The translations under genes were made by a program, and so were the position numbers. A stretch of 64,000 bases of DNA from Clostridiales bacterium (GTDB taxonomy: Bacteria > Bacillota > Clostridia > Lachnospirales > Lachnospiraceae), in the NCBI GenBank assembly GCA_029010495.1, contig JAQXKO010000005.1:62001-126000 (forward strand), read 5' to 3'. The notes under the pieces were generated by a model that was given only the letters and a program-made list of their open reading frames with translations, did not search any database and was not told the DNA's origin. This document shows positions 1-64,000 of the stretch, one piece after another; positions within the stretch are counted from its first letter, which is position 1, and the number at the start of each line of letters is the position of its first letter.

Positions 1-605
1 TTACAGATGATAATGAGCTTATTCTCGAGTATTATGCTGTATCTGACAAGACAACCTGCATAAGTTTGACTAATCATTCCTACTTTAATTTAAACGGTCA
101 CGATTCGGGAAATGTATTTGACCATAAGGTATGGATTAATTCGGAATACTTCACACCGGTAAGTGAGAAAAATGTGCCGGACGGTACACTTACGGCGCTT
201 GACGGTACACCGATGGACTTCGGTACGGAGAAAAAAATCGGTGATGATATCCTGAAGTTTGATTATGCGCCGCTTGCAAAACCGCACGGATATGATCATA
301 ATTATGTGCTTGCCATTTCACCTTCTCCTGAGGAGGTTGAGCTTGTGGCAACCTGCTACAGTGAAAAAACAGGCAGAAAGCTTGAGGTATTCACAGATCT
401 GCCCGGTATGCATTTTTATACCGGAAACTGGGTTGAGCCGGAAAATCCTGTTAAGGAGAATGCCGGGTACGGACATTATCAGGGTGTGTGCTTTGAAACA
501 CAGCATTTTCCTAATGCGTGCAATGTACCGAGCTTTCCGAGCATGGTATATAAAGCAGGGGAACCTTTTGATTCAGTCACCATTTTTAAATTCAGTGTTG
601 AATAA
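1..605 (+). CDS. galM: Aldose 1-epimerase (mutarotase), 5' truncated by window edge
   Basis: Frame is open from position 3 (TDDNELILEYYAVSDKTTCISLTNHSYFNLNGHDSGNV...); NHSYFNL and late C-terminal motifs typical of galactose mutarotase; stop at 603-605. Confidence 0.9.
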   Translation, partial: TDDNELILEYYAVSDKTTCISLTNHSYFNLNGHDSGNVFDHKVWINSEYFTPVSEKNVPDGTLTALDGTPMDFGTEKKIGDDILKFDYAPLAKPHGYDHNYVLAISPSPEEVELVATCYSEKTGRKLEVFTDLPGMHFYTGNWVEPENPVKENAGYGHYQGVCFETQHFPNACNVPSFPSMVYKAGEPFDSVTIFKFSVE

Positions 606-636
606 AGCTCTATTACGTATAATATAAACAGTTTTT

Positions 637-673
637 AAGGCGTTGATTACATGTTAATCAACGCCTTTTTTTG
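637..673 (+). terminator. Rho-independent terminator after galM
   Basis: AAGGCGTTGATTA-catgt-TAATCAACGCCTTTTTTT hairpin plus U-tract. Confidence 0.85.
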
Positions 674-849
674 TATTTTTTTGTCGCGAATTAAAATAAT
701 TGTTGTTCGCGCCACATGTATTTACAACAGGTATATTATATGTGATAATATTGTCGAAACAAAGAAAAATACATTTCGCAAACATGGGTTTACCGCTTGT
801 GACATTATAAAAAAATATGCGGCGTGGGAATATTGTAGGGGGAAGGAAT

Positions 850-1188
850 ATGAATCATTATTATCTTTGTATCAGGGTAAACAGGGAATATATGTTATTG
901 CCTACTGATTTAATTGTATATTTTGAAAGTCATAACCACGCAATGTATATATTTGTTAATGAAAACGGTACACTGACAAAATATGTTACAAGAATGACCT
1001 TTGATGAAATCGGAGATTTTGAAAATGAAATGATGTGCCGAACGCATAGGACATATATGGTAAATTTGGATTATGTTGACAGCATACGCCGATATAATCT
1101 TGAACTTCGAAACGGCTTCGGGATACTTCCGATAGGTCAGGGAAGATATATGGAAGTAAAGAAAATTTTCCATTCGTATAAAAAATAA
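850..1188 (+). CDS. Stand-alone LytTR-type DNA-binding domain protein
   Basis: ORF 817..1188; start at 850 has SD (gggggaaggaatATG). C-terminal RTHRTYMVNLDYVDSIRRYNLELRNG is LytTR-like and similar to the LytTR regulator at 59130. Confidence 0.75.
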   Translation: MNHYYLCIRVNREYMLLPTDLIVYFESHNHAMYIFVNENGTLTKYVTRMTFDEIGDFENEMMCRTHRTYMVNLDYVDSIRRYNLELRNGFGILPIGQGRYMEVKKIFHSYKK

Positions 1189-1214
1189 GCCCTGCCGTAT
1201 GTCGGCAGGGTTTA
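1187..1214. terminator. Terminator between convergent genes
   Basis: agccctgccg-tatgt-cggcagggttta inverted repeat between LytTR ORF and minus-strand ORF. Confidence 0.6.
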
Positions 1215-1251
1215 TTAATCAGTATATGTTATTCATTCATAAATATATTAA

Positions 1252-2187
1252 TTATTCGGTCAATCCCATATTTTTCAATGTTGAATTAATATCTTGCTTT
1301 GTTGTATCCGTTATGCAAATGGAATGGAAGCCTGTACCATCCCGGTGAACGGCAACGAGCATATAAAATTTGTTGCCGTATTTATCGGTACATGTGGCAT
1401 ATTCTGACAGGTATTTTCTTCCGTCAAGAGTTATGTCATGCTGTTCATAATCATATTCGGCAGTTATTCCGAGCTTTTCAAGTCTTTTACTGACAATATT
1501 GCTTTTTGCAACATAAAAAACTGTCTTGAATTCATAGGTTGTATATCTGTCCTCGGAACCTGTATCTATCATGATTAACTGGTTGTCGTCCTTCCTGGCT
1601 GCAAAGCAAAGGTCGCTATATGTATATTTTTCCTGGAAATCCGGAGTGTAGAGGGTTTTATATTCCTCATAGTCTTCCGGTACGGTTATATTAAGTCCTG
1701 CCCAATCATTTGTATAAGTATTATTTTGTGAGTTATATTCACCGATGGAATAGTCGCTGTCGGGAATGGATGAATACTCATTTTCATCAAGCTTTTCGAC
1801 ATTTGAGGTATAGTTACTCTCTGATTTGCTGCCTACTGTTGCCCCGATAATTATTAATGAGATTAAGGACAGTAATATTATAGTTATTGTCACAGTAAGT
1901 GCAGACAGCTTGCTTTTTTTCTTTTTGGTTTCTTTTTTTTGAGAGTCGGTCGGCAAATCGGCGTATACATATTGTGAATTATTGAAGGAAGGGGTTTCAT
2001 CGCAGTAAGCTCCCTGTCCGTAATAATCCGAAGAAGCTTCCGGTGAAGGAGCATTGGCATTACCGTCGGAGACGTCATATCCGGGGGACGTAATATCCAT
2101 TGTTGCAAAAGGAGTATCCGGCTTTCGGTTTATACAGGTACATAACTTACCTTCCTTCAGTTTTTTGCCGCAATTAATACAATACAT
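1252..2187 (-). CDS. Zinc-ribbon membrane protein of unknown function
   Basis: N-terminal MYCINCGKKLKEGKLCTC zinc ribbon, low-complexity linker, one TM segment (LTVTITIILLSLISLIIIGATVG), extracytoplasmic C-terminal domain. Confidence 0.7.
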   Translation of the reverse strand: MYCINCGKKLKEGKLCTCINRKPDTPFATMDITSPGYDVSDGNANAPSPEASSDYYGQGAYCDETPSFNNSQYVYADLPTDSQKKETKKKKSKLSALTVTITIILLSLISLIIIGATVGSKSESNYTSNVEKLDENEYSSIPDSDYSIGEYNSQNNTYTNDWAGLNITVPEDYEEYKTLYTPDFQEKYTYSDLCFAARKDDNQLIMIDTGSEDRYTTYEFKTVFYVAKSNIVSKRLEKLGITAEYDYEQHDITLDGRKYLSEYATCTDKYGNKFYMLVAVHRDGTGFHSICITDTTKQDINSTLKNMGLTE

Positions 2188-2358
2188 AGGTTTGTCCTTT
2201 CATCATAATGTCTGCTGATAATAATATTATAACATAATATATAATGAATTGCGATAAAATTTTATGTCGAACGGAAATTTTATTTTTGCTGAAATTGTGT
2301 TGATAAAGTGTACTAAAAGTTATATATTATTTCTATAATATTATTTTTGGAGGCTGTT

Positions 2359-2661
2359 ATGGTTAAACATGTTATTTTATGGCAGTTAAAGGACGAGCTT
2401 GGTCCGGAAGATAAGAACAGGGTAAAGGCTGATATCAAAAAAGGTCTTGAAGGCCTTGCGGGAGAAGTACCGGGAGTTGTTGAGATTAAGGTTATAACAG
2501 ACGGATTGGCATCATCAAATGCCGATTTGATGCTTGATTCGGCTTTTGAGGATATAGAAGCGCTTAAGGGATATTCGGTTAATCCTAAGCATGTAAAAGT
2601 TGCTGACACTTATGTTCGTCCGTATACAAAGCTCAGAGTCTGTATGGACTACGAGGTATAA
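2359..2661 (+). CDS. Dabb (stress-responsive alpha/beta-barrel) family protein
   Basis: MVKHVILWQLKD... start with SD ttttggaggctgttATG; family-typical N-terminus VKHVILWKLKD. Confidence 0.75.
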   Translation: MVKHVILWQLKDELGPEDKNRVKADIKKGLEGLAGEVPGVVEIKVITDGLASSNADLMLDSAFEDIEALKGYSVNPKHVKVADTYVRPYTKLRVCMDYEV

Positions 2662-2750
2662 CAGGGAGATATTGCCTATTGCTTTTTATACAGACAGATA
2701 ATTTGTGACAGATGAATTTTATATAAAAACATTAGTTTTAGGAGTATCTT

Positions 2751-3428
2751 ATGTATAAGGCGATTATTATTGAGGATGACCCTGTCATGACTATGGTGAA
2801 CAGGAATTATCTGAGGGAATACAAACAGATTAATGAGGTAATTGCATTTAAGAGGGCAGAGGAGGGTCTGGAGCATGTGATGAAGTATGGTACGGATCTT
2901 ATACTGCTTGATTATCATCTGCCGATGCTCAGCGGCGGAGATTTTTTAAAGGAGCTCAGAAGTGCGGGCAATACAGCTGAGGTTATCATGATTACAATGG
3001 ACAATGAGATTGATGTTGCCTCTGTTGCTTTTTCTTTTGGGGCCATGGATTATCTGATTAAGCCCTATTCCGGAGAGCGTTTTCGTGAATCAATAGAGAC
3101 CTTTTTAATGTTAGCAGAGACAAAAAGCGTGAAAAAGCATCTGTCCCAGTCGGATCTTGATATATATATCAAAAAATCAAGGGAGCAGGTCAATACCCTT
3201 AAGCTCAGAAAGGGTCTTCAGGCAGAAACCTACGAGAGACTTCATAAATACATGAAAAAGAACCTTAACCGCGCAATGAAGCTTGATGAGATGGAAAAGG
3301 AAACGGGACTTTCGAAGGTGACAATCAGAAGATATATGGGATTTTTTGAAGAACAGAACCTTATCAGAATAGAAGTTAATTATGCTACGGGCGGCAGGCC
3401 TTCGCTTTTATACATAATGGAGAAATAA
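2751..3428 (+). CDS. Response regulator, CitB/DcuR-like (receiver plus C-terminal HTH)
   Basis: Receiver motifs IIEDDP, LILLDYHLPMLSG, LIKPY; C-terminal ETGLSKVTIRRYMGFFEEQNLI HTH. Confidence 0.85.
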   Translation: MYKAIIIEDDPVMTMVNRNYLREYKQINEVIAFKRAEEGLEHVMKYGTDLILLDYHLPMLSGGDFLKELRSAGNTAEVIMITMDNEIDVASVAFSFGAMDYLIKPYSGERFRESIETFLMLAETKSVKKHLSQSDLDIYIKKSREQVNTLKLRKGLQAETYERLHKYMKKNLNRAMKLDEMEKETGLSKVTIRRYMGFFEEQNLIRIEVNYATGGRPSLLYIMEK

Positions 3429-3429
3429 A

Positions 3430-3768
3430 ATGGATAAACTTGTAAAGGCCGGATTTGATGCGGCATATGGCGTCAGACTTGTAAATAACAGAGAATTTTA
3501 TATCAGCCTGGCAGGCAGGTTTATTGACGAATTGGTTATAAGTCTGTATACAATAGAGGACCTGACTGCCTGCGGTGATTATGAAGAGTTGATCCGTATC
3601 TTTCACACAATAAAGGGAAGTTCCGCGATGGTTGGTCATGAGGGCATCCGGGAGAAAAGCCAGGAGCTTGAGATGATGATAAAAACAGGCAATATTGAAA
3701 ATTTGGAAGAAAAAACGGAGCAGTATATTAAATACTGCTCCGAAATAATTGATTTAGTCAGATGTTAG
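3430..3768 (+). CDS. HPt domain phosphotransfer protein
   Basis: IRIFHTIKGSSAMVG matches the HPt phospho-His motif (HxxKGSS); starts 2 nt after the upstream response regulator stop. Confidence 0.8.
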   Translation: MDKLVKAGFDAAYGVRLVNNREFYISLAGRFIDELVISLYTIEDLTACGDYEELIRIFHTIKGSSAMVGHEGIREKSQELEMMIKTGNIENLEEKTEQYIKYCSEIIDLVRC

Positions 3769-4655
3769 CATGGTAAATTGCTGACATCTATTTTTCTTAC
3801 ACAGACAAGTGCAAGTGCACCCGGTCCTATGTGGCATGATACCGAAAGAGAAAGCGGATCACGGCGAACGATTTCAAGCCCCGGAAATTCATTTTTTATT
3901 TCCTCAAGGAATATAAGACTGTCTGCTTCATCGCCTGTGTAGGCCATATCAATCTCCAGCTGTCCCATATCGGCAAGATATTTAAATCGGCCTTCAATAT
4001 CATTATGGATGGCTTTGATAAGTTCCTTCTTGGCAGATTTGATTCCTCTGGCCTTAGAATATACATCGAGCTTGCCGCCCTGGATCTGTAATACGGGCTT
4101 TATGTTTAATACTGTTGCGATACCTGCGGCAGCCGGAGTAACACGACCGCCTTTTTTCAAATATTTCATAGTGTCGACAAATATATAAATACCTGCATCA
4201 AGCTTTGTTTTCATAAGTACATCGTATATCTTTTGCGCATCGCAGCCTGCATCGGCAAGCTCCTTTGCTTCAAGGGCCGAACGAGCCTGGGAAACAGATA
4301 TACGCTGATTATCCACTACAAATACTTTTCCTTCATATTTTTCATCACGTGCAAGCATGATGGCTGTTTCACAGCTGGAGCTTAGTCCGCTTGACATTGG
4401 GATATAAACGATTTCATCATATTCCTCTAAAAGCCTGTCCCATATATCCATAACATCTGCCGGAGAAGGCATGGATGTGTGGACGTCTGCATCCGCAGCA
4501 AGAAATTCATAGAATTTTGGCTGGTCTATTGTTATGTCTTCAAAGTAAAGCTCATCATTTATGTAGAAAGGCATCGGAATAACTGAAATGCCGAGCTTGG
4601 CAGCTTCCTGTTGGGTGATGCCGCTGTTGCTGTCCGTAACGATAGCTACGCTCAT
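3765..4655 (-). CDS. DegV family (fatty-acid binding) protein
   Basis: VAIVTDSNSGITQQEAAKLGISVIPMPFYINDE..., IPMSSGLSSS, GGRV motifs typical of DegV. Confidence 0.9.
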   Translation of the reverse strand: MSVAIVTDSNSGITQQEAAKLGISVIPMPFYINDELYFEDITIDQPKFYEFLAADADVHTSMPSPADVMDIWDRLLEEYDEIVYIPMSSGLSSSCETAIMLARDEKYEGKVFVVDNQRISVSQARSALEAKELADAGCDAQKIYDVLMKTKLDAGIYIFVDTMKYLKKGGRVTPAAAGIATVLNIKPVLQIQGGKLDVYSKARGIKSAKKELIKAIHNDIEGRFKYLADMGQLEIDMAYTGDEADSLIFLEEIKNEFPGLEIVRRDPLSLSVSCHIGPGALALVCVRKIDVSNLPC

Positions 4656-4790
4656 AAAATCCTCCTTAATTAACCGTATGTATATGCATAAGGCATATTT
4701 ACAAGTCTATTTATATATAATCCCTTCAATTATAACACAAATCTTAAAATATGTATACAAAAAGAATAAAATTTCTATAATATGCAGAAA

Positions 4791-4806
4791 CCACTATATA
4801 TTGTGG
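4791..4806. promoter_or_regulatory. NrdR box-like site (upstream copy)
   Basis: ccactatatattgtgg; similar to the NrdR palindrome acaCwAtATaTwgtgt; lies upstream of nrdD. Confidence 0.65.
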
Positions 4807-4845
4807 TGGAGAATAAAATTTTTTGGAATATATTGAAATTTCCTC

Positions 4846-4873
4846 TTGATTGTTTTTATTTATGTGCTATAAT
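4846..4873 (+). promoter_or_regulatory. Predicted sigma-A promoter of nrdD
   Basis: TTGATT (4846-4851), 16 bp, TATAAT (4868-4873). Confidence 0.7.
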
Positions 4874-4922
4874 AAGAGACACAACGCTATTTTGTATTAT
4901 TTTGTAGATGAGCGGATATAAT

Positions 4923-4938
4923 ATACAATATATAGTGG
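4923..4938. promoter_or_regulatory. NrdR box-like site (downstream copy)
   Basis: atacaatatatagtgg; similar to NrdR palindrome; between predicted TSS and nrdD start. Confidence 0.6.
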
Positions 4939-4979
4939 TTTGATAAAAGGATAATGGTTAAAGCATTAGGGGGAGTAGT

Positions 4980-7142
4980 ATGAAGATTATAAAGCGAAGC
5001 GGCGTTGAAGCCAATTTTGATCTTGAAAAAATCATTGAAGCTGTAAGAAAGGCAAATAATTCGGTTAATGCATCAGAGCGTCTTTCCGACAAGGAAATTG
5101 ATGCCATTGCAGACAAGGTGGAGAGAAACTGCCTTGAAATGAACCGTTCTGCAAGCGTTGAGGAAATTCAGGATATGGTTGAAAACCAGCTGATGAAATA
5201 TCAGGCCTATACAATTGCCAGAAATTATATTACATACAGATATAAGAGGGCTCTTGTTCGTAAGTCAAATTCCACGGATGAGCAGATTCTGTCGCTTCTT
5301 GAGTGCAATAATGAAGAGGTTAAGCAGGAAAACTCTAACAAGAATCCTACAGTTAACAGTGTACAGCGTGATTATATGGCAGGCGAGGTTTCAAAGGATA
5401 TTACAAAGCGTTTTCTTCTGCCAAATGACATTGTTGAGGCCCATGAAAAAGGTATTATTCATTTCCATGACGCAGATTATTTTGCACAGCATATGCACAA
5501 CTGCTGTCTTGTAAATCTTGAGGATATGCTTCAGAACGGAACCGTAATCAGTGAAACCATGATTGAGAAGCCAAAAAGCTTTTCGACAGCATGTAATATC
5601 GCAACACAGGCCATCGCCCAGATTGCAAGCAGCCAGTACGGCGGACAGAGTATTTCGCTTGCGCACCTTGCACCGTTTGTACAGGTAAGTCGTGAGAAGA
5701 TAAGAAAGCTTGTCAGGGAAGAAATGCAGGCTATCGGCAAGGAGCTTACCGAGGAGGAAATCAACCGCGTTGCCGAAATTCGTGTGCGTGAAGAGATTAA
5801 CCGCGGCGTTCAGATGATTCAGTATCAGGTCATTACCCTTATGACTACAAATGGCCAGGCACCTTTCGTTACGGTATTTATGTATATAGATGAGGCTCCT
5901 GAGGGTCAGACAAGAGATGACCTTGCGCTTATTATCGAGGAAATGCTCAACCAGCGTATTATTGGTGTTAAAAATGAAAAGGGTGTATATATCACACCTG
6001 CATTCCCTAAGCTGATTTATGTTCTTGAGGAGGACAACATCCATAAGGACAGCAAGTACTGGTATCTTACGGAGCTCGCTGCAAAGTGTACTGCAAAGCG
6101 AATGGTTCCGGACTATATTTCCGAAAAGGTTATGAAGAGCCTTAAGCAGGGCAACACATATACATGCATGGGCTGCCGTTCGTTCCTTACCGTTTACAAG
6201 GATGAAAACGGTAAATTCAAATTCTACGGACGCTTCAATCAGGGCGTTGTAACGCTTAACCTTGTAGACGTTGCATGCTCGTCAGAAAGAAACATGGATG
6301 AGTTCTGGAAAATTCTTGACGAGAGACTTGACCTTTGCAAGAGAGCTCTTATGTGCCGTCACAACCGTCTTAAGGGAACACCTTCGGATGTGGCTCCTAT
6401 TCTCTGGCAGAATGGTGCGCTTGCAAGACTTAAGAAGGGTGAAACTATTGACAAGCTTCTGTATGGAGGATATTCAACGATTTCTCTCGGATATGCAGGT
6501 CTTTGCGAATGTACACGTTATATGACGGGCAAGTCACATACTGACCCTGAAGCAACACCTTTTGCACTTGAAATTATGAAGAGACTTAATGATGCATGCG
6601 CAAAGTGGAAAGAAGAAACAAATATTGATTTCAGTATTTACGGTACTCCTCTTGAGTCGACAACCTATAAATTTGCAAAGTGCCTTCAGAAGCGCTTCGG
6701 CTCAATTCCGGGCGTAACAGACAAGAATTATATTACAAACAGCTACCATGTACATGTAACCGAGCAGATAGATGCCTTTGAAAAGCTTAAGTTTGAATCA
6801 CAGTTCCAGGCTCTTTCACCGGGCGGCGCCATCAGTTATGTTGAAGTACCTAATATGCAGAACAATATTGAAGCCGTATTATCGGTTATGCAGTACATTT
6901 ACGACAATATTATGTATGCCGAGCTCAATACCAAGTCGGATTTCTGCCAGAAGTGCGGCTACACGGGTGAAATTCAGATTGTAACCGATAATCACGGAAA
7001 GCTTGTATGGGAATGTCCTAATTGCGGCAACAGGGATCAGGATACAATGAATGTTGCACGAAGAACATGCGGCTATATCGGAACACAGTTCTGGAATCAG
7101 GGAAGAACTCAGGAGATTAAGGAAAGAGTGCTTCATTTATAA
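4980..7142 (+). CDS. nrdD: Anaerobic (class III) ribonucleoside-triphosphate reductase
   Basis: N-terminal ATP-cone, HFHDADYF, HNCCLVNLEDML, zinc-site CQKCGY...CPNCGN, glycyl-radical region RRTCGYIGTQFWNQGRTQEIKERVLHL; SD gggggagtagtATG. Confidence 0.97.
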   Translation: MKIIKRSGVEANFDLEKIIEAVRKANNSVNASERLSDKEIDAIADKVERNCLEMNRSASVEEIQDMVENQLMKYQAYTIARNYITYRYKRALVRKSNSTDEQILSLLECNNEEVKQENSNKNPTVNSVQRDYMAGEVSKDITKRFLLPNDIVEAHEKGIIHFHDADYFAQHMHNCCLVNLEDMLQNGTVISETMIEKPKSFSTACNIATQAIAQIASSQYGGQSISLAHLAPFVQVSREKIRKLVREEMQAIGKELTEEEINRVAEIRVREEINRGVQMIQYQVITLMTTNGQAPFVTVFMYIDEAPEGQTRDDLALIIEEMLNQRIIGVKNEKGVYITPAFPKLIYVLEEDNIHKDSKYWYLTELAAKCTAKRMVPDYISEKVMKSLKQGNTYTCMGCRSFLTVYKDENGKFKFYGRFNQGVVTLNLVDVACSSERNMDEFWKILDERLDLCKRALMCRHNRLKGTPSDVAPILWQNGALARLKKGETIDKLLYGGYSTISLGYAGLCECTRYMTGKSHTDPEATPFALEIMKRLNDACAKWKEETNIDFSIYGTPLESTTYKFAKCLQKRFGSIPGVTDKNYITNSYHVHVTEQIDAFEKLKFESQFQALSPGGAISYVEVPNMQNNIEAVLSVMQYIYDNIMYAELNTKSDFCQKCGYTGEIQIVTDNHGKLVWECPNCGNRDQDTMNVARRTCGYIGTQFWNQGRTQEIKERVLHL

Positions 7143-7158
7143 AATATGCAGATTAATC

Positions 7159-7199
7159 AAAACCCTTAAGATGTCGGATGAGGCAGCTTAAGGGTTTTT
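7159..7199 (+). terminator. Terminator after nrdD
   Basis: AACCCTTAAG...CTTAAGGGTTTTT. Confidence 0.8.
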
Positions 7200-7446
7200 G
7201 CGATATATCGGGCAGGGTTATGGAAAGCGTAAAATAATTTTTTTAAAAGCGTAATAGTCTTGGCGGGGCCATATGACAACGTGGCATATTATGACGCGAA
7301 ACAGGCCGTCACAAACTTTTTATAAATATGTAATGGAAAAAAAGCAGATAATATGTTACACTTAATCAAATGGCATATAATGCGGGAGACGGCCAGATGT
7401 TTCCAATATGAGTATGCCTGATATTTATGTAATTCAGAGGCAGTTT

Positions 7447-8226
7447 ATGATATTTGATACACATGCCCATTATGATGATGAGGCGTTTGATGAGGACAGG
7501 GAGCAGGTGCTTGCCTCTCTGGCAGCCGCCAATGTCGGAAGGCTGGTAAATGTCGGTGCTTCGATTGATTCGAGCAGGCGAAGCATACGTCTTGCCGAAG
7601 CGTACGACAATATTTATTGTGCGGTCGGTATTCACCCTGACTCGGCAGCGGAGTTCGATACATTGTCGGAGAAGCTTTTATACGAACTGGCAGAAAACGA
7701 CAGATGCGTTGCCATAGGAGAGATAGGACTTGATTATTACTGGGATAATTGCGAGAGGAGCCTTCAGGCCGAGGTGTTTAATAAACAGCTGTTAATTGCA
7801 AGGGAGCTTGACAAGCCTGTCATTATACATTCACGGGAGGCCTGCCGGGATACATTTGAGATAATGAGCGCATATTCCGAAACTGTCGATACGAAAAAAC
7901 ATGTGCCGGGAGTTATCCACTGCTTTTCATATGCGGCGGAAAATGCAGAGGCGTATGTAAGGCAGGGATATATGATTGGGGTCGGAGGAGTAGTCACCTT
8001 TAAGAATGCAAGAAAGCTTGTGGAAACTGTAGACAGGATTTCTCTTTCGGATATTGTTATTGAAACTGACTGCCCTTATCTTGCTCCTGTTCCTTTCAGA
8101 GGCAAAAGAAATGATTCTCGCAATTTGATTTATGTCATCAATAAAATTGCAGAGATAAAAAATGTGACTCCCGAAGAGGTCATGAAAGTTACCTGCGAAA
8201 ACGCATTCAGATTATACAGATTGTAA
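7447..8226 (+). CDS. tatD: TatD family deoxyribonuclease/hydrolase
   Basis: MIFDTHAHYDDEAFDEDR, VAIGEIGLDYYWD, PVIIHSREA, IETDCPYLAPVPFRGKRN motifs. Confidence 0.93.
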   Translation: MIFDTHAHYDDEAFDEDREQVLASLAAANVGRLVNVGASIDSSRRSIRLAEAYDNIYCAVGIHPDSAAEFDTLSEKLLYELAENDRCVAIGEIGLDYYWDNCERSLQAEVFNKQLLIARELDKPVIIHSREACRDTFEIMSAYSETVDTKKHVPGVIHCFSYAAENAEAYVRQGYMIGVGGVVTFKNARKLVETVDRISLSDIVIETDCPYLAPVPFRGKRNDSRNLIYVINKIAEIKNVTPEEVMKVTCENAFRLYRL

Positions 8227-8241
8227 TAAGGAGATTGGAAT

Positions 8242-9108
8242 TTGGCAACACTGGGCAATCCGAAAGAAACTATTGCTATACTTAATAAATATAATTTCAG
8301 CTTTCAGAAAAAATTCGGACAGAATTTCCTGATTGATACACATGTCCTTGACAAAATAGTTAATGCGGCCGGGATTACAAAAGATGATGTGGTTCTCGAA
8401 ATAGGACCCGGAATCGGCACTCTTACACAGTATCTTTGCGAGAATGCAGGTCATGTAATAGCAGTTGAAATTGATAAAAATCTCATACCGATTTTGAAAA
8501 ATGATACATTAAAGGATTATGATAACATTACGATTATTAATGATGATATTCTTAATCTTGATATCGCAAAGCTGGCGCATGAGCATGGTGCCGGAAGCAT
8601 AAAGGTGGTTGCAAATCTGCCTTATTATATTACGACACCTATTATTATGGGTCTTCTTGAGAAGGAAGCTCCGGTGAAAAGTATAACGGTTATGGTCCAG
8701 AAGGAGGTTGCTCTCCGCATGCAGGCCGCTCCCGGCACAAAGGATTACGGTGCATTAAGCCTTGCGATTGGATATTACTGCGAACCGTATATTGCGGCAA
8801 ATGTACCGCCAAACTGCTTTATTCCGAGACCTAATGTGGGCTCTGCCGTAATCAGGCTTTTGCTTCGTGAGGAAAAGCCGGTCAGACCAAAATCGGAGGC
8901 ACATATGTTTAAAATCATAAGGGCTTCCTTTAACCAGCGCAGAAAGACTCTCGTAAACGGCATTAAGAATTCGCCTGAGCTTGGATATACGAGGGAACAG
9001 ACGGAAGCGGCTTTATTAAGCCTTGGACTGGGAGCTTCGGTAAGAGGAGAAACCCTTTCGCTTGAGGAATTTGCAAGGATAAGTGATGCCCTGCTTGATA
9101 TGGAGTGA
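8242..9108 (+). CDS. rsmA: 16S rRNA dimethyladenosine transferase (KsgA/RsmA)
   Basis: TTG start after SD (aaggagattggaa); KKFGQNFLIDTHVLDKIV, EIGPGIGTLTQYL, VVANLPYYITTPI. Confidence 0.95.
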   Translation: MATLGNPKETIAILNKYNFSFQKKFGQNFLIDTHVLDKIVNAAGITKDDVVLEIGPGIGTLTQYLCENAGHVIAVEIDKNLIPILKNDTLKDYDNITIINDDILNLDIAKLAHEHGAGSIKVVANLPYYITTPIIMGLLEKEAPVKSITVMVQKEVALRMQAAPGTKDYGALSLAIGYYCEPYIAANVPPNCFIPRPNVGSAVIRLLLREEKPVRPKSEAHMFKIIRASFNQRRKTLVNGIKNSPELGYTREQTEAALLSLGLGASVRGETLSLEEFARISDALLDME

Positions 9109-9112
9109 TGAA

Positions 9113-9850
9113 GTGATTAAATCTAAAATAATAACAGACATTAATTCTGATTCTGCGAAAGAAGTATTCAGGGAATTTGGGGAAGAGATGCCTGATACGG
9201 CGTCTGTCCTTTATGAATATTTTGAAGATGACATGCCGTCGGCACTGTTTGTGGCAGAAAAGCCCTTTGCCGACGAGTGCGGGGATGTGGAGGATGACTG
9301 CCTGTATGTAAAGGCGGTAATCAGAAGAAAAAAGGAGCTTTCGGCCATTCTTACTGACCTGAAAAAGGAGCTTGGCAGACTTTACGCCGGATGTGATTAT
9401 ATATTGTACTCATATACCTGTCTGGACGCTTATGCGGGCGGGACGGGCTTTCGGAAGCTTTACGAGGATTATCTCTATCGTCTGCCGCCGGCAGGAGAAG
9501 GCTTCAGACCATGTGCGGATAATGACGTGTATAAGGTATTTTTTGTGGAAACGGATGATGACAGTTATTTCGTAACTGTTGATGATTCCGATAATTTTGT
9601 AAAAGATATTGCATATTGCGATTTATTTGTATATGATAAAAGTATGTGTATAGCTGATGTGTTTACGGTACCTGAATACAGGCGTCTCGGTCTTGCGGGA
9701 TTATTGATTGACAGCATAAGAAGCCGCTATTTCGATAAGGAGCTTACGCTTCACACCGAAAGTGACAATCCGGCCGCATGCGCGCTGTATGAAAAAAAGG
9801 GTTTTGAAAAGGAACAGATAATTTATAATTATGGAGAATCAGAACAATAA
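9113..9850 (+). CDS. GNAT family N-acetyltransferase
   Basis: C-terminal ADVFTVPEYRRLGLAGLLIDSIRSR...LHTESDNPAACALYEKKGFEK is a GNAT fold; GTG start at 9113 inferred. Confidence 0.75.
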   Translation: MIKSKIITDINSDSAKEVFREFGEEMPDTASVLYEYFEDDMPSALFVAEKPFADECGDVEDDCLYVKAVIRRKKELSAILTDLKKELGRLYAGCDYILYSYTCLDAYAGGTGFRKLYEDYLYRLPPAGEGFRPCADNDVYKVFFVETDDDSYFVTVDDSDNFVKDIAYCDLFVYDKSMCIADVFTVPEYRRLGLAGLLIDSIRSRYFDKELTLHTESDNPAACALYEKKGFEKEQIIYNYGESEQ

Positions 9851-10307
9851 TAAATCAGACAGACTATGGCCGCTTCTTGTAATTGCGGGATGCATACCGG
9901 GCATCATAATATGGCTGCTTCTGGTAAGACTGTCGTTTGCGGGAGAATTTGCGGGTCTGATAGTCGGTTTCGGCGCGGTGACGGTATTTTCTTATTTCGG
10001 CTGCAGCTGTAACAGAAAGAGAATTGTACTCGGAACAGTAATTATATCTGTTATTGCCGTATTGACAAATCATCTCGGCTATACCATGGATATATTTTTT
10101 AATTTCGGAGATTCTTATATGGAAATTGTCGGGGAAAAGCTTACGTTTTTTGAGGCGTTTAAAAGGGCAGTTTCAATATTTGTCGTGAAAAATGTCGAGG
10201 GACTCAGGAAGTTTTACCTGGAGGCCATGTGCCAGGGTATTTTGTGCTCGGGACTGTTGTGGGTTGTTATAAATGAATATAATCTTGCGGCCGGGAAAAA
10301 TAAATGA
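9831..10307 (+). CDS. Small multi-pass membrane protein, unknown
   Basis: Hydrophobic segments (LLVIAGCIPGIIIWLLLVRLSF...), overlaps the end of the GNAT gene. Confidence 0.6.
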   Translation: MENQNNNKSDRLWPLLVIAGCIPGIIIWLLLVRLSFAGEFAGLIVGFGAVTVFSYFGCSCNRKRIVLGTVIISVIAVLTNHLGYTMDIFFNFGDSYMEIVGEKLTFFEAFKRAVSIFVVKNVEGLRKFYLEAMCQGILCSGLLWVVINEYNLAAGKNK

Positions 10308-10392
10308 ATATATGATGCCGCGGCAGAGGGAAGACATAATAGGTTTTATTGTCATTTGATATACGGACAAAATATTCAGGGAGGAAATAATT

Positions 10393-11748
10393 GTGAGTGA
10401 TAATGATAAATTCGTGGTAAGAGAAGAAGAAGATACACCAAAGTGGAAAGCCGGATTTGCAAAATACTTTGATCTTGCGGTGACCACCTTTATAGTGGCA
10501 GCGGCTATCATTTTGTTTTATTTTCTTATTTTCAGGTTTGACAGGGTTAAGAGCGGCATGGGTACGGTGTTTGGCGTGCTTTCACCTATTATCGTGGGAT
10601 TTATATTCGCCTATGTACTGAATCCTTTAGTAATGTTTTTGGAGGATAAATTCTTCCTGATTGACGAATGGTATCGCCAAAAGAGCAAAAAAAATAAAAA
10701 AAAGGATAAGCCTAAGAAGGCTAAAAAAGAGAGATTAAGTGATGATAATGCTGATGTAACCAATCAGAATACATTTCTTACTCCTGAAAAACGCTCCTGC
10801 AGAAAGCTTGCAATTTTCGTAACAATAATTGTCGTTATCAGTATGCTGGTTCTTCTGATAATGAGCGTCATCCCTGCATTTGCAAAGAGCATTACAGCTC
10901 TTGCGGAAAAGTTTCCGGAATATTATGAGCAGGTTGAAAATTATGCGAAAGGCTTTATTGCCCGCCATGAATGGATAAGCAGGCAAATCCCGAACATTAA
11001 CGAAATTCTTAAAAAATTTAATTTCATGGACTTAGTGTCTGAGTATCTCAACTCACTTGTGAGCACGGCTTACAACTGGGTAATCGTGGCCTTTAAAATT
11101 GTATATAATGTTGTAATCGGACTTATTGTGTCAATGTATCTTCTCGGAGGCAAAGAAAGATATATAGCACAGCTTCGTAAGATTACATTTGCAGTCATGA
11201 AGAAAACAAAGGCTGAGCATTTTATTCAGCATATGAGTAAGACAAATAAAATCTTCAAGAGTGCAATCCTCGGAAAGATTCTTGATTCGATAATCATAGG
11301 AATTATATGCTTTTTCGGAATGCTTATTCTTGGGTTTGTGGGATTTAAGGAGATTGGTGAGAACAAGGTTCTTATAAGTGTGATAGTCGGAGTAACAAAT
11401 GTAATACCTTTCTTCGGTCCTTACATCGGCGGAATACCAAGTGTGCTTCTGCTTCTGTGTGTTAAACCGATATGCGGCATTGTATTTGCGATTTTTATTA
11501 TTCTGCTCCAGCAGTTTGACATGAACTTCCTTGATCCGAGAGTCGTAGGAAGAAGCGTAGGACTTTCACCGTTTTATGTGCTCTGTTTCTGTCTTATCGG
11601 CGGCGGACTGTTCGGCATTGCCGGCATCATAATCGCTTCACCGACCGGCGCGGTAATATACGGAATATGTAAGAGCTTAACCGAGGAAAAACTTTCGGAC
11701 AGGAATATGCCTGTTGATACGGTCCACTATTCAAAAAACGAAAAGTAA
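10393..11748 (+). CDS. AI-2E family transporter (permease)
   Basis: Several TMs, VGVTNVIPFFGPYIGGIPS, LDPRVVGRSVGLSPFYVL typical of the AI-2E/PerM family. Confidence 0.88.
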   Translation: MSDNDKFVVREEEDTPKWKAGFAKYFDLAVTTFIVAAAIILFYFLIFRFDRVKSGMGTVFGVLSPIIVGFIFAYVLNPLVMFLEDKFFLIDEWYRQKSKKNKKKDKPKKAKKERLSDDNADVTNQNTFLTPEKRSCRKLAIFVTIIVVISMLVLLIMSVIPAFAKSITALAEKFPEYYEQVENYAKGFIARHEWISRQIPNINEILKKFNFMDLVSEYLNSLVSTAYNWVIVAFKIVYNVVIGLIVSMYLLGGKERYIAQLRKITFAVMKKTKAEHFIQHMSKTNKIFKSAILGKILDSIIIGIICFFGMLILGFVGFKEIGENKVLISVIVGVTNVIPFFGPYIGGIPSVLLLLCVKPICGIVFAIFIILLQQFDMNFLDPRVVGRSVGLSPFYVLCFCLIGGGLFGIAGIIIASPTGAVIYGICKSLTEEKLSDRNMPVDTVHYSKNEK

Positions 11749-11764
11749 TTAATATAATTAAGCC

Positions 11765-11801
11765 AAAAGCTGCCCCGTGACTGATTCTGCGGGGCAGCTT
11801 T
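11765..11801. terminator. Bidirectional terminator
   Basis: aaaagctgcccc...ggggcagcttt between convergent genes. Confidence 0.75.
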
Positions 11802-11848
11802 ATTATTTCTTTTAATTATTACATTTCTTCCGAATTATTCTGTTACGT

Positions 11849-12331
11849 TTATGCTTCGCCTCTCTTTTTGGAATTGCGTAATTCACGAAAAAAGTCAGAC
11901 AGTATAGCGGAGCATTCCTCTCCGAGTACACCTGTAACCTGTTCGACCCGGTGGTTAAATGACTCGTTGTTTAGCAGGTTGATAATTGAACCGCAGCATC
12001 CTGCCTTTTTATTCATGGCGCCGATATATACCCTGTCTATGCGGGACTGTACCAGTGCGCCGGCACACATCTGGCAGGGCTCAAGCGTGACATACATCTC
12101 GCATCCCTCAAGCCGCCAGTCGCCGAGAGCTTTGCTGGCACGCCTTATGGCAGTCAGCTCGGCATGTGAAAGCGTCTGTCCGTCCGTGTTGCGTCTGTTA
12201 TATCCCGAGGCTATGATTTTTTCGTCTTTTACGATTACACAGCCGATGGGAACCTCGTTGAGAGCGTAAGCCTTTCTGGCATACGAAAGGGCTTTCTTCA
12301 TGTATTTTTCTTCTCTTGTCAGCTTATTCAT
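11849..12331 (-). CDS. tadA: tRNA-specific adenosine deaminase TadA
   Basis: LSHAELTAIRRA (HAE) and LEPCQMCAGAL (PCxxC) zinc deaminase motifs; start chosen at MNKLTREEKYMKKAL. Confidence 0.92.
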   Translation of the reverse strand: MNKLTREEKYMKKALSYARKAYALNEVPIGCVIVKDEKIIASGYNRRNTDGQTLSHAELTAIRRASKALGDWRLEGCEMYVTLEPCQMCAGALVQSRIDRVYIGAMNKKAGCCGSIINLLNNESFNHRVEQVTGVLGEECSAILSDFFRELRNSKKRGEA

Positions 12332-12589
12332 GCTTGTCAATACCTCTTTGCAAAATAATGAAAAAATAAAGTTACACGGTGTTTGAGTCCGAAAATGCAT
12401 AATAATTTTACATTTTTTGCGATTTTTTACGTATTTTTTTAAAAAATGAGTTGAATTATCTTTGAAATAATAGTAAAATTGTTTTGATTCAACATATGTA
12501 CGATTATATTGTAACATATATTATATCAGATGTTAACACACATTTGAAGAATGCATCAAATTTGTCGCTGTTAGACTGGGGGAGAGAAA

Positions 12590-15325
12590 ATGGTAGTTCT
12601 GTCTGAGGATAGTAAAAAAAATCTGTTGGCAGTTTTTTCTAAAAACATGACCACTTATAGAAAAGCCATGAAAATATCACAGGAAGAATTCGGTAATCTT
12701 ATCGGCATTACCAGACAGACTGTAAGCTCGATTGAGAGAGGAGCTTATTCCCTTACATGGTCTATATTTTTATCAAGTCTGTTTATTCTTCAGAGTTCAC
12801 CCGCAGCACGCGGACTTATTCTTAATTCATTTGCGGGTGACAGCGAGATAACTGATTATCTTGAGGAGCTGCTCGGTACACCGGCAGAGCGCAATTACTA
12901 TGATTTTAACGGACTTGCCAAGCAGATGGAGTTTTCTTCCTGCGTTATTCTGGACGAGCCCGGATATCCTATTGTGGAATGTGATGAAAGTGTGGCTGAG
13001 ATGACAGCCGGTGAACATAATGTCTCTTTTCTATCAATTGTCCATGAGTCTGACAGGGAAATAGTAGAGCAGATTCTTGATGAGAAGATACGACGTCAGA
13101 TGTTTGTGTGCGCTGAGTTTAGGGTAAATACCGATGACGGTGGCTTTATGTCCGTTCATTGTGTAATAAGACGTCAGAAAAAGCTGATGAAGGACGGACG
13201 CTTTGACGTGGTTCTCACACAGCTTACGGGCGAGGCATTACGAAAGCATGCCGTATCGGGCATGATGGACCAGATACCTGTAGGTGTTGTGGTATATGAG
13301 ATTACTCCCGACGAGCAGGAAAAGACAGGTGACATATATTATGCAAATGACAACTTTTACGAAGTAATAGGTCATACAAAGGAGCAGTTTGCGACTATTC
13401 ACAACAATGTTTTCACTAATCTTGTTGCATCTGAGGATGTCAGAAGGGTAGGAAAGATATTTGGAATCAGCAAGGAAAAAAGCACTGCATCAATTGATTT
13501 GCGCATCAATACATTTGAAGGAAATGCCCAGTGGGTACATCTTAGCGCAAAGCTTATGAAAAAGAACGACGACGGAAGCAGCATAATTGCACTCGTTCTT
13601 ACCAATATTACAAACAGGGTAAATTCTGAGCTCAACATGAAGTATCAGCTCGACCGTTATCGTCAGATAGACGAGGTAACCGATGACGTACAGTTCAATT
13701 ATGAGCTGGCTGAAGACCGTTTTACGATACCTGTCAAATTTGGAAAATTCCAAAATTCCGATAATGTAATCAAGCATTTCATCGCTGAGAACAAATCAAA
13801 AAATTACGTTCATCCGGAGGATTATCCGATCTATATGAAGCAGTCCAGTGAGGCACTTGCCGTAGGCGGTAAAAGTACTGCTGAATACAGAATCAAGATA
13901 GATGGCGTAAACTATAACTGGTGCCGTATCATACTTAACTGTGTTGTTGACGACCAGGGTGTAATCAGTTATGTATACGGTCGTATTCTTATTATTGATG
14001 AGGAAAAGCGTATCATGAAGGAGCATAAGGATGACAGAATGCTTATTAACCGTCTGTCGTCTACTGACCGCCTGACAGGTCTGTTTAACAGGACAGCCTT
14101 CAGGGGACGTGTTCAGGAAATCCTGCGCAAGGAGGATATGAAAAAGGTTCATGCCCTTGTGTATATGGATATTAATAACTTCTCGTTTATAAATGAAAAG
14201 TACGGCTACCCGGCAGGCGACAGACTCCTGCGTGATTTCTCGCAGATGTTCCTCAGAAAGGGTCGAAGCTGCTTCGGATGCAGACCGCATTCCGATTACT
14301 TTATTGTATATATCAATGAGGATGACAAGCGTCTTGTATTAAGCCGTATCAACAACTGGGCGAAGCTGTTTTCCGAACATCAGACAAAGACATATCCGGG
14401 AATTGATATCAGAATCAGTGCCGGCGTATATTTTATGACAGAGGATGAAGAGGATATTACCCAGGCAATTGACAATGCCAATATCGCACGAAAGCAGATT
14501 AAGAAAAACAAGCTTAAGAATATATGCATCTTCACACAGTCACTTAAGGAAAGACGTATATATGAGCAGACTGTCATAGGCGGTATCCAGGATGCCATAA
14601 GGGACGGAAAAATAGAGGTATTTCTTCAGCCGAAGTTTTCTATTGAGGATAGGAGCGTAATAGGAGCCGAGGCGCTTGCAAGATGGAAAAATGATGACGG
14701 AACCTACAAAAACGCCTCAGACTTTATCCCTATTCTTGAAGAGTCCGGAAGAATTACGGATCTTGATTTTTGTATATATACAAAAGTACTTCAGACTCTG
14801 CGTCAATGGAAAAAACTGGGAAAGAAGATTATTCCCATTTCGGTGAATTTCTCTGACAGACATAATACATATCAGAGTTTTGATGAAAAAATCTACAGAC
14901 TGGCAGAACAGTACAATGTAGACAGCGAAAAAATTGAGATAGAGGTCAAAGAAAATATTCTTACATCTAATGTTGATAATATATGTGACAAGGTAAGTAA
15001 TCTTAAGTCAAGAGGCTTTAAGATTACGCTTGACGGATTTGGCTACGGCAGTTCTTCTCTCGGTTTTCTGATATCGGCTCCGGTTGATTCGGTTAAGGTT
15101 GACAAGGATATCTGGAGAAATGTATCTATTTCCGCGGAAGGAAAGGATTTTGTGGCTACACTTGCCGACCTGATTACCGCAGTAAAGAAGGATGTGGTAT
15201 TTGAAGGTGTCGAGACTGAGGAGCAGGCTGCGCTTCTTTCGGAGGCAGGATATGTAAATGCACAGGGCTTCCTGTTTGCACGTCCGATGAATATTGAAGA
15301 ATTTGAAAAGAAATACTTGAGTTAG
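12590..15325 (+). CDS. XRE HTH - PAS - (degenerate) GGDEF - EAL domain protein
   Basis: N-terminal HTH (MKISQEEFGNLIGITRQTVSSIERG), PAS-like regions, GGDEF fold with HSDYF in place of GGDEF, EAL domain (GAEALARW, ISVNFSDRH, EIEVKEN, VKVDKDI, FEGVETEEQ). Confidence 0.88.
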   Translation: MVVLSEDSKKNLLAVFSKNMTTYRKAMKISQEEFGNLIGITRQTVSSIERGAYSLTWSIFLSSLFILQSSPAARGLILNSFAGDSEITDYLEELLGTPAERNYYDFNGLAKQMEFSSCVILDEPGYPIVECDESVAEMTAGEHNVSFLSIVHESDREIVEQILDEKIRRQMFVCAEFRVNTDDGGFMSVHCVIRRQKKLMKDGRFDVVLTQLTGEALRKHAVSGMMDQIPVGVVVYEITPDEQEKTGDIYYANDNFYEVIGHTKEQFATIHNNVFTNLVASEDVRRVGKIFGISKEKSTASIDLRINTFEGNAQWVHLSAKLMKKNDDGSSIIALVLTNITNRVNSELNMKYQLDRYRQIDEVTDDVQFNYELAEDRFTIPVKFGKFQNSDNVIKHFIAENKSKNYVHPEDYPIYMKQSSEALAVGGKSTAEYRIKIDGVNYNWCRIILNCVVDDQGVISYVYGRILIIDEEKRIMKEHKDDRMLINRLSSTDRLTGLFNRTAFRGRVQEILRKEDMKKVHALVYMDINNFSFINEKYGYPAGDRLLRDFSQMFLRKGRSCFGCRPHSDYFIVYINEDDKRLVLSRINNWAKLFSEHQTKTYPGIDIRISAGVYFMTEDEEDITQAIDNANIARKQIKKNKLKNICIFTQSLKERRIYEQTVIGGIQDAIRDGKIEVFLQPKFSIEDRSVIGAEALARWKNDDGTYKNASDFIPILEESGRITDLDFCIYTKVLQTLRQWKKLGKKIIPISVNFSDRHNTYQSFDEKIYRLAEQYNVDSEKIEIEVKENILTSNVDNICDKVSNLKSRGFKITLDGFGYGSSSLGFLISAPVDSVKVDKDIWRNVSISAEGKDFVATLADLITAVKKDVVFEGVETEEQAALLSEAGYVNAQGFLFARPMNIEEFEKKYLS

Positions 15326-15337
15326 GGGTTTGACGTT

Positions 15338-15931
15338 TTGCGTATTTTGATATTGTCCGATGTGCCGGATAAGAAATACTGGGATTTTTACAGGGAAGGC
15401 ATTTTTGACGGAATTGATTTGATTTTATCCTGCGGAGACCTGCCTCCCCAATATCTGGAGTTTATCGTCACATTTACAAATGCGCCTCTGGTATATGTGA
15501 GAGGTAATCATGACGATTGCTATAAGGACACTCCGCCCGGAGGATGTATATGTGCCGAGGACACTGTGTGCAGTATAAACGGCGTGAGAATCTGCGGTCT
15601 TGGCGGTTCGATGAGATACAAGGAGACGGGAGATAACCAGTTTACTGAAAAGGAAATGAAGAAAAGAGTCAGAAAGCTTCGCCGTCAGATTAAAAAAGCC
15701 GGCGGCGTCGATATAATTCTTACACATTCGGCAATCAGGGGCTTTGATGATGACGATGACCTTCCGCATCAGGGCTTTGAAGCGTTTGAGGAGCTGATAG
15801 ATGCTTATGAGCCGAGATATTTTATTCATGGTCATGTACATCTTAATTACGGCAGGAAGCATAAAAGAGTTGACGAATATAAGGGAATAACAGTAATAAA
15901 CGGCTATCAGAGCTATCTGCTTGAATATTGA
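15338..15931 (+). CDS. Metallophosphoesterase (calcineurin-like)
   Basis: LILSDVPD, LSCGDLPP, VRGNHDD, LTHSAIRG, FIHGHVHLNYGR motifs; TTG start. Confidence 0.85.
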   Translation: MRILILSDVPDKKYWDFYREGIFDGIDLILSCGDLPPQYLEFIVTFTNAPLVYVRGNHDDCYKDTPPGGCICAEDTVCSINGVRICGLGGSMRYKETGDNQFTEKEMKKRVRKLRRQIKKAGGVDIILTHSAIRGFDDDDDLPHQGFEAFEELIDAYEPRYFIHGHVHLNYGRKHKRVDEYKGITVINGYQSYLLEY

Positions 15932-15960
15932 CGGAATTGAATAATTGAAACAATTGACAG

Positions 15961-15996
15961 ATACCGCATTGCCTTAAGACAATGCGGTATTTTTAT
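15961..15996 (+). terminator. Terminator
   Basis: ataccgcattgcctt-aagacaatgcggtattttt hairpin plus U-tract. Confidence 0.8.
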
Positions 15997-16088
15997 ATCC
16001 GGATTAAAAAATACATAAAAATAAGTCTGTATCAAACTGAAACAGACTTATTGGTGATTATTATGTGTGCTTTTGATATCGGCTTTTG

Positions 16089-16325
16089 CTATTGAATTAT
16101 TCCAAGGAAAACAAGTACACCGAGTACAAGAGTAATTGCCAGGTAAAGACCACAAAGACCAAGAGCAAGACCGAATACCCATCCGATAAGAGGAATCTTT
16201 GATAAGAGCCATCCGGCAACTGAACATACTACGGCAGCAATTACTACCATAATAAGTAAGCTAAGGAAAGAATCTTTATCCTTTGCACCAAAAGCAATCT
16301 TGAAAAATTTTTTTAATATATCCAT
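16089..16325 (-). CDS. Small membrane protein, unknown
   Basis: 78 aa, two TM segments; SD-like sequence (aaggaggcataacaATG on minus strand). Confidence 0.6.
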   Translation of the reverse strand: MDILKKFFKIAFGAKDKDSFLSLLIMVVIAAVVCSVAGWLLSKIPLIGWVFGLALGLCGLYLAITLVLGVLVFLGIIQ

Positions 16326-16664
16326 TGTTATGCCTCCTTATTGCGGCCGAAGCCATATATATAAACTATAACATCATTATTAACATATGTAAAGGGCTAA
16401 AGTTAATAATAAAGATAGTTTAATTTACAGGATATAATTAATAATAAAGCTTATTCGATGTAAAGGGCTGAAACTAAGCTTACAGACTGTCAAACCAAAG
16501 ACTGAAGCTCTGAATATAAATAATATGATTTAAGGTGTTTGTGAAAAAGGCATATGATATTATTTGGATTATAAAGATTTTATTAAAACTATTGAAAAAC
16601 CTCAAAAGATTTATTATACTGAATAAAAGGTCGCATACGACCTGGGAAAACGGAGGAATAAGGT

Positions 16665-17120
16665 ATGTCATTTTTTGATGATTTAAGCAAAAAGATTGTA
16701 GAGACAACACAGTCTGCTACACAGAAGGCTAAGGATACAGCTGATGTAGTTAAACTCAACAGCCAGATTAATGAGCTTACAAAGAGCATTAATGCAGGAT
16801 ATGCAGAGCTTGGCAAACAGTATTTTGAGGCAAACAAGGACAATGTTCCTGAGGAATTTGCGGGAGTATTCAACCAGATTAATGAATCAAGCGCTAAGAT
16901 TGTTGAACTTAAGGAACAGATCAGAGTTCTTAAGGGTATTTCAATCTGCCCAAGCTGCGGAAATGAAGTTGCCATCGGACAGAAATTCTGCTCTAACTGC
17001 GGCAGCCAGATGCCTGTAGTTGAAGATGCTCCTGCCGGCAAGGTATGTCCTACATGCGGTGAGAGTGTTGCTGCGGGACAGAAATTCTGTGCAAAGTGCG
17101 GTTCGGAAATTACCTGGTAA
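16665..17120 (+). CDS. Double zinc-ribbon protein
   Basis: Two CxxC...CxxC ribbons: CPSCGNEVAIGQKFCSNCG and CPTCGESVAAGQKFCAKCG after a coiled-coil N-terminus. Confidence 0.8.
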   Translation: MSFFDDLSKKIVETTQSATQKAKDTADVVKLNSQINELTKSINAGYAELGKQYFEANKDNVPEEFAGVFNQINESSAKIVELKEQIRVLKGISICPSCGNEVAIGQKFCSNCGSQMPVVEDAPAGKVCPTCGESVAAGQKFCAKCGSEITW

Positions 17121-17178
17121 CGGTATCCGTACTGACCGGTGCTGCAGATTGCGGCTTATAAGTATTACAGCGGAATTC

Positions 17179-17210
17179 AGAGGACTGATATATCAGTCCT
17201 CTTTTTTTGT
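17179..17210 (+). terminator. Terminator
   Basis: agaggactgatatatcagtcctctttttttg. Confidence 0.8.
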
Positions 17211-17383
17211 GAAAAGTTTTTTAGTGGATAAATAACGAATAAGGGTTGATAAAAAAATATATTAATTAAGGAATTTTTAAATATACGGCAAAAGGTTGAC
17301 TTTGACATAATATAATAGTTATACTGCTAACAGGAAAAAATTATTAATTCTGATAAAGAATATGCGGAAAGGCGGTTTGTTAC

Positions 17384-18283
17384 ATGATAAAAGTTACGAA
17401 TGCATCAAAGCATTTCGGCAAGTTCGAGGCACTCAAAAATATGAATGCGGAGATTGCCGAGGGAAGCATCTACGGTCTTATCGGCAGTAACGGTGCAGGT
17501 AAGTCCACCTTCCTCAGAATGATTACCGGTATATATCAGGCTGAGGGCGGCAGTGTGGAAATTGACGGGGAAAATGTATGGAATAATCCAAAGGCCAAGG
17601 AAAAGTTTTTATATGTGCCTGATGAACTATTTTTCCTGCCCGGCGCCAATATGGACAGAATGGCAAAGCTTTATAAAGATTATTACAAGAACTTTGATGA
17701 GGAAAGATATCACGTCCTGACAGAGAGATTCGGTCTTAATCCGAAGGCAAACATTTCTACCTTCAGTAAAGGTATGAAGAGGCAGGCGGCAACAATTCTG
17801 GCGCTTTCATCAAAGCCTCAGTATCTTTTCTTCGATGAAACCTTTGACGGTCTCGACCCGGTTATGCGTCGTCTTGTCAAGGATGAGATAATTGAGGATG
17901 TTAAGAAGAGAAACATTACTGTCGTTATCACCTCCCATTCGCTCCGTGAGCTTGAGGACGTATGCAACCAGCTTACACTTCTTCACAAGGGCGGCGTTAT
18001 ATTTGAAAGTGATGTGGCAGATCTTAAGACTTCTCTTTTTAAAATTCAGGTTGCTTTTAATGAAGAATATGACGAAACTAAATTTGAGGGAATTGACATA
18101 TTGAATTTTGTCAAAAAGGGACGTGTTGCCAACTTTATCGTAAGAGGCAGCAAGGAGGATGTCGTTCCGAAGATTGAGGCTATGAACCCTATACTGGTTG
18201 ATGTGCTTCATCTTTCGCTTGAAGAAGTGTTTGTGTATGAAATGGAAGCTCTTGGATATGCGTTCAAGGATGTTCTTATGTAA
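17384..18283 (+). CDS. ABC transporter ATP-binding protein
   Basis: Walker A GSNGAGKST, signature region STFSKGMKRQ, Walker B YLFFDETFDGLD. Confidence 0.93.
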   Translation: MIKVTNASKHFGKFEALKNMNAEIAEGSIYGLIGSNGAGKSTFLRMITGIYQAEGGSVEIDGENVWNNPKAKEKFLYVPDELFFLPGANMDRMAKLYKDYYKNFDEERYHVLTERFGLNPKANISTFSKGMKRQAATILALSSKPQYLFFDETFDGLDPVMRRLVKDEIIEDVKKRNITVVITSHSLRELEDVCNQLTLLHKGGVIFESDVADLKTSLFKIQVAFNEEYDETKFEGIDILNFVKKGRVANFIVRGSKEDVVPKIEAMNPILVDVLHLSLEEVFVYEMEALGYAFKDVLM

Positions 18284-18315
18284 ACAGGTTATGATATTTG
18301 ACTTTGGAGGTTAAA

Positions 18316-20562
18316 ATGAGTTATATATTTGACAGACATCTTTATAAAGAGGGAATGAGACAGACAAAGAGTATAGGCTTTACCATGTTTGCGCTTTCAT
18401 TGGTGTCGGCAATTGTAATGCCTGTATATTATTTATATGCGGCAAAGAAAAATCATGATATGAGTGTTGTATATATTTCCGGTACAGGTTTTGCGGGCGG
18501 TCTCCGATTATTTGCGTTTTTAATACCGCTTTTTTTGTTGGCAAAGCTTTTCGGCTTCCTGTATAAACGCGGAAGCTCTGATTTTTATCATGCACTTCCG
18601 TATAAGAGACAGTGTATTTATTTTACAAATCTTTTAGTAGCCTGTACATGGTATGTAATATGTATTATTGTACCGCTTTTTTCAGCGACTCTTCTTTTCA
18701 AGATAAATACAAAGGTAAGATGCCCATGGTCATATCTGGGAAGTAACCTGCTTGTGTATATGGTGCTTGAACTTTTCCTCTCGGGCGCATATCTTATCGG
18801 TGCCAGTATTGTCGGAAGAAGCAAGGTCGCTTTTGAGGTGGGAATTATCGTGGCATTTTTACCGCGCGTATTAATGTTCCTTGCAGTTATATGTGTTAAT
18901 GGAGTGGTTCCGCTTATTGACAGCAATTATGTCAGCTATTTGTCTACGAAGTATAACCTCGCAATGGAGCTGTCTGTGGGAGCTATGGTCGATTATGCGG
19001 GATACAGGTCGAGCTTTACGTTTGCACCCGGAATAATTATTACGCTTATTGAAGCAGTTATTTACATAGTGCTCGGCTTAATTTTGTTTACAAAGAGAAA
19101 ATCAGAGGTTGCAGAAAATGCAGCTCCTAATTTTAAAGCTCTCATTATTATACAGGTTTTACTCGTGCTTGTAATATTCATATTTGGTATGGCAAATACA
19201 ATAGTAGAAGAGGATTCGACAATATTCATTTCGGCAGCATGTTTTGGTACTATAGTATATTTTATAAGCTCATACATCAGCCTGAGAAAATTAAAGGAAA
19301 CCGTTAAAACGCTTATAGGTATTCCTTTGCTCATAGCATTAAGCTTTGTATTTTATTTTGTGGTAACCATGGCGGGAGAGCATGTTCTTAATGATGTGCC
19401 GGATGCTGACAGTATTGAATCAATTACGATACTTGATAATAATACTTCCTTCTTAACCGGCTTTATGGGTTCGACCAAATCATATTCCGCGATTGCGCTT
19501 GAAAACGAATCGTTTTCTGATCCTAAGCTTAGCAGTCTCGTTGTTAAAAATTATGATTATACGGCTACACTTATCAGGGAAAAACGTCTTGAAACATACA
19601 GCTCGGAAAATGAGCTTATAAGAATTAACTATAAGAACGGTAAGTCGGCAGTAAGATGTATTTATATTGATCCTGACATTAAAGAAACTTTTAGTGATGT
19701 GTTGGAGACAAAGGAAAAATATCGTGAGATAGTATGCTCCATTCCGACTGACGGTGAGGTTGAAAGCTTTCAGAATAAAGAATACAATAAAGAGATTTGG
19801 GATTGTTTCTGTAAAGAATATGAAAAGCTCAGCGAAGAGAAAAAGCTTATTATGTATTATAAATCAGCTGATAATTACGGACCTGAATATATGTGGGGGG
19901 ATTATTCTGAAGAAGAGCAGGATGATTTGGGAGAATATGATACAATCAGCGTAAGAGGACTTTATATGGGACAGGAGTACAGAAGCTCATATAATATTTA
20001 TAAATCCTTTATGCCTGAAACATACAGACTTTCCCAAAAACTCAGCTTCCTTGATAACAAAGAGAGGTTTAATAGAATTAACAGTAAATTTACCGGCAGA
20101 AATATTGAAAACGGAGACTTATATTTAGAAGCCATGCCTCAGGACTTTATTTATAAGGGAATGATTGTTGAATCAATCATCTTTAATGTAAACATTTATG
20201 ATGAGGAGATTTCATATGTGAGTTTCATGATACGTCTCTATGAAAATCCCGAGGAGGGAAATAATAAACCTGATGGCGCAGGCAGTAATGAGGGTACCGG
20301 AGACGAAGAGGGAGATAACGGTTCAAAAATTGTCAGGACTTCAGATATTCAACTGGACAGTGAAGAAGCTTATGAATGGTATAATCAGATGATTGACTGT
20401 TTTAATATGGAATATCAGGAAAATTATACCGGAACGAAGTCAAGAATTTTTGGAAGCTGCTATGACGGTGATTATTCAATCAATTTCAGCTTTGATGTCG
20501 CAATTAAAAACGATAAGCTGACATCGTTTATTAAAATGGCTGAAGAAAGAAATAAGAAATAA
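18316..20562 (+). CDS. ABC transporter permease-like membrane protein with large extracytoplasmic/soluble C-terminal part
   Basis: Directly downstream of the ATPase; about 8 TM segments then a soluble domain; SD ggaggttaaaATG. Confidence 0.7.
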
Positions 20563-20563
20563 C

Positions 20564-21016
20564 ATGAGATTTGTAGTTCAGAAGGTTGCGGCTGCCGGCG
20601 TGGATATCGACGGCAAAACCGTAGGAAAAATAGGAAAAGGCTTTCTGGTGCTGGCCGGCATCTCCGGTACGGATAATGAACAGACGGCCGACAAAATGAT
20701 TAAAAAGCTTATCGGGCTCAGACTTTTTGAGGATGAGTCCGGCAAGACCAATCTCAATCTGGAGGCGGTTGGCGGTGAAATATTATTTATATCACAGTTT
20801 ACGCTTTATGCCGACTGCAGTCACGGAAACAGGCCGTCATTTATAAATGCCGGTCATCCTTCCATGGCGAAGCCGCTCTATGAATATATGCTTCGTAAGA
20901 TTGAGGAGAGTGTCGGTAAGGTAGAACACGGTGAATTTGGAGCTGACATGAAGGTGAGTCTGATAAATGACGGCCCGTTTACCGTGGTGCTTGATTCCGA
21001 TGAATTGTTTAAATAA
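20564..21016 (+). CDS. dtd: D-aminoacyl-tRNA deacylase
   Basis: [52 protein letters not shown] motifs. Confidence 0.95.
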
Positions 21017-21084
21017 CTTAAGAATTCATCATTACTCCTTATATGATATTCAAGAAATACTGTCACGAAAATCAATTGATTATC

Positions 21085-21113
21085 TTGACAGTTTTCTTTT
21101 TTATAGTTATACT
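21085..21113 (+). promoter_or_regulatory. Strong sigma-A promoter of SRP RNA
   Basis: TTGACA (21085-21090), 17 bp, TATACT (21108-21113), TSS expected at about 21120. Confidence 0.85.
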
Positions 21114-21120
21114 GTGTATT

Positions 21121-21388
21121 ACCGTGCAGCCGGGGAGATAGCGGTGCCCTGTACCTACAATCCGCTACAGTAGGGGTGATGGAAATTTTGAGGATGGTCT
21201 GTCTGTCAGGCAGCCTTTAGTAAGTAATGTTGACGTCCGGGTCTTGCGCGATAGGGACCTGTGAACCGTGTCAGGACAGGAATGTAGCAGCACTAAGCAG
21301 TAATCCTTATGTGTTGTAAGGTCGCCTGGACCGAGTTGGCTGCTAAAGAAACGCTGGGGGGCAGCATTCGAGATTTTTCCGCACGGTT
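21121..21388 (+). ncRNA. ffs: Signal recognition particle RNA, large (Alu-domain-containing) bacterial type
   Basis: 5' accgtgc pairs with 3' gcacggt; agatagcggtgccctgtacctacaatccgct Alu-domain motif; gtgaaccgtgtcaggacaggaatgtagcagcactaagc contains the S-domain GGAA tetraloop and AGCAGC motif; followed by T-run. Confidence 0.93.
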
Positions 21389-21657
21389 TTTTTACGTTTT
21401 TTAGAATAATCAGGCATGCTTTTTCTTTGTCAGGGGTGAAAAGAGAGGCATTTTATATGTTTATTTATGGTTTTATATGCAAATTGTGGGTTTCGTAGCT
21501 GAATTTGGGGCTTACGGAACTTTTTTTTCTTGTTTTTGTCGCGAAAAAGTGTTACAATGAATCCAAACGTGCTAATGTGGGACAGCTATGTTCGTTGTAT
21601 ACTTGTGTAAAGAAAATATATTTTCCTGAAGTAATGTAGATGAAACGGAGGAAGAAT

Positions 21658-23175
21658 ATGGGGTTTATATTATCATCAAAGCTTGAGAAAATGAAAACTG
21701 CATTCAGAGTCGGCAATTATGAAAAGGCTCTTATGTATGCGGAAAAAATTAAACTCGACGATGTCCATACTGCATATGACCTTTCCATGATGGCTGAGGT
21801 TTATAATGTTAACAGCAGATTTAAGGAAGCTAAAGACATTTATATTGAAATGTATAAAAGAAATAAATCTGTAGGAACCTGCAAGGAGGCCATAAAAAGC
21901 TGCATAAAAACCAAATGTGTCAAGCAGGCGGTTTTTTATATTAAGGAGCTCGCTTCGCTCGATGCGGATGATTATGAAAGATATATTTACCAATATCAGG
22001 TTGGACGCATTTTAAAGCAGCCGGATGAATATCTTATTGCCTGTCTTAAAAAGGTCCGTGAGGCAGATTACATTGATATCTGGGCAATGGAGCTTGCAAA
22101 GCTTTATTTCAAGAATGATATGACAGAGGAATGTATTGCGGAATGTCACAATATAAAGCTCTGGTTTCCCGACACAAAATATAATGACAAAGCCGATATT
22201 CTTATAGATGCCTGCAAAACAGGTAAAAGCATTGCCGAGGCAGCAAAGCTTATGAAGCTTGTTGACGGAAAAACTGCCGGGACGGCTGATGAAGAGAAGA
22301 AACAGGCTGACATTGAGGATGAGTCTTTTGATGATGCTCCGGATGAGGCGGCATGTTTTGCCGGGGAGGATTCCTGTGAAGAGGAAGAAGCCGGGGATTA
22401 CCGCGAAGAGTCCGAAGACGATTACGAAGAAGAAGGCGCAGATTACTGCGAAGAGCCCGAAGACGATTACGAAGAAGAAGGCGCAGATTACCGTGAAGAG
22501 CCCGAAGGTGATTACGATTCTGATGAAGCTTATCAGGATGAGTATGACGAAAATGAGGCTGATGATGAGTTGTATGAGGATACTTATTTCGAAGATGAAG
22601 ACGGTGAAATGTATGATGGTGAATATGCTTCGGAGCCTGAATATGATGAGTCTGATGAATATGATGAGGATGACTGCGAAATGACTCCTGAGGAGTTCTT
22701 AAGGTATAAGCAGTCAAAGGAAGCATCACCTGTAATGCAGGAAATTACAGCTGATTACAGTTCTGATAATGAACAGTTTTCGGACGATGAGGATATTTCC
22801 GAAGATTATGAGGATGACGAGGATGAATTAAGGCTTCGAGAGGAATATTACAGAAGACTTGCCCAAAAGGAAGCTCCGGCTGACGAAGAGGCTGACACTT
22901 CCCGTGCTAAGGCGCCTGCCATGGAAGAAATAAGTCTGAATGATGAGGAAAATGAATATTTCTTTGATATTTCCGGTACTGTTCAGAATATAATGAAAGA
23001 AGAGAAGGATGAGGCTCCTGTTGCCGAAAAAGAGGATATTGCCGTAACACTTATTAATGATTCGCTTACGGCTGATGTACTTAAGGCTTTGCTTGAACAG
23101 GAGGAACACGGAATCGGCGATGTTGATTTCGTTGATGAATCTGTATTAAAAATGATTTCAGAGGATGAAAAATAA
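21658..23175 (+). CDS. Hypothetical protein: N-terminal TPR-like helices, very acidic repetitive centre
   Basis: Helical N-terminus (YEKALMYAEKIKLDDVHTAYDLSMMAEVYNV...) then long E/D/Y-rich low-complexity region. Confidence 0.6.
   Translation: MGFILSSKLEKMKTAFRVGNYEKALMYAEKIKLDDVHTAYDLSMMAEVYNVNSRFKEAKDIYIEMYKRNKSVGTCKEAIKSCIKTKCVKQAVFYIKELASLDADDYERYIYQYQVGRILKQPDEYLIACLKKVREADYIDIWAMELAKLYFKNDMTEECIAECHNIKLWFPDTKYNDKADILIDACKTGKSIAEAAKLMKLVDGKTAGTADEEKKQADIEDESFDDAPDEAACFAGEDSCEEEEAGDYREESEDDYEEEGADYCEEPEDDYEEEGADYREEPEGDYDSDEAYQDEYDENEADDELYEDTYFEDEDGEMYDGEYASEPEYDESDEYDEDDCEMTPEEFLRYKQSKEASPVMQEITADYSSDNEQFSDDEDISEDYEDDEDELRLREEYYRRLAQKEAPADEEADTSRAKAPAMEEISLNDEENEYFFDISGTVQNIMKEEKDEAPVAEKEDIAVTLINDSLTADVLKALLEQEEHGIGDVDFVDESVLKMISEDEK
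22396..22515 (+). repeat. In-frame 45-bp tandem repeat (about 2.7 copies)
   Basis: Unit gattaccgcgaagagtccgaagacgattacgaagaagaaggcgca at 22396, 22441 and 22486 (partial); encodes DYREESEDDYEEEGA. Confidence 0.85.
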
Positions 23176-23738
23176 TGAATAAGGTTGAGTTTAAGCCCGG
23201 AAACATGCTTTATCCGTTACCGGTTGTAATGGTAAGCTGCGCAAGGCAGGGAGAAAAGCCAAATATAATTACAATTGCATGGACCGGAACAATATGCTCC
23301 GATCCGGCAATGCTCAGTATATCAGTAAGGAAGTCACGTCACTCTTACGATATAATTAAAGAAACCGGGGAATTTGTGGTTAATCTTACTACAAAGGAGC
23401 TTGCTTTTGCAACTGATTATTGCGGTGTTAAGAGCGGAAGGGACATTGATAAATTCAAAGAGTGCTGCCTCACGCCGCTTAAGTCGGGCGTTGTGTCATG
23501 CCCGGGTATTGCCGAGGCTCCCGTAAATATCGAATGTAAGGTTGAAAAGGTGCTTGAGCTGGGCTCACATGATATGTTTATAGCAAGGGTAGTGGCTGTG
23601 ACGGCCGACGGTGCGTACATGGATGAGGAGGGAAGGTTCGACCTTTCACTCGCAAAGCCTATTGTGTATTCTCACGGCACATACTACGATTTAGGAGAAA
23701 AATTGGGGAAATTTGGGTATTCTGTAAAAAAGAAATAG
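23175..23738 (+). CDS. Flavin reductase family (FMN-binding split-barrel) protein
   Basis: PLPVVMVSCARQGEKPNIITIAWTGTICSDPAMLSISVRKSRHSYDII motif. Confidence 0.88.
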   Translation: MNKVEFKPGNMLYPLPVVMVSCARQGEKPNIITIAWTGTICSDPAMLSISVRKSRHSYDIIKETGEFVVNLTTKELAFATDYCGVKSGRDIDKFKECCLTPLKSGVVSCPGIAEAPVNIECKVEKVLELGSHDMFIARVVAVTADGAYMDEEGRFDLSLAKPIVYSHGTYYDLGEKLGKFGYSVKKK

Positions 23739-23753
23739 TTTTGGAGGCCATGT

Positions 23754-25049
23754 ATGATTCAATACATTGTTAGAGGCGGCAAGCCACTTTGCGGTGAAGT
23801 TACGATAGCCGGTGCAAAAAATGCTGCACTTGGTATTTTAGCTGCTGCCGTTATGACTGATGAAGAAGTAACTGTTGAAAATATACCTGATGTCAGTGAT
23901 ATCAATTCCCTTTTGGAGGCAATCCGGGGAATTGGAGCAAAGGTTGACAGAATTGACAAGAATACTGTAAAAATTTGCGGAGCAACAATTAATTCCACAA
24001 CAGTAAACTATGATTATATTACCAAAATTCGTGCATCCTATTATCTTATAGGAGCTCTTCTGGGCAAATACGGAGCCGCAAGTGTTGCAATGCCGGGTGG
24101 CTGCAAGATTGGCTCAAGACCTATTGACCAGCACATTAAGGGCTTCAAGAAGCTCGGTGCAAAGGTTTCTGAGTCTGATATGATTACGGCAACTGCCTCG
24201 GAGCTTAAGGGCAATCATATTTTCCTTGATATAGTAAGTGTAGGCGCAACCATTAATATTATGCTTGCGGCAGTTCTTGCAAACGGACTTACTATTATTG
24301 AAAATGTTGCCAAAGAGCCGCACATTGTAGATGTTGCCAATTTCCTAAACAGTATGGGTGCCAACATTAAGGGCGCCGGTACAGATGTCATCAGAATCAT
24401 GGGCGTTGAGAAGCTGCACGGAAGCACTTATTCATGTATACCTGACCAGATTGAGGCTGGAACATTTATGTGTCTTGCTGTAGCCACAAAGGGAGATATT
24501 ACTGTTAAAAATATTATTCCGAAGCATATGGAGGCTATTTCGGCAAAGCTTGTTGAAATCGGTGCCGAGGTGTATGAGGAGGATGATTCCATCAGGGTTA
24601 TTTCAAAGGGAAGACCTATAGGCTCAACTGTTAAGACAAGAGTCTATCCGGGCTTTCCGACTGATATGCAGCCTCAGATTGCAGTAGTACTGTCAATGGC
24701 AGATGGCAATTCCATAATTAATGAAAGCATCTGGGAAGCAAGATTTAAATATGTTGCAGAGCTCAGAAAGATGGGTGCCGTTATTACGGTTGAGGGAAAT
24801 ACCGCATTTATTGAAGGCAGGGATTTACTTACTCCCGCTGCAATGGCTGTTCCGGATCTCAGGGCAGGCGCCGCGCTGACAATTGCCGCACTTGCTGCCG
24901 AGGGAATAAGCACATTAACCGATATTGAATATATTGAAAGAGGCTATGAGGATTTTGACGGCAAACTCAGAGCCCTTGGGGCATCAATCAAAAAGGTTGA
25001 TTCAGAGGACGATAAAGAGATAACAAAATTTAAAATGCAGGTGGTATAG
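23754..25049 (+). CDS. murA: UDP-N-acetylglucosamine 1-carboxyvinyltransferase
   Basis: [19 protein letters not shown]; catalytic-Cys loop [18 protein letters not shown] retained; [11 protein letters not shown]. Confidence 0.95.
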
Positions 25050-25066
25050 TCTGCAGGGAGGAACAT

Positions 25067-26260
25067 ATGGAAAGACGATTATTTACATCCGAATCTGTTA
25101 CAGAGGGGCATCCTGATAAAATCTGTGACCAGATTTCCGATGCTATTTTAGATGCAATGATGGAGCAGGATCCAATGAGCCGTGTGGCATGCGAAACGGC
25201 CATTACAACAGGACTCGTTCTTGTAATGGGTGAAATTACCACATCCGGATATGTTGACATCCAGAAGACTGTTCGTGAAACAATCAGGGAGATTGGTTAT
25301 GACAGGGCAAAGTACGGCTTTGACTGCGATACATGCGGCGTTATCGTGGCACTCGACGAGCAGAGCAGCGATATTGCCATGGGCGTTGATAAGGCACTTG
25401 AGATTAAAAACGGAGAGATGAGTGAGAGCGAAATTGCCCAGGTGGGTGCAGGCGATCAGGGTATGATGTTCGGTTTTGCCACAAATGAAACAGAGGAATA
25501 TATGCCATATCCTATCAGTATGGCTCATAAGCTCACAAGAAAGCTTTCGGAGGTCAGAAAGAACGGCACATTACCATATCTGCGTCCGGACGGAAAGAGC
25601 CAGGTTACAGTCGAATATGATGAGAAGGGTAAGCCTGTGATGATTGATGCAGTTGTTATTTCAACGCAGCATGACCCTGAGATTACTCAGGAGCAGATTC
25701 ATGAGGATATTAAAAAGTATGTCATCAATGCGGTTATTCCTGCAGATATGATGAATGAATCGACCAAAATATATATTAACCCGACAGGACGTTTTGTAAT
25801 CGGTGGTCCGAACGGTGACAGCGGTCTTACAGGACGTAAGATTATAGTTGATACATACGGGGGCTACGGAAGACACGGCGGCGGTGCATTTTCCGGCAAG
25901 GACTGCACTAAGGTTGACCGTTCGGCAGCTTATGCGGCACGTTATGTTGCGAAGAATCTTGTAGCGGCAGGCCTTTGCGAAAAATGTGAAATACAGCTTT
26001 CTTATGCCATCGGTGTTGCAGAGCCGACATCTGTTATGATTGATACCTTTGGAACAGGTGTGATAAGTGATAACGAGCTTGTAAGCCTTATAAGGGATAA
26101 TTTTGATTTAAGACCGGCCGGCATTATTAAAATGCTTGATCTTCGCAGACCGATTTATAAGCAGACAGCTTCTTATGGTCACTTTGGAAGAAATGACCTT
26201 GATCTTCCTTGGGAGCGTCTTGATAGAGCAGAGGAACTTAAAAAGGCAATTAAAAAATAA
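25067..26260 (+). CDS. metK: S-adenosylmethionine synthetase
   Basis: [59 protein letters not shown]. Confidence 0.98.
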
Positions 26261-26277
26261 TAATAAGAAATAATATC

Positions 26278-26314
26278 TGCCCTGCAATGGCGCATCAGAT
26301 GCCTGCAGGGCAAT
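26278..26314 (+). terminator. Probable terminator after metK
   Basis: tgccctgca...tgcagggcaatt inverted repeat; weak U-tract. Confidence 0.5.
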
Positions 26315-26351
26315 TATATGTATTTACGATTATAATATTGGAGGATAAAAA

Positions 26352-27779
26352 ATGCAGATTGGTAAGGCTGAATTCTGGAAATACTTTGAGGAGATAAGTG
26401 CCATTCCGCACGGCTCCTATAATACTGACAAAATCAGTAATTATATTAGTGAATTTGCAAAGGTCCATAATTTGGAATATGTTCAGGATGAGCTCGGCAA
26501 TGTTGTAATATATAAGGCTGCCACACCGGGCTTTGAAGACAGACCGTCCTTATGTATACAGGGACATATCGACATGGTTGCGGTTAAGACACCTGACTGC
26601 AATAAGGATTTACTGACTGAAGGACTCGACCTTGAGGTGGACGGTGAGTGGCTGAAAGCTAAGGGAACAAGTCTTGGCGGAGATGACGGTATTGCGGTTG
26701 CCTATGCCCTTAGCATCCTGGCTTCAGATAAACTTGAGCATCCTGCCCTTGAAATGGTATTTACGGTCAATGAAGAGGTTGCCATGGAGGGTGCTTTCGG
26801 CTTTGACAAAAATCTGTTAAAAAGCAGTACAATTATTAATCTTGATAATGAAACAGAGGGCGAATTTTTAACCGGCTGTGCGGGTGGAGCAAAGATTGAC
26901 ATTGAACTTCCGGTAGAGAGAAAGCTCAGAACGGCGATGGTATATGAGCTTAAGGTAAGCGGTCTTAAGGGAGGCCACTCAGGTATTGATATAGCTGATA
27001 ACAGAGTCAGCGCCGCAACTGTGATTTCCAGATTTCTTTGTGAGCTTAAGATGGCAAGAACGAGAATTATTGATGTCCGCTTCGGAGAGAAGGACAATGT
27101 AATTGCCAACAGCGGTTATATAAAGTTTATCTGCTCGGCTCCTAATTCCGATGTAATGGAAATCCTGGATTTTTACGCGAACGTATTAAAGGACGAGTTT
27201 AAAACACGTGAGCCTGAGCTGAAAATCGAATATGCATATCTCGGAGAACAGAAGGAGGTCAATGCTCTTCATAAGGCTGATTCTGAAAGACTTATGGATT
27301 TTCTCTGGGCGCTTCCTCAGGGAGTTGATACCTTCAGCGCCGATGTGCCGGGACTTGTCGAAACATCCGTAAATATAGGTGTTGCAGAGCTTGCAGAGGA
27401 CAGGCTTACGGTAAAATGTCTTGTAAGAAGCAGCTATGATTCTGCTAAGCAGGCGCTCTGCGACAAGGTTGTGGCAGTTGCAAATCTTGCCGGGGCAAAG
27501 TCAAGACAGTATAGTGACTATCCGGGCTGGGCTTACAGGGTTGATTCGCCAATCAGAGAAAAGGTTATTAATATTTACAGGGAGATGTACGGCATCGAGC
27601 CTGTGCTTACTGCAATTCATGCAGGCGTTGAATGCGGAGTGTTTGTGGAAAAGCTGGGTGATGCAGACTGTATCAGCTTCGGACCTACCATGGTTGACGT
27701 TCATTCGGTTAAGGAAAGACTTAACATTCCTTCCTCGGAAAGAGTATATGAATTTTTAACTGAGCTTATTAAGGCTTAA
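26352..27779 (+). CDS. pepD: Aminoacyl-histidine dipeptidase (M20 family, PepD-like)
   Basis: FEEISAIPHGSYNTDKISNYI, LCIQGHIDMVAVK, GDDGIAVAYAL, NEEVAMEGAFGFD. Confidence 0.9.
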   Translation: MQIGKAEFWKYFEEISAIPHGSYNTDKISNYISEFAKVHNLEYVQDELGNVVIYKAATPGFEDRPSLCIQGHIDMVAVKTPDCNKDLLTEGLDLEVDGEWLKAKGTSLGGDDGIAVAYALSILASDKLEHPALEMVFTVNEEVAMEGAFGFDKNLLKSSTIINLDNETEGEFLTGCAGGAKIDIELPVERKLRTAMVYELKVSGLKGGHSGIDIADNRVSAATVISRFLCELKMARTRIIDVRFGEKDNVIANSGYIKFICSAPNSDVMEILDFYANVLKDEFKTREPELKIEYAYLGEQKEVNALHKADSERLMDFLWALPQGVDTFSADVPGLVETSVNIGVAELAEDRLTVKCLVRSSYDSAKQALCDKVVAVANLAGAKSRQYSDYPGWAYRVDSPIREKVINIYREMYGIEPVLTAIHAGVECGVFVEKLGDADCISFGPTMVDVHSVKERLNIPSSERVYEFLTELIKA

Positions 27780-27846
27780 TTGATGTGCGCTGATGTACAT
27801 TATACGGCAGATGCCGAATATGTAATTATTTTCGGAGTATTATTTT

Positions 27847-29154
27847 ATGTGGACATACGAAAGTGTTTTTTATCAGATTTATCCTATGGGCTTTTGCAAT
27901 GCCGGATTTGAAAATGACGGAATCTGCCGCCGCAGTATTTTGGAATTTGCGGACTGGGCAGAGCATCTTAAGAAAATGTCGGTAAATGCAGTATATTTTT
28001 CACCTGTATTTGAATCTGACACGCACGGCTATAATACAAGAGATTATAAGCTTATTGATAAAAGACTGGGAACAAACGAGGAGTTTAAGCAGCTTGTTTC
28101 AAGGCTGCATGAGCAGGGCATCAGGGTAGTTCTTGACGGCGTATTTAATCATGTGGGACGCGGCTTTGCCCAGTTCCGGGATGTACTGGAAAACAGATGG
28201 AACTCACGTTATAAGGATTGGTTCAATATTAATTTTGACGGTAATTCATGCTACAATGACGGTCTCTGGTATGAGGGTTGGGAGGGCTGCTATGACCTTG
28301 TAAAGCTCAATCTCAGAAATGAAGAGGTTATCAGTCATATTTTTGATGCGGTCCGCTACTGGGTCAGCGAATTTGACATTGACGGCTTAAGACTTGATGT
28401 GGCATACTGTCTTGACAGGGAATTCTTAAAAAGATTAAGACGGCTTGCAAATGAAATCAAGCCTGAATTTGCTCTTATCGGCGAGCTTTTGCACGGAGAT
28501 TATAATCAGTTTGTAAATGATGAGATGCTTCATTCATGCACAAACTACGAATGCTATAAAGGTCTTTACTCAAGCTTTAATTCCTGCAATATGTTTGAAA
28601 TAGTCCACTCTTTAAAGCGCCAGTTCGGTCCTGAAAACTGGACGCTTTATAAGGGTAAACATCTTTTGTGCTTTGTTGACAATCACGATGTCACAAGAGT
28701 TGCAAGTATTCTTACCAATAAAAATCACCTGCCGTTAATATACGGACTTCTTTTCGGCATGCCGGGAATTCCGTGTGTATATTACGGAAGCGAGTGGGGT
28801 ACTGAGGCGACAAAGGCTCAGGGCGACCCTGCATTGAGACCGTGCTTTGAAAAGCCGGAGTTTAACGGACTTACTGAAAAGATTGCAGCATATGCAAGGG
28901 TTCACAGGGAGGAAAAGGCTCTCTGCTATGGTGATTTCGGCGCTCCCGTGCTTACAAACAGGCAGTGTGTGCTTGAAAGAAGATGTGATAACGAGCGCGT
29001 CATGGTAGCTGTAAACATGGATGAAAACGGCTATGACGCATGGTTTAACACAGGAGCTTCAAAGGGTCTTAATCTTCTTACGGGAGAAGAGGTAAGCCTT
29101 GAGGGAGGGAAGCTTTACATGCCGGGCTATTCCGTTCAGTATATTAAGGCCTGA
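27847..29154 (+). CDS. Alpha-amylase (GH13) family glycosidase
   Basis: VVLDGVFNHVG, DGLRLDVAYCLD, IGELLHGD, FVDNHDVTR: four GH13 conserved regions. Confidence 0.93.
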   Translation: MWTYESVFYQIYPMGFCNAGFENDGICRRSILEFADWAEHLKKMSVNAVYFSPVFESDTHGYNTRDYKLIDKRLGTNEEFKQLVSRLHEQGIRVVLDGVFNHVGRGFAQFRDVLENRWNSRYKDWFNINFDGNSCYNDGLWYEGWEGCYDLVKLNLRNEEVISHIFDAVRYWVSEFDIDGLRLDVAYCLDREFLKRLRRLANEIKPEFALIGELLHGDYNQFVNDEMLHSCTNYECYKGLYSSFNSCNMFEIVHSLKRQFGPENWTLYKGKHLLCFVDNHDVTRVASILTNKNHLPLIYGLLFGMPGIPCVYYGSEWGTEATKAQGDPALRPCFEKPEFNGLTEKIAAYARVHREEKALCYGDFGAPVLTNRQCVLERRCDNERVMVAVNMDENGYDAWFNTGASKGLNLLTGEEVSLEGGKLYMPGYSVQYIKA

Positions 29155-29172
29155 CCGTAATCTTTACAAAAC

Positions 29173-29203
29173 AGCCCTTGCCGTATTACGGCACAGGGCT
29201 TAA
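29173..29203 (+). terminator. Probable terminator
   Basis: agcccttgccgtattacggcacagggct hairpin. Confidence 0.55.
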
Positions 29204-29242
29204 AGTCGTTATTGAGGAATGTATTTCCGGAAAGGAGTCGTC

Positions 29243-30307
29243 ATGAAGTTTGTACATGTATCAGACCTTCATCTTGGGGCAAAGCCCGAGACAGGCATGC
29301 CATGGGCAGAGGCCAGAGAAGAAGAGCTTTGGAAAAGCGTGGAACGCCTGATTGATTATTGTAACGGTGATGAAACCGATTTGCTTTTGGTATGTGGCGA
29401 TACCTTTCATAAACAGCCGCTTGTCAGGGAAATTAAGCGCCTTGACGATATATTTGGCAGATTGGAGAAAACTAAGGTTGTCATCATCGCAGGAAGCCAT
29501 GATTATATTTCACCGCGTTCCAGGTACAGGGGATATAAATGGTGTGACAATGTGATATGTCTTTTCGGCAGGGATATGGAGGAATATTATCTCTACGGTC
29601 TTGATACTACAGTGTACGGGCTTTCGTGTATGGAAAGTGAGATACAATCACCTCTTTACAGAGATGCTGCGCCTAAAAAGTCGTCAGGTATTCATATCCT
29701 GCTTGCTTATGGCGGTGACAATAACTGTATTCCGATTGATTTTAAAAAGCTTTCCGAGGCAGGCTTTGATTTTGTGGCACTCGGACGAAGTCATACCTTT
29801 ACAAAGGTGTATAACAACATGATTTATCCGGGAATTCTTGAACCGGTTGATAAAAACGAAACGGGACGTCACGGATTTATTAAGGGTGAGTTCACACCGG
29901 TTAAGGGAGAAAACAGGCTTGTTACGGAGTTTGTGCCGTTTGCAAAAAGGGAATATCATGACCTTCACATAAGGGTTTCTACTGATGATACAAACCAGTC
30001 GGTGGCAAGAAGTATTACCGGACAGATGCTGAAAAACGGTGCCGGCAATCTGTACAGGATATATATCGAAGGTATACGCAGCGAGAATGTAGTGTTTGAT
30101 GTCAATGATCTTGCCCAAAAGGGGATGATAACCGAGGTCATCGATGCGACGGTGCTTGATTATAATTATGATGAGCTCAGGGAAAAGAATGACGACAACA
30201 TTATAGGAGATTTCATTACTGAGATAAAGAATCAGGATATAAGCGATTCACTAAAGGACAGAGCCCTGTACTATGGTATAGAGGCGCTTTTAAAGGCGAA
30301 AGGTTAG
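29243..30307 (+). CDS. DNA repair exonuclease-like metallophosphoesterase (SbcD/YhaO-like)
   Basis: MKFVHVSDLHLGAKP, LVCGDTFHK, IAGSHDYISP motifs; paired with downstream AAA ATPase. Confidence 0.85.
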   Translation: MKFVHVSDLHLGAKPETGMPWAEAREEELWKSVERLIDYCNGDETDLLLVCGDTFHKQPLVREIKRLDDIFGRLEKTKVVIIAGSHDYISPRSRYRGYKWCDNVICLFGRDMEEYYLYGLDTTVYGLSCMESEIQSPLYRDAAPKKSSGIHILLAYGGDNNCIPIDFKKLSEAGFDFVALGRSHTFTKVYNNMIYPGILEPVDKNETGRHGFIKGEFTPVKGENRLVTEFVPFAKREYHDLHIRVSTDDTNQSVARSITGQMLKNGAGNLYRIYIEGIRSENVVFDVNDLAQKGMITEVIDATVLDYNYDELREKNDDNIIGDFITEIKNQDISDSLKDRALYYGIEALLKAKG

Positions 30308-30313
30308 TTACAC

Positions 30314-32401
30314 ATGAAGATTCAGAAGCTTATAATCGAAGGCTTCGGAAGATACAGGAATTATTCTCTTGATCTTTCGGAGGGGGTTAACGTGATTTAC
30401 GGACTCAACGAGTCGGGTAAGTCTACTTTGACTGCTTTCCTGATTTGCATGATGTTTGATACAAAGCAGCTTCTGGGCAATGAGTATTCAAAGGAGCTGT
30501 TAAAAAAATATGAGCCGTGGGATTATGACAGATTTGGCGGCGAGATGTATTTTTACCACGAGGGTATAAACTACCGCCTTGTAAAGACATTTGGAAGCCT
30601 TAACAGAGAGTCTCTGTATAATGCAGACACCAATACCGAGCTTTATCCCGCTAACGAATATTTCGGCAGAATGTTTCCGGGCTTAACAGCCTTTGAATAT
30701 TTAAATACATATTTTAATTCCGTAGATACACAGGACATAGAACCGTCTGTTATTCAGAGCGTGAGACGTCATGCAGCCAGAAACTCCATTAATAAACATT
30801 CTGAAATAGATACGAATTATGCACTTCATATTCTTGAAGAAAGAAGACGAAGCATATACGACGGTCAGCTTGCGGGCAAAATTGCTGCCCTGGAGGAGAC
30901 GATTAAGTCTGAGGAGGCAATGGAGCGTGAGCTTGATAGAATTGCATATCGCGAAATGAAGGGAATGGATGAAATTGAATCAATAAACATTGAGCTTGAG
31001 AAGAGTAAAAAGCCGACTGCCTTTGAAGAAAGGGAACAGGAGTATTACCGCAACAAGGAGCGTTACCTGACCTATAAGCAGAATGTTTCAAGAAGCCGTC
31101 AGGTTAATGAAGAGCTGGAAAAGACTATTATTCTCCTTAGCGAGCTTGATGAAAACGAGAAAAAACTGGAGCGCTGCAAGGAGGAGCTTTCGGTTGTAAG
31201 AAAATACATAAAGGGTAATGACGAAAAGTCATTAAATCTGCGCCATGAGGCTTCGGGCCTTGGAAAGCAGATTGTATCAGAAGGCAGAAACACATCGCAG
31301 AAGCAGATGTTCATCATGCTTTTTGCACTGCTCTGTATCATTTGCGGCGTCGTTTCCCTTTTTGAAAAATCGGCTCCTGCGTATTACACCGCATTTTTTG
31401 CCGTTGGAAGTATTGCAGTCATATTCTGCGCATATCTGGGAGTAACCGGTCAGAGAATTAAAAACAATCTCAGGGCGCTGCTTGAAAAAAATCACAATGA
31501 GCAGGATATAACGGCTAAAGACAGAGAGGAGTTTTTTAGGGTTCATTCGGGAGAAAACGAGCTTATGAAACGTCTTGAATCATATCTTAAAGAGGATGGA
31601 CGTCGTCCCGATATACTGAAAAAGGAACAAGAGCTTTCTGATGAGGCTGAATCACTTGGCGAAACGATTAAGACTACTCATGATGAGCTTCTCGCTTTTT
31701 TTGAACAGTTCGGCACTGTAGAGGAGCTTAAGGACGATGAACTCAATCTTCAGGAGGAAAATCTTATTAATGAAAGCCGAATAAGAAATGCAAGAGTAAA
31801 GGAGCTTGACGAAAAGCTTACAAGTCTTAAGGAATCCCTGATAAAAATGCATATGCAGGTTGAGGCCGGAGAAGAAAACGAGGCAAGGCTTTTTGCCCAT
31901 AGGGAGGAGCTTAAGATGCTTTTGGAGAAAAAAGAAGCCTTTGCCAATGAAGAAAAGGCGATACGTCTTGCGTCAGATATTATTACGAAGCTTACAAAAG
32001 AGGGCAGTGAGGGCGCAAATAAAATAGTAAATCAGGTTGCAAGCACATATGCGGCTTCCTTTACGTCAAACCGTTATACCTCGGTTATTACCGATGAAAA
32101 CCTTGATACAAAGGTTGACTATTACGATAAATATGTCGAGAGCGACTCTCTCAGTACAGGAACAAAGAGCCAGCTTAATCTTGCCGTCAGATTATCTGCG
32201 GGAGATATAGTGCTTGGAGATTATAATCTTCCGATGGTATTTGATGATGCATTTGTATATTATGATGATGAACGTCTTGCAGATACATTAAAAAGTATTG
32301 TAAACCATTCCGGACAGTCATTTATATTTACATGTCAGTCCAGGGAGGCAATGATAATGGACCAGCTTGCGGTTGACTACAGGATGATTACACTTGCTTA
32401 G
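30314..32401 (+). CDS. AAA/SMC-like ATPase (SbcC/YhaN-like) with internal transmembrane hairpin
   Basis: Walker A YGLNESGKSTL, C-terminal SLSTGTKSQLNLAVRLSAGD signature and MVFDDAFVYYDDERL Walker B/D-loop; coiled coils flank MFIMLFALLCIICGVVSLF...YYTAFFAVGSIAVIFCAYLGV. Confidence 0.85.
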   Translation: MKIQKLIIEGFGRYRNYSLDLSEGVNVIYGLNESGKSTLTAFLICMMFDTKQLLGNEYSKELLKKYEPWDYDRFGGEMYFYHEGINYRLVKTFGSLNRESLYNADTNTELYPANEYFGRMFPGLTAFEYLNTYFNSVDTQDIEPSVIQSVRRHAARNSINKHSEIDTNYALHILEERRRSIYDGQLAGKIAALEETIKSEEAMERELDRIAYREMKGMDEIESINIELEKSKKPTAFEEREQEYYRNKERYLTYKQNVSRSRQVNEELEKTIILLSELDENEKKLERCKEELSVVRKYIKGNDEKSLNLRHEASGLGKQIVSEGRNTSQKQMFIMLFALLCIICGVVSLFEKSAPAYYTAFFAVGSIAVIFCAYLGVTGQRIKNNLRALLEKNHNEQDITAKDREEFFRVHSGENELMKRLESYLKEDGRRPDILKKEQELSDEAESLGETIKTTHDELLAFFEQFGTVEELKDDELNLQEENLINESRIRNARVKELDEKLTSLKESLIKMHMQVEAGEENEARLFAHREELKMLLEKKEAFANEEKAIRLASDIITKLTKEGSEGANKIVNQVASTYAASFTSNRYTSVITDENLDTKVDYYDKYVESDSLSTGTKSQLNLAVRLSAGDIVLGDYNLPMVFDDAFVYYDDERLADTLKSIVNHSGQSFIFTCQSREAMIMDQLAVDYRMITLA

Positions 32402-32410
32402 GAGTTTTTG

Positions 32411-33076
32411 ATGAAACTAGAGGATGTGAAAATACTCGAGGTTAAGGCGAGTATTTGTGAAGATAATGATATTGAGGCAGACAGGCTGCGGAATAAGCTG
32501 AAAAAACAGAAAACCGCACTGATAAATGTAATGTCCGGTCCCGGAAGCGGTAAGACAAGCATGATTCTGCGCATTATTGAGGAATTAAAGGATAAGGTCA
32601 AAATAGGCGTTATTGAGGCAGATATAGATTCGGATGTCGATGCCTTAAAAATTGCCGGCGCAGGTGCAGACGCCATACAGCTTCACACAGACGGAATGTG
32701 CCATCTTGATGCGGGCATGACCGAACAGGGGCTTGATGCTCTCGGAAGTGAAAATTATGACATCTGTTTTCTGGAGAATGTTGGCAATCTTGTATGCCCT
32801 GCCGAGTTTGACACCGGGGCTACATCCTGTATATGCATATTATCTGTTCCGGAGGGGGATGACAAGCCGTTAAAATATCCGTTGATGTTTTCGGTATGCG
32901 ACGTGCTTGTAATCAATAAAATCGATGTGGCGGATTATTTTGACTTTGATATGGAAAAGGTTATTGAAAGCGCACTTGTTAATAATCCGAAGCTTAAGAT
33001 ATTTCCGGTAAGCGCAAAGACGGGAGAGGGCTTTGAACCGTTGCTCGGATGGGTGCTTAACAGAATAATAAAATAA
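32411..33076 (+). CDS. hypB: Hydrogenase/urease nickel insertion GTPase HypB
   Basis: NVMSGPGSGKTSM P-loop, IEADIDSDVDALKI, GMCHLDAGM, LENVGNLVCPAEFDTGA, LVINKIDVADYF. Confidence 0.93.
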   Translation: MKLEDVKILEVKASICEDNDIEADRLRNKLKKQKTALINVMSGPGSGKTSMILRIIEELKDKVKIGVIEADIDSDVDALKIAGAGADAIQLHTDGMCHLDAGMTEQGLDALGSENYDICFLENVGNLVCPAEFDTGATSCICILSVPEGDDKPLKYPLMFSVCDVLVINKIDVADYFDFDMEKVIESALVNNPKLKIFPVSAKTGEGFEPLLGWVLNRIIK

Positions 33077-33093
33077 GAATTGACGGAGGATAT

Positions 33094-34200
33094 ATGAAAA
33101 AAATATTAAAGAGAGCAGCGCTTGTATTATCATCGACCCTGGCGGTACTGGTGCTTTTTGCAGTCAGCGTCCTTATAATATTAAATTTCGGTCCGTCGCC
33201 TACGGCTCATAAGGTGTTTATAAAATCCTGCATGGAAACAAGTGCTATGGGACCTCTTGCAAGACTTCTTACCACAGATGAGGAGCTTGAGAAAATACTA
33301 AAGGAAAATACCATTGAGGAAATTGATGATACGACTGATACGAATCTCATTCATATTACTGTAGATAACGGTAATAAAGATGAATCGCCGGCTGAAGATA
33401 CAAATAAAAATCCATCCTCGCAGGGCAGTGCCGGCACTGTTAAGGATGAGGTGGAAGAGGGTTATGTGGCCGGCTTTGATGATGGCTACAGCTATAAAAA
33501 GGTTATCAGTAACGAAGACGGGATACTCATATGCGAGGTTTCGGGAGCTACTTACAGAGGCCATATGATGATTGTCAGGGATCCTTCACGTGTATTTGTC
33601 GGATGCTGTAATAATATCGGAAACAAAAACGGCCAGGGAGAAAAGCTCCAGACCATGATTACAAAATACGGCGCAGCAGCAGGCATAAATGCAGGCGGCT
33701 TTGCCGATGAGGGAGGTCACGGAAGCGGCTCTGTTCCGCTCGGCTTTGTATTTTCACAGGGAGAATTAAAATATCATGATTCGGCAAGCTCACTGCTTAT
33801 CGGCTTTGACAATAACAATATTCTTCATGTGGGCAACATGACAGATAAGACTGCAACGGATAAAAATATCAGGGATGCCGTAACATTCGGACCGGCACTT
33901 ATCGTCAACGGAAAGGCGGCGGCCATGAGCGGCTCCGGCTCGGGACTTAATCCCCGTACAGCCATCGGTCAGAGAAAGGACGGAGCTGTACTCCTGCTGG
34001 TAATCGACGGTCGTCAGGCAAATTCGCTCGGCGCATCCTTTAAGGATCTGATTGATATATTTGTGTCATTCGGCGCGGTTAATGCGGCAAATCTTGATGG
34101 GGGAAGCTCATCGCTGATGATATATAAGGACAAGGAAATATCGGAGAGGGCAAATCTTATTAACAACAGATATCTGCCAACCTGTATTCTTGTAAAATAA
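33094..34200 (+). CDS. Phosphodiester glycosidase (NAGPA-domain) family exported protein
   Basis: N-terminal TM; GINAGGF, NPRTAIGQRKDGAVLLLVIDGRQ, NAANLDGGSSSLMIY motifs. Confidence 0.88.
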   Translation: MKKILKRAALVLSSTLAVLVLFAVSVLIILNFGPSPTAHKVFIKSCMETSAMGPLARLLTTDEELEKILKENTIEEIDDTTDTNLIHITVDNGNKDESPAEDTNKNPSSQGSAGTVKDEVEEGYVAGFDDGYSYKKVISNEDGILICEVSGATYRGHMMIVRDPSRVFVGCCNNIGNKNGQGEKLQTMITKYGAAAGINAGGFADEGGHGSGSVPLGFVFSQGELKYHDSASSLLIGFDNNNILHVGNMTDKTATDKNIRDAVTFGPALIVNGKAAAMSGSGSGLNPRTAIGQRKDGAVLLLVIDGRQANSLGASFKDLIDIFVSFGAVNAANLDGGSSSLMIYKDKEISERANLINNRYLPTCILVK

Positions 34201-34211
34201 ATGAGGATAAT

Positions 34212-35081
34212 ATGAGTAACAGATTTAAAAAAGGTTTTATTATTTATCTTACAGCCCTCTTAAGTCTCGTGTTTGCGGCAGATGTGTATATCTGGGCAAG
34301 ACTTAAGGTCTATGAGAAAACAAGTCAGATAAAAAGCGGCAATAACGGATACAACAGTATTGTGACAATAGAAGACCCTGTAAATACACCTACTCCTACT
34401 TCGGTTCCGGAGGCAGAATATACATTTATGACGCCCGAGGGAATAATAATATATGCTGACGGAGAAAAGCTTGAAACAACGTCAGACGGGGTTACATTCT
34501 TAAAGGACGACCGTTTCAGCGTTCTTTATGAATTCAGCGGCAAATACAGTGAGTATAAAAATATAGAGGCTGACGCGATGATTCCGAAGCTTGTTACCTT
34601 CAAAAAAAAGCTTAAGATAACAGCAAAGGTTGAGGCATATACTTCGGATATGAAGAGTGTGGAGCTTGATTTTAATGAGGAGTCAAAGACATATAAATGC
34701 GGATATGTGCTTGATGAAACGGGCAGGGAGGAGCTGGAGGCTCTGGCTGAAAAGCTCCAGCAGACATATGCGATGTTTTGTGCAAATGATGTAAAGGCGT
34801 CAGAGCTCAAACCTTATTTTCCTGATAATTCACAGTATCTTAAAGCCATATCGTCGGTAGATAACAGCTGGTATGCCAAGCATACCGGTCTTCCGAAGTA
34901 TACGGACAGGAAGACAAATTCATTTATAAGATACAGCGAGAAGCTTGTATATATTGACATGTCGGTTACCCAGACAATACGTTCAACGGTGCTGGGAAAG
35001 GATATTGAAACACAGATAAGGCATAAATTCTGGTTATATAATACGGATAAGGGCTATAAAGTTGCAGCAATCGAATTTTAA
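34212..35081 (+). CDS. Membrane-anchored protein of unknown function
   Basis: Single N-terminal TM (FIIYLTALLSLVFAADVYIWA), extracytoplasmic domain. Confidence 0.6.
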   Translation: MSNRFKKGFIIYLTALLSLVFAADVYIWARLKVYEKTSQIKSGNNGYNSIVTIEDPVNTPTPTSVPEAEYTFMTPEGIIIYADGEKLETTSDGVTFLKDDRFSVLYEFSGKYSEYKNIEADAMIPKLVTFKKKLKITAKVEAYTSDMKSVELDFNEESKTYKCGYVLDETGREELEALAEKLQQTYAMFCANDVKASELKPYFPDNSQYLKAISSVDNSWYAKHTGLPKYTDRKTNSFIRYSEKLVYIDMSVTQTIRSTVLGKDIETQIRHKFWLYNTDKGYKVAAIEF

Positions 35082-35159
35082 ACTATTGTGCTTTAGATTA
35101 AAAAATGATATACTAAAATTTAATGTGGAAATAATACTGATAACATTTTGGAGGAATAT

Positions 35160-35762
35160 ATGGCTTTAACAGAAATCAGATGGCATGGCAGAGGCGGACA
35201 GGGAGCTAAGACGGCAGCTCTTCTTCTGGCAGACGTATGCTTTAAAAACGATAAGTACGTTCAGGGTTTTCCGGAGTATGGTCCTGAAAGAATGGGTGCT
35301 CCGATTACGGCCTATAACAGAATAAGCGACAGGGAATTGAGGGTTCATTCCAATATATATGAGCCTGATTTTGTGGTAGTGGTTGATGAAACACTGCTTG
35401 AGGCAACAGATGTTACGGAAGGACTTAATCCCGAAGGTGCAATTGTTATTAATACAACAAAGAGTGCGGATGAGGTCAAAACACATCTCAGAGGCTATCA
35501 GGGAAAGGTGTTTACACTTGACGCAAGGCGTATTTCGGTAGAAGCTCTCGGAAAGTATTTTCCTAATTCACCCATGCTTGCAGCTATTGTTGCCGTAAGC
35601 GGTGTTATTGACAGGGACACCTTCCTCTCACAGATGAGGGATTCATACCGTAATAAATTTGCAAAGAAGCCTGAGGTTATCGACGGCAACATGAAGGCGC
35701 TTACCGTGGCATATGATGAAATTGCCGCACAGATTAACAAAGGAGATGTATGTAATGGCTAA
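35160..35762 (+). CDS. porG: 2-oxoacid:ferredoxin oxidoreductase, gamma subunit
   Basis: EIRWHGRGGQGAKTAALLLADV, FPEYGPERMGAPITAYNRIS. Confidence 0.9.
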   Translation: MALTEIRWHGRGGQGAKTAALLLADVCFKNDKYVQGFPEYGPERMGAPITAYNRISDRELRVHSNIYEPDFVVVVDETLLEATDVTEGLNPEGAIVINTTKSADEVKTHLRGYQGKVFTLDARRISVEALGKYFPNSPMLAAIVAVSGVIDRDTFLSQMRDSYRNKFAKKPEVIDGNMKALTVAYDEIAAQINKGDVCNG

Positions 35763-36060
35763 TAAAATACCGACAGATATTTCAAAGATTACCGAAAGCT
35801 CACCATGGCAGGATCTGACACCGGGCAATCATGTATACGGTGCAGCAACAAGCGTGGCAGTAATGACGGGCGAATGGAGAACCATCACGCCTTATATTGA
35901 TTTTGATAAATGTAAGCAGTGTCTTTTATGCACACCCGTATGTCCCGATTCCTGTATACCGGTTTCGGAGGGCAAAAGACTTGAGTTTGATTATGACCAC
36001 TGCAAGGGCTGTGGTATTTGCGCAAAGGTATGTCCGTTCGGCGCAATTATTATGAAGTAG
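35755..36060 (+). CDS. porD: 2-oxoacid:ferredoxin oxidoreductase, delta (2x[4Fe-4S]) subunit
   Basis: CKQCLLCTPVCPDSC and CKGCGICAKVCPF ferredoxin motifs; overlaps gamma stop. Confidence 0.92.
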   Translation: MANKIPTDISKITESSPWQDLTPGNHVYGAATSVAVMTGEWRTITPYIDFDKCKQCLLCTPVCPDSCIPVSEGKRLEFDYDHCKGCGICAKVCPFGAIIMK

Positions 36061-36075
36061 GCAGGAGGCTTAAAT

Positions 36076-37266
36076 ATGGCAATTAATGAAAGATTATCAG
36101 GCAACGAGGCGGTTGCTTATGCTATTAGGCAGATTAACCCGGATGTAATGCCGGCATTTCCGATTACACCATCAACAGAGATTCCGCAGCTTGTTGCAAA
36201 CTATATTGCAAATGGTCAGATGGATACGGAATTCATACCTGTTGAAAGCGAACACAGCTCAATGTCAGCGGCAATGGGTGCTTCGGCAGCAGGCGCAAGA
36301 GCGCTTACAGCAACCTCATCATGCGGTCTTGCATATATGTGGGAGCTTTTATATGTGGCAGCCTCAGATAGGCTTCCTATTGCTCTGGCACTTGTAAACA
36401 GGGCTCTGACAGGTCCTATCAACATAAATTGCGACCATTCCGACAGTATGGGAGCAAAGGATGCAGGCTGGCTTCAGATTTATTCGGAAAGCAATCAGGA
36501 GGCTTATGATAATTTTATCATGGCATACCGTATTGCGGAGCATAAGGATGTGAGACTGCCGATTATGATTTGTCAGGACGGCTTTATCACGAGCCATGCA
36601 TTGACAAATATACAGCTGATTGAGGATGACCTTGTAAAGAAATTTGTAGGTGAATATAAGCCTGAAAATTTCCTTCTTAACAGTGAATGTCCTATGAGCG
36701 TAGGACCATACGCAGTATCAAATTATTATATGGAGTCACACAAGGCACAGGTGGCGGCAATGGAAAATTCAAAACAGGTAATTCTTGATGTGGCAGACGA
36801 ATTTTACAAAATGACAGGCAGAAGGTACGGCTTCTTTGAAGAATACAGAATGGACGATGCTGAGGCGGCAATAGTTATTATGGGCTCTGCGGCCGGCACT
36901 ACAAAGGATGCGGTGGACGAGCTGAGGGAGCAGGGCATTAAGGCCGGAATGATAAAGCTCAGGGTATTCAGACCATTCCCTGCAGAGGAAATCTGTAAGG
37001 CGCTGTCACACCTTAAGGCTGTTGCGATTCTTGACCGTTCGGAGACATTTTCAACCCAGGGTGGTCCCGTGGCTTCGGAAATCTGCGCTGCAATGTACAG
37101 AAGCAATTTAAATGTTAAGTCCGCATCATATATTTACGGACTCGGCGGCCGTGATTACAGGGTCAGTGATGCAATTAATGTTTATAATGAACTTTTTGAT
37201 TATATCAATAACGGCAAAGAGCTTGTAGATTTTAATTACATCGGACTCAGAAGCAGAGAAGACTAG
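36076..37266 (+). CDS. porA: 2-oxoacid:ferredoxin oxidoreductase, alpha subunit
   Basis: LSGNEAVAYAIRQINPDVMPAFPITPSTEIPQ, FIPVESEHSSMSAAMGASAAGARA. Confidence 0.93.
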   Translation: MAINERLSGNEAVAYAIRQINPDVMPAFPITPSTEIPQLVANYIANGQMDTEFIPVESEHSSMSAAMGASAAGARALTATSSCGLAYMWELLYVAASDRLPIALALVNRALTGPININCDHSDSMGAKDAGWLQIYSESNQEAYDNFIMAYRIAEHKDVRLPIMICQDGFITSHALTNIQLIEDDLVKKFVGEYKPENFLLNSECPMSVGPYAVSNYYMESHKAQVAAMENSKQVILDVADEFYKMTGRRYGFFEEYRMDDAEAAIVIMGSAAGTTKDAVDELREQGIKAGMIKLRVFRPFPAEEICKALSHLKAVAILDRSETFSTQGGPVASEICAAMYRSNLNVKSASYIYGLGGRDYRVSDAINVYNELFDYINNGKELVDFNYIGLRSRED

Positions 37267-37286
37267 GTCGTTATTTGGAGGAAATT

Positions 37287-38231
37287 ATGGCAGAGAATAC
37301 ATTTAAATTTAAAGAAATAATGTCAAAGCCCGAAAGACTTGCACCCGGTCACAGAATGTGTGCAGGCTGCGGCGGTACTATAGCAACAAGAATGGTGCTT
37401 CGCGCACTTAAGGAGGGCGACAAGGCGGTAATCGGTAACGCAACAGGGTGTCTTGAGGTATCAACCTTTATGTATCCGTTTACTGCATATCATGACAGCT
37501 ATATGCATAATGCATTTGAAAATGCCGGCGCAACCATGTCAGGCATTGAAACGGCTTATAATGCATTGAAGAAAAAAGGCAAAATTGACGATACTTATAA
37601 ATTTATCACATTTGGTGGCGACGGCGGAACATATGATATCGGTCTGCAGTCATTGTCGGGTGCCATGGAGCGTAATCATGACATGGTATATGTATGCTAT
37701 GATAACGGCGCATATATGAATACAGGCATCCAGCGTTCATCAGCCACACCTATGTATGCAGATACAACTACAACTCCCGTCGGCTCAAAAAGCAGCGGTA
37801 AAATGCAGAATCGTAAGGACCTTGCATCAATCATAGCAGACCATGACATCCCTTATGTGGCACAGACAACACTGTTAAGCAATTTTAAGGACCTTTATAC
37901 CAAGGCTGAGAAGGCTATCTATACAAAGGGAGCCGCATTTTTAAATGTCATGGCTCCTTGCCCGAGAGGATGGAGATATCCTACTGAGGATATCATGGAA
38001 ATATGCAGACTGGGTGTTGAAACCTGCTACTGGCCTCTTTTTGAAGTTGTAAACGGCAAGTGGATACTCAACTATGAACCTAAGAAGAAGCTGCCTGTTG
38101 AGGAGTTTTTAAGAGTTCAGGGCAGATTTAAGCATTTGTTTAAGCCGGGCAATGAGAATCTTATAGTTCAGTTCCAGGCTGAGGTTGACAGAAGATGGGA
38201 AGACCTCCTTTATAAATGCAGCAGACAATAA
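37287..38231 (+). CDS. porB: 2-oxoacid:ferredoxin oxidoreductase, beta (TPP) subunit
   Basis: LAPGHRMCAGCGGTIATRMVLRAL, ITFGGDGGTYDIGLQSLSGAMERN, YDNGAYMNTGIQRSS. Confidence 0.93.
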   Translation: MAENTFKFKEIMSKPERLAPGHRMCAGCGGTIATRMVLRALKEGDKAVIGNATGCLEVSTFMYPFTAYHDSYMHNAFENAGATMSGIETAYNALKKKGKIDDTYKFITFGGDGGTYDIGLQSLSGAMERNHDMVYVCYDNGAYMNTGIQRSSATPMYADTTTTPVGSKSSGKMQNRKDLASIIADHDIPYVAQTTLLSNFKDLYTKAEKAIYTKGAAFLNVMAPCPRGWRYPTEDIMEICRLGVETCYWPLFEVVNGKWILNYEPKKKLPVEEFLRVQGRFKHLFKPGNENLIVQFQAEVDRRWEDLLYKCSRQ

Positions 38232-38288
38232 AAGTATGTAATGCAAGGTTAATCGGATAAGAATCATATAAAGAATCACATAAATAAT

Positions 38289-38370
38289 AAAAGCTATGGA
38301 TTGTTACGTCTCCTTCAAAGGTCAGAATATTCGGTCTGACATTCTGAGACTTAACATCCATAGCTTTTTG
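38289..38370. terminator. Long, possibly bidirectional terminator hairpin between porB and cspA
   Basis: AAAAGCTATGGA/TCCATAGCTTTT (12 bp), then TGTTA/TAACA and GTCTC/GAGAC after small bulge/mismatch; internal gtcaga/tctgac hairpin. Confidence 0.7.
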
Positions 38371-38393
38371 GCTTTTTATCCGTTATGTTCGGG

Positions 38394-38490
38394 ATGATAA
38401 TTATGTTTCGCGCAACAATATTATTATGCGAATAATAATTATGCTTCGCGAAAAACATTTTATTATGTGAATGATAAATATGTTTCGCAG
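38394..38490. repeat. Three imperfect direct repeats, period 38-39 bp
   Basis: ataattatgtttcgcg (38397), ataattatgcttcgcg (38435), ataaatatgtttcgca (38474), separated by (t)tattatg(c/t)gaat(a/g) spacers. Confidence 0.65.
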
Positions 38491-38507
38491 AGGACTGTCA
38501 TATGCGA

Positions 38508-38723
38508 TTAATCCCTGTCATAGCATACATTTTCCGCCTGCGGACCATTCAGACCCTCAACTACGTCAAATGTTACTTTTGCGCCCTCTTCAAGAACCTT
38601 GAATGATTTATCACTTCCGCAATCCCTGATTCCTGAATAATGGACAAATATATCATTTCCGTTTTCGTCACATATAAAACCGAAACCGTTTTTGGCATTA
38701 AACCATTTTACATAACCCTTCAA
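38508..38723 (-). CDS. cspA: Cold shock protein (CSD)
   Basis: [32 protein letters not shown]: KGxVKWFN, GFGFI, DIFVHYS. Confidence 0.95.
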
Positions 38724-38909
38724 ATCTTACACCTCCGAGACAAATGTATTATGAGCAGTATTAAAGATTAATATACCCACTTATTTGATATTTGTCAAAT
38801 AAATATCAGTTTTGGGTTGATAATCATTGCAAGGAATGGTAAAATATAAGCAGTATGCATTGTGGGATACTGTCGGCAGGCATACATATCACAGGGGAGG
38901 CAGAGTACA

Positions 38910-41900
38910 GTGAAGGAAAAAATAGAAAAATTCTCCAAAGGAAAATTTGAATATGAATTACCTGCAATCAGGCTGAGTGAAGACAGGCTGTCACTGACTG
39001 TTGCCTGCGGTAAAAGACTTAGCGGAAGCGTCACTACGGGTAATGAAAGCGGCATGCACATGAAGGGGATTGTATATTCCGATAATCCTCTTGTAACTGT
39101 TACGGACAAGCAGTTTGTAGGATGCGAAAGCATCATTGAATATAATGTAAATGCGGAGTATGCCAAGGTTGGCGACCATATAACGGGTGAGTTCTGCTTT
39201 GTTACTGATTGCGGAGAGATTACCCTTCCGTTTGATTTTGAAGTGGTTTTCCCGGTAATCATGACAATGACAGGACAGATTAAGGATATTAAGGGCTTTT
39301 CCGAGCTTGCCAGGGACAATTATGAGGAGGCAAGACGTATTTTTACAAGTGATGATTTTGAAATCTTTTTAAAATATCACGACCCTTCAGCCGTCCTGTT
39401 AAGAGAGAGACTCCTTCGCGGTCCCGTTATCGACAATGCTTTGGAGGAATTTTTTGTAGCCACAAGAAAGAAGCTTCCTGTTTCAATAAAAGCTTCAAAG
39501 AAGGAGCTGAGCTATGATGTCGGATTCTCGAGCTTTTCGGATACGATAAAGATTAAAAAATCCGGCTGGGGCTATATAGCTTTAGACGTTACAAGTGACA
39601 ACCCATGCATTGAAATTGAGAGAAGCTCGATCAGAAACGAAGATTTCCTCGGCAATGAATTTGAGCTGAAGTTTATTCTGTATCCCGATAAAATGCACAA
39701 GGGAATTAATTATGCAAACATAAAGATTTGCGGATGCGGCAAAGAGATTAATGTGCCGGTAACCATCCATGTGCCTTCCGAGGACAGGGAAACCATGGCC
39801 AATCATGCGGCAGAATCCAGACTTGTTATAAGACTGTGGGAAAATTATCTTGCATATTCAATGAACCAGATTCCACAGGGAAGATATATTGCCGAAACCA
39901 ATTCGATTATTGACAGTATGTCAAAGCTTCCGGGAGCCGATTTACTGTTTGTAAGACTCCTCCGCGTGTCCCTCATGCGTCTTTCGGGCAAGGAAAGTGC
40001 AGCAATAAATGCACTAAACGGTATTTCTGAAGAAGAGCTTGACGGTGCGGACGTACGTACAAAGACCTTTTATTATTATCTTATGGCTGAAAAAGCTGCA
40101 GAAAAGAAGCAGGATATAATCAGAAGGCTGTACGGCTTAAGTGAAGAAAATGACAGGGACTTTTTTATTGAGCTTACACTAATAGCTCTGGAGGACCGCT
40201 TTAAAAAGAACATCAGGCTGCGGCTTGATGAATACAGACATCTTTACGAGGCGGGATGTCATTCGCCGCTTCTTTATATGGAGGCCGCTCGTATTTTAAA
40301 TGACGAGCCGCTGCTTCTTAAGGATGTTACGGAGTTTGAAACAAGCGTTATATTATTTGCCCTGAAGAGAAATTACTGCAAGAGGGACCTGGCGGCATAT
40401 TATGCCAATCTCGTAGTAAAACAGAAGGGATTTGTAAAGAGCGATTTAAATGCCCTTATGGCAATTTATAATAAATTCCAGATTGAGGAAAGTCTGTACG
40501 CAATCTGTCAGCTTCTGATAAGAGGCCACAGAAAGGATGCAAAGTATTTTAAATGGTACAAAAAGGGCGTAGAGGGTAATATAAGACTAGCTGATTTATA
40601 TGAGTATTATATGTACTCAATCAACAAGGATATTGAGGATGACCTTGACCAGTCGGTGCTTATGTATTATGTATATAATTCAAAACTGAATGACCGGCGT
40701 CTTTCATACCTTTATGCCAATATTGTACTTCACAGGGATTCCAATCCTATTGTATATGAAAACTATAAGGAAAAACTCAGAATATTTGCCATGGGTCAGC
40801 TGAGGGCAGGCAGGAACGATAAGAATCTTGCAATCCTGTACGGTGATCTGCTTGGCGATGATAATTACAGAAAGCAGAGCCTTGAGCATCTGGCTAAGGT
40901 TATCTTTAAGCATGAGGTATCATGTGATAGTCCAAATATGAGATATGTATGTGTCAGTCATGCCGAACTGTCCGAGGATGTGGTTGTACCGCTCATTAAC
41001 GGCAGGGCACAGATTGATATTTATACACCGGATGCAATCGTATTTGTGATGGATTCGTCAAATAACCGTTATTATCCTGATGAAACGGTGACGGTTACTC
41101 CGCTTATGGATTATGATTCACTGGCAGCGGCTGCCTTTTCATCAGACAGGGAAACACCGGGGCTGCTCATTAATCTCGGAGCGAAGGCATCAAGACTGCG
41201 CCGTTATGATCAGAACGGAATTGATATCCGTAAGCAGGTAATAGGGCTCGGAGGAATCACTGAGGAGACAAAGGAGAAGTATCTTAGTGATCTGGTGCTT
41301 TACTTCTATGACCATGCCCAGGATGAAATTTCTGATGATGACCTTAAACGTCTTAAATTTAAAGAGCTTAATCCGTTAAGAAGAGGCAAATATATAGGTC
41401 TTCTTATTTTGAGAGAGCAGTATACGATAGCCATGAAGCTGATGGAGGAATGCGGCTTTATGGAGGTTGACATAAAGCTTCTTGAAAAGTTTGCCATTTC
41501 GCTTCCTCAGGCAGTTCTTTCAAGGGAAAATAAGACTCTGCTGGAGATTATGCATCACCTTTATGCAAATGGCAGAAGAAACGAAAAGATACTTATCTAT
41601 CTTGTAAGCTTTTATAACGGTCCTACAATGGATATGATTGCACTCTGGCAGGTGGCTTGTCTTGCGCAGTGTGCCACTTCGGAATTTGATGAGAGGATAA
41701 TAGGTCAGATTCTCTTTACGGAAAGCTATCTTCCGTATGCGGAGCAGGTATATGTACATTACCACAGAAGAGCCAAGAACAGAGTACTTACAAAGGCTTA
41801 TTTTAACTATCTTTCATACAAATATCTCATATCGGACGTGCCTGTTTCACCGGCAGTCATGGAGATATTTAAGAGGGAAACATACTTTGAACGCAATGAT

Positions 41901-42449
41901 ATGGTTATGCTTGCATGTCTTAAGCAGCTTGCGCTTGCAGATGAGCTTACAAGGGAAGAAATCGAGTTTGCAAGAACAGGCCTGGATCTTATGGATTCCA
42001 AGGGTAAGATATTACCATGCTTTACTAATTTCGGCAGGTATTTTCCTCTTCCTGAAAATATGGAGGACAAGATTTACATTGAATATTTTACTAATCCGGA
42101 GCACAGAGTTACAATTCACATAGCTACAAGGCTGGACGGCAAGAGAATAGTAAAGGCTGAGCCTATGAGAAACGTATGCTACGGAATTTTTGTAAAGGAA
42201 ATAGTGCTTTTTTCACAGGAAACAATAGATTATGTTATTTCTGATGATGACGGAGTAAATGTCATAAGTGCTGAAAGAAAGACTCTTACAGGTCCTGAGA
42301 AGTCAGACGGTAACAGTAAATCAAGATTTAATTCAATTAACAATATTATTAATGCGCGAAAAGCGGAGGACAGAAGTAAAGCAATAGAGCTTCTCAATGA
42401 TTATGTTAAGAGGGAATTTGCTATATCCCAGCTTTTCAGGGAAATATAG
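38910..42449 (+). CDS. Large cytoplasmic protein of unknown function (resembles DUF5717 family): N-terminal beta/Ig-like regions plus alpha-solenoid
   Basis: GTG start after ggggaggcagagtacaGTG; no signal peptide; two beta-rich N-terminal segments then long TPR-like helical array. DUF label from memory, not searched. Confidence 0.65.
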   Translation: MKEKIEKFSKGKFEYELPAIRLSEDRLSLTVACGKRLSGSVTTGNESGMHMKGIVYSDNPLVTVTDKQFVGCESIIEYNVNAEYAKVGDHITGEFCFVTDCGEITLPFDFEVVFPVIMTMTGQIKDIKGFSELARDNYEEARRIFTSDDFEIFLKYHDPSAVLLRERLLRGPVIDNALEEFFVATRKKLPVSIKASKKELSYDVGFSSFSDTIKIKKSGWGYIALDVTSDNPCIEIERSSIRNEDFLGNEFELKFILYPDKMHKGINYANIKICGCGKEINVPVTIHVPSEDRETMANHAAESRLVIRLWENYLAYSMNQIPQGRYIAETNSIIDSMSKLPGADLLFVRLLRVSLMRLSGKESAAINALNGISEEELDGADVRTKTFYYYLMAEKAAEKKQDIIRRLYGLSEENDRDFFIELTLIALEDRFKKNIRLRLDEYRHLYEAGCHSPLLYMEAARILNDEPLLLKDVTEFETSVILFALKRNYCKRDLAAYYANLVVKQKGFVKSDLNALMAIYNKFQIEESLYAICQLLIRGHRKDAKYFKWYKKGVEGNIRLADLYEYYMYSINKDIEDDLDQSVLMYYVYNSKLNDRRLSYLYANIVLHRDSNPIVYENYKEKLRIFAMGQLRAGRNDKNLAILYGDLLGDDNYRKQSLEHLAKVIFKHEVSCDSPNMRYVCVSHAELSEDVVVPLINGRAQIDIYTPDAIVFVMDSSNNRYYPDETVTVTPLMDYDSLAAAAFSSDRETPGLLINLGAKASRLRRYDQNGIDIRKQVIGLGGITEETKEKYLSDLVLYFYDHAQDEISDDDLKRLKFKELNPLRRGKYIGLLILREQYTIAMKLMEECGFMEVDIKLLEKFAISLPQAVLSRENKTLLEIMHHLYANGRRNEKILIYLVSFYNGPTMDMIALWQVACLAQCATSEFDERIIGQILFTESYLPYAEQVYVHYHRRAKNRVLTKAYFNYLSYKYLISDVPVSPAVMEIFKRETYFERNDMVMLACLKQLALADELTREEIEFARTGLDLMDSKGKILPCFTNFGRYFPLPENMEDKIYIEYFTNPEHRVTIHIATRLDGKRIVKAEPMRNVCYGIFVKEIVLFSQETIDYVISDDDGVNVISAERKTLTGPEKSDGNSKSRFNSINNIINARKAEDRSKAIELLNDYVKREFAISQLFREI

Positions 42450-42458
42450 GTTTAATTA

Positions 42459-43745
42459 TTGATTGAAAGGCCAGTTATGGAAACAGCTAATACACAAAGA
42501 TCATTAATAGTCGGTTTTGAACTGGGCGTAGCCACAACGCAGATATCAGTAAGCGTTAACGGAGGCGACCCTGAGTCAGTAAGCGTATCTCCCGGCAAAA
42601 ATATGTTTCTTATTCCTACGGCGCTTTGTGTCAGAAGTGATACAAGGGACTGGCTGTTTGGAGATGAGGCAATTCGTAATAAGAACAGGGATGCCGGACA
42701 GTTTGTTGAGAATCTTATATCCTATGTGGAAAATGATGAGGTTATAAGCATTTTCGGAACTGATTATGACGGTAATGCTCTGATTGAAAAATTTATCCGT
42801 AAGGCATTTACGGCTCTCAGACAGCGATATCTTCAGGACAGGATTGAAATGATTGTAATCACAGTCAGAAATAAGACAGATAAGCTGGTGGAGGCTGTTG
42901 AAAATGCTTTTGCGGCTATAGGCTACGATATGTCTGCCATAAAAATTCTGAGCTATATGGAAGCATTTATGTATTATTCCGTAAGTCAGAGAAAAGAGCT
43001 CTGGGCCAATGATGTGGCACTTTTTGATTTCGACGAGAAGGGCTTAAAGTATTATCAGCTTTCCACTTCAAAAAAGCAGCTTCCTGTTACCGTTACGGCA
43101 TCGGGCAGTGATTTGTCGGACGAGCTCAGCTATGACATGCTATATGCGATGGTTGATTCAAGGGTTGCGGGAATACTTAAGGGTATTACCGACAGGCTTT
43201 TACATCGTCAGATATTGTCGACGATATATTTTACGGGTGCAGGCTTTGACGGAGACTGGGCAAATGAGGTTATCAAATCACTTTGTCCCGGCAGACGCGT
43301 CTTTAAGGGTCAGAACCTCTATGCAAAGGGTGCGGCCTATTACGGACTTATCTGCAATAATGAGGCTTATAAGGATTTTCTTTTCCTTACGGATAACCAG
43401 GTACGATATTCAGTATCCGTCAGAATGTTTAAGGATAACAGAATAGGAGAATTTCCGATAGTAAATGCAGGCACGGACTGGAGAAAGGTCAATGCAAGAA
43501 CTGTCGGCATACTGGATGATACGGACGAGGTATTCTTTACCCTGTTTCATACAGTGCGAAAGGAAACCAAGCATGTAATAATGAGCCTGCGCAATATTGA
43601 GCAGCGTGAGAACAAGACGACAAGGGTTCATGTGAGCGCCCGGTTTATTGACAGGGATACACTTGTACTTACAATAAAGGACTTGGGCTTCGGGGAGTTT
43701 TTCAGTAACTCTTACCGGGTATGGGAGAAGGTTATTACGTTTTAG
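42459..43745 (+). CDS. Divergent Hsp70/actin-fold (ASKHA-like) protein (resembles DUF5716 family)
   Basis: VGFELGVATTQISV (phosphate-1-like), IYFTGAGFDGDWANEVIKSLCPGRRVFKGQNLYAKGAAYYGL (adenosine/late Hsp70-like), C-terminal beta-rich segment TTRVHVSARFIDRDTLVLTIKDLGFGEF. Confidence 0.6.
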   Translation: MIERPVMETANTQRSLIVGFELGVATTQISVSVNGGDPESVSVSPGKNMFLIPTALCVRSDTRDWLFGDEAIRNKNRDAGQFVENLISYVENDEVISIFGTDYDGNALIEKFIRKAFTALRQRYLQDRIEMIVITVRNKTDKLVEAVENAFAAIGYDMSAIKILSYMEAFMYYSVSQRKELWANDVALFDFDEKGLKYYQLSTSKKQLPVTVTASGSDLSDELSYDMLYAMVDSRVAGILKGITDRLLHRQILSTIYFTGAGFDGDWANEVIKSLCPGRRVFKGQNLYAKGAAYYGLICNNEAYKDFLFLTDNQVRYSVSVRMFKDNRIGEFPIVNAGTDWRKVNARTVGILDDTDEVFFTLFHTVRKETKHVIMSLRNIEQRENKTTRVHVSARFIDRDTLVLTIKDLGFGEFFSNSYRVWEKVITF

Positions 43746-43758
43746 GAGAGACAAAAAA

Positions 43759-44589
43759 GTGGGTAAGTTTATATTTTGTATAGGTAACAAGGCAAAAACT
43801 CCGTATACCTTTTCCTCGACAGGTGTAAGCGTCTATACTATGGAGGAGCTTTGTTATTACCTTTATCACAACATAGATACCCTGGAAGAGGATTTATCAA
43901 GTCAGTCCCTTGTTACCTGGATAGGAACAGAGCTTGGCATTAAGGACAGGGCGGATTTCCTTGACCAGCTTATGCAGCGCGGTGCGGGACTTAAGGATTT
44001 GGTCGTATCGATTTTTTGCAGCACCGATTATTATACCGAGGAGGAAATAAATCATCTTATTTCCGAAATAGACGCACTTTATGATATGCTTCCGGTAGAA
44101 CGGAAAAAACGTCATGCAGACATGCTTATGAAATTCGGCAGACACTGTGAAGCCGGCTTTGAATACAGAAGCCTTATTGATGATAAGGACTTTGTGCAGT
44201 TATCGGATGTTGACCAGGGCAATGTGTACCACAATACAGCGGTTATCAACGCCAGGGAGGGCAGATTTCAGACTGCTGCAAGATATTTTGATAAGGCATA
44301 CAGAAAGAATCATAACAGGGAAAGCCTCTGTCAGTATCTGTACTCTTTAAAGCTGTCAGGCGATGATGAGGCATTTGACAGGGAGATTAATTCCTACAGT
44401 GATGATGCTGAGCTGATAAGACGAGTCGAAAACCAGTTTTATTTTGTGGAGGATAACAGAGAATATAATGCGGAATACATGAGTGTTCTAAAGCTTATGG
44501 AACTTTCGGGAAGAGCCTCGGATGTGGATTTCTGGTGGCTGTTCGATGATACTCTTAACCGTATTAAAAAAGCATACAGAGAAAATTAA
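43759..44589 (+). CDS. TPR-like helical protein of unknown function, third gene of cassette
   Basis: GTG start; VYHNTAVINAREGRFQTAARYFDKAYRKNHNRESLCQYLYSLKLSGDDE resembles TPR. Confidence 0.55.
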   Translation: MGKFIFCIGNKAKTPYTFSSTGVSVYTMEELCYYLYHNIDTLEEDLSSQSLVTWIGTELGIKDRADFLDQLMQRGAGLKDLVVSIFCSTDYYTEEEINHLISEIDALYDMLPVERKKRHADMLMKFGRHCEAGFEYRSLIDDKDFVQLSDVDQGNVYHNTAVINAREGRFQTAARYFDKAYRKNHNRESLCQYLYSLKLSGDDEAFDREINSYSDDAELIRRVENQFYFVEDNREYNAEYMSVLKLMELSGRASDVDFWWLFDDTLNRIKKAYREN

Positions 44590-44607
44590 GGTGAAAGGAA
44601 TCACAAT

Positions 44608-47274
44608 ATGAAGGAACTTGCAAAGAATTATAATCCAAAAGAAATCGAAGACGATTTATATGAGAGATGGGAAACGAAAAAGTATTTTCATGCCAGGGTT
44701 AATCCTGAGAAGAAACCGTTTACAATCGTAATTCCTCCTCCGAATATTACGGGACAGCTCCATATGGGTCATGCTCTTGACAATACAATGCAGGATATTC
44801 TTATCCGATATAAGAGGATGGCAGGCTACGAGGCACTCTGGCTTCCGGGAACAGATCATGCTTCTATTGCAACAGAGGCAAAAATCGTGGAGGCAATGGC
44901 TAAGGAGGGACTTACAAAGGAGGACCTCGGACGTGAAAAATTCCTTGAGCGTGCATGGGACTGGAAGGCTCAGTACGGCGGGAGAATCGTAAAGCAGCTC
45001 AGAAAGCTCGGTTCATCCTGTGACTGGGACAGAGAGCGCTTTACAATGGATGAGGGCTGCAATAAGGCTGTTAAAGAGGTGTTTTATAACCTTTATAACA
45101 AGGGACTTATCTACAGGGGCGAGAGAATCATCAACTGGTGTCCTCACTGCTTAACCTCCATTTCGGATGCTGAGGTAAACTATGAGGATCAGGCAGGTCA
45201 TTTCTGGCATCTTCGTTATCCTTATGCTGACGGCAGCGGCTATATTGAGATGGCTACCACAAGACCTGAGACAATGCTTGGTGATACTGCCGTAGCCGTT
45301 AATCCGAAGGATGAGAGATATAAGGACTGTATCGGAAAAATGATAAAGCTTCCGCTTGTAGGGCGACTTATCCCTGTTGTTGCGGATGATTATGTAGAAA
45401 TGGATTTCGGAACAGGTGTCGTAAAGATTACTCCTGCTCATGATCCAAATGACTTTGAGGTAGGTCTCAGACATAACCTTCCCGTAATCAACGTTCTTAC
45501 GGAAGACGCAAAGATTGTTGACGAATATGAAAAATATGCAGGAATGGACCGCTACGAGGCAAGAGAGGCTATTGTTAAGGATTTGCAGGAGTGCGGAGCA
45601 CTTACAAGAATAGAGGATTACAGCCATAACGTAGGGACCTGTTATCGCTGCGGAACTACGGTAGAGCCAAGAGTATCAAAGCAGTGGTTTGTAAAGATGG
45701 AGCCTCTTGCCGGTCCGGCAATTGAAGCCGTTAAAACAGGTAAGACACAGTTCGTGCCTGAGCATTTTGACAAGACATATTATCATTGGCTTGAAAATAT
45801 CCGTGACTGGTGTATTTCACGTCAGCTCTGGTGGGGTCACAGAATACCTGCATTTTACTGTGATGACTGCGGTGAAATGACGGTAACAAAGGAGGATGGC
45901 TGCAACTGTCCTAAGTGCGGTAAGCCTATGCGTCAGGACCCTGATACGCTTGATACATGGTTCAGCTCGGCATTATGGCCTTTCTCGACACTCGGCTGGC
46001 CTGAGAAGACTCCTGATTTTGAATATTTTTATCCGACCTCAACACTTGTAACGGGCTATGATATCATATTCTTCTGGGTAATAAGAATGATGTTCTCGGG
46101 ACTTGAGCATACAGGACAGGTACCGTTTAACAAGGTGCTTATACACGGACTCGTACGTGATTCACAGGGACGTAAGATGAGCAAGTCGCTCGGAAACGGA
46201 ATTGACCCGCTTGAGGTTATAGACAAATATGGTGCTGATGCACTCAGATTTACGCTGATTACAGGCAATGCACCGGGTAATGACATGCGTTTCTATTGGG
46301 AAAGAATTGAAGCCAGCAGAAACTTCGCAAATAAGGTGTGGAATGCAAGCCGTTTCATTATGATGAATATGGATCAGATGGGCGAGGACGGCAAGGTGGC
46401 AGATGTTGACCCTGCATCACTTACAGAGGCGGATAAGTGGATTCTCGGTACATGCAATGATGTAATAAAGTCAGTAACCGATAACCTTGAAAGCTATGAG
46501 CTTGGTGTAGCTGCTCAGAAAATTTACGATTTTATCTGGGAAGAGCTTTGCGACTGGTATATCGAAATGGTTAAGCCTCGTCTGTACGGTGATGACCAGG
46601 CAAGCAGGAAGGCTGCAATATGGACGCTCAGAAGCGTGCTTACCGATTCTCTTAAGCTTCTTCACCCATATATGCCGTTTGTTACAGAGGAGATTTACTG
46701 TACACTTAAGGAGGCAGAGGGTGTATTTGATGATAATACTTCCATTATGATTTCAGACTGGCCTGTATATAAAGAGGAGTTTGCTTTTACGGCCGAAAAG
46801 GAGGCAACATCACTTATTAAAGAGGCTGTCAAAGCGGTAAGAGCACTCAGAACAGGAATGAACGTACCTCCTTCAAGAAAGGCAAAGATTTTTGTTGTAA
46901 GTGAGGATGAGGGCGTTCAGAGAATTTTTGAAAACGGAAACGTATTTTTCAGGACACTCGCATATGCTTCGGAAATTGTTATTCAAGGTGACAAGCAGGG
47001 AATAGATGAGGATGCGGTATCGACAATTATTCCTATGGCAACGCTCTACATTCCTTTTGCCGACCTCGTTGATATTGATAAGGAAATCGAACGTCTCACA
47101 AAGGAGGCTGCAAGACTTGAAGGTGAGATTAAGCGTTCAAACGGTATGCTTAACAACGAGAAGTTTATAAGCAAGGCTCCTCAGGCAAAGGTTGATGAGG
47201 AAAAGGCTAAGCTTGTAAAATATACCGCAATGCTTTCACAGGTTAATGAAAGACTTGCTCATTTGTCCAAATAA
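44608..47274 (+). CDS. valS: Valyl-tRNA synthetase
   Basis: PPPNITGQLHMGHALDNTMQDIL (HIGH), GRKMSKSLGNGIDPLEVID (KMSKS), C-terminal coiled coil. Confidence 0.98.
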   Translation: MKELAKNYNPKEIEDDLYERWETKKYFHARVNPEKKPFTIVIPPPNITGQLHMGHALDNTMQDILIRYKRMAGYEALWLPGTDHASIATEAKIVEAMAKEGLTKEDLGREKFLERAWDWKAQYGGRIVKQLRKLGSSCDWDRERFTMDEGCNKAVKEVFYNLYNKGLIYRGERIINWCPHCLTSISDAEVNYEDQAGHFWHLRYPYADGSGYIEMATTRPETMLGDTAVAVNPKDERYKDCIGKMIKLPLVGRLIPVVADDYVEMDFGTGVVKITPAHDPNDFEVGLRHNLPVINVLTEDAKIVDEYEKYAGMDRYEAREAIVKDLQECGALTRIEDYSHNVGTCYRCGTTVEPRVSKQWFVKMEPLAGPAIEAVKTGKTQFVPEHFDKTYYHWLENIRDWCISRQLWWGHRIPAFYCDDCGEMTVTKEDGCNCPKCGKPMRQDPDTLDTWFSSALWPFSTLGWPEKTPDFEYFYPTSTLVTGYDIIFFWVIRMMFSGLEHTGQVPFNKVLIHGLVRDSQGRKMSKSLGNGIDPLEVIDKYGADALRFTLITGNAPGNDMRFYWERIEASRNFANKVWNASRFIMMNMDQMGEDGKVADVDPASLTEADKWILGTCNDVIKSVTDNLESYELGVAAQKIYDFIWEELCDWYIEMVKPRLYGDDQASRKAAIWTLRSVLTDSLKLLHPYMPFVTEEIYCTLKEAEGVFDDNTSIMISDWPVYKEEFAFTAEKEATSLIKEAVKAVRALRTGMNVPPSRKAKIFVVSEDEGVQRIFENGNVFFRTLAYASEIVIQGDKQGIDEDAVSTIIPMATLYIPFADLVDIDKEIERLTKEAARLEGEIKRSNGMLNNEKFISKAPQAKVDEEKAKLVKYTAMLSQVNERLAHLSK

Positions 47275-47402
47275 ATAATATAATGCCGATTGGGGCAGGC
47301 ACATGTCGAAGACTGCCCCATGAATTTATAAGACTCAGCCTTTATAATATTGTAATCCGACAAATAATAAATTATGATATGTATAAGGCTATTGGAGGAA
47401 AA

Positions 47403-47555
47403 ATGTTTAATTTTGATGAAGAAATTGCCGGATTTTCACCTTCTCTCGAGATAGATCAGGCAGAGGAGGCAGTGCTTGACAGTAAAAATATCGACATAAC
47501 CGATATACTCGAAGCATTGCTCCATTCCGGAAAAGAGACGAGGGAAACAAAATGA
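47403..47555 (+). CDS. Small acidic protein, unknown
   Basis: 50-aa ORF (MFNFDEEIAGFSPSLEIDQAEEAVLDSKNIDITDILEALLHSGKETRETK) with SD ttggaggaaaaATG, overlapping start of next gene. Confidence 0.6.
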   Translation: MFNFDEEIAGFSPSLEIDQAEEAVLDSKNIDITDILEALLHSGKETRETK

Positions 47556-49012
47556 TATGTCCGAATTGTGGGTCACCGGCGCTAGTCAAAAGAGGCTATT
47601 GTGAAAAATGCGGCCATGATTTGTCCATGCAGAGGAAGGCTCATAAGCTTGCCCATTATTATTATAATAAAGGTCTTGCGAGAGCCAGAATTCACGACTT
47701 GTACGGAGCAATATCAATGCTTAAAAGAAGCATCGAGCTTGAAAAGGAGTTTGTTGATGCAAGGAATCTTCTCGGCTTGTGCTATTTTGAAATAGGAGAG
47801 GCGGCATGTGCATTACGCGAATGGATTGTTTCAAAAAATATTAAAGATAATAATCCAATGGCAGACCGGTATTTGTCTATTATTTCAAATAACCAGACAA
47901 AACTTAAAAATTATAAGCTTGCAATAAGCAAATATAACAGCGGACTCAGTCTGTGCAGACAGGGAGGCTTTGATCTTGCGTTAATACAGCTTAAAAAAGC
48001 AGTAACGCTTAATCCGGATTATGTTAAGGCATGGCAGCTTCTGGCAATCGTGTATCTGACAGACGGTGATTATGAAAGAGCAAGAAAGTGCCTGCGCCGC
48101 AGCTTAAAGACGGATATCGCAAACCCTGTTTCCCTGCGATATATGAAGGAAATCAGGGATGAACGTTATAAAAAGGCTTCCGATTATGTCAATATTCCCG
48201 AACCCTCCGAGGAAGACAGGGATGCATTAAGAATACTTAACGGCAAGCCTCTTACAGCCGATATAAGGCCGAATTATTCTTACAGGGATTCTACAGGGGA
48301 TACAAAGGTATTTTTAAGTCTTCTGTCGGGTATACTGCTTGGTATAATGGTTGTATATTTTCTTGTCGTGCCGGGCATCAGGCAGTCCCTAAAGCAGGAT
48401 TATTTAAGCGAGCAGAAAAAATACGGCGATGAGATGACTCAGTATCTTACACGTATGGATTCGCTTGAAAAGGAAAATGCATCTCTTGTATCAAAGCTGG
48501 AAATGTCGGATATGACCGTAAGTGAGCTGCAGGCAAAGATAAAATCCTTATCAGATGAAAAGCATTTTAATCATGTGCTTGCCATGGTTAAGTATTTTAT
48601 TGAAATATCATCCGGGGAAGAGGAACCTTCCGAATTTGAGATGTATATGTTAAGGAAGTATATGGAGGCTGTTACGGAGAGCGAGAAGAGTGCTCCGGAG
48701 GCCAAGGCAATGTGGGATATGGTAGTCAGCACATATCCGGATGTGCTAAAGGCTACAGTTGCAGGCTCGATTCTCTTTGAAAAGGGAAAGGAATACTATG
48801 ATAAGGGCGATAATACCAATGCAAATAAAATGTTTTTATTCTGCTACGGTGAATCACCTGACAATGAGGAAAACCTTTATCACCTTGCCAAAACATACCA
48901 GCTGTTAAAGGATAATACCAATGCAAAGAAGTATTATCAGGAATATAAAAATAAGTTCCCGGCAGGAAGCTATATTACCGAAGTCGAGGAATGGTTAAAT
49001 TCAGTTTCATAA
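47552..49012 (+). CDS. Zinc-ribbon, TPR, single-TM protein
   Basis: MICPNCGSPALVKRGYCEKCG ribbon, TPR units (AISMLKRSIELEKEFVDARNLLGLCYFEIG...), TM VFLSLLSGILLGIMVVYFLVV, extracytoplasmic TPRs. Confidence 0.75.
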   Translation: MICPNCGSPALVKRGYCEKCGHDLSMQRKAHKLAHYYYNKGLARARIHDLYGAISMLKRSIELEKEFVDARNLLGLCYFEIGEAACALREWIVSKNIKDNNPMADRYLSIISNNQTKLKNYKLAISKYNSGLSLCRQGGFDLALIQLKKAVTLNPDYVKAWQLLAIVYLTDGDYERARKCLRRSLKTDIANPVSLRYMKEIRDERYKKASDYVNIPEPSEEDRDALRILNGKPLTADIRPNYSYRDSTGDTKVFLSLLSGILLGIMVVYFLVVPGIRQSLKQDYLSEQKKYGDEMTQYLTRMDSLEKENASLVSKLEMSDMTVSELQAKIKSLSDEKHFNHVLAMVKYFIEISSGEEEPSEFEMYMLRKYMEAVTESEKSAPEAKAMWDMVVSTYPDVLKATVAGSILFEKGKEYYDKGDNTNANKMFLFCYGESPDNEENLYHLAKTYQLLKDNTNAKKYYQEYKNKFPAGSYITEVEEWLNSVS

Positions 49013-49075
49013 GATTTTACAAAGGCTAAAGAAAAAAGATTTTCTTTGGCCTTTTTTGTTTTAGGAGGAGTTATT

Positions 49076-49402
49076 GTGGAAAATGCTTCAGCTAAATATG
49101 AGGTAAAAAGAGGAGTTCTGTATATCTGCCCGAAGGGGGATATAGACCACGAAAAGACAGTTAAGCTGAGAGAATGTGCCGACCGGATGATTGACGAATG
49201 GAAGGTTAACAGTATTGTGCTGGATTTCAGGGAGGTGGATTTTATAGACAGTGCAGGCATAGGCTTTGTGATGGGCAGATACAGGAAAATATGTCATAGC
49301 GGCGGAAGGATAAAGGCAGTAAATGTCGGACCGTATGTGGGGCGCATACTGAAATATTCAGGGCTTCATCAGATAATGGAAATTGAAGATAAGGAGGGAT
49401 GA
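49076..49402 (+). CDS. spoIIAA: Anti-sigma F factor antagonist SpoIIAA (STAS)
   Basis: LDFREVDFIDSAGIGFVMGRYRKI; GTG start with SD aggaggagttattGTG; syntenic with spoIIAB-sigF. Confidence 0.92.
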   Translation: MENASAKYEVKRGVLYICPKGDIDHEKTVKLRECADRMIDEWKVNSIVLDFREVDFIDSAGIGFVMGRYRKICHSGGRIKAVNVGPYVGRILKYSGLHQIMEIEDKEG

Positions 49403-49890
49403 AAATGTCTGAGAATGTTGAAGAAAAATGTGTTCCTGACAGTGTGACCGATTGTCGGTCAAACGAAGTGGAGGTGAGATTTAAAAGCCTTGCTGAAAAC
49501 GAAGGCTTTGCAAGAATGGTTGTATCCTCCTACATAATAAGTCTTAATCCGAGCATTGAGGAGATGCAGGACTTAAAAACTGCGGTATCCGAGGCTGTTA
49601 CGAATTCCGTTATTCATGCGTATGACGACCGCGTGGGTGACATAACCATGAGGCTGTCGAGAAAGGACAGATGCGTATGCGTCGACATAATTGATTACGG
49701 TGTGGGAATTGACAACGTTGAGCTTGCAATGGAGCCGCTCTTTACGACCAAGCCCGATAAGGAACGCTCGGGAATGGGCTTTTCGTTTATGGAATTATTT
49801 ACCGACAGTCTCTCAGTCAATACAAAGCGGGGCAGCGGTACAAGTGTACATATGGAAAAAGTGATTAAGGGAGATTTTATCCTTAATTAG
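49399..49890 (+). CDS. spoIIAB: Anti-sigma F factor SpoIIAB (serine kinase)
   Basis: DLKTAVSEAVTNSVIHAY, DYGVGI, GMGFSFMELFTDSL ATP-binding GHKL motifs. Confidence 0.93.
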   Translation: MKMSENVEEKCVPDSVTDCRSNEVEVRFKSLAENEGFARMVVSSYIISLNPSIEEMQDLKTAVSEAVTNSVIHAYDDRVGDITMRLSRKDRCVCVDIIDYGVGIDNVELAMEPLFTTKPDKERSGMGFSFMELFTDSLSVNTKRGSGTSVHMEKVIKGDFILN

Positions 49891-49904
49891 CCGGAGGTGG
49901 ATAT

Positions 49905-50621
49905 ATGGACACACTTAGTCTCATAGAAAGCTTAAGAAAAGGTGATGAAAAAGCAAAGGAAGAGCTTGTTAAGCAGAATGAGGGACTTGTGTGGAGCATT
50001 GTCAGACGTTATTCCGGCAGGGGAACGGAGCTTCAGGATCTGTACCAGATAGGCATGATAGGCCTGCTAAAGGCAATCGACAAGTTTGATTTGTCGTTGG
50101 GACTCAGATTTTCAACATATGCCGTACCGCTTATAAACGGTGAAATCAGGCGCTTTCTGCGTGATGACGGGCTTATTAAGGTCAGCAGGATAATAAAGGA
50201 AAATGCAAGAATAGTTTATCAGGCAGGAGAGCAGATAGAAAAGAAAACAGGCAATCCCGCCAGCCTGGAGGAGCTTGCGGAGGCAACGGGCCTCACCGCA
50301 GATGATGTGGCAACGGCAATAGCCGCCACCAGAGAGGTTGAGTCTCTTTATAAGACAGTTTATGACAATGACGGTAAAGATGTATACCTCATAGACAAAA
50401 CGTGCCGGGGTGAGGATTTCAGGCAGTCTGTGGTTGATAATATGACTTTGAATGAGCTTTTGGAGGGCTTGAGCGGACGTGACAAATTTATTATTCATAA
50501 AAGATATTTTGAAAACAAAACCCAAAGCGATGTCGCAAAGCTTTTAGGCGTATCGCAGGTACAGGTATCAAGACTTGAGAAGAAGATTCTTCTTAATATG
50601 AGAAAGGAGCTTGTGATGTAA
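49905..50621 (+). CDS. sigF: RNA polymerase sigma-F factor
   Basis: Region 2 LQDLYQIGMIGLLKAIDKFDLSLGLRFSTYAVPLINGEIRRFLRDDG, region 4 KTQSDVAKLLGVSQVQVSRLEKKIL; spoIIA context. Confidence 0.94.
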   Translation: MDTLSLIESLRKGDEKAKEELVKQNEGLVWSIVRRYSGRGTELQDLYQIGMIGLLKAIDKFDLSLGLRFSTYAVPLINGEIRRFLRDDGLIKVSRIIKENARIVYQAGEQIEKKTGNPASLEELAEATGLTADDVATAIAATREVESLYKTVYDNDGKDVYLIDKTCRGEDFRQSVVDNMTLNELLEGLSGRDKFIIHKRYFENKTQSDVAKLLGVSQVQVSRLEKKILLNMRKELVM

Positions 50622-50628
50622 AAACAGT

Positions 50629-50657
50629 TTGACAAAAAAGTTCATTACAGGTACAAT
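50629..50657 (+). promoter_or_regulatory. Predicted sigma-A promoter for ORF 50748
   Basis: TTGACA (50629-50634), 17 bp, TACAAT (50652-50657). Confidence 0.65.
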
Positions 50658-50747
50658 TAGCACGTGGACAGGAGTTATCTGCCCGGTCCGGACGGAAGAT
50701 TTTTTACAAAATTCAGTACTCTGAAAACGGGTACTGTCGGAGCAAGG

Positions 50748-51836
50748 ATGAAAAGAAATTTATTATACAGATTATTGTGTCTTGTGTTTGCATTTTCACT
50801 TATGTCATCGGCTGCTTATGCCGAAGACGAAACATACAGGACATTTGTTGACGGTGACGTATATGTGGATGTCATGATAACTAATGACTCTGTAGTGACA
50901 CTGGACAGTGAAAACACGGTATTTGACTTCACAAATATTGAAAAAACTGATGCAGACACACTGTACTGCATGGTTAATACCGACTATACATTGACAAATA
51001 CCTCATCCGATGAGGTGACGGTCTGGTTTGCCAAGCCACAGATTATGAAGGTTAAGGAGGTACTTCTTCTTGATGAAGAGGTCGGTGACTTTGACTCAAA
51101 GGCAGAGCTTTTAGTTGACGGTGAGCAGATAAAAGGTTTTATATATGCGGGCGACAGTATTAATGACATAATGAAGAAATCATTGTATGATACGCGCCAG
51201 GAGACCTTCAGTCATTATACTTATAAAACCTTTCTGAATGAAGCAGTTTTTGCATTTTCCGATAAGGAAGGCGATGATACAGATGATGAGGTAACAGTAG
51301 AGGATTACCTCGGAGAAAAGAGAAAATCGTATTATTATCAGGCTATTGACGGGGAGGAGAGACTTTGCGCCAAGGTGTTTAAGCTCACCTTTAAGCCGGC
51401 ACAGACAAAACATATTCAGATAACGGATTATTTGCAGGGAAAACTGAGCAGACAGACCAAATACAGCAATAAGGGCGGCACTTACAGCTTTGTCTACAAT
51501 GCGGGAGGACTGAATTCATTTTACTCTGTGGGAGAACTTGTGTATTCGTTCAGGGAACATAAGGACCTTCCGCTCATGTCTGTATCCGTACCGAAATATC
51601 TTGACGATGATGTATGGACCGTAAAATACATGTCAACACCATCCGGATTTGAATTCAGCGTAGGAAGTCCGCTGACGGTCGAACAGGTAAAAGACATAAA
51701 TATGAATCACGGTATCGGCAAAAAGATTTTAAATGTATCCATGGTGCTCGGTGCACTGCTTATCGTGATATCAGTATTGCTGTTATCGGTAACGATTTAT
51801 CATCGAATAAAAAGTGGAATAGAATATCAAAATTAA
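50748..51836 (+). CDS. Exported protein with C-terminal membrane anchor, unknown
   Basis: Signal peptide MKRNLLYRLLCLVFAFSLMSSAAYAE; C-terminal TM VSMVLGALLIVISVLLLSVTIYHRIK. Confidence 0.7.
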   Translation: MKRNLLYRLLCLVFAFSLMSSAAYAEDETYRTFVDGDVYVDVMITNDSVVTLDSENTVFDFTNIEKTDADTLYCMVNTDYTLTNTSSDEVTVWFAKPQIMKVKEVLLLDEEVGDFDSKAELLVDGEQIKGFIYAGDSINDIMKKSLYDTRQETFSHYTYKTFLNEAVFAFSDKEGDDTDDEVTVEDYLGEKRKSYYYQAIDGEERLCAKVFKLTFKPAQTKHIQITDYLQGKLSRQTKYSNKGGTYSFVYNAGGLNSFYSVGELVYSFREHKDLPLMSVSVPKYLDDDVWTVKYMSTPSGFEFSVGSPLTVEQVKDINMNHGIGKKILNVSMVLGALLIVISVLLLSVTIYHRIKSGIEYQN

Positions 51837-51850
51837 CGGTATAAATAATT

Positions 51851-51894
51851 AAACCTTCGTACATAATTAAAATAATTAATTTGTACGGAGGTTT
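51851..51894 (+). promoter_or_regulatory. Hairpin overlapping the SD of the spoVAC-like gene (terminator or RNA switch)
   Basis: aaaccttcgtac (51851-51862) pairs with gtacggaggttt (51883-51894) with one G-T wobble; the right arm contains GGAGG, the SD for ATG 51898; T-run follows. Confidence 0.7.
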
Positions 51895-51897
51895 TTT

Positions 51898-52380
51898 ATG
51901 GTTAAAGCATCTGAAATAGTAAAAGAAACAAACATGACCAAAAAGAAAAAGCTTTACAGCGCCTATGTAGAAGAAAACATGCCTAAGAGTAACAGCCTGG
52001 CAAATACTGTCAGGGCATTCATTATAGGCGGCGGTATATGCCTGGTGGGACAGGTGATAACAAACACAGCACTTTATCTCGGAGCCGGCAGGGATGAGGC
52101 ACCATTATACAGCATAATAGGACTTATACTTATGTCGGTTATACTTACAAGCTCCGGTGAGTACTCAAGACTGGCCAAAATAGGAGGCGCGGGAACGATA
52201 GTGCCAATAACCGGTTTTGCCAACTCAATTGCATCAGCAGCCATAGAGTACAGAAGGGAAAACCTGTTTGAAGGAATCGGAGCACAGATTTTTTCGATAG
52301 CCGGACCTGTAATATTGTACGGAATATTGTCAAGCTCCGTACTTGGCGTCATATATTATGTAATGGAGTATGTATTATAA
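51898..52380 (+). CDS. spoVAC: Stage V sporulation protein AC-like membrane protein
   Basis: VRAFIIGGGICLVGQVITN, RLAKIGGAGTIVPITGFANSIASAAIEYRREN matches SpoVAC (AGAGSAVPVTGFANSMASAALEHKSEG in B. subtilis, from memory). Confidence 0.88.
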   Translation: MVKASEIVKETNMTKKKKLYSAYVEENMPKSNSLANTVRAFIIGGGICLVGQVITNTALYLGAGRDEAPLYSIIGLILMSVILTSSGEYSRLAKIGGAGTIVPITGFANSIASAAIEYRRENLFEGIGAQIFSIAGPVILYGILSSSVLGVIYYVMEYVL

Positions 52381-52415
52381 ATAATATTTACGGAAGCCGG
52401 ATGTCATATAAAATA

Positions 52416-52444
52416 AAACAGCCCCACTTGTGGGGCTGTTTTAG
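52416..52444 (+). terminator. Terminator after spoVAC
   Basis: aaaacagccccacttgtggggctgtttt. Confidence 0.85.
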
Positions 52445-52649
52445 TTGGAGAGTAAATAAATTTCTATAGAAAAGAAATTTTACAAATTTTATGCAGCTAT
52501 CTGTAAAGTCTTATATTTTTATGTCATAGTTTCATATTTGTTTTAAAAGAATACCATAATTTAAATAATTTGTCAACACTATAAGTGGTATAAATCGCAC
52601 CCATTGTGTAGATAATCAGTTTACAATAAGTGTTGGAGGTGCTCACAAT

Positions 52650-52955
52650 ATGATACAGGATTTACCGAACAAACTTAAAGAATCACGTTTGAAATACGGA
52701 TATTCACAGCGGGAGGTGGCTGACCGCCTTCAGATATCTCCATCAATTGTTTCGGGGTACGAAACCGGAGAGAGAACTCCGAGTGTCGACAATTTGATTT
52801 CATTATCTTATTTGTATAAATGCAGCACTGATTATCTGCTGGGAAAGGATTCAACTGATTTCGAATTTACAATTGACGTCTCGGGTTTATCGCATGATGA
52901 GGTACATGCGCTGAATCTGTTGGTGGAGGCTATAAGAAAGAAAAAAAACCGGTAG
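52650..52955 (+). CDS. XRE family transcriptional regulator
   Basis: LKESRLKYGYSQREVADRLQISPSIVSGYETGERTPSVDNLISLSYLYKCSTDYLLG. Confidence 0.9.
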   Translation: MIQDLPNKLKESRLKYGYSQREVADRLQISPSIVSGYETGERTPSVDNLISLSYLYKCSTDYLLGKDSTDFEFTIDVSGLSHDEVHALNLLVEAIRKKKNR

Positions 52956-52980
52956 CGAAATAATATTTCTACCGGTTTTA
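52946..52980. terminator. Terminator
   Basis: aaaccggtagcgaaataatatttctaccggtttta. Confidence 0.75.
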
Positions 52981-53096
52981 TTATTATGAATCATAATAAT
53001 CCATTTGTCATAAAAATATCGGCTGAGGGCTTATTTGATAAGCCTTCAGCCGCTTTTCATAATATAAAATTTTTAAATCAATAATAGTATTGATTA

Positions 53097-54401
53097 TTAT
53101 ACATAAAGATTTCTGCGGTCGATAACACGCTTAGCCTTGCCCTCTGAACGTACAATTGTCTTAGGCTCAACTACCTTTACGTCAACCTTGATGCCGAGCA
53201 TTGACTTGAGGCCGTCAACAATCTTCTTTTCTCTGATTTCTACAGGTACTGAATTGTCTGCAGCCATCTCAGGAGTTAACTCAACCTGAACCTCAATGGA
53301 GTCACGGTTGTTGTGTCTGTCTACCACAATCTGGTAGTTAGCCTGATAGCCCTGCTTAAGGAGAACTGCCTCAATCTGTGAAGGCCATACGTTTACACCC
53401 TTAACTATCATCATATCATCGCTGCGGCCCATAGGCTTATGCATACGTACATGAGTACGTCCGCAGGAGCACTTTTCTCTTGTAAGCTTACAAAGGTCTC
53501 TTGTACGGTAGCGGAGAAGCGGGAATGCCTTTTTGGTAATACATGTAAATACAAGCTCACCGACTTCACCGTCAGGTAAAACCTCACCTGTTTCAGGATT
53601 GATGATTTCAGGAATGAAATGATCCTCCTGTACATGCATGCCTGCCTGAGCTTCACATTCAAATGAGACGCCGGGTCCGGTGATTTCCGTCAGACCGTAG
53701 ATATCATATGCCTTGATTCCGAGTGAATCCTCGATGCTTTTACGCATTTCCTCTGTCCAAGGCTCTGCGCCGAAAATACCTGCCTTAAGCTTAATTTTAT
53801 CCTTGAGACCGCGCTCGTTAATTGCCTCGCCAAGGTTTGCCGCATAAGATGGTGTACAGCAAAGAATTGTAGAACCAAGGTCCTCCATAAACTGAAGCTG
53901 ACGTTCTGTGTTACCTGAGGACATAGGAAGTGTAAGACAGCCAACCTTGTGTGAACCGCCGTTAAGACCCGGACCGCCTGTAAATAATCCGTAGCCGTAA
54001 CATACATGGCAGACATCATCCTTTGTACCGCCTGCAGCAACAATGGCTCTTGCGCAACACTCATCCCAGATATCAATATCGCCCTGTGTATAGAAAGCGA
54101 CAACCCTGCGTCCTGTGGTGCCGGAAGTAGACTGGATTCGTACGCACTCTGAAAGAGGTACACCGACTAAACCGTACGGATACTGGTCGCGAAGATCGTC
54201 CTTATTGATAAACGGAAGCTTTGAAAGGTCGTCAACTGACTTAATATCCTCAGGCTTAATGCCTGCTTCATCCATTTTATCATGATAAAACTTTACATTT
54301 TCATATACATGCTTAACCTGCTCAACTAAACGCTCGCTCTGGAGTTCTCTTAACTGCTCGAGAGGCATTGTTTCTATTTCTTTATTAAAATAGTTGCTCA
54401 T
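53097..54401 (-). CDS. paaK: Phenylacetate--CoA ligase family protein
   Basis: IQSTSGTTGRRVVAFYT AMP-binding, YGLTEITGPGVSFEC, LLRYRTRDLCKL, GRSDDMMIVKGVNVWPSQIE. Confidence 0.95.
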   Translation of the reverse strand: MSNYFNKEIETMPLEQLRELQSERLVEQVKHVYENVKFYHDKMDEAGIKPEDIKSVDDLSKLPFINKDDLRDQYPYGLVGVPLSECVRIQSTSGTTGRRVVAFYTQGDIDIWDECCARAIVAAGGTKDDVCHVCYGYGLFTGGPGLNGGSHKVGCLTLPMSSGNTERQLQFMEDLGSTILCCTPSYAANLGEAINERGLKDKIKLKAGIFGAEPWTEEMRKSIEDSLGIKAYDIYGLTEITGPGVSFECEAQAGMHVQEDHFIPEIINPETGEVLPDGEVGELVFTCITKKAFPLLRYRTRDLCKLTREKCSCGRTHVRMHKPMGRSDDMMIVKGVNVWPSQIEAVLLKQGYQANYQIVVDRHNNRDSIEVQVELTPEMAADNSVPVEIREKKIVDGLKSMLGIKVDVKVVEPKTIVRSEGKAKRVIDRRNLYV

Positions 54402-54647
54402 TTGTGTTACTCCTTTTTATTAAACTGGATAATGAAAATAAATACCCAAAATCAGAAAAATTCTATCACAAAATCGGGGAAAAGTAAATATTTACTTTAC
54501 AATTTAAATTAATAATATGATTTTTTGTTAATAAATATAAAAAAATCTTCAATATGATGTTTGATATATTCATGATATTATGATACAATGTGGGAACAGT
54601 ATAAAAATGTTAATAATTTATCGACAGATATTTTTGAGGAGGACTTT

Positions 54648-55373
54648 ATGCTCGAATTAAAAAACATAGGATTTCAGACTGAGGATGAAAAGGAAATTCT
54701 ACGCGATGTCAATTTAAATATAGAAGATAAAATAGTTGTTATCACCGGTCCGAACGGTGGCGGCAAGTCTACTCTTGCAAAGGTCATTTCGGGTATTTTC
54801 CGGCCGACATCGGGACAGATTTTATTGGACGGCGTCGACATAACCGATATGTCGATAACCGAAAGGGCAAAGGCCGGCGTAAGTATTGCCTTCCAGCAGC
54901 CTGTAAGATTCAAGGGACTGACAGTTCAGGATTTGATTACCATTGCCGCAGGCAGGAAAATCAGTCTTTCCGAAGCCTGTTCATACCTCTCTGAGGTCGG
55001 ACTGTGCGCAAAGGATTATATTAAAAGAGAACTCAATTCAAGTCTTTCCGGCGGAGAAATGAAGCGAATCGAGATTGCCATGACACTGGCGCGTGAGTCA
55101 AAGCTTTCAATATTTGACGAACCTGAGGCCGGAATCGACCTTTGGAGCTTCAACAATCTGATTAAGGTGTTTGAAAAAATGCATGAGAATACTAAAGGCA
55201 CCATACTCATAATAAGCCATCAGGAAAGGATATTAAATATTGCAGATAAGATTATTTATCTAAAGGACGGTCAGGTTGAAAGATACGGAAGCAGAGAGGA
55301 AATACTTCCAATGCTTTTGAATGCGGCAGAAAAACCGGGCTGTACGACACTGTTAAATAAGCTTGACAAATAA
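54648..55373 (+). CDS. SufC-like ABC ATPase (possible SmsC of SUF-like minimal system)
   Basis: ITGPNGGGKSTLAKVISGI, Q-loop FQQPVRFKGL, SLSGGEMKRIEIAM, IFDEPEAGIDLWSF. Confidence 0.88.
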   Translation: MLELKNIGFQTEDEKEILRDVNLNIEDKIVVITGPNGGGKSTLAKVISGIFRPTSGQILLDGVDITDMSITERAKAGVSIAFQQPVRFKGLTVQDLITIAAGRKISLSEACSYLSEVGLCAKDYIKRELNSSLSGGEMKRIEIAMTLARESKLSIFDEPEAGIDLWSFNNLIKVFEKMHENTKGTILIISHQERILNIADKIIYLKDGQVERYGSREEILPMLLNAAEKPGCTTLLNKLDK

Positions 55374-55388
55374 TATTGCACTTATGGA

Positions 55389-56314
55389 GGAGTAAAATGG
55401 ACGACATACAGTTAAATTTACTAAAGGAGGTTGCAGAGCTTGACCGTCTGCCTGCCGGCGCATATAACATTCGCGTAAACGGTAAGGGAGAGGCAAGAAA
55501 TACAACTGCCAACATTGATATTATTACCAAAAAAGACAAGCCGGGTATTGACATATATGTTAAACCGGGCACAAAGAAGGAAAGCCTTCATATCCCTGTA
55601 GTTCTTTCACAGAGCGGACTCCACGATATGGTTTACAACGATTTTTACATCGGGGAGGATGCCGACGTCACCATTATTGCCGGCTGCGGTATTCACTGTG
55701 GCGGCAATGAAGAAACGGGTCATGACGGTGTACACCGCTTTTTCCTTGAGAAAAATGCCAAAATTCGCTATGTTGAAAAGCATTACGGTGAAGGAGAGGG
55801 ACGGGGCAGAAGAATAATGAATCCGACAACCGAGGTCTATCTTAAGGAGGGCGCAAGCGCCTACATGGAAATGACTCAGATTGCCGGCATTGATGATACT
55901 TATCGTAAAACCACTGCAATCATTGAGAAGGGCGCCGGACTGGAAATCATGGAAAAAGTTATGACAACAGGTGTGCAGAATGCAGTGTCTGACTTTACGG
56001 CAACACTTCAGGGTGATGATTCCAGCTGTAATATTGTGAGCAGAACAGTGGCTAAGGATAAATCAAGACAGCACTTTGCATCCAATCTTATAGGTAATTC
56101 AAAATGCAGCGGACATTCAGAATGTGATTCGATAATAATGGATGACGCAAAGGTATCGGCAAGCCCAAGTCTTACTGCTGCAAATGTGGATGCAGGACTT
56201 ATTCACGAGGCGGCTATCGGAAAGATTGCCGGAGAACAGCTGCTTAAGCTTATGTCACTCGGACTTACCGAGAGTGAGGCAGAGGAAAAGATTGTAAACG
56301 GTTTCTTAAAATAA
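55389..56314 (+). CDS. SufB/SufD-like Fe-S scaffold protein (possible SmsB), short form
   Basis: About 308-aa ORF start at ATG 55397 or nearby; YIGEDADVTIIAGCGIHCGG..DGVHRFFLEKNAKIRYVEKHYGEG, CNIVSRTVAKDKSRQHFASNLIGNSKCSGHSECDSIIMDDAKVSASPSL, LIHEAAIGKIAGEQL typical of SufBD core. Confidence 0.85.
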
Positions 56315-56341
56315 AAACAGTGTTTGTTCAGCATAATAATT

Positions 56342-56376
56342 AAAAAGCGTTGTCAGGTTTCTGACAACGCTTTTTT
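56342..56376. terminator. Bidirectional terminator
   Basis: aaaaagcgttgtcaggtttctgacaacgctttttt. Confidence 0.85.
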
Positions 56377-56399
56377 ACTAACTTACTTTAGTTTTGATT

Positions 56400-57917
56400 T
56401 TACTGCCCCTTTTTTGAGGCTTCAAACTCTGCCATTATTTCTTCTGACGGAGCCTTTGTAATCAGACTTACCGCAACTGTAAAGAAGAGTGATACAAGGA
56501 ATGCAGGCAGAAGCTCATAGATATCAACAATACCGCCTAAAGGTCGTACTGCAAATTTCCAGATAAATACTGTAGAAGCACCTGTGATAATACCTGCAAT
56601 TGCACCGGCAAGGTTAGTTCTCTTCCAGAAGAGAGCGAGCAGCATTACGGCACCGAAGGCTCCTCCGAAGCCTGCCCACGCAAATGATACAATGTTAAAT
56701 ACCTTTGAATCAGGGTTCCTTGCTATTACAATACCGATAAGTGCGATAACTATGATTGCAATTCTTGCAATGATAAGGCTCTGCTTCTTAGTAAGCTTAA
56801 CGCCGAAGAAGTCCTGAATGATGTTTTCTGAAGCACTTGAAGCAGCGGCAAGCATCTGGGAATCTGCTGTTGACATTGTGGCAGCAAGTATACCGGCAAG
56901 GATAACACCCGCTACAACAGAAGCTATTGCGCCGTTTTCAGATATAAGCTTTGCAATATTTATAATAACTGTTTCGCTGTCTGCAAGATTATCAAGCTTA
57001 CCTGCTTTGGTCATGCCAAGACCGACAACACCTATACAGATGGCAGCAGTCATGGCAATTACAACCCAGATAGAAGCAATTCTTCTTGACAGAACAAGCT
57101 TTTTCTCGTCTTCAATAGCCATAAAACGTACAAGAATATGAGGCATTCCGAAATATCCCAGACCCCATGCCATTGTTGAGATAATAGTGATGAGACCATA
57201 TGAATTTGCTGTATTGTTTACGGGATTATGTGTTGCCGTAAGTGAAAAATAACCGGCAAGGCTTTTACCGTTATCAATAACGGCATTTATGCCGCCTGCA
57301 GTAGTAATACCAAATACGAGAACAACACAAAGAGCTATAGTCATTACTATGCTCTGGATAAGGTCTGTCGTACATACGGCCTTGAAACCGCCCATAATAG
57401 TATATGCAATGATAACAAGAGCGGATACAACCATTGCAATCATATAGTCAACGCCAAAAAGCGAGTTGAAGAGCTTACCGCAGGCTGCAAAGCCCGAAGC
57501 GGTATATGGCACGAAGAAAACAATGATTGCAAAAGCCGCAATTGCATTAATTATATTTTTATTGTCGTGAAAACGTTTTGAGAAAAAGTCAGGAACTGTA
57601 ATGGCTCCGAGGTTTGAGGAATATCTTCTCAGCCTTCTTGAAACAAGAAGCCAGTTTAACCATGTACCGATTGCAAGACCGATAGCAGTCCAGGCTGCAT
57701 CACAAATACCTATTGCGTATGCAACACCGGGGAGGCCCATAAGAAGCCAGCTTGACATATCACTTGCTTCAGCACTCATGGCTGTGACAATAGGCCCCAT
57801 TTTTCTGCCTCCGAGATAAAAGCCCTCTGTGGAATCATTGTTTTTACTGTATATAAATCCAATGATAAGAACACCTATGAGGTATACTGCGATGGCTGCG
57901 ATAATTAAGATTTTCAT
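56400..57917 (-). CDS. putP: Sodium/proline symporter (SSS family)
   Basis: YSKNNDSTEGFYLGGRKMGPIVTAMSAEASDMSSWLLMGLPG..., SSS-family topology. Confidence 0.93.
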   Translation of the reverse strand: MKILIIAAIAVYLIGVLIIGFIYSKNNDSTEGFYLGGRKMGPIVTAMSAEASDMSSWLLMGLPGVAYAIGICDAAWTAIGLAIGTWLNWLLVSRRLRRYSSNLGAITVPDFFSKRFHDNKNIINAIAAFAIIVFFVPYTASGFAACGKLFNSLFGVDYMIAMVVSALVIIAYTIMGGFKAVCTTDLIQSIVMTIALCVVLVFGITTAGGINAVIDNGKSLAGYFSLTATHNPVNNTANSYGLITIISTMAWGLGYFGMPHILVRFMAIEDEKKLVLSRRIASIWVVIAMTAAICIGVVGLGMTKAGKLDNLADSETVIINIAKLISENGAIASVVAGVILAGILAATMSTADSQMLAAASSASENIIQDFFGVKLTKKQSLIIARIAIIVIALIGIVIARNPDSKVFNIVSFAWAGFGGAFGAVMLLALFWKRTNLAGAIAGIITGASTVFIWKFAVRPLGGIVDIYELLPAFLVSLFFTVAVSLITKAPSEEIMAEFEASKKGQ

Positions 57918-57949
57918 ATGAATTTCCCTTTCTGTTGTTTGTTTATAGC

Positions 57950-57981
57950 AAAAAAAGAGTGCTCATCATAAGAGCCCTCTT
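57950..57981 (-). terminator. Predicted premature terminator/attenuator in the putP leader
   Basis: Minus strand AAGAG-g-GCTC-ttatgat-GAGC-a-CTCTTTTTTT, between promoter (-10 at 57999-58004) and putP start (57917). Confidence 0.65.
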
Positions 57982-57998
57982 ACACTCGATATAAAGGT

Positions 57999-58027
57999 AT
58001 TATACAGGGTAATGGCGGATGTGTCAA
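57999..58027 (-). promoter_or_regulatory. Consensus sigma-A promoter of putP
   Basis: Minus strand TTGACA (58027-58022), 17 bp, TATAAT (58004-57999). Confidence 0.85.
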
Positions 58028-58180
58028 TAATTGTATACAAGAGTACAATGTAAAAAGACCTTATTTTAGTGATATAGATAAAAAACTTGCCTGCAGATAA
58101 TAATTTTAGTATAATAATTCTTGAAATTCAGAAATTGTGACGGAGGAAAATTATGATAAGTTTTATCATAAGCTGAGATA

Positions 58181-58939
58181 ATGAGAGAAGAGGACTTACA
58201 ATTTAAAAAGTTTGTTGAAGATCTGGCTAACCGCGCCTATAAGAATGGTACATATACTTATACTAAATTTCTTGATCCGGCAAAGTGCAGCATCGCCCAT
58301 AACGTAACCGATAATATGCCTGCCGGTGAGTATGAATATTTCGGAGGCTGCGATGAAAGCGAAAGGGTTATACTGAGATTCGGAAATATTTTGAATGCAG
58401 GATACGAAGAGCAGTTTCCTATCAGTACTCTTATGATAAGTCCGCTTAATAATAAATTTGCCGATGTCATAAGTCACAGGGATGTGCTCGGAGCAGTACT
58501 TAATCTTGGTCTTTCAAGAGACGTTATAGGTGATATATATGTGGGAGATGATGCAATATATCTTTTCTGCCATGAAAACGTAGAGGAATTTATCAGGGAA
58601 AATCTCACGAGAATAAAACATACGACCGTAAATACAGAGGTAACAGGGGAAAAGCCGTGTTCTGTCGGACCGGTTTTTAAAGAGAAGGTGATTATTGTAC
58701 CGAGTCTCAGAACAGATTTGATTATTTCAAAAGTATTTCATATTTCAAGGAGTGAAAGCGAGCTTCTTTTTTCAAGAGAAAAGGTATTTATAAACGGCAG
58801 GCTCTGCAGTAAGAGCGGCGTACCGTTAAGAGCCGGCGACACCGTATCCGTAAGAGGCTGCGGAAAATTCATATTTGATAATGAAATCTCCGTAACTAAA
58901 AAAGGCAATACAAGCATCAGGGTGCGGCAGTATGTATGA
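58181..58939 (+). CDS. S4-domain RNA-binding protein (YlmH-like)
   Basis: FLDPAKCSIAHNV, DVLGAVLNLGLSRDVIGDIYV, LRTDLIISKVFHISRSESELLFSREKVFINGRLCSKSGVPLRAGDTVSVRGCGKF (S4). Confidence 0.9.
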   Translation: MREEDLQFKKFVEDLANRAYKNGTYTYTKFLDPAKCSIAHNVTDNMPAGEYEYFGGCDESERVILRFGNILNAGYEEQFPISTLMISPLNNKFADVISHRDVLGAVLNLGLSRDVIGDIYVGDDAIYLFCHENVEEFIRENLTRIKHTTVNTEVTGEKPCSVGPVFKEKVIIVPSLRTDLIISKVFHISRSESELLFSREKVFINGRLCSKSGVPLRAGDTVSVRGCGKFIFDNEISVTKKGNTSIRVRQYV

Positions 58940-59129
58940 TGATATATAATCTTGCGGGATACCATGCCGCCCTCAGGTTATATGTGCAAGCCTGCACACA
59001 GCTTATTATGAGCAAATTGCGAAGAAATTCGCGGGTTTGATTATTGTGTTGCATAAAAAAGTAAAATGGTTTACTATAATATATGGCATTTATTATACAA
59101 AGGAGTAGAACACACAATTATAAAATATC

Positions 59130-59891
59130 ATGGAAGATATAAAATTTAAAATGCAGACGTTAAATATTGCTGTTTGTGATGATGAAGATAAATATTCGGA
59201 TCAGATTTTCGACATTATAAATAAGTACCTGTCAGATAAAAACATAGAAAGCAGGATATTTCGGTTTGATAACGGTTATTCGCTGATTGATTCTGATATA
59301 AGTGAATATGATATTATATTTCTTGATATGGATATGCCTGAGATATCGGGAATGAAGACTGCGTTATGCATGAGGGAAAAGGGATATGAAGGCAGAATTG
59401 TCTTTGTTACGGTCATGCTTGATATGGCTACCGAGGGATATAAGGTCAATGCGTTCAGATATATATTAAAGGGCAAACATTTCAAAGACGGGCTGGCTGA
59501 ATGTCTTGATGCTTTTCTGACTGAGAATAAAATAAACAATACCTCCATATCAATAGATTCAGCTGAAGGAACTTTTGAGGTCAGCTCTGCCGATATAGTA
59601 TATATTAACTATATCAAACGTAAATTTGTATATTATATATATGATAAAGGAATGCTGAAGGTCTGTGAATCAAAGCAAAGGAGCAGTATGTCTGATTATC
59701 TGTATCTGTCTGATTATGATATAGTGATGATTAACAGAAATACATATGTGAATTTAAAATATGTTAACGGTATTTACCGATACGGAATAGAATTGGTTAA
59801 CGGACTCGGCAAGCTCGAGCTGGCTCAGACACAGTACAATGATTTTAAAAAGGTGTTTATGAAATACTGGGGTAAAAAATATGATAGATAG
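59130..59891 (+). CDS. LytTR-family response regulator (AgrA-like)
   Basis: NIAVCDDEDKYSDQI, IIFLDMDMPEISGM receiver; C-terminal LytTR domain. Confidence 0.9.
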   Translation: MEDIKFKMQTLNIAVCDDEDKYSDQIFDIINKYLSDKNIESRIFRFDNGYSLIDSDISEYDIIFLDMDMPEISGMKTALCMREKGYEGRIVFVTVMLDMATEGYKVNAFRYILKGKHFKDGLAECLDAFLTENKINNTSISIDSAEGTFEVSSADIVYINYIKRKFVYYIYDKGMLKVCESKQRSSMSDYLYLSDYDIVMINRNTYVNLKYVNGIYRYGIELVNGLGKLELAQTQYNDFKKVFMKYWGKKYDR

Positions 59892-61164
59892 CATATATTA
59901 TTTGTTTTACAACCTGACAGTGGTGATATATGAATATATTATTTTTATGTTTTTCTTTGAAAAGAAGCATACAGGGATAAAAAGGATAGCATGCCTTGTT
60001 TTATGGTATGTCCTTATAAATGTCATTTCCAATGTTTTAAGCGACTATCTTATGGTTAGAACGTTATTGATAATAACCGTTGGAACAGTTTTCTTTTATT
60101 ATCTGTTTGAGGTAAAAATACTATTCTCCTTATTATCCTTCTTCTTCAGCTATGTAATAGGCTTTATGTCCGACACAATTGTTCTTTTACTGGCAATAGC
60201 CGTCTTAAAGCTTGATATACAAAATATAGGCAGCACAGGTCAGGGAGTTTTCTTCGGAACACTCAGTCTGGCTGTCCAGCTTCTTGTCATTGTTATTTTT
60301 CAGACTTTATTATCTAAAAAGCAGAATAAGTCCGTGAATGCAAAGTTTTATTATAGAATAGCCATAATAATGTTCTTTTCGATAATCTCAAACATGTATA
60401 TTCTGACATCATACAGTCCGGACATGTCTGACAAAACAGTGAGCTCCTTTTTGATATTGGGTCTGGGAATGGTTTTGATTTGTGCAATAAATTTTGTTGT
60501 CATTTATGATATTTATATAAATGAAATCATTGCCAGGGACAGGATTATTGAAAAGGAAAAAAACGAAAAGTATTATCATAATTACATTCAGATATTGGAA
60601 AAATATGAAATTCAGAAAAAAAACCAGCATGAGGTAAAAAACAGAATTTCCGTAATTTCATCGCTGGCTGAGGAACGCCGGTGGGATGAATTGATGAATT
60701 ATCTGTCAGAATACCGAAAAGAAATTGCAACAGATACCGTTATGACAGGTAACGCAGTTATTGATTCAATCATTAATTCCAAATATGTGGAAATGGTTGA
60801 GAATAATATCCGGTTTGAACCTCAGATATCAAAGCTTGGAAATTTGCCTGTTTCGGATATAGATATAACAACCATTCTGGCCAATCTTCTGAATAATGCA
60901 ATTGAAGCCTGCAAAAAGGTTGAAGAAGCAGGCAGATACATTATGCTGTCCATTGAAATTCTGAATGAGTGCATAAACATAAGTGTTGTTAATTCATATA
61001 ACGGGACTATCAGAGAAAAGAACGGCATTTTGCTGTCCACAAAAGAAGATGCACAGCATCATGGAATAGGAATAGCCAATATAATTGATGCGGTTGAAAA
61101 AAACAACGGGGTATATGATGTGTCATATACCGATACCGTTTTTAAATTTATGATAAGCATATAA
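59881..61164 (+). CDS. GHKL sensor histidine kinase (AgrC-like)
   Basis: Six-TM N-terminus; KKNQHEVKNRISVISSL H-box-like; ILANLLNNAIEAC N-box; HHGIGIANI G-box. Confidence 0.9.
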   Translation: MIDSIYYLFYNLTVVIYEYIIFMFFFEKKHTGIKRIACLVLWYVLINVISNVLSDYLMVRTLLIITVGTVFFYYLFEVKILFSLLSFFFSYVIGFMSDTIVLLLAIAVLKLDIQNIGSTGQGVFFGTLSLAVQLLVIVIFQTLLSKKQNKSVNAKFYYRIAIIMFFSIISNMYILTSYSPDMSDKTVSSFLILGLGMVLICAINFVVIYDIYINEIIARDRIIEKEKNEKYYHNYIQILEKYEIQKKNQHEVKNRISVISSLAEERRWDELMNYLSEYRKEIATDTVMTGNAVIDSIINSKYVEMVENNIRFEPQISKLGNLPVSDIDITTILANLLNNAIEACKKVEEAGRYIMLSIEILNECINISVVNSYNGTIREKNGILLSTKEDAQHHGIGIANIIDAVEKNNGVYDVSYTDTVFKFMISI

Positions 61165-61360
61165 CAGGATATTTCTGTGCTTTTTTTCATGAAAATTTTT
61201 ATATCAGATGATAAATGTTTCTGCGGAAAATTCTGACGTGTAATATTTTGTTGAAAATTGTAATATGCTGTCGGACGAAATAATAATTGTTCGTATTGCG
61301 GCGCTTTACAAACAGAAAACTGTATGTGATAATTTGGTATATGAAAGGTGCAGGAACTTT

Positions 61361-61981
61361 ATGTTACAGAAGATATCAATATGGCTTTCGGAAAAAATGA
61401 TTGAACAGGACATTATTTCTGAAGATGAAAAAGAGTATTATGAGTATGCAATATCGGTAAATATTGAGAAAATAACAGGCTTTCTTATATTGGGAGCGAT
61501 AGCATTAATACTCTCGGAAATAGTGGGAATGATTGTGTTTTCGGTATCGTTTATCTGCCTTAGAAAATATTCGGGAGGATATCACTGCAAAACGGAAATA
61601 GGTTGTTTTATATTATCCTTTATTGTTATTTTTCTGTCGGTTGAAACAGCCGGATTAATCAATATCTGTGCTTCTGCCTGTAGTATTGTCATTTTGATAT
61701 CCTGTATAATAATAGTTTCTGTCGGTGCAATTAATAATCCTCAGATAAACTGGGATGAGGAGCAGCTTTCATATGCAAAAAAGAAAACAAGGCAGTGTGC
61801 CATTGTTGAAACGGTAATTTTTGAATTTTTATTATTGTTCGAAAAAACCGTTCCGATTGTAAGATATGGTATGATTGCTATTGTGTTATCCGCCGTTACA
61901 TTAATGATAAGACTGGCAGAAAGGAGATACCGTAATGAACAATGTAAAGAAAGCATTAAATCTTGTAAAAAAGGCTGTTAA
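61361..61981 (+). CDS. AgrB-like peptide-processing membrane protease
   Basis: FICLRKYSGGYHCKTEIGCF places catalytic His and Cys seven residues apart as in AgrB; multi-TM; start MLQKISIWLSEKM. Confidence 0.9.
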   Translation: MLQKISIWLSEKMIEQDIISEDEKEYYEYAISVNIEKITGFLILGAIALILSEIVGMIVFSVSFICLRKYSGGYHCKTEIGCFILSFIVIFLSVETAGLINICASACSIVILISCIIIVSVGAINNPQINWDEEQLSYAKKKTRQCAIVETVIFEFLLLFEKTVPIVRYGMIAIVLSAVTLMIRLAERRYRNEQCKESIKSCKKGC

Positions 61982-62078
61982 GAATGATACCGGCCTGGAG
62001 CCTGAAGCATGGCCTGGTTCACCTTATATTTTTTATCAGCCTAAAAGACCGGTCAAGAAAAATCTTGAGAAGAAATAG
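61935..62078 (+). CDS. AgrD-like cyclic lactone autoinducer precursor (47 aa; not in ORF track)
   Basis: SD agaaaggagataccgtaATG; MNNVKKALNLVKKAVKNDTGLEPEAWPGSPYIFYQPKRPVKKNLEKK: amphipathic N-terminus, SPYIF core, YQPKRP tail aligning to S. aureus DEPEVP; overlaps agrB-like 3' end out of frame. Confidence 0.85.
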   Translation: MNNVKKALNLVKKAVKNDTGLEPEAWPGSPYIFYQPKRPVKKNLEKK

Positions 62079-62134
62079 CATTACTACAGATAAATGAATA
62101 ATATATTTATTTGTGAAATCATGTTATGAAAATA

Positions 62135-62173
62135 AAATCTGCAGAAAGATACATATCTTCCTGCAGATTTTTT
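62135..62173 (+). terminator. Terminator after agrD-like gene
   Basis: aaaatctgcagaaagatacatatcttcctgcagattttttatg. Confidence 0.8.
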
Positions 62174-62197
62174 ATGCAAAATATAATTTGTTTAATG

Positions 62198-62560
62198 TTA
62201 ATCAAGAAGCGCAGATAAAATGATAAAAAAGAACACTATGATAAAAAGTACAATCCACGCAGGGGAATTATCCTTCTTTTCTTTCTTATTGATGACTCTG
62301 CTGCCCGAGGATGACTTATATGAATAGCTCTTTTGAGGTGAATGTGAATCACTGCCTCCGTATTTGCATGAGTCGAGCTTGCCGTACTGATTTGTCACAT
62401 ATGGCGTTTTGTGAGCATGGTCAAACTGCTCCTCAGTGCCCGTTTGGAAGAGCGATACATTTCTTCCGGAGCCGGGATTCAGGTTGTGTGCCGTCACTGC
62501 TCTGCAACAGGTGCAGAATTCATTATCCGGAAGTTTTCTTCCGCAAAAACTACAATACAT
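62198..62560 (-). CDS. Small zinc-ribbon, single-TM protein
   Basis: MYCSFCGRKLPDNEFCTCC N-terminus; C-terminal TM WIVLFIIVFFFIILSALL; same N-terminal layout as ORF 1252..2187. Confidence 0.65.
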   Translation of the reverse strand: MYCSFCGRKLPDNEFCTCCRAVTAHNLNPGSGRNVSLFQTGTEEQFDHAHKTPYVTNQYGKLDSCKYGGSDSHSPQKSYSYKSSSGSRVINKKEKKDNSPAWIVLFIIVFFFIILSALLD

Positions 62561-62643
62561 ATATACCTCCCATAATTATTTGTAACGGCAGCGGTCGTAA
62601 AATCTTCAAAAGGTTATACGTCTGCAGTCACGTTATGTTTTTA

Positions 62644-63636
62644 TTATATTTTTCTTATGCTTACCTCGCCTGTCATAAGTGTTTTAATCCCGCCGTCAGG
62701 AGTTTCGATGACGAGCCGCAGGTCATTATCTATATCAAGAACCCTTGCTTCATAGTAGTCGTCAGGGGCGGCAATGTTGCCGATAACTTTTACACTTTCA
62801 CCAATTAAAAAAGAACGCTTTTTATATTCCTCTAAAAACGGTTTTTCCGCCAGCTTTTCATAATACTCGTAAAAATAATTAATTGTGGCAGCCACAAGAC
62901 TGTTGCGTACTCCGGGTATGGCCTTTCCGTGCTCGTAGAGGGCACCGGCAACGTCTTTGATTTCGTCCGGATATCCGTCCTTCGGTGTGGTAATATTTAT
63001 TCCTGTTCCTACAATTGCATATTCAAGTCCTGCCGTTTCAAAGTCAATAACAGCTTCCGTAAGTATTCCGCAGACCTTTTTGCCGTTTACAAATATATCA
63101 TTCACCCATTTGATGACTGCATTAAATCCGCATACTTTTTCGATGGCTTTTGCGACCGCGGCGGCAATGGCAGTTGTAAGATACTGTGATTCGGCTCCCG
63201 TAAGCTTCGGATGGAGCAACAGGCTGAAATACACTCCGTCGCCGTCAGGTGAGTAAAATTTGCGTCCGAGCCTGCCGCGTCCCATAGTCTGTCTGCCTGC
63301 CACGAGAAGATAATCCTTATCGGGATGGAGGGAAGCGGTTTCCTTCAATACTGTATTGGTTGAGGTAACCTCTGCCCGCACTTCAATATCCGGACCTGAA
63401 AGAGCCGGATTAAGTTCTTTCTTTATAAGCTCGGGGCTTAGGATATCAGGACATTTTACAAGTCTGTAGCCTTTGTTTGTTACGGCCTCGATAACATAGC
63501 CCTGTTCCTGAAGCGACTTGACATTTTTCCAGACTGCATTTCTTGATATGCCGAAGTCGGCCGCCATCTGCCCGCCTGAAATATAATCATCCCGGTTGTT
63601 AATTAATGCATTAAATATTTTATCCCTTGCACTCAT
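62644..63636 (-). CDS. birA: Bifunctional biotin--[acetyl-CoA-carboxylase] ligase / repressor
   Basis: N-terminal HTH (SGGQMAADFGISRNAVWKNVKSL), GRQTMGRGRLGRKFYSPDGDGVYFSLLL, KWVNDIFVNGKKVCGIL. Confidence 0.95.
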   Translation of the reverse strand: MSARDKIFNALINNRDDYISGGQMAADFGISRNAVWKNVKSLQEQGYVIEAVTNKGYRLVKCPDILSPELIKKELNPALSGPDIEVRAEVTSTNTVLKETASLHPDKDYLLVAGRQTMGRGRLGRKFYSPDGDGVYFSLLLHPKLTGAESQYLTTAIAAAVAKAIEKVCGFNAVIKWVNDIFVNGKKVCGILTEAVIDFETAGLEYAIVGTGINITTPKDGYPDEIKDVAGALYEHGKAIPGVRNSLVAATINYFYEYYEKLAEKPFLEEYKKRSFLIGESVKVIGNIAAPDDYYEARVLDIDNDLRLVIETPDGGIKTLMTGEVSIRKI

Positions 63637-63849
63637 TATAATACCTGCCGTTAATAATATAATATTACTATATCAGAAAAAATTTTCTGCTTCAAGTATA
63701 TTAAATAAACTATAAGGAATTATAAAGAAATATATATGGTAAAAGAGTCATTTTTGCGAATAAAATATTGACATATCATACGTTTTTGTTTATTCTGTAT
63801 TTATGTAATAAATATGAAATTCGAATGAATTTTGGAAATGAGGTTTATT

Positions 63850-64000
63850 GTGGGTTATATAATTACAAACGAGACCATGGAGGAAATTCAGCAGATGATT
63901 GCTGATATCGAAAAAAATATTAATTCCATGAACAAGGAGATTGACTCACTCGCTGAGGAAAAGGTATCTGTTACGTCAGATTATGAAGAAAAAAAGAAGC
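63850..64000 (+). CDS. Start of coiled-coil protein, truncated by window edge
   Basis: GTG start, GYIITNETMEEIQQMIADIEKNINSMNKEIDSLAEEKVSVTSDYEEKKK open to end of window. Confidence 0.5.
   Translation, partial: MGYIITNETMEEIQQMIADIEKNINSMNKEIDSLAEEKVSVTSDYEEKKK

Follow-up and report, generated by a model that had tools for sequence, protein, structure and literature searches.

The locus at positions 59130-62078 of the window (the whole stretch of 64,000 nucleotides analysed here) raises the question of whether an agr-type quorum-sensing operon can produce a cyclic signal from a putative AgrD precursor that contains no cysteine anywhere in the peptide, and, if so, whether serine closes the ring.

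Gene content of the operon and its short ORF

The window encodes four genes on the forward strand in the order agrA-agrC-agrB-agrD, and their order, catalytic residues and coordinates agree with a previous sequence-only reading, which had listed a LytTR regulator, a GHKL kinase, an AgrB-like protease with a GGYH-x6-C motif and then a 47-aa ORF. The agrA-like gene (59130..59891) encodes a response regulator of 253 aa with a receiver domain (Pfam Response_reg, E=2.1e-11) and a putative, divergent LytTR-type DNA-binding domain, the Pfam LytTR match being full-length and, at 13.1 bits, under the cut-off of 22.6. The agrC-like gene (59881..61164) encodes a membrane sensor kinase of 427 aa containing a GHKL ATPase domain (Pfam HATPase_c_5, E=1.8e-20), an H-box region QHEVKNR and the N-box NLLNNAIEA. 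The product of the agrB-like gene (61361..61981) is a membrane peptidase of 206 aa (Pfam AgrB, E=2.3e-30), for which we favour the ATG at 61361 rather than the upstream start at 61265 of the listed ORF because of homology and a ribosome site. The catalytic pair His75 (61583-61585) and Cys82 (61604-61606) makes up the GGYH-x6-C motif; it shows no variation in the alignment of AgrBs from the clade described below and is kept in 130/130 AgrBs of the tree alignment.

Downstream, agrD (61935..62078, forward strand) encodes a signal precursor of 47 aa, MNNVKKALNLVKKAVKNDTGLEPEAWPGSPYIFYQPKRPVKKNLEKK. Its ATG lies within the 3' end of agrB in a different frame, 47 nt ahead of the agrB stop, and is preceded by the Shine-Dalgarno sequence AAAGGAG (61920..61926, forward strand) at a distance of 8 nt; the overlap, the strong ribosome site and the peptide are exactly as quoted in the sequence-only reading. 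A hairpin of 17 pairs with flanking T-runs, located 55 nt 3' of agrD by a terminator scan (62134..62171, no strand assigned), is the likely terminator of the operon. A possible, weak promoter of agrBD (61305..61333, forward strand), TTTACA-17-GATAAT with a preceding TG, comes from a consensus scan that found 30 promoter-like sites against 19 expected by chance. AgrA-type direct repeats were sought upstream of agrA and in the gap between agrC and agrB, which yielded only imperfect AT-rich pairs judged to be at chance level.

The identification of the 47-aa ORF as the AgrD of an agr-type locus, as proposed from the sequence, is backed by profile searches and by the gene order in relatives. A profile of 17 clade AgrDs, with the window left out, was run on the six-frame translation of the window (1,775 pieces) and placed the ORF at the top (E=3.2e-8; next best 2.4), and the A2 profile matched it with E=6.5e-14 as its sole match in the genome. 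The leader shows strong amphipathicity, matched by 0.04% of shuffles, and the ORF combines the features of the AgrD family, namely a short reading frame beside agrB with an amphipathic leader and a Pro-containing tail. TIGR04223, the curated AgrD model, covers residues 29-40 at 13.7 bits, under its 19-bit cut-off. The source genome (1.76 Mb, 28 contigs, 91% complete) encodes one AgrB, which adjoins the agrD of the window. The sequence-only reading had treated its proposal as vulnerable to an absence of the ORF from related genomes or to a different, Cys-containing peptide serving as substrate; the ORF is conserved in relatives, and a profile search of the source genome found no second AgrD of the QPKRP group (named after its tail motif), including any Cys-containing rival. 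On sequence evidence, agrD is a real gene, and the replacement of Cys by Ser is recurrent and conserved among relatives.

Serine in the place of the ring cysteine

The window AgrB belongs to an AgrB clade of 18 rows with a support of 99, whose other 17 AgrDs all contain Cys and end in [HY]QPKRP. Most clade AgrDs follow the pattern [W/F]PP-x-C-xxxx-[H/Y]QPKRP, and the window AgrD reads WPG-SPYIF-YQPKRP, with Ser29 in the column that holds Cys in all 17 others. The predicted ring SPYIF (62019..62033) is directly followed by the C-terminal recognition tail YQPKRP (62034..62051, both on the forward strand), so that the clade alignment bears out the earlier placement of Ser29 in the exact position of the ring Cys, at the head of a five-residue ring. 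A larger or smaller ring might be envisaged by analogy with the nine-residue GBAP ring SPNIFGQWM, which starts with the same S-P-x-I-F (PMC7028047), and in some AgrDs from other parts of the class the Cys precedes the tail by six or seven residues. We regard such a ring as highly improbable here, because a longer one would extend into the conserved tail: QPKRP does not vary among the 18 aligned members, and Cys, Ser or Thr stands exactly five residues ahead of [HY]QPKRP in the clade.

The order agrA-agrC-gap-agrB-agrD is present in 7/7 clade loci with sufficiently long flanks, while the eighth, L204, starts at agrB. Homologues of agrA occupy the equivalent place in clade loci, and those of agrC match with E-values of 1e-22 to 1e-40. 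The closest AgrB to that of the window in the clade tree is 30% identical, and no orthologous locus was found in four other genomes of the same genus. The AgrD of Roseburia inulinivorans record L239 is the same as in a genome of the window's family. A scan of GTDB genomes with the single AgrB sequence found no relative, and the 18-row AgrB alignment contains no stretch conserved enough to scan with. Named relatives were found by scanning GTDB species genomes for DNA coding for IF[YH]QPKRP, from which many chance matches were dropped for having no agrB.

Among these relatives, the rumen Saccharofermentans MAG locus L218 encodes KCPYIF-HQPKRP, the Cys twin of the window ring, together with agrA, agrC and agrB in this order and an AgrB matching that of the window with E=7e-30. 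The QPKRP-type systems of Clostridia, such as those of R. inulinivorans and L218, share with the window the AgrB clade, a Lys-rich leader, the [HY]QPKRP tail and the operon order (seen in full in L218), but have Cys (CPYIF in L218) where the window has Ser, and their AgrBs are about 20-30% identical to the window AgrB. Ser rings are also encoded by two rumen Clostridia MAGs, L242 and L243 (RSPVIF-HQPKRP), and a Mageeibacillus MAG (L253, on the same contig as L282) has Thr at ring position 1 (DTPIIF-HQPKRP). The rings of L234, L230 and L161 are CPVIF, CPLIF and CPGFF, respectively. Inspection of position 29 in relatives, as the sequence-only reading had suggested, gave 27 Cys, three Ser (window, L242 and L243) and one Thr among the 31 QPKRP rows of a careful 40-AgrB tree. 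Because the Ser and Thr rows all fall into one subclade of seven members (support 94/89), in which most rings are of the form x-P-x-I-F, the most likely history in the QPKRP clade is one or two changes from Cys to Ser.

Loss of the AgrD cysteine could also mark a decaying locus that no longer signals. The sporadic distribution of the locus in the genus, the position of the window as the lone Ser member of the first 18-row clade and the frameshifted agrB copies in some relatives would fit such decay, which we nevertheless consider very unlikely, given that all four genes are intact and accompanied by a ribosome site and a terminator. Furthermore, the Ser29 codon TCA is two substitutions away from TGT or TGC, and therefore one mutation or one read error would not be enough to produce it. 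Between L242 and L243, the AgrD leader contains seven amino-acid changes, whereas all differences from residue 28 to the end are synonymous, including that in the Ser codon (TCA/TCG), which argues that the Ser ring and tail of these relatives are under purifying selection.

The agrB genes of these and other relatives also differ in a run of G, with seven G in frame in L242 (L279 was also compared) whereas L243 and L278, the latter from another family, have eight G and are frameshifted at the homologous position. This difference represents either phase variation or homopolymer errors in the MAG sequences; in the window, agrB has no such run of G.

Predicted maturation and known signals

By homology with known agr systems, AgrB would use Cys82 and His75 to cleave AgrD between Phe33 and Tyr34, and Cys82 would hold the N-terminal part of AgrD as a thioester. 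Attack by the hydroxyl of Ser29 would then yield the five-residue lactone SPYIF, and N-terminal trimming and export would release a peptide consisting of a tail ending in ...WPG and the SPYIF ring. This exported peptide would be sensed by the AgrC-like kinase, which would activate the AgrA-like regulator. We assign a probability of roughly 0.77 to this reading of the locus as a complete, signalling agr-type operon. Against it count the TIGR04223 and LytTR scores below cut-off, the failure to find an orthologous locus in the four other genomes of the genus and the identity of only 30% to the closest AgrB in the clade tree. The predicted closure by Ser is well supported by the sequence comparisons, since Ser replaces Cys at the homologous position, the Ser ring is under selection in L242 and L243, and chemical precedents exist in the lactone of the Staphylococcus intermedius group (PMC10482373, PMC12312760) and in the Ser lactone GBAP, QN(SPNIFGQWM) (PMC7028047). 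The AgrB of S. aureus is unable to process an AgrD with Ser (PMC10482373); closure by Ser is therefore not automatic, and AgrBs that use Ser must differ. A search of the PDB for a structure of AgrB gave no sequence match.

Alternatively, AgrB might cut AgrD without Ser29 forming a stable lactone, in which case the product would be linear or, if it carried no tail, could be converted to a head-to-tail cyclic peptide by an O-to-N acyl shift. Listeria thiolactones that have no tail take only minutes to rearrange, and of a lactone analogue of the Listeria signal, 48% had rearranged and 36% had been hydrolysed by 22 h (PMC11297923). However, WP[PG] is a widespread motif ahead of the ring in clade AgrDs, which suggests that an N-terminal tail is retained on the mature signal, and such a tail prevents the acyl shift. 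Cys at ring position 1 also gives way almost exclusively to Ser, a restriction that a linear product would not require. We therefore consider an unstable or linear product unlikely and retain the lactone SPYIF as the predicted signal.

The closest known ring to SPYIF is that of GBAP from Enterococcus faecalis. Its precursor FsrD shares with the window AgrD the Ser at the start of the ring and the S-P-x-I-F motif, and GBAP is a Ser-closed lactone made by an enzyme of the AgrB family, as is predicted for the signal of the window. The GBAP ring comprises nine residues in contrast to the five predicted here, and fsrD is reported to be in frame with fsrB in an operon of the order fsrABDC (PMC7028047), whereas agrD of the window (61935) is out of frame with agrB (61361) in the order agrA-C-B-D. 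The autoinducing peptide of the S. intermedius group likewise contains Ser in place of Cys in an agr-type lactone, experimentally shown by Ji et al. (2005) as cited in PMC10482373, and differs from the window in sequence, lineage and operon order (agrBDCA). The window locus probably belongs with the Ser-lactone agr signals, an already known kind, and lies within a clade whose AgrDs normally carry Cys. The ring of Listeria monocytogenes AgrD precedes a tail, YEPKSP, that closely resembles YQPKRP of the window. This Listeria ring is pentameric (PMC11297923), like the one predicted in the window, but is a Cys thiolactone encoded in an operon of the order agrBDCA. A search for carriage on mobile elements turned up three phage records and three plasmids, all with no more than distant AgrBs.

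Ring-closing residues in Lachnospiraceae and other Clostridia

The sequence-only reading had regarded Ser as a rare exception and Pro within the ring as unusual, neither of which holds in a wider survey. Searches of 120 and then 395 genomes of the Lachnospiraceae, together with loci from the first search for relatives, gave 180 distinct AgrBs, 177 of which contain G[GA]xH-x6-C, the other three retaining the His-x6-Cys spacing. An iterated profile identified an AgrD-like neighbour for 134/180 AgrBs, and 128 of these AgrDs were scored at the ring position (four more Cys AgrDs were added by eye ahead of the tree). Ring position 1 is Cys in 81/128 and Ser in 38/128, and elsewhere in the class about 7/49 AgrDs, counted by eye, have Ser without Cys at the ring position. 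Pro occupies ring position 2 in 9/128 AgrDs of the family, as it does in the GBAP ring. Where Cys is missing from ring position 1, Ser is found there in 38/47 AgrDs, compared with at most 15/47 at each of the other positions from the fourth residue ahead of the ring through the tail, and all 38 Ser AgrDs, when aligned separately, share one invariant Ser column. On the AgrB tree, Cys and Ser interchange 11 times in the best topology, and at least four changes are forced by well-supported branches. We give even odds to a history of many switches between Cys and Ser, and of one or more to Thr, at the ring-closing residue of Clostridia AgrDs, with lactones as a common second agr chemistry. The window and L218 (SPYIF and CPYIF) would then be a natural pair for studying the switch, since their rings are otherwise identical.

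Several AgrB columns differ between Ser- and Cys-type systems, for example the one that follows the catalytic Cys, which is Tyr in 42/85 Cys-type and 1/38 Ser-type enzymes. As determinants of ring chemistry these residues were set aside, because the four independent supported pairs are too few to separate them from ancestry. We also rejected the possibility that Ser AgrDs as a group escape curated annotation, since 29/38 Ser members pass TIGR04223, as do 36/41 Cys members, at a roughly equivalent E-value. No description of the frequency of Ser AgrDs was found in the open-access literature.

Further variants were observed in the course of the survey. The Thr-containing AgrD of L253 (positions 1-700; GLPPDTPIIF-HQPKRPKK) lies beside an AgrB with an intact GGYHCKTFLGC, and its genome (G722) encodes two further AgrBD pairs, both with Cys; TRFLF-YEPEIP of L064 may be a second case of Thr. 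An AgrB clade comprising L020, L046, L113, L118, L120, L141, L157 and L160 is associated with AgrDs in which ring position 1 is always Ser and position 2 either Cys or Ser (SCIIM, SSIIM, SCVIM and SSVVA), so that either residue could close the ring. The AgrDs of L072, L074 and L189 lack both Cys and Ser at the position five residues ahead of the tail and have Ser six residues ahead of it (KSYPLCA-YEVKVP, KSFPIGM-HEVELT), which makes six-residue Ser rings possible; their relative L048 reads KSCPAYF. In other families of Clostridia (L291, L293, L295, L309, L316, L317, L321, L331 and L351), Cys lies six or seven residues before a [YH]QP/HEP tail, which points to rings of more than five residues. 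L214, titled 'uncultured Bacteroides sp.' at NCBI, contains a Lachnospiraceae-type agr locus and is probably mislabelled.

In recent reviews, the S. intermedius group and E. faecalis are the only lactone makers named among agr systems. Ser-closed signals may account for roughly one in four AgrD precursors of the Clostridia, which are a dominant group in gut and rumen, and the survey suggests that switching between Cys and Ser recurs on the AgrB tree. The pair SPYIF/CPYIF allows a direct test of how an AgrB accepts a weaker nucleophile, of which the S. aureus enzyme is incapable, and of whether the exchange of oxygen for sulphur separates the signals of neighbouring species. The wider Cys/Ser pattern, and above all the Thr case TPIIF-HQPKRP of L253, is a more interesting lead than the window locus itself.
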